A stretch of 15,837 nt of DNA from Candidatus Melainabacteria bacterium (GTDB lineage: Bacteria > Actinomycetota > Actinomycetes > Mycobacteriales > Pseudonocardiaceae): assembly GCA_903970565.1 (NCBI GenBank), contig CAJCJE010000012.1:1-15837 (forward strand), given 5' to 3'. The translations under genes were made by a program, and so were the position numbers. Under the pieces are notes generated by a model, which searched no databases, was not told where the DNA came from, and saw only the letters and a list, made by a program, of their open reading frames with translations. Position 1 is the stretch's first letter, and the number at the start of each line of letters is the position of its first letter. Of this stretch, positions 1 through 15,837 are shown piece after piece.

Positions 1-1724
1 GGCGGCCGTTGCGCAACGGCCGGTGGGGCGGCACGAAGCCGGACCGGGTCCGGGACCGGCCGGCGCGGCGGACCCTGGTGCTGGTCGGGCCGGGCGGGGT
101 GCTGCTCGACCGGATCGTCGAGCACCTGGCCGACACCGACCTGGCGCACCGGGTGATCACCTCGCCGGAGAACCTGCTGGACACCGAGCTGACCAGGGAC
201 CACGTGGTGCTGGTCGTGCCGGCGACGAGCACCGACGATGGGGCGCGGGACGCCGCGTTCGACGCGACCTGGCTGCTCACCCGTGCCGTGCAACGGGTCG
301 CCGCCGCCGGACTGCCCGCGCCGGCTCGGGTCTGGTGCGTGACGCAGGGCGTGCGGGAGGGCGCCCTGCGCCACTCCGCCCTGTGGGGGCTGGGCCGGAT
401 CGTCGGCGGCGAGCACCCCGACCTGTGGGGCGGCATCGTGGACGTCGGCGAATCCCCGCTGGACATCGAGGGTCTGCTGACCGTGCTGTGGTCGCTGCGC
501 GGCGAGGACGTGGTGGCGGTCCGGGACGGCGAAGCCTCCGTCGCTCGGCTGCGCCGGTTGGTCGGCGAGGCGACCCGACCGCCGAGGACCTGCCGGCCGG
601 ACGGCACCTACCTGATCACCGGTGGGCTGGGCGCGCTCGGCCACGAGGTCGCGCACTGGCTGGCCGACCGGGGAATGCGCCGGGTGATCCTCACCGGACG
701 CACCGCGCTGCCGCCGAGGGAGAACTGGGACGCGCTCACCGATCCGGCGCAGTGCGCCCGAGTGGAGTCGGTGCGTTCGCTGGAACGGCTGGGCGTCAGC
801 GTGACCACGGTCGCGGTGGACATCGCCGACGGCCCTCGGGCCGCGCAGGCGCTGTCGGCGGCCCTGCTCGGTCTGCCGCCGATCCGGGGGGTCGTGCACG
901 CCGCGGGGGTGCTGGACGACCGCATGGTCACCACCCTGGACGAGGAGTCACTGCGCACCGTGCTGCGGCCCAAGATCGGCGGGGCGCTGACCCTGGACAC
1001 GATGTTCCCGCCGGGCACGCTGGACTTCTTCGTCCTGTTCTCCTCCTGCGGCTATCTGCTCGGGCTGCCCGGCCAGGCCAGTTACGCCGCCGGCAACGCC
1101 TTCCTGGACGCGCTGGCCACCCGGCGCCGGGCCGCCGGGGACGACGGGACGACGAGTTTCGGCTGGACCTCGTGGCGCGGGCTGGGCATGTCGACCTCGT
1201 CCTCGGTGATCGACGCGGAACTGGCCGCGCGCGGTACCGGCGACGTCAGCCCGGCCGAGGCGTTCAGCGCCTGGGAACTGGCCGAGCGCTACGACCTCGG
1301 CTACGCGGCGGTGCTGCGGATGCGACCGCCGGAGCCGGGGATGCGCCGGTTGCCGCTGCTCAGCGAGCTGCCGGTGACCGAGCCGGACGGTCCGGCGGCA
1401 CCGGCGGAGGAGACCGGGCCGTGGGTCGGGCAGACCGGGGCGGCGCTGCACGCGTGCCTGGTGGAGGAGATCCGGCGCCAGGTCGCCAGCGAGTCCGGAC
1501 TGACCGCCTCCGAGGTGGACCCGCAGCGGCCGTTGATCGAGATGGGTTTGGACTCGGTGATGACGGTGCGGGTGCGGCGCGGGCTGGAACGACGTTTCCG
1601 GTTCGCCCTGCCGGCGACGCTGTTCTGGGACCGGCCGACCGTCGACGCGGTCGCGGCCCTACTGGCCGCCCAAATGGACGAACCCGAGCAGGCGGACGAG
1701 GTCGCGCTCGAACAAGCAGCATGA
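1..1724 (+). CDS. Type I polyketide synthase, C-terminal part (KR-ACP), probably iterative aromatic type
   Basis: The frame is open to the left edge, so this is the 3' part of a larger gene; residue numbers count from the TTG at position 9. Residues about 20-440 form a ketoreductase: a structural subdomain, the NADPH loop GGLGALG (205-211), and catalytic Lys322, Ser346, Tyr359 and Asn363. An LDD motif at 302-304 is the signature of B-type ketoreductases. An acyl carrier domain follows (about 480-555) with phosphopantetheine serine 516 in GLDSVMT. No thioesterase follows before the TGA at 1722-1724. The ACP end (GLDSVMTVRVRR, then LPATLFWDRPTV) reads to me like bacterial 6-methylsalicylate/orsellinate synthases (KS-AT-DH-KR-ACP), which fits the aryl-acid ligase next door. 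KR and ACP calls are secure. The iterative aromatic assignment is an inference from recall, because KS, AT and DH lie outside the window; a last module of a modular PKS is the alternative. Confidence 0.9.
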   Translation, partial: RPLRNGRWGGTKPDRVRDRPARRTLVLVGPGGVLLDRIVEHLADTDLAHRVITSPENLLDTELTRDHVVLVVPATSTDDGARDAAFDATWLLTRAVQRVAAAGLPAPARVWCVTQGVREGALRHSALWGLGRIVGGEHPDLWGGIVDVGESPLDIEGLLTVLWSLRGEDVVAVRDGEASVARLRRLVGEATRPPRTCRPDGTYLITGGLGALGHEVAHWLADRGMRRVILTGRTALPPRENWDALTDPAQCARVESVRSLERLGVSVTTVAVDIADGPRAAQALSAALLGLPPIRGVVHAAGVLDDRMVTTLDEESLRTVLRPKIGGALTLDTMFPPGTLDFFVLFSSCGYLLGLPGQASYAAGNAFLDALATRRRAAGDDGTTSFGWTSWRGLGMSTSSSVIDAELAARGTGDVSPAEAFSAWELAERYDLGYAAVLRMRPPEPGMRRLPLLSELPVTEPDGPAAPAEETGPWVGQTGAALHACLVEEIRRQVASESGLTASEVDPQRPLIEMGLDSVMTVRVRRGLERRFRFALPATLFWDRPTVDAVAALLAAQMDEPEQADEVALEQAA

Positions 1725-1725
1725 G

Positions 1726-1732
1726 AAGGAGG
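1726..1732 (+). promoter_or_regulatory. Strong Shine-Dalgarno of the aryl-AMP ligase
   Basis: AAGGAGG lies 8 bases before the ATG at 1741 and begins just after the PKS stop codon. It fixes the ligase start and shows that the two genes are very probably co-transcribed. Confidence 0.85.
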
Positions 1733-1740
1733 TCCGCGAT

Positions 1741-3399
1741 ATGAGCCCGGATGGCTTCGTACCGTGGCCGGCAGACCTGGCGCACGTCTACCGGGCTGCG
1801 GGGTGCTGGTCGGACCGCACGCTGGGGTCCTACCTGTGGGAGTGGGCCGAACGCTGGCCGCACCGAACCGCGCTGGTGGACGGCCCGCACCGGCTGACCT
1901 ACGCCGAACTCGCCGCACGCGCCGACCGGCTGGCCGAGGAGCTGTCCCGGCGCGGCCTCGGCCGGGGGGACGTCGTCCTGGTGCAGCTGCCCAACTGTTG
2001 GGAGTTCGTCGCGGTCACCCTGGCCTGCTTCCGGCTCGGCGTGGTGCCGACGATGATGCTGCCGCCGCACCGCGAGCACGAGCTGACCGCGATCGGCGCG
2101 CACGTCGGGGCGAAGGCGCTGGTCGTGCCGGACACCTGGCGCGGTTACGACCACCAGGACCTCGCGCACCGGGTCGCGGCGGCGCTGCCGGGAGCACCGC
2201 AGGTGCTCGTGGTCGGTGCGCGGGTCCGACCGGACTCGGTCGACGTGCGCGGACTGCTCGCGCCGGGCGGGGACGTCGTGGCCCGGCGGCGCCGGTTGGA
2301 CGAGCGGGCGCCGGCCCCCGGCGACATCGCGCTGTTCCTGCTGTCCGGGGGCACCACCGGGACGCCGAAGGTGATCAGCCGCACGCACGAGGACTTCCGG
2401 TTCAGCATCGACAACTGCACCAGGGCCTGCGGCATCACCTCGGACACGGTGTACCTGGCGGTACTGCCGGTCGGACATGCCTTCCCGCTGTCGAGCCCAG
2501 GAGTACTGGGCACGCTCTACCGGGGCGGCCGGGTGGTGCTGCTGCCCTCGCCACAGCCGGAGACGGTGTTCACCGCGATCGAGGCCGAGCGGGTGACGGT
2601 GACCTCGGCCGTGCCGGCGGTCGCGCTGAAGTGGATGGCCGCGGCCCGCACCAGCACGCACGACCTGGCATCGCTGCGCTACCTGCACGTCGGCGGCTCC
2701 ACCCTGGCCCCGGAACTGGCCGCGCAGATTGGTCCCGCCCTGGGTTGCCGCCTGCAACAGGTGTACGGCATGGCCGAGGGGTTGATCTGCTACACGCCGC
2801 CGGACGCGCCGGCCGAGGTCAGCTGCCATACCCAGGGCAAACCCGTGAGCCCCTACGACGAACTGCTGGTCGTGGACGAGGCCGGCCGGCCGGTGGCGCC
2901 GGGCGCGGAGGGTGAGCTGCTCACCCGTGGCCCGAGCACGCCGCGCGGCTACTTCGGGGTGCCCGGCCAGAACGAGCTCAGCTTCACCCCGGACGGCTGG
3001 TTCCGTACCGGGGACGTGGTGCGGCTGACCGCCGACGGCGACGCGGTGGTCTGCGGCCGGGTGAAGGACCTGATCAACAGGGGTGGCGAGAAGATCGCCG
3101 CCGCCGAGATCGAGCTCCTGGTCCAGGAGTTGCCCGAGGTCGCCGAGGTGGCCGCGGTGCCGGTGCCCGATCCCGAGGTGGGCGAACGGGTGTGTGTGGT
3201 GGTCCGGTTGCACCCAGGCCGGGAACTGACCCTGGCCAGGATCTCGACGGCGCTGACCGCGCGCGGCCTGGCCGCGTTCAAGATCCCGGAACACCTTGTG
3301 CTGCTTGACGAGCTGCCGCACACCGCGGTCGGCAAGGCCGACAAGAAGGCGTTGGCGCGCCTGCTGGCCACACCCGTGCGCAGCCAACTGGCCGCCTGA
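1741..3399 (+). CDS. Stand-alone aryl acid adenylating enzyme (2,3-dihydroxybenzoate-AMP ligase-like)
   Basis: 552 residues, the usual length of DhbE/EntE/YbtE-type ligases. These activate an aryl acid with ATP and pass it to a carrier protein or to CoA. Visible ANL motifs: P-loop LSGGTTGTPK (201-210), YGMAEG (342-347), TGD (423-425), GRVKDLINRGGEK (439-451) and the C-terminal catalytic Lys532 in VGKADKK. The segment VGHAFPLSSPG (244-254) aligns with the aryl-binding HN-(Y/F)PLSSPG of DhbE: the histidine (246) is kept but the asparagine, which contacts the 2-hydroxyl of dihydroxybenzoate, is Ala247. The start is set by an AAGGAGG site, 16 bases after the PKS stop. By context the substrate is probably the aromatic acid made by the upstream PKS, as for the ligases that activate PKS-derived aryl acids in enediyne clusters. 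The family is secure; the exact substrate, and whether the acceptor is CoA or a carrier protein, cannot be read here. Confidence 0.92.
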   Translation: MSPDGFVPWPADLAHVYRAAGCWSDRTLGSYLWEWAERWPHRTALVDGPHRLTYAELAARADRLAEELSRRGLGRGDVVLVQLPNCWEFVAVTLACFRLGVVPTMMLPPHREHELTAIGAHVGAKALVVPDTWRGYDHQDLAHRVAAALPGAPQVLVVGARVRPDSVDVRGLLAPGGDVVARRRRLDERAPAPGDIALFLLSGGTTGTPKVISRTHEDFRFSIDNCTRACGITSDTVYLAVLPVGHAFPLSSPGVLGTLYRGGRVVLLPSPQPETVFTAIEAERVTVTSAVPAVALKWMAAARTSTHDLASLRYLHVGGSTLAPELAAQIGPALGCRLQQVYGMAEGLICYTPPDAPAEVSCHTQGKPVSPYDELLVVDEAGRPVAPGAEGELLTRGPSTPRGYFGVPGQNELSFTPDGWFRTGDVVRLTADGDAVVCGRVKDLINRGGEKIAAAEIELLVQELPEVAEVAAVPVPDPEVGERVCVVVRLHPGRELTLARISTALTARGLAAFKIPEHLVLLDELPHTAVGKADKKALARLLATPVRSQLAA

Positions 3400-3460
3400 C
3401 CCCGTCCGAAGAGAAGTCTGGTAATCCGTTCAGTGATGCACGCCTCACAATGAAAAACGC

Positions 3461-3502
3461 ACACGAAAACCGTGTACCCCGTCCGATTCGCGGTGACGAA
3501 TC
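3461..3502. promoter_or_regulatory. Two inverted repeats in the gap after the ligase gene (candidate operators)
   Basis: The 319-base gap 3400-3718 holds ACACG-aaaac-CGTGT (3461-3475) and, ten bases on, the perfect 6-bp inverted repeat GATTCG-cggtga-CGAATC (3485-3502). Neither is followed by a T-run, so operator sites for the small downstream gene are more likely than an intrinsic terminator. I see no other feature in the gap; its reading frames lack G/C-biased third positions. Confidence 0.35.
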
Positions 3503-3718
3503 CACGGGGGACAACTGACAATGGCCTGGCCAGAAATGAGATGTGCATATCGCGGGAGATGAGCTTTGCACAACTGGTGGAATCACCGGAAACGTGTCCG
3601 GTCCGACCGCAACGGTCACCACATCCACCAGCCAGCGAACCGGCAGGGGGGTGCCGGCCGAACCAGCCTGGGCACCCACGAACCAGCGTGATGCCCACGT
3701 AGTCGCCGGGAGGTAGCT

Positions 3719-3937
3719 ATGAGCACGGCCACCAGACAGCACACCTGCGCGGTCTGCGGGAGTCCTTTCCTTCCTCAGGACCGCATCGACCTCGAACCAC
3801 TGATCGACGGCGCGATCCGCTACATCGCGGTGCACGCCGAGCACAGCACGTTCGCGCCGCCGCGCCTACAGCACAGGACCGGTCGCCCGACCGCGGGCAC
3901 CACGCACGCCGAACGCGCCAGCCGGCAAGCGGCCTGA
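3719..3937 (+). CDS. Small protein with possible C2H2-like metal site
   Basis: 72 residues. I do not recognise a named family. GGGAGGT (3708-3714) lies just before the ATG and supports this start. The N-terminal half carries CAVC (Cys10, Cys13) and, 25 residues later, HAEH (His39, His42), a spacing that could hold one zinc ion; between them is the acidic-hydrophobic stretch IDLEPLIDGAIRYIAVHAEH. The C-terminal 25 residues are basic and look disordered. There is no signal peptide or membrane segment. It is in the same direction as the PKS and ligase but 319 bases downstream, so it may have its own promoter. The codon pattern and ribosome site favour a real gene; the function is unknown. A RiPP precursor is unlikely because there is no repetitive or Cys/Ser/Thr-rich core. 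Confidence 0.6.
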   Translation: MSTATRQHTCAVCGSPFLPQDRIDLEPLIDGAIRYIAVHAEHSTFAPPRLQHRTGRPTAGTTHAERASRQAA

Positions 3938-3973
3938 GCCAACGCCTTTGGGTACACCGGGGAGCGCACTCGA

Positions 3974-3996
3974 CGCCGTGGTCGGCAACCACGACG
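3974..3996. terminator. Hairpin between convergent genes
   Basis: CGTGGT (3977-3982), loop cggca, ACCACG (3988-3993) form a perfect 6-bp stem, extended by two more pairs past one mismatch. It lies between the convergent 72-residue gene and the AraC-family gene. There is no U-tract, which is common for actinobacterial terminators. Confidence 0.4.
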
Positions 3997-4061
3997 CGAG
4001 CGCGCACGCCGGCAGGTGATGGTCAGCCACGCGACGCCGCGCCGACGAGGCCGGCATCCGC

Positions 4062-4964
4062 TCAGGCGACCGAGCGCAGGTGCGGACCCCCCTGGGCGCG
4101 TAGCCGGGTGTTGGCCGAGGTGGGGCGAGGCGCCAGGGTGATCGCGAACGGCGGGTCGATCGGGCCCGGCAGGCGCATGTGCAACCGCACGTGGCCGGCT
4201 CGGTCCGCACGCACCGACACGTTCTGGCGGGTCGAGCCGAGGGAGAACGTGGAGTTGGCCGTGCCGGGAAAGTGCTCCGCGATGGCGATCACCCACCACT
4301 CCCCCTCCGGCACCCCGTGGATCTCCACGTCGCCGGTGCCGGAGTTCATCCGGCCGGTGAAGGCCACCGGGCCGCGCTGCGGGACGGCGTCCCCGAACAC
4401 GCCGACGAGCATGTCCGCGGGCGGCGCGCCGGTGGGCATCTCGATCCTGGCGTGGATGGTGCCGTTGCCCAGGCTCGCCGACGCGCAGGCGTGCCCGGCC
4501 TCGCGCAGTTGGGGCAGCGGCGGCAGGTGGCGGAAGTGCGGGGCGAGCGCGACCAGGAACTGCGCGACCTCGGGGTCGCGGTACTCGGTCGGTGTCATGC
4601 CCACCGCGCGGGTGAACCGGCTGGTGAACGTGCCCACGCTGCTGTAGCCGACGCTACAGACCACATCCGAGACGGTCAGCGTCGTGGTCAGCAACAGTCG
4701 CTTGGCCTCGAACAGCCGGATCGCGGTGAGGTAGCGGCCGGGGGTCACCCCGGTTGCCTGCGCGAAGATCCGGGAGAAGTGGAACGGGCTGACGAACACC
4801 TCGGCCGCCAGCTCGGTCAGCGTGATGGAATCGAAGTACCGAGCGCGCATGGACGCGATCGCCTGTAATACCGCCGGATGCAGCATCGGCCGAAGCGCGG
4901 TGCCGGCGCGGTTGTCGTCGGTCCGTTTGACGGTGACCGACGGGACGGCGTGCAAGTGCCCCAT
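4062..4964 (-). CDS. AraC-family transcriptional regulator with N-terminal HTH
   Basis: 300 residues. The DNA-binding domain is near the N-terminus (about 32-130): two helix-turn-helix units, the first around ITLTELAAEVFVSPFHFSRIF and the second around LTVSDVVCSVGYSSVGTFTSRF, ending in the family hallmark VGMTPTEYR (121-129). Most AraC proteins have this domain at the C-terminus; here about 170 residues of unrecognised, beta-rich sequence follow it and may sense a ligand. The ATG is supported by GAGGT (plus-strand ACCTC at 4971-4975) seven bases upstream. The gene is divergent from the SARP gene across 358 bases, so it probably reads from, and may act on, that shared region. Its ligand and targets are not visible. 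The family call is secure. Confidence 0.9.
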   Translation of the reverse strand: MGHLHAVPSVTVKRTDDNRAGTALRPMLHPAVLQAIASMRARYFDSITLTELAAEVFVSPFHFSRIFAQATGVTPGRYLTAIRLFEAKRLLLTTTLTVSDVVCSVGYSSVGTFTSRFTRAVGMTPTEYRDPEVAQFLVALAPHFRHLPPLPQLREAGHACASASLGNGTIHARIEMPTGAPPADMLVGVFGDAVPQRGPVAFTGRMNSGTGDVEIHGVPEGEWWVIAIAEHFPGTANSTFSLGSTRQNVSVRADRAGHVRLHMRLPGPIDPPFAITLAPRPTSANTRLRAQGGPHLRSVA

Positions 4965-4985
4965 TATCAGACCTCGAATTCAGAG

Positions 4986-5009
4986 TTCTGGCATTCCGGG
5001 GTACCAGAA
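4986..5009. promoter_or_regulatory. Inverted repeat upstream of the AraC-family gene (candidate operator)
   Basis: TTCTGG (4986-4991) and CCAGAA (5004-5009) are perfect inverted arms separated by 12 bases, 22 bases before the AraC-family start codon. The position suits an autoregulatory operator. This is inferred from geometry only. Confidence 0.35.
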
Positions 5010-5123
5010 AATAGCCTGACGGTTTCGATATTCCTGAAGACCGGTTGAGACCGCTACCAGCGCGGGTGCACACCACCGGAAAAACACGCTTATGGAGGCC
5101 AATTGGCGAGAACAGCAGGTCAG

Positions 5124-5157
5124 GGTTTATGCTGAAAGGGACTTTAAACCGGTTTAT
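5124..5157. promoter_or_regulatory. Palindrome and repeated GGTTTAT upstream of the SARP gene
   Basis: TAAACCGGTTTA (5145-5156) is a perfect 12-bp palindrome in an AT-richer stretch. GGTTTAT occurs twice in direct orientation (5124-5130 and 5151-5157, 27 bases apart), and TTTCGATAT also occurs twice in the same intergenic region (5023-5031 and 5194-5202). These could be regulator sites for the divergent AraC and SARP promoters. The 27-base period does not match the usual 22-base SARP box spacing, so SARP self-binding is not claimed. Confidence 0.3.
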
Positions 5158-5322
5158 TCCGGACAATTCTGGCGGCGCCAGTGCAACTCATCATTTCGAT
5201 ATGAAGAACACACAAGCCCGCCAATGCGGCCGTCACTGGATTTGATTCCGGCCCCTGTGTCACTGTCAAACCTCAGGCAACCGTGGCCGATTTCTCGGCC
5301 GCGTTACGACTGGGGGACCACC

Positions 5323-6186
5323 ATGCGACGCAATCTGGGAGACGCAGCGATGGACACCGAGACCAGTGTAACGAACGGTGTCGGCGGTGCCGCGTCACGG
5401 GTACTGATGTCCTCGCGCGAGGTCCAGTTTCGGGTACTGGGACCGCTGGAGGTCGTCAAGGACGGTATCGACTACGCCCCGACCACACCGAAGATCCTGC
5501 AACTGCTGGCGATCCTGGTGATCCGGCCGGGGAAGATCGTGCACCTCGACTCGATCATCCGAGAACTGTGGGAGAGCGAGCCGCCACGCAGTATGCGCAA
5601 GACCGTGCACACCTACGTGCACCACCTGCGCCGGTGCATCGAGCAGAACGAACTCGCGCGGGACGCGGAGTCCCTGGTGGTCACCCGCTCCCCCGGCTAC
5701 CTGTTCCGGATCGACCCGACGCAGGTCGACGTGTGGCGCTTCCAGCAGTTGCACCAGCAGGGCCGCGAACTGCTGCGCCGCAACGACTTCGCGGAGGCAG
5801 CAAGCTGCTTCCGGGATGCGCTGGGCATGTGGAGCGGTGCGCCGCTGGCCAACGTGCAGACCGGGCCGATGCTCTCCGCGTACTCCGTCGAACTGCTCGA
5901 ACAGCGGCGCAGCGCGCACCACCTGCGCATCGAGGCGGAGATCCACGCCGGAGGACACCGGGAACTGATCGGCGAACTGCGCTCGCTGGTCGCCGCGAAC
6001 CCGCTGGACGAGGGACTGCACGGTCAGCTCATGCGGGTCCTGGGCCGCAGCGGCCGGCGCTCGGACGCGATGGCGTCCTACCGCGCGCTGCGCAACAGGT
6101 TGCACCACGAACTGGGGGTGGAACCTTGCGACGAACTTCAACTCCTGCACCACGAGCTGTTGTCCGAAGGAGACCAAGCCTCCTAG
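5323..6186 (+). CDS. SARP-family pathway activator (winged helix plus BTAD)
   Basis: 287 residues, the size of small SARPs such as ActII-ORF4, RedD and DnrI. These bind direct heptamer repeats and switch on antibiotic biosynthetic genes. Residues about 35-130 are an OmpR-like winged-helix domain that starts at the typical VQFRVLGPLEV (34-44). Residues about 137-282 are the helical bacterial transcriptional activation domain, including the typical ANPLDEGLHGQLM and RLHHELGVEP. The frame is open upstream, but the upstream codons lack G/C bias. ATG 5323 has GGGGGA at 5312-5317. ATG 5350 (with GGGAGA 5337-5342) and ATG 5407 are alternatives giving shorter tails. It is divergent from the AraC gene and probably the main activator of the cluster; the HxlR pair starts 59 bases downstream. 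Family secure, exact start uncertain. Confidence 0.92.
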   Translation: MRRNLGDAAMDTETSVTNGVGGAASRVLMSSREVQFRVLGPLEVVKDGIDYAPTTPKILQLLAILVIRPGKIVHLDSIIRELWESEPPRSMRKTVHTYVHHLRRCIEQNELARDAESLVVTRSPGYLFRIDPTQVDVWRFQQLHQQGRELLRRNDFAEAASCFRDALGMWSGAPLANVQTGPMLSAYSVELLEQRRSAHHLRIEAEIHAGGHRELIGELRSLVAANPLDEGLHGQLMRVLGRSGRRSDAMASYRALRNRLHHELGVEPCDELQLLHHELLSEGDQAS

Positions 6187-6245
6187 TCGGTCCGATCGCA
6201 CCACGCACAACCCCCACCGCACGGCAGGAAAGTGAGGACGGACGC

Positions 6246-6929
6246 ATGAACACCCGAACCTACGGTCAGATCTGTGGGCTGGCCCGCGCAATGGAGCTCG
6301 TCGGCGAACGCTGGGCGATGCTCGTCGTGCGCGATCTGATCCTCGGTCCCAAGCGGTTCGCCGACCTCCAGCACGGCCTGCCGAGGATTCCGGCCAGCCT
6401 GCTTTCCGCGCGCCTGAACGAACTGGAGAACACCGGGGTGGTCCGTCGGCGGGTGCGCTCCCAGCTGGATGCCGCGGTCGTCTACGAACTCACCGAGTAC
6501 GGCGGCGAGCTGGAGCAGATCATGCTGCAACTGGGCCTGTGGGGCGCGCGCTCGCTCGGCGAGCCCAGCCCGAGCGACGTGTTCACCCTGGACGCCGCGA
6601 TCCTCTCGCTCTACACCACGTTCCGGCCGGAGGCCGCGCTGGGCGTGCACGTCAACTACGAGCTGCACTACGGTGACATGATCGTGTACGCGATGGTGGA
6701 CGACGGCGCGCTCAAGGCGGCCGAAGGTGCCCACCCGGACGCGGACATCGTGATCGAGCCCGACCTGTCGGTGCTGCTCAAGCTCCTCACCGGCGAGATG
6801 ACCGCGACCGAGGCGATCGCCAGCGGGCAGGTGCGCATCCAGGGTCCGATGGAGCACCTGGACCTGTTCACCGAGCTTTTCCAGGTCCCCGCCGCGCCGG
6901 CGCCGGCCGAGGGGCTCGTCGTCCGCTGA
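6246..6929 (+). CDS. HxlR-type regulator fused to SCP2-like domain (copy 1)
   Basis: 227 residues. The N-terminal winged helix (about 8-105) is HxlR/MarR-like: ELVGERWAMLVVRDLILGPKRF, then LPRIPASLLSARLNELENTGVV, then YELTEYG. The conserved family cysteine before the first long helix is present (Cys10 in QICGLARAMEL); in HypR/YodB-type members an N-terminal cysteine senses oxidants or electrophiles. Residues about 115-218 form an SCP2-like sterol-carrier fold (for example VIEPDLSVLLKLLTGEMTAT), which may bind a hydrophobic ligand. GAGG at 6234-6237 supports the ATG. It follows the SARP gene by 59 bases and precedes a paralogue by 33, so the three are probably one transcript. It may sense the pathway product or an aromatic intermediate; that is inference. 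Confidence 0.9.
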   Translation: MNTRTYGQICGLARAMELVGERWAMLVVRDLILGPKRFADLQHGLPRIPASLLSARLNELENTGVVRRRVRSQLDAAVVYELTEYGGELEQIMLQLGLWGARSLGEPSPSDVFTLDAAILSLYTTFRPEAALGVHVNYELHYGDMIVYAMVDDGALKAAEGAHPDADIVIEPDLSVLLKLLTGEMTATEAIASGQVRIQGPMEHLDLFTELFQVPAAPAPAEGLVVR

Positions 6930-6962
6930 GGACGGCGAACACCGAGACAGACTGGAGGAACA

Positions 6963-7736
6963 ATGGCCGACCAGCAGGGTGTGCCAACGGGACGGACCGC
7001 GCGGACGCTGCGGACGCTGCGCCAGGTGGATATCGGGATCGATCTGTTCGATCCGGGGGAGATGTCGGCGGTCGTCATGGAGTTCGAGGCGATCACCAAG
7101 CGCTCCTACGGGCAGTTCTGCGGGGTGGCCCGTGCCCTGGAGGTCATCGGCGAGCGATGGGCGCTGCTGGTCGTGCGGGACCTGCTGGTCACCGCGAAGA
7201 CGTTCGACGAGCTGCGGCGCGGCCTGCCGCGCATTCCAGCGGACACGCTGGCCACGCGACTGCGGCAGTTCGAGCGGGCCGGGATCACCCGGCGCCGGAC
7301 GCGGGCCGGCCAGCCGGAGGTGGAGGTGCACGAACTGACCGAGTACGGCCGGCAACTCGACGAGATCACGCTGCGGCTGGGCCGGTGGGGCGCGCAGATG
7401 CTGCACGATCCCCGGCCGGAGGAGATCGTCACCCCGGACTCGCTGGTCATGGCGATGCGCGCCACCTTCCGGCCGGAGCACGCCCACGACGTGCGGGCGG
7501 TCTTCGAGATCCACATCGAGGACATCGTGATCAATCTCGTCGTGATGGACGGAACCCTGCGCGCCACCACGGGTGAGCACGAGGCACCGGATCTGGTGAT
7601 GTACCCAGGGCGCGCGATGCAGTTGCTGATGTCCGGCGAGATGACCCCGCACGAGGCGCTGACCGACGGGCACGTGACGGTCTCCGGCGATCCGGTGCTG
7701 CTGACCAGGTTCAGCGAGATCTTCCGCATCGGCTGA
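6963..7736 (+). CDS. HxlR-type regulator fused to SCP2-like domain (copy 2)
   Basis: 257 residues, a clear paralogue of the preceding gene: the same helix (EVIGERWALLVVRDLLVTAKTF), the same cysteine (Cys53 in QFCGVARALEV), then LPRIPADTLATRLRQFE and HELTEYGRQL. An SCP2-like domain follows (about 155-256; DLVMYPGRAMQLLMSGEMTP). GGAGGA at 6954-6959 supports ATG 6963, which gives a 40-residue N-terminal extension that copy 1 lacks. ATG 7077 would begin at the homologous point but has no well-placed ribosome site. The extension includes a repeated GCGGACGCT at about 7000-7017. Tandem duplication followed by divergence is likely; the two may form homo- or heterodimers. The next gene starts 98 bases downstream. 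Confidence 0.9.
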   Translation: MADQQGVPTGRTARTLRTLRQVDIGIDLFDPGEMSAVVMEFEAITKRSYGQFCGVARALEVIGERWALLVVRDLLVTAKTFDELRRGLPRIPADTLATRLRQFERAGITRRRTRAGQPEVEVHELTEYGRQLDEITLRLGRWGAQMLHDPRPEEIVTPDSLVMAMRATFRPEHAHDVRAVFEIHIEDIVINLVVMDGTLRATTGEHEAPDLVMYPGRAMQLLMSGEMTPHEALTDGHVTVSGDPVLLTRFSEIFRIG

Positions 7737-7834
7737 CCACAGATTCCAGGAAGCAGACGACGACCGAGGTCCGAACCGGCGCACCGGCCGGCCAACGAAC
7801 AGCGGGCCGTTGCTCACGTCGAAGGGAGCGGATC

Positions 7835-8170
7835 ATGACATCGTTGGCACATTCGGAACCGACTCAGCTCGCCGAGGGGGACACCGCGGGTATCGCGCGC
7901 CAGTTCATCACCGCGCTGCGCTACCTGCCCTCCTGGGGACGGGACGAGGTGCTGCGCAGACTGATGATGGTGATAGCGCAACACGAACGTACCGACGACC
8001 CGTCCGTGGTCGAGCACTTCCTGGAAAGCCTGGTGATGACCGCGCGGATGGAGCGCGATCCGGCGTACCTGATGGCCGAGGCCGAGCGGGAGTCTCCCGG
8101 CGAACCGCGCGACATCGCCGAGGTGATCGCGGGAATCGAGACGGGTCGCCGTGACGAACCCGGAGCGTAG
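7835..8170 (+). CDS. Unrecognised small helical protein, first of an overlapping pair
   Basis: 111 residues, no family recognised. AAGGGAG (7822-7828) six bases before the ATG supports the start. The sequence reads as mostly alpha-helical: RQFITALRYLPSWGRDEVLR, then RLMMVIAQHERTD, then VVEHFLESLVMTARMERD, with an acidic tail. It has no cysteine, signal peptide or membrane segment. Its last 20 bases overlap the GTG-initiated next gene in another frame, a strong sign of translational coupling and of a joint function or complex. It lies between the regulator pair and the SagB-like dehydrogenase on the same strand, so a partner role for that enzyme is possible but unproven. Confidence 0.75.
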   Translation: MTSLAHSEPTQLAEGDTAGIARQFITALRYLPSWGRDEVLRRLMMVIAQHERTDDPSVVEHFLESLVMTARMERDPAYLMAEAERESPGEPRDIAEVIAGIETGRRDEPGA

Positions 8171-8552
8171 GCGGCGCCGACTCAACCTCGGCGTCGCGCG
8201 TCTGGCGCGGTGGGCGGGCACCGCCAGCCAGGTGGAGAAGAACGCCGTGTACGAGGCGCTGTTCGCGGTGTCCGACGGTTCGGTGTTCCGCACCCACACG
8301 GTGCTCGACGATGTGCAGCGGACCGGCGAGTTCTTCGTGCTGGTCCGCGAGAGCCTGGTGTTGAAGGTCAGTATGCATCCCTTCAACACCTTCGGCATCC
8401 TCTACATCGGGCCCCAGGACGTGGTGCAGGACGAGCCGACCCCACCAGCCGAGACACCGCCGCCGACGATGCCGGACAAGACCCTTCCCCGCGACGAAGG
8501 TTCGCGGGACGCACCAGCCGAAACGCCGGATCACCGACGCGCGCCGAAGTAG
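8151..8552 (+). CDS. Unrecognised small protein, second of an overlapping pair
   Basis: 133 residues from GTG 8151, overlapping the previous stop by 20 bases. The start is favoured by this coupling, not by an obvious Shine-Dalgarno. Residues 1-30 are basic (RRRRRLNLGVARLARW), about 30-90 form a compact alpha/beta-looking domain (VYEALFAVSDGSVFRTHTVL, EFFVLVRESLVLKVSMHPF, GILYIGP), and from about 90 the chain is proline-rich, charged and probably disordered. No signal peptide, membrane helix or catalytic motif is visible. I recognise no family. The central domain could be a small binding fold paired with its upstream neighbour. Confidence 0.72.
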   Translation: MTNPERRRRRLNLGVARLARWAGTASQVEKNAVYEALFAVSDGSVFRTHTVLDDVQRTGEFFVLVRESLVLKVSMHPFNTFGILYIGPQDVVQDEPTPPAETPPPTMPDKTLPRDEGSRDAPAETPDHRRAPK

Positions 8553-8618
8553 CCCTGCTCTGGCAAGGTGGGAAAGGTGCGGACGCAATCCTCGATCCAC
8601 TCCCCGGACGGCGATCGG

Positions 8619-8635
8619 GCGCGTAGGGTACGCGC
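8619..8635. repeat. Perfect inverted repeat in the leader of the SagB-like gene
   Basis: GCGCGTA-ggg-TACGCGC is a perfect 7-bp inverted repeat with a 3-base spacer, 66 bases after the preceding stop and 227 bases before the dehydrogenase start. It could be an operator or a hairpin terminator ending the small-gene transcript. No T-run follows. Confidence 0.5.
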
Positions 8636-8750
8636 AGATTGTTGCTCTGATTCAGGAGAGGGCCGAATCCCCTCGACATGGAATTGCTCGTACCCGACCA
8701 GAGCCGGACCGACATCGGCCCGCCCACCGCGATGACAATCGCGCCGGGAA

Positions 8751-8767
8751 TACGCCGCTTTCCGGCG
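8751..8767. repeat. Second perfect hairpin in the leader of the SagB-like gene
   Basis: ACGCCG-ctttc-CGGCGT is a perfect 6-bp stem with a 5-base loop, 95 bases before the start codon at 8863. With the 8619-8635 repeat it makes the 310-base gap 8553-8862 the most structured in the window. Readings in this gap do not look like a gene. Confidence 0.45.
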
Positions 8768-8862
8768 TGTTCGTTCGGCCAGGACACACCGTCCGCGCCG
8801 ACCCGACGCTCTCAACCCAGTTTCCGCGTTCGCCTGAAACGTGTCCCTCACGAGGAGCTCCC

Positions 8863-10311
8863 GTGTCCAAGGATTCGGACGACCGCCGCACGGCACGGGT
8901 CCAGCTGTGGTCGTTGCGCGAGGACGTCCTCGTCGAGGACGCCCCCGGCCAGGAGCGGCTGGTGGTGATCACCCAGTGGGGCGAGGTCGTCATCCACCCC
9001 GTCGACGAGACGGTGCGCGAGTCGCTGCGGCGGATGAGCCTTGGCCCGGTCTCCCTGGAGAACGTGCTCACCCCACGGCGTGGGGTGCGCCGCGACGGGA
9101 CGAACCTGCGGCAGGTGCTCAACCAGCTGAGCGGTTCGGTGGTGCGCTCGCTGGGTCTGTCCGACGGGGAGGCACCGCTGCTGTCCGCGGTCCCGGTCAC
9201 CCGGCACGCCGCGCTGCACCTGCCCAGGATCGAGGCACGCAGCCCGATCCGGCTCTCCCGGTTCACCATCATGCGGGCGCACGGGGACGAGTTGATGCTG
9301 GAATCGCCGCTGGCCGAGTACGACGTCCTGCTGCACCGGCATCTGGCCGCTCAGACCGTGGCCGCGCTGGCCGGTGTCACCTCGGCGCCGGAGATCGCGG
9401 AGTTACTCCGCCTGTCGACCGACCTGGTCGCCGACATCCTGGCCTACCTCGTGGGCACCGGAGTGGCGCTGTCCGGGGAGCGCGACCCGGAGACCGGACG
9501 GGCCACCTTCGCCGAGGACAGCGACCCCACGCTGATCCGGTGGTCGCACCACGACCTGCTGTTCCACGTGCGCAGCCGGATGGGCCGCCACGGCGGCCCC
9601 TCCGGCGCGGTGTTCCCGTACGCGGACAAACTGCCCGCACCGGATCTGGTCAAACCGCTGTCCAGCGGCGAGTTGTACTACCTCTACCGCCCCGACATCA
9701 CCAACCTGATCGCCACCGACCCGACCCTGACCGAGGTGCTGGAGAACGCGCGGCGGTATTCGGAGCTGACCGACCGACCCCTGACCGCCGAACAGGTGGG
9801 TGAGCTGCTCTTCCGCGCCGCGCGCATCCGCTCGGTCGCTTCGGAGTCCACCGCCCAGGTGAGCTACGCCGTCTCCGACCGTCCGTACCTGAGCGTGTTC
9901 GGGCTCTACGAACTCGAACTGTACGTGACCGTGCACAACTGTCTCGGCCTGCCGAAGGGCATCTACCACTACAACCCCCGCGCACACGCGCTGGCGCTGG
10001 TCAACGACTCATCCTCCGAACGCGGCGAGTTACTCGACGGCGCGCGGGTGGCGGCGCGGACGTCCGTGCAGCCGCCGATCCTGATCTCACTGACCGTGCG
10101 CGTCGAGCGCTCCTCCTGGATGTACGGGGGCATCGGCTACTCGCTGACGCTGGCGCACGTCGGCGCTCTCCAGCAGACGTTGTGCCTGGTTGCCAACGCG
10201 ATGGGGCTCGCGGCGTGCGCGCCCGCGGTGGACCCCGGTGATGCCACCGACGGCGCGCTGCGCCTGGACACCCCGGCTGAGGTCGCGGTGGGTGAGTTCA
10301 TCGTCGGGTAG
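8863..10311 (+). CDS. SagB/ThcOx-family flavin dehydrogenase with altered active-site motifs
   Basis: 482 residues from GTG 8863, chosen because GAGGAG (8852-8857) lies 5 bases upstream; the frame opens earlier at 8767 without a ribosome site. Residues about 13-70 form an N-terminal domain common in actinobacterial SagB proteins (LWSLREDVLVED onward), about 130-260 a helical middle, and about 290-482 the nitroreductase-like flavin fold (LTAEQVGELLFRAARIRS; YELELYVTVHNCLGLPKGIYHYNP; AHVGALQQTLCLVANAMGLAAC; VGEFIVG). SagB/McbC enzymes use FMN to oxidise azolines to azoles on peptides. Two hallmarks differ here: the usual PYPSGGA(S/L)YELE reads PYLSVFGLYELE (341-352), and the K-Y pair needed for catalysis in BcerB is Met420-Tyr421 (SSWMYGG). 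No YcaO cyclodehydratase or precursor peptide is in the window. The fold assignment is good; azoline oxidation is doubtful. Confidence 0.85.
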   Translation: MSKDSDDRRTARVQLWSLREDVLVEDAPGQERLVVITQWGEVVIHPVDETVRESLRRMSLGPVSLENVLTPRRGVRRDGTNLRQVLNQLSGSVVRSLGLSDGEAPLLSAVPVTRHAALHLPRIEARSPIRLSRFTIMRAHGDELMLESPLAEYDVLLHRHLAAQTVAALAGVTSAPEIAELLRLSTDLVADILAYLVGTGVALSGERDPETGRATFAEDSDPTLIRWSHHDLLFHVRSRMGRHGGPSGAVFPYADKLPAPDLVKPLSSGELYYLYRPDITNLIATDPTLTEVLENARRYSELTDRPLTAEQVGELLFRAARIRSVASESTAQVSYAVSDRPYLSVFGLYELELYVTVHNCLGLPKGIYHYNPRAHALALVNDSSSERGELLDGARVAARTSVQPPILISLTVRVERSSWMYGGIGYSLTLAHVGALQQTLCLVANAMGLAACAPAVDPGDATDGALRLDTPAEVAVGEFIVG

Positions 10312-10325
10312 GCCCGAAAGGCCGA

Positions 10326-10350
10326 CTCTGGCCGGTATGCCCGGTCAGAG
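10326..10350. terminator. Bidirectional hairpin terminator between convergent genes
   Basis: CTCTG-g-CCGG (10326-10335), loop TATGC, then CCGG-t-CAGAG (10341-10350) form a 10-pair stem with one G-T wobble. It starts 14 bases after the SagB-like stop and contains the response-regulator stop codon (10345-10347). The symmetry would serve both transcripts. A smaller GGCC-cgaaa-GGCC hairpin lies just before it at about 10311-10323. Confidence 0.75.
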
Positions 10351-10950
10351 CCAGCCGGAGTCCTTGGCGATCCGGATGGCGTCCACCCGGTTGCGCGCGT
10401 TGAGCTTGCTGACCGCCGCCGTGAGGTAGTTGCGGACGGTTCCGGCGGACAGGTAGAGGTGCGCGGCGATGTCCACCACGTTGGAACCGTTGGCGGCCAT
10501 CCGCAGCACCTCGATCTCCCGGCCGGTCAACGGGCAGTCCGCGCTGTCCCAGGCAGCCAGGGCGAGGTCGCTGTCCACCACTCTGCGGCCGACCGCGACC
10601 TCGCGGATGGCACTGGCCAGCTTGTCCGGGGGCGCGTCCTTGAGTAGGAAACCACCCACCTTGGCGGCCAGTGCCCTGCGCAGCGTGCCGGGCCGGCCGA
10701 GGCTGGTCAGGATGAGCGTGCGGATCTCCGGCAGGTGCTCGTGGATCTCGGCCGCCGCGGTCAGACCATCCTTGCCGGGCAGGTCGATGTCGATGACGGC
10801 GACGTCCGGCTGGGTTGTCCGGGCGGTGGGCAGGATGTCGTCGCCGTTGGCGACCTCGGCGACCACGTCGATGTCCGGCTCCAACCTGAGCAACGCGACC
10901 AGCGCTCCGCGCACCATGTGCACGTCCTCGGCAATCACTACCCTGATCAT
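10345..10950 (-). CDS. NarL/LuxR-type response regulator
   Basis: 201 residues. The N-terminal receiver domain has the acidic pair Glu8-Asp9, phospho-acceptor Asp54 (VIDIDLPGKDG), Thr82 and Lys104 (LLKDAP), so it looks phosphorylatable. The C-terminal LuxR-type HTH (about 138-200) begins LTGREIEVLRMAANGSN and contains the recognition helix around SAGTVRNYLTAAVSKL. It resembles DesR-like regulators paired with DesK-type kinases. GGGGAGG on the minus strand (plus 10959-10965) sits 8 bases before the ATG at 10950 and fixes this start over an upstream in-frame option. No histidine kinase lies beside it in the window, so the sensor is elsewhere or it is an orphan. It is convergent with the SagB-like gene, whose regulation it need not control. 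Confidence 0.93.
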   Translation of the reverse strand: MIRVVIAEDVHMVRGALVALLRLEPDIDVVAEVANGDDILPTARTTQPDVAVIDIDLPGKDGLTAAAEIHEHLPEIRTLILTSLGRPGTLRRALAAKVGGFLLKDAPPDKLASAIREVAVGRRVVDSDLALAAWDSADCPLTGREIEVLRMAANGSNVVDIAAHLYLSAGTVRNYLTAAVSKLNARNRVDAIRIAKDSGWL

Positions 10951-11888
10951 CGCCTGTGCCTCCCCATGTGGCCGCCCCCTAAGTTCCGGTGTCCGCAATT
11001 AGCCCGATCAGCTGCGGGTACCTGTCGCCCAATCAAATCAATTGTGCAAGGTACATGCCCAAGAGTGAGCGACCGAGTACGGCCCGTGGCGGATACCGAA
11101 CCGTGCACGACCCGACGATCCAGGAATCACCACCCAGCCCCCGTTTCCCCGTTTGCGCATTGGCACGATTAGCGTAATAGGAATGACCGCCAAAAACTAC
11201 GGAACCGCATAATAATACGTTGTCAGTCGAATCGCGGATGTCAAACCAGGACGTGGTGGATCGAAGCGACGGTGCTCGATGCCACCCCGTCGGCCCGGAA
11301 CCGACCGCCGATCGTCCAGGCCCCGACCACCGCGACTCGCCGTCCGGCCAGGCAACTCTCGCATCAGGCCCCGCCACCACCCCGGCACAGGACTCGGTCG
11401 GTTCGCGTCGTCGAACCAGCCACCGTGATCATCCACCAATGGCGGTGTCGGCCGTGCCGGGACCTTGACCCGCGCTCTCGCGTGACGGATCGATTACCCG
11501 ACGCGACGCATCGTGGGCCACAATGGATTCGCGCCCAAGGATTTGTCCACGAACTACGGTTCATTCCCGTTCGTCGCTCCCCTGCCGCCGACCGTTCCCC
11601 GACGAGCGACGGACCGGTCACGCAGCGGTGATCACGCCGTCCGCGCCGAACCTCGCCGGACCCGGCCAACCGTGTCATCGACCGATTTGTCGCACTCGGC
11701 AACCTGTTGCCACAGTAAGCGGGACGTGGCCGTATCGCCGAGAACGAGTCGATCTCACGAAAGATCTCGTTGGCTATGATCGCCGCGCGGATCAACGGCA
11801 CCCGCCTCGCCGAAGATCAGCCCAGAGGTGCGCGTGACGACGGGACCGGGCAGATGGACTAACGCCCACCCACCCGTTCGGTCATGGT
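10951..11888. other. Long stretch without a convincing gene; possible degraded reading frame at its end
   Basis: About 0.94 kb. Next to the response regulator there is AT-richer sequence (about 10990-11060 and 11160-11235) that may hold promoters. I see no tRNA, CRISPR or insertion-sequence ends. At 11632-11862 on the plus strand one frame reads like protein with G/C-rich third positions (ANRVIDRFVALGNLLPQ, then IAENESISRKISLAMIAARI), but it is broken by TAA at 11716-11718, has no clear start and ends at 11860-11862. It may be the tail of a lost gene. Confidence 0.5.
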
Positions 11889-12437
11889 TCAGTGCGCGGG
11901 AAGGCCGAGGTCGGCGGGTAACAGGCCACCCATCTCGGTGTCGCGGGCGACGCCGCGCAGGTGCGCGCGAGCACGCAGCGTGCCCTCCAGCCGGAAGCCG
12001 ACGTGCGCCGCGACCGCCCAGGAACCGGGGTTGCCGACCAGGCCCTGCCATTCGATACGTTGCGCGTCAAGGGACCGGAAGATCCAGCGTACGAACGCGT
12101 CCAGGGCCTCGACGGTACAGCCCTTGCCGCGCTGGGCACTGCTCGTCCAGTAGCCGATTTCGAACACCTTCGGCGCGGTCGGAATCATGCTGAGATTGGT
12201 GACGAGCGCGCCGGTTCGCCGGCAGAACGCCCCGAGAATCCGGTGGGTGTCCTCGCGCCAGCCCTGCGGGTAACTGTCGGTGACGAACTTCTCGGCGTGC
12301 GTGCGCAGGAACGGCACGGGGATGGGGGTCCAGCGCTGGATCTCCGGGTCCTGACAGGCTTCGTGGATGGCGTCGATGTCGGTGTCGACATAGGCACGCA
12401 GGCGCAACCGGGCGGTGTCCAGGACGGGTGGTTCCAC
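11889..12437 (-). CDS. GNAT-family N-acetyltransferase (RimJ-like)
   Basis: 182 residues from GTG at 12437, preceded on the minus strand by AGGGAG (plus 12447-12452) at 9 bases. An in-frame GTG at 12461 would add 8 residues with a weaker site. The fold is RimJ/RimL-type: LDTARLRLRAYVDTD at the N-terminus; the acetyl-CoA pyrophosphate loop AQRGKGC (101-107) following IGYWTSS; VEALDAFVRWIFRSLDAQRIEW; and the family motif around GNPGSWAVAAHVGFRLEG (135-152), where most members have N-x-x-S-x-x-V. Such enzymes acetylate protein N-termini, ribosomal proteins, antibiotics or other amines from acetyl-CoA in the cytoplasm. It is monocistronic, so there is no operon clue; self-resistance or product tailoring is possible but unproven. 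Confidence 0.88.
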   Translation of the reverse strand: MEPPVLDTARLRLRAYVDTDIDAIHEACQDPEIQRWTPIPVPFLRTHAEKFVTDSYPQGWREDTHRILGAFCRRTGALVTNLSMIPTAPKVFEIGYWTSSAQRGKGCTVEALDAFVRWIFRSLDAQRIEWQGLVGNPGSWAVAAHVGFRLEGTLRARAHLRGVARDTEMGGLLPADLGLPAH

Positions 12438-12464
12438 GGAATCTCGCTCCCTGACTGGCACGAC

Positions 12465-12480
12465 CCCACACGTGAGTGGG
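12465..12480. promoter_or_regulatory. Inverted repeat upstream of the acetyltransferase gene
   Basis: CCCAC-acgtga-GTGGG lies 27 bases before the GTG at 12437, a position suited to an operator or leader hairpin. The rest of the gap up to 12717 is notably AT-rich around 12600-12700 and probably holds the promoter; I see no gene there. Confidence 0.3.
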
Positions 12481-12717
12481 TCTCGACGTCAGCATTATCG
12501 CCCACGACCAAGATCTCGCCCGCATGAGGTTTGGGCCGATTGTCCCGGCCAAGTACGCACACGTGGCAAATGGCGCACGCGGCTCGACGAGTTCACGAAG
12601 AAGAACGAGAAAATATGCACCGCGATTTCCAGTAAAAGCAGCAGACTCATTCGATCGGGGAGTTTTAATAAACCACAATTTCAATTTTACCGACGGCAAG
12701 AAAAGTGAATCATCCTC

Positions 12718-13445
12718 CTACAGGGCGCTGCCGACGTCATAGCCGATGCTGCTCGGCGTCCGGCCCGGATGCGTGACCGCGCCGGACATCGAACCCGCGA
12801 CACTGACGATCGCACGACTGGTCCAGTCGTAGGCGGCGGGGCCGACATGCTGGACGAGCCTGCCGACGCCGTAGGCCGCACCGCCCGCGACGAGCGACAG
12901 GCCGCAGGTCTCGCGCACGCCACCGATGGACAGGCCCTCCAGCAGCGCGGTACCGCCCCGCCGTCACCGCCTCGCCCGCACCGTTAGCTCGCGGCGTCGG
13001 ACGCGCCCGCGACCACCTTTGCCTTGGTACCGTGCGCCTGCGCGATGTCCACAACGGCCTGCGCCCCGGCCAGCGCGTCCGGCAGCTGACCGAGGACCGT
13101 CCCGGCGTCGCTCGCCGGCTCGACGCCGAGACCCAGGCGCGCGTTGCCGACCGTGACGTCGGCGGCGTCGGCGGTGCGGTCGAGGACGGCCGGTGCTTCG
13201 GTACGCAGCGCGGTCCGAGCGGTCGGCGGCGTCGGCTACTGGATGGTGTCACCGCTGGCGTGCAGGCCGCGGCAGCCGCGACGGCACGGGCGCGGGGCGC
13301 GGGCGCGGTGGCCATCTGGTCAGCGAAGGTGCAGGGCGGCGGACATCCGGTTGGCTGCGGTGACGGCCTGCTCGGTCACCGCGCGCACCTTCGTCATCCG
13401 GCCCCGGAAGGCGTCCGCCTGGTCCGTTTGGTTCGTTTGCAACAA
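12718..13445 (-). pseudogene. Decayed minus-strand reading frames (three fragments)
   Basis: Three coding-like segments follow one another on the minus strand. Fragment A (13445-13320): AGGAGG (plus 13454-13459) eight bases before a TTG, then 41 residues including TDQADAFRGRMTKVRAVTEQ, ending in TGA. Fragment B (13235-12984), in the same frame as A but after TAG at 13236-13238, reads ADAADVTVGNARLGLGVEPA, then LPDALAGAQAVVDIAQAHG, with no start codon at its beginning. Fragment C (12963-12718), in another frame, reads LLEGLSIGGVRETCGLSLVA, then AAYGVGRLVQHVGPAAYDWT. Third positions are G/C-rich in these frames only. The simplest reading is one or two genes broken by nonsense and frameshift changes; a real 41-residue peptide gene at fragment A is the alternative. 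No family recognised. Confidence 0.45.
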
Positions 13446-13649
13446 AAACCATGCCTCCTGGCGGTTTTGACCAGTTCTGCTGTTGTCCGCCGAGTCGGGT
13501 GCGGCGTCCGGTCGGCGCTACTCGGGAAATGGCTGGGCTCCCACCGGCCAGCTCCGGCACCTGGCGGCGGTTAGCGACTCTTGATCGTCCACACAGCATT
13601 CACGGCGTCCGGTCCACGCGCTGCTTCGCGCGCGGTGTGACAGCGCGTC

Positions 13650-14639
13650 TCACGCTGCCGCACCGACCGGTGACTCCTCCACGGCGGCGGTGAGCAGTTC
13701 CCGGATGTCGGCCAGGGTCCGGGCCGGTGGTCCCGCGATTCGGCCGCGCGGGTCGACCAGCACCGCCGCCGGGGTGCTGTGGAGCCGGTACCGGCCGGCC
13801 ACCTCGGCCCGGTGTTGCACCAGCAGCCCGGTCACGTCGAACCTGTCCGCCCAGGCCGCGTTGGTTTCCGGGTCGCCGCCACCGATCGGGACCAGGGTGA
13901 TCCGGCCGGCGGCGCGTGCCCGCCAGTAGGCGAACTCGGCCGCGAACATCGTGCACATGGCGCAGTCCGGGTGCACGAACAGCAACACCGCGGGCCGCCC
14001 CTCGGCCAACAACGCGGCCAGGTTCGTCCTCCGGCCGGTCACGTCCGGCAGTTCGAAGTCCGGGGCCGGCGTGTCGGCCGGCAGGCCGCCGGTACGCGGC
14101 CGGTTCGCCCGCAGCACGGCCACTTCGGCGCGCAGCACACGCAGCAGGATCGCCTGCCGCACCTGCACCACGGTCAGTACCAGTACCGCGGTCAGACCCA
14201 GGCCGGGGCCGGTCGGCAGCATCCACGGCAGGCCGGGCACGGCCACCGAGCCGACCAGCGCGGACGCGGCCAACACCGCGAACCCGGCGTTGCGCACCAC
14301 CGTCCAGCCGCTCACCGGGGCGCTCACCCCGAAACACGAGCAGCGCGGTCGCCGCCCTCGGCGCAACTGCACGCCCACCGCGACGGTGAACATGGCCAGC
14401 AGCACCAACGCGGCCACGCAGCCGGCCACCGCGGTCGCCGGGAACAGCACCAACACCGCGACCACGAGTTCGGTCACGGGCAACGCCAGGGCGCCCGGCG
14501 CGACGAGACGCGCCGGGGCCCCGAAATCCGCAAGCGAATGCCGCACCGAATTCGGTTCGGTGAATTTACCGAACGCAGCCGCCACGAACACCGCCGCACT
14601 GACGACGCGCAGCGCCCATATCACGTATTCGGCCAGCAT
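13650..14639 (-). CDS. MauE-MauD-type fusion: membrane thiol oxidoreductase with thioredoxin-fold domain
   Basis: 329 residues; TGGAG lies shortly before the ATG. Residues 1-165 are a MauE/DoxX-like membrane part with about five hydrophobic segments (near 5-24, 50-70, 73-92, 117-135 and 147-166) and the MauE motif RCSCFG (Cys100, Cys102), followed by [10 protein letters not shown]. Residues about 185-320 are a redoxin domain with HPDCAMC (Cys226, Cys229), cis-proline Pro290 in STPAAVLVD, and an entry strand APDFELPDV. In methylamine utilisation, MauE and MauD are separate proteins needed for disulfide formation in the small dehydrogenase subunit; here both functions are joined. No methylamine dehydrogenase genes are present. 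It starts 33 bases downstream of the BP74-like gene, so the two are probably one operon. Whether the redoxin domain faces out is uncertain: a fifth helix would put it outside, but the following segment is basic. Confidence 0.87.
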
Positions 14640-14672
14640 GTATGCTCCATTTATTGCGTCAGAAAAACAATT

Positions 14673-15032
14673 TCAGGCCGAGGCCGGAATAACCTCACGG
14701 GTCAGCTTGGAACCCCACGGACACCAGTAACAGCCGGGTAGAAATGCGCCACAGGCCTCATCCAAGTGGTCATCGACGTACTGTGGTGTCGAATCACACA
14801 CCTCGATCGCCATATCGAAGAAGGCGACCGTTTGCGGGTCGAGGTAGAAATCGTAGGAAGGATTGTAGTCCTTCTTCTGCTTCCTGATCCGGCCCATGAT
14901 ATGCGGTTTGCTGGTTTCCACTCCGGTGAGCAGCCTTCGGGCGTGGTCGATGTCGGCATCGTTGGTGATATCGACGATGAACTCTTTGTCAGTGTTCCAT
15001 CCGCCGCCGTAGGTGAAGGCGAAAAGCGCCAT
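14673..15032 (-). CDS. BP74-like small protein with four cysteines
   Basis: 119 residues from ATG 15032, with GGAG 5 bases upstream; the frame is open further up but without a ribosome site or consistent codon bias. It resembles, from recall, the N-terminal domain of the calmodulin-binding BP74 protein family: FIVDITNDADIDHARRLLTG, then HIMGRI, DYNPSYDFYLDPQTVAFFD, AIEVCDSTPQYVDDHLDEAC and GAFLPGCYWCPWGSKLTREV. Cysteines are at 79, 94, 101 and 104, the last two as CYWC. No signal peptide or membrane segment is seen. Codon use is less G/C-biased than in the neighbours (for example around 14840-14890), suggesting transfer. Its neighbour, a MauE-MauD fusion, handles thiols, so these cysteines are candidate substrates. 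Biochemical function is unknown. Confidence 0.75.
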   Translation of the reverse strand: MALFAFTYGGGWNTDKEFIVDITNDADIDHARRLLTGVETSKPHIMGRIRKQKKDYNPSYDFYLDPQTVAFFDMAIEVCDSTPQYVDDHLDEACGAFLPGCYWCPWGSKLTREVIPASA

Positions 15033-15631
15033 GCGAACTCCATTTCTGGGATGCTGGACGGTTTCTGTCGTTGAATCAGCGGAATTCCGGCGACCGGGCC
15101 CGGCCACGAGAGATGATCTTAATTGCGCCGATACGATTGGACAGCCGGCATTCGAGTGACTCCGAATTCCCACGGAGGACCTACCCAGAATTACCGAGAA
15201 AGTGCACGAGATGCCACCGAATGGTCCCGGCAGTTTGCTGCGGGTAGCGAGAAATAGACCGAAGGAGTGGTCCACCGGCGGCGAGATCGGCCATTCGGTG
15301 GAGACGCCGATCCTTCGAGACCGACCCTTCAGGCCGGCCTCGCGCGCCACGTCGAGATGAACGTCGACCAGGAGTAGACCGGCGTCGAAGGCAGGCGACG
15401 TGATCCCCCAACCGTGTAGTGATCAATGGCGTAATGACGGACAGTCCACAACTGACTACCGGTTAGGCGGATTGACCAGGGCCGCGCGCAGGGCTGTCCG
15501 GACTCAGATGTGGACGCGCCCGGTAACGTCTGCTCATCGCGGCCTGTCCAGCGCCAATCCACTTGCGACGGTGCCCCTGATCGCCATCAGTACCGCGCGA
15601 CCTGCGACGCTTGCGATCCCAGCCACTGGGC
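15033..15631. other. Intergenic stretch, no gene seen
   Basis: About 600 bases upstream of the BP74-like gene. It should contain that gene's promoter. Open frames here lack ribosome sites and sustained G/C-biased third positions. I see no repeats, RNA gene or element ends that I can support. Confidence 0.5.
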
Positions 15632-15837
15632 CTATACGGGACACACGGTCTGTCGCGTGGGTTCGACGGTGAATCGCGCTTCGTCAAGCAAGACCGGCCA
15701 CGGCGCAATGTCGGTATCGGTCACCTCGGCGGCCGGGTCGTCCCACCGGAGGTCGGTCCAGCCTGGCAGCGGATTCCGGTGCCCACGTAACTCCATGAAC
15801 CCGACCCGCATCGATACCGGCCGGCCGGTCGCCGTGC
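15632..15837 (-). CDS. 3' end of an unrecognised gene running off the window
   Basis: On the minus strand a frame enters from the right edge and ends at TAG (15632-15634), giving 67 residues. It contains VSMRVGFMELRGHRNPLPGW, then TDLRWDDPAAEVTDTDIAPW, then VLLDEARFTVEPTR. Third codon positions are strongly G/C-biased, as expected of a real gene here. I recognise no family from this C-terminal piece; it is cytoplasmic-looking and acidic. The rest, including the start, lies outside. Confidence 0.6.
   Translation of the reverse strand, partial: TATGRPVSMRVGFMELRGHRNPLPGWTDLRWDDPAAEVTDTDIAPWPVLLDEARFTVEPTRQTVCPV

Follow-up and report, generated by a model that had tools for sequence, protein, structure and literature searches.

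A Lys-Tyr pair is important in BcerB and in the microcin B17 oxidase McbC (PDB 6gos/6grh), where the pair is active, and enzymes of the TruD type by themselves yield azolines. The structure of the cyanobactin azoline oxidase ThcOx (CyaGox; PDB 5lq4/8pz5) contains FMN, according to the accessible part of its report (PMC5108345). For BmdC, the thiazoline oxidase of the bacillamide NRPS (PDB 7ly4-7ly7), the available portion of the published account (PMC8795117) gives the FMN contacts as R145, R146 and S147 (phosphate), R149 (N1/O2), N236 and G294, adds that residues 182-186 touch FMN by their backbone from the other protomer, and names Tyr260 as the proposed base. The same portion describes an FMN-free BmdC mutant that still induced dimerisation of its partner, the mutant keeping some affinity for FMN.

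The window, by which we mean the whole 15,837-nucleotide stretch analysed here, carries at 8863..10311 (plus strand) a gene for a SagB/ThcOx-family protein of 482 residues, which starts with GTG and whose open 482-codon frame is preceded by a ribosome-binding-like GAGGAG sequence. On curated profiles the protein belongs to the SagB/ThcOx dehydrogenase family, scoring 129 bits with TIGR03605 (cut-off 78.4), 75.9 bits with the PF22767 ThcOx profile (cut-off 27.7) and 25.4 bits with PF00881 (cut-off 23.5); the first two scores bear out the preliminary description of a real SagB-family reading frame. ThcOx is its nearest solved relative (182 bits). The architecture is likewise that of the family, with two N-terminal winged-helix domains of the RRE, or peptide-clamp, type at 8893..9153 (residues 11-97) and 9238..9483 (residues 126-207), both on the plus strand, followed by a domain of nitroreductase fold whose FMN site is altered. 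Structure comparison found the RRE fold in both N-terminal domains, at Z values that unrelated winged helices reach as well, and sequence-profile comparison of these domains with the RRE of YcaO gave weak matches (13% and 23% probability).

Three motifs of the flavin site differ from those of intact relatives. The W-K-Y triplet is W419-M420-Y421 here (10117..10125, plus strand), so that M-Y does replace K-Y at 420-421 as first described, and the stretch that was once the FMN loop, where intact relatives have PGGGA or PSGG, reads LSVFG (9889..9903, plus strand, residues 343-347); the substitution of LSVF for PSGG reported earlier was thus read again as L343-S344-V345-F346, in alignment with the FMN loop of BmdC (182-186). 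The third is the former FMN phosphate/N1-O2 motif, RRSxR in intact relatives and A296-R297-R298-Y299-S300 in the window (9748..9762, plus strand), which was located with the ThcOx alignment and a motif table and which corresponds to BmdC R145-R149 when aligned through RRSIR of ThcOx. The alignment further places BmdC K259 at M420, Y260 at Y421, N236 at A397 and S292 at A453. The window SagB therefore has none of the three features of an active azoline oxidase, namely RRSxR, a PSGG or PGGG loop and the Lys-Tyr pair, while R297 (BmdC R146) and Tyr421 (BmdC Y260), the tyrosine of the pair, are kept. The earlier remark that the rest of the fold is intact holds for the overall fold, which is predicted to be so, but not for RRSxR, and residues 343-346 have pLDDT <50 in the predicted structure. 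The reading that we favour, at a probability of about 0.62 and judged from sequence comparison, is that this SagB is a pseudo-oxidase kept for leader binding and/or complex assembly, in a pathway that would give azoline rather than azole peptides.

The altered residues recur among homologues. Residues were counted over the 119 proteins that, besides the window's own, make up the best 120 of 996 matches in a protein search: position 419 is Trp in all 119; position 420 is Met in 111, Ile in 6, Leu in 1, Pro in 1 and Lys in none; position 421 is Tyr in 105 and Phe in 14; position 343 is Leu in 94 and Pro in 21; and position 344 is Ser in 114. The equivalent of BmdC S147 is Ser in only 14 of these best listed homologues and that of R149 is Arg in 15. 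Homologues about 57-67% identical to the window SagB carry the same motif, and Phe replaces Tyr421 in proteins of up to 64% identity (P0019). On these alignments the loss of the lysine is clade-wide, neither due to chance nor peculiar to the window SagB, and the conservation of the altered residues across the 119 homologues indicates a site that has been fixed anew, with no free drift.

The alternative that survives best is that the protein goes on oxidising azolines with FMN in a pocket of altered shape, where Tyr421 acts as the base, R297 and the loop backbone hold FMN and the lysine is dispensable. It can call on the prevalence of Y421 and M420 among the best listed homologues just given, on the backbone contacts of the BmdC loop and the proposed role of Tyr260 (PMC8795117, the portion cited above), and on copies without the lysine that are otherwise flavin-intact or nearly so: L033, L081 and L111 keep the other three flavin features, and L046, L050 and L051 keep the loop, the tyrosine and most of RRSxR. 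Because of these six copies, three intact and three nearly so, loss of the lysine proves nothing on its own. We nevertheless consider continued oxidase activity unlikely, given that most of the listed homologues have exchanged the counterparts of S147 and R149, that close homologues among the best listed have Phe in place of Tyr in 14 of 119 cases, and that other clades lose the tyrosine or the entire domain beside an unchanged YcaO. L051, from Prochloron, is an oxidase-domain copy in which RLY takes the place of WKY and the PGGG loop and the tyrosine are kept.

That wider decay is graded. Among 86 full-length copies from the loci, which are interdependent in that L066-L094 partly duplicate genomes of L004-L063, 20 have RSxR, loop, Lys and Tyr together, these being rows picked for RSxR, Lys and Tyr, and 22 have none of the four. 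At 28 of 112 YcaO loci the gene between YcaO and the kinase stops after the two N-terminal domains, at about 220-240 residues; 29 SagB matches end before residue 250, and L105, where SagB is split into two frames beside YcaO, was discounted as a split gene. In genus code g25 every one of the 24 genomes with YcaO has the truncated form, one YcaO copy being examined per genome and a few of these genomes having a second. Eight loci have YcaO with no SagB match (C654, L101, L106, L107, L108, L109, L113 and L114), four of them single-copy (L101, L106, L107, L108) and two, L113 and L114, second YcaO copies; at L109 SagB is reduced to a C-terminal fragment beside YcaO. In a YcaO tree of 54 rows, built by a quick search with SH-aLRT support only and rooted on 8 intact rows as outgroup, 13 rows with truncated SagB form one clade (SH-aLRT 100) and the 8 intact rows another, absence of SagB requires 4 changes and loss of the tyrosine 5. 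YcaO itself does not follow: in all 46 non-intact rows tested its Glu and Arg positions are invariant, the conserved set comprising both Glu and the Arg of ExxER, the Glu-Arg of ERD and the Glu and Gln of RALTExxQ. Values of dN/dS, rough ones obtained by the Nei-Gojobori method on GC-rich genes, are 0.05-0.21 for the flavin domain in 10 degenerate pairs versus 0.33-0.47 in 3 intact pairs, and 0.16-0.34 for the truncated SagB proteins in 5 pairs; judging from these substitution rates, the remaining parts of SagB are under purifying selection. The suggestion in the preliminary description that the protein may have lost flavin chemistry thereby gains strong comparative support, from a site that decays by degrees until the domain itself is gone, next to a YcaO that stays the same.

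The low dN/dS of the flavin domain, with the frequency of M420, L343 and S344 in the best 119 listed homologues, could also mean that the domain has been adapted to another ligand or a new reaction, with the fixed WM(Y/F)GGI(G/A)Y and LSxxG sequences as the new site. This we regard as improbable: truncated relatives manage without the domain, no new catalytic motif is apparent, and a packing or dimer interface would account for the conservation too.

The pseudo-oxidase reading also fits the company that these genes keep, the usual order in relatives being precursor-YcaO-SagB-kinase-LuxR. YcaO, SagB, one or more histidine kinases and, on the opposite strand, LuxR occur in that order at most loci of Actinokineospora, Kibdelosporangium, Actinocrispum, Labedaea, Actinophytocola and Amycolatopsis, often with a SARP gene upstream. 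Within the 390 genomes of the window's family, a SagB relative (E 1e-60) is found in 96 and YcaO in at least 136; at least 95 of the 96 also have YcaO, and at least 88 of 102 SagB copies in the family lie within 1 kb of it. The window retains much of this setting. A LuxR-type response regulator (10345..10998, minus strand), separated from the end of SagB by 33 bases with no kinase between, has copies 67-84% identical near SagB at most of L004-L021, L026, L037, L041 and L063, and is a conserved cluster member. Upstream lie a SARP regulator (5092..6186, plus strand), 62-75% identical to genes upstream of YcaO at L014, L016, L037 and L041 and elsewhere matched at 31-39% or with none seen; an HxlR-SCP2 regulator (6195..6929, plus strand; PF01638, PF02036) with 61-69% identical copies at L016, L018, L021, L026, L037 and L041; a second HxlR-SCP2 regulator with the same two domains (6963..7736, plus strand; PF01638, PF02036); and an AraC-family regulator (4062..4964, minus strand) with 62-65% identical copies at L016, L037 and L041. 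At these last three loci, all from Amycolatopsis, the counterparts of the window's SARP, HxlR, AraC and LuxR genes are 61-76% identical. A sequence resembling ATGAARAACAC/GC recurs upstream of cluster genes (window 3450 and 5201; L095 1243; L004 3605; L010 7355; L016 7379) and may mark a promoter that these genes have in common or a site for LuxR.

Between the upstream regulators and SagB stands a gene for a DUF6235 protein (8151..8552, plus strand; PF19748, 111.5 bits). Its paralogue on contig C654 of the source genome immediately precedes YcaO; the only two copies found in that genome thus stand one before SagB, with a YcaO relic between, and the other before YcaO. DUF6235 occurs in 68 of the 390 family genomes, SagB being present in 65 of the 68 and within 50 kb in 49. 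On L095 DUF6235 lies at 896-1228. As a precursor DUF6235 was rejected, since in relatives YcaO is preceded by different short peptides that have a leader in common.

The preliminary description had found no YcaO in the window. There is indeed no intact gene, but a C-terminal relic in two frames lies at about 8672-8837 (plus strand), and an intact YcaO stands on C654 of the same draft. The C-terminal YcaO segment matches window 8672-8848 at 41% identity (tblastn, E 2e-6), and a profile of 112 YcaOs matches 8672-8761 with 19.6 bits (E 4e-6), the best score in 60 triplet-shuffled windows being 6.9 bits; the terminal LNP motif of YcaO follows in another frame at 8769-8831, a weak match that is not significant alone (3.0 bits, E 0.4). 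The stop that closes this second frame is 25 bases upstream of the SagB start, and the relic, between DUF6235 and SagB, occupies exactly the place of YcaO in relatives. The source draft genome (G000) comprises 1020 contigs and is 75% complete with 3.6% contamination, so that the membership of the window and C654, both taken from it, in one genome is assumed. C654 carries, in order, DUF1702 (minus strand), DUF6235, the only YcaO found in G000 (1341-3644), a double histidine kinase (3892-6318) and a 58-residue peptide frame (6934-6761, minus strand). Its YcaO is a fused E1-YcaO protein that resembles TruD and LynD over its whole length (510.6 and 502.1 bits) and scores 269.8 with TIGR03604 (cut-off 219.25) and 151.3 with TIGR03882 (cut-off 36.9). 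DNA shared by the window and C654 is confined to DUF6235 (window 8162-8413 against C654 931-1182, 80.6% identity), and a search of C654 for a SagB relic gave nothing better than E 1.7. A match to the kinase at window 4359-4475 (E 0.004) is antisense to the AraC gene and was taken as chance. Duplication of the cluster and reciprocal loss, leaving SagB with a YcaO relic in the window and the intact YcaO on C654, would account for this arrangement. It is very doubtful that SagB is an unused remnant on its way out of the source genome, as the adjacent YcaO relic and the 33-base gap to LuxR without a kinase might suggest, considering its open 482-codon frame with a ribosome-binding-like sequence, homologues about 57-67% identical with the same motif, and an intact YcaO and candidate precursor elsewhere in the draft. 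L111 (genome G042) is another split or duplicated cluster: it has two SagB genes, one of which lies close to a short fragment resembling YcaO (E 2e-5), and a few kb away there is an intact YcaO accompanied by a precursor.

The 58-residue peptide encoded on the minus strand of C654 (6934-6761) has the leader motif common to the peptides of relatives and a core that reads ...AITTTCGVALGIQSAA; the motif is LVIDNFDPW in this peptide, ahead of the core RNRPGMAITTTCGVALGIQSAA, and LVIDEFDxW across the candidate precursor family to which it belongs. A leader followed by a core bearing Cys, Ser or Thr is what a TOMM or azol(in)e RiPP cluster has, and makes this peptide a candidate precursor; the YcaO of such a cluster is supplied by C654, the window itself holding only the relic. 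A precursor model built from 20 peptides and run against 29,005 short frames matched 31 loci at E ≤0.001, 11 of them outside the model set and including the truncated-SagB loci L103 and L104 and the SagB-less loci L101 and L107. At E 0.001 it matched none of the other 26 of 28 truncated loci, nor L015, L022 and L024, nor any of the 24 g25 loci, for 20 of which about 1.5-2 kb upstream of YcaO was covered; the best match at a locus outside the cluster type had E 0.86. The window itself, as first reported, has no azole precursor, none being found by the leader motif and no window frame appearing among profile matches up to E 5. A candidate precursor at L005 in Actinokineospora fastidiosa, from 7397 onward, has many WPTT units, and one near 10809 at the second YcaO copy L114 has repeat units like SVCRVEQP and a weak profile match (E 0.35).

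With this family context of a RiPP cyclodehydratase cluster, its candidate precursor and the YcaO relic, the lack of a cyclodehydratase no longer points to a different pathway, as had been proposed. A carrier-bound or small-molecule substrate, also proposed, is not supported. The only carrier domain among the scanned window proteins is the PKS end at 9-1724, which was not seen as a conserved member of the neighbourhoods of relatives. As regards an NRPS heterocyclisation module of the kind that goes with a BmdC-type Ox domain, the profile scans of the window brought up only the KR-ACP end of the PKS and the AMP ligase. The idea was dropped in that neither has a conserved counterpart beside SagB in relatives, matches like the AMP ligase occurring in a few relatives' loci, scattered and 23-35% identical. 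The genes themselves span 9-3399, where the terminal part of a type I PKS module (KR, ACP) is followed by a DHB-AMP-ligase-like gene that scores below the model cut-off. A MauE and thioredoxin-like fusion protein is encoded at 13650-14639 on the minus strand.

Under the pseudo-oxidase reading, the window SagB would derive from an azoline oxidase like ThcOx that worked in an actinobacterial RiPP pathway to thiazoline or oxazoline peptides, and would have given up ordinary FMN-dependent azoline oxidation. The precursor leader would be held by the RRE of YcaO and/or the first RRE of SagB, the N-terminal RRE domains of SagB holding the leader and/or docking on the TruD/LynD-like cyclodehydratase. 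YcaO would then form azolines on the Cys, Ser and Thr of the core, and SagB would leave them unoxidised while helping to hold the leader and the complex, its former oxidase domain, now presumably free of FMN, having at most a structural role. In the source genome the cluster appears split, with regulators, DUF6235 and SagB in the window and YcaO, the double kinase and the precursor on C654, so that SagB would act in trans and the two contigs would work jointly. Against this reading stand the confinement of domain loss to relatives, the backbone nature of the BmdC loop contacts, the retention of R297, the conservation of the altered residues, the copies that lack the lysine yet keep other flavin features, the many truncated loci that the precursor model misses, the weak profile matches of the N-terminal domains to the YcaO RRE, the structural tie with unrelated winged helices and the assumed membership of both contigs in one genome; it is the kept Tyr421 and conserved M420, leaving room for an altered oxidation or a new reaction, that hold our confidence at the level given above. 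For Pseudonocardiaceae and related actinobacteria at large, we put the chances about even that an azoline oxidase was turned stepwise into a flavin-free, leader-binding subunit of the cyclodehydratase, ending as a stand-alone double RRE in the oxidase's place in the operon.

If true, this would be an evolutionary route from tailoring enzymes to RiPP scaffold proteins, along with an azoline-only peptide family that has a new type of leader, LVIDEFDxW. Many of the listed homologues are named 'SagB family peptide dehydrogenase', which would predict azoles, and if our reading is right the products of a large set of clusters in actinobacteria are predicted wrongly. With forms that run from an active oxidase down to two RRE domains alone, the family provides a natural experiment on the part that an azoline oxidase plays, oxidation aside, in the work of its cyclodehydratase, and informs on the origin of scaffold proteins in RiPP pathways; the candidate precursor family offers a leader motif that can be tested.

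The components are of known kinds: a ThcOx-like oxidase, a TruD-like cyclodehydratase and RRE domains. Three things appear to be new: a flavin site dismantled throughout a clade while the neighbouring cyclodehydratase stays intact, the double-RRE endpoint and the LVIDEFDxW precursor family. No described case of such a SagB group was found in the literature searched, which had most subscription journals outside its reach, and the available part of Cox 2015 (PMC4603692) describes no such group. Compared with known systems, ThcOx has RRSIR, PSGG and WKY where the window SagB has ARRYS, LSVF and WMY. BmdC, unlike the window SagB, acts on a carrier-bound substrate, has a single RRE-like domain and keeps its flavin motifs, while McbC, in the accessible portion of PMC8795117, differs in being without an N-terminal domain. 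The YcaO of C654 is of the same fused E1-YcaO type as the cyanobactin heterocyclases TruD and LynD, whose systems differ from the present one with its LVIDEFDxW precursor leader and its kinase/LuxR and SARP regulators. Stand-alone RRE proteins (lasso B1, PqqD, the PbtF RRE) share the winged-helix fold with the N-terminal domains of SagB, but SagB has two of these in tandem, and in its truncated relatives an oxidase gene has been reduced to this pair.
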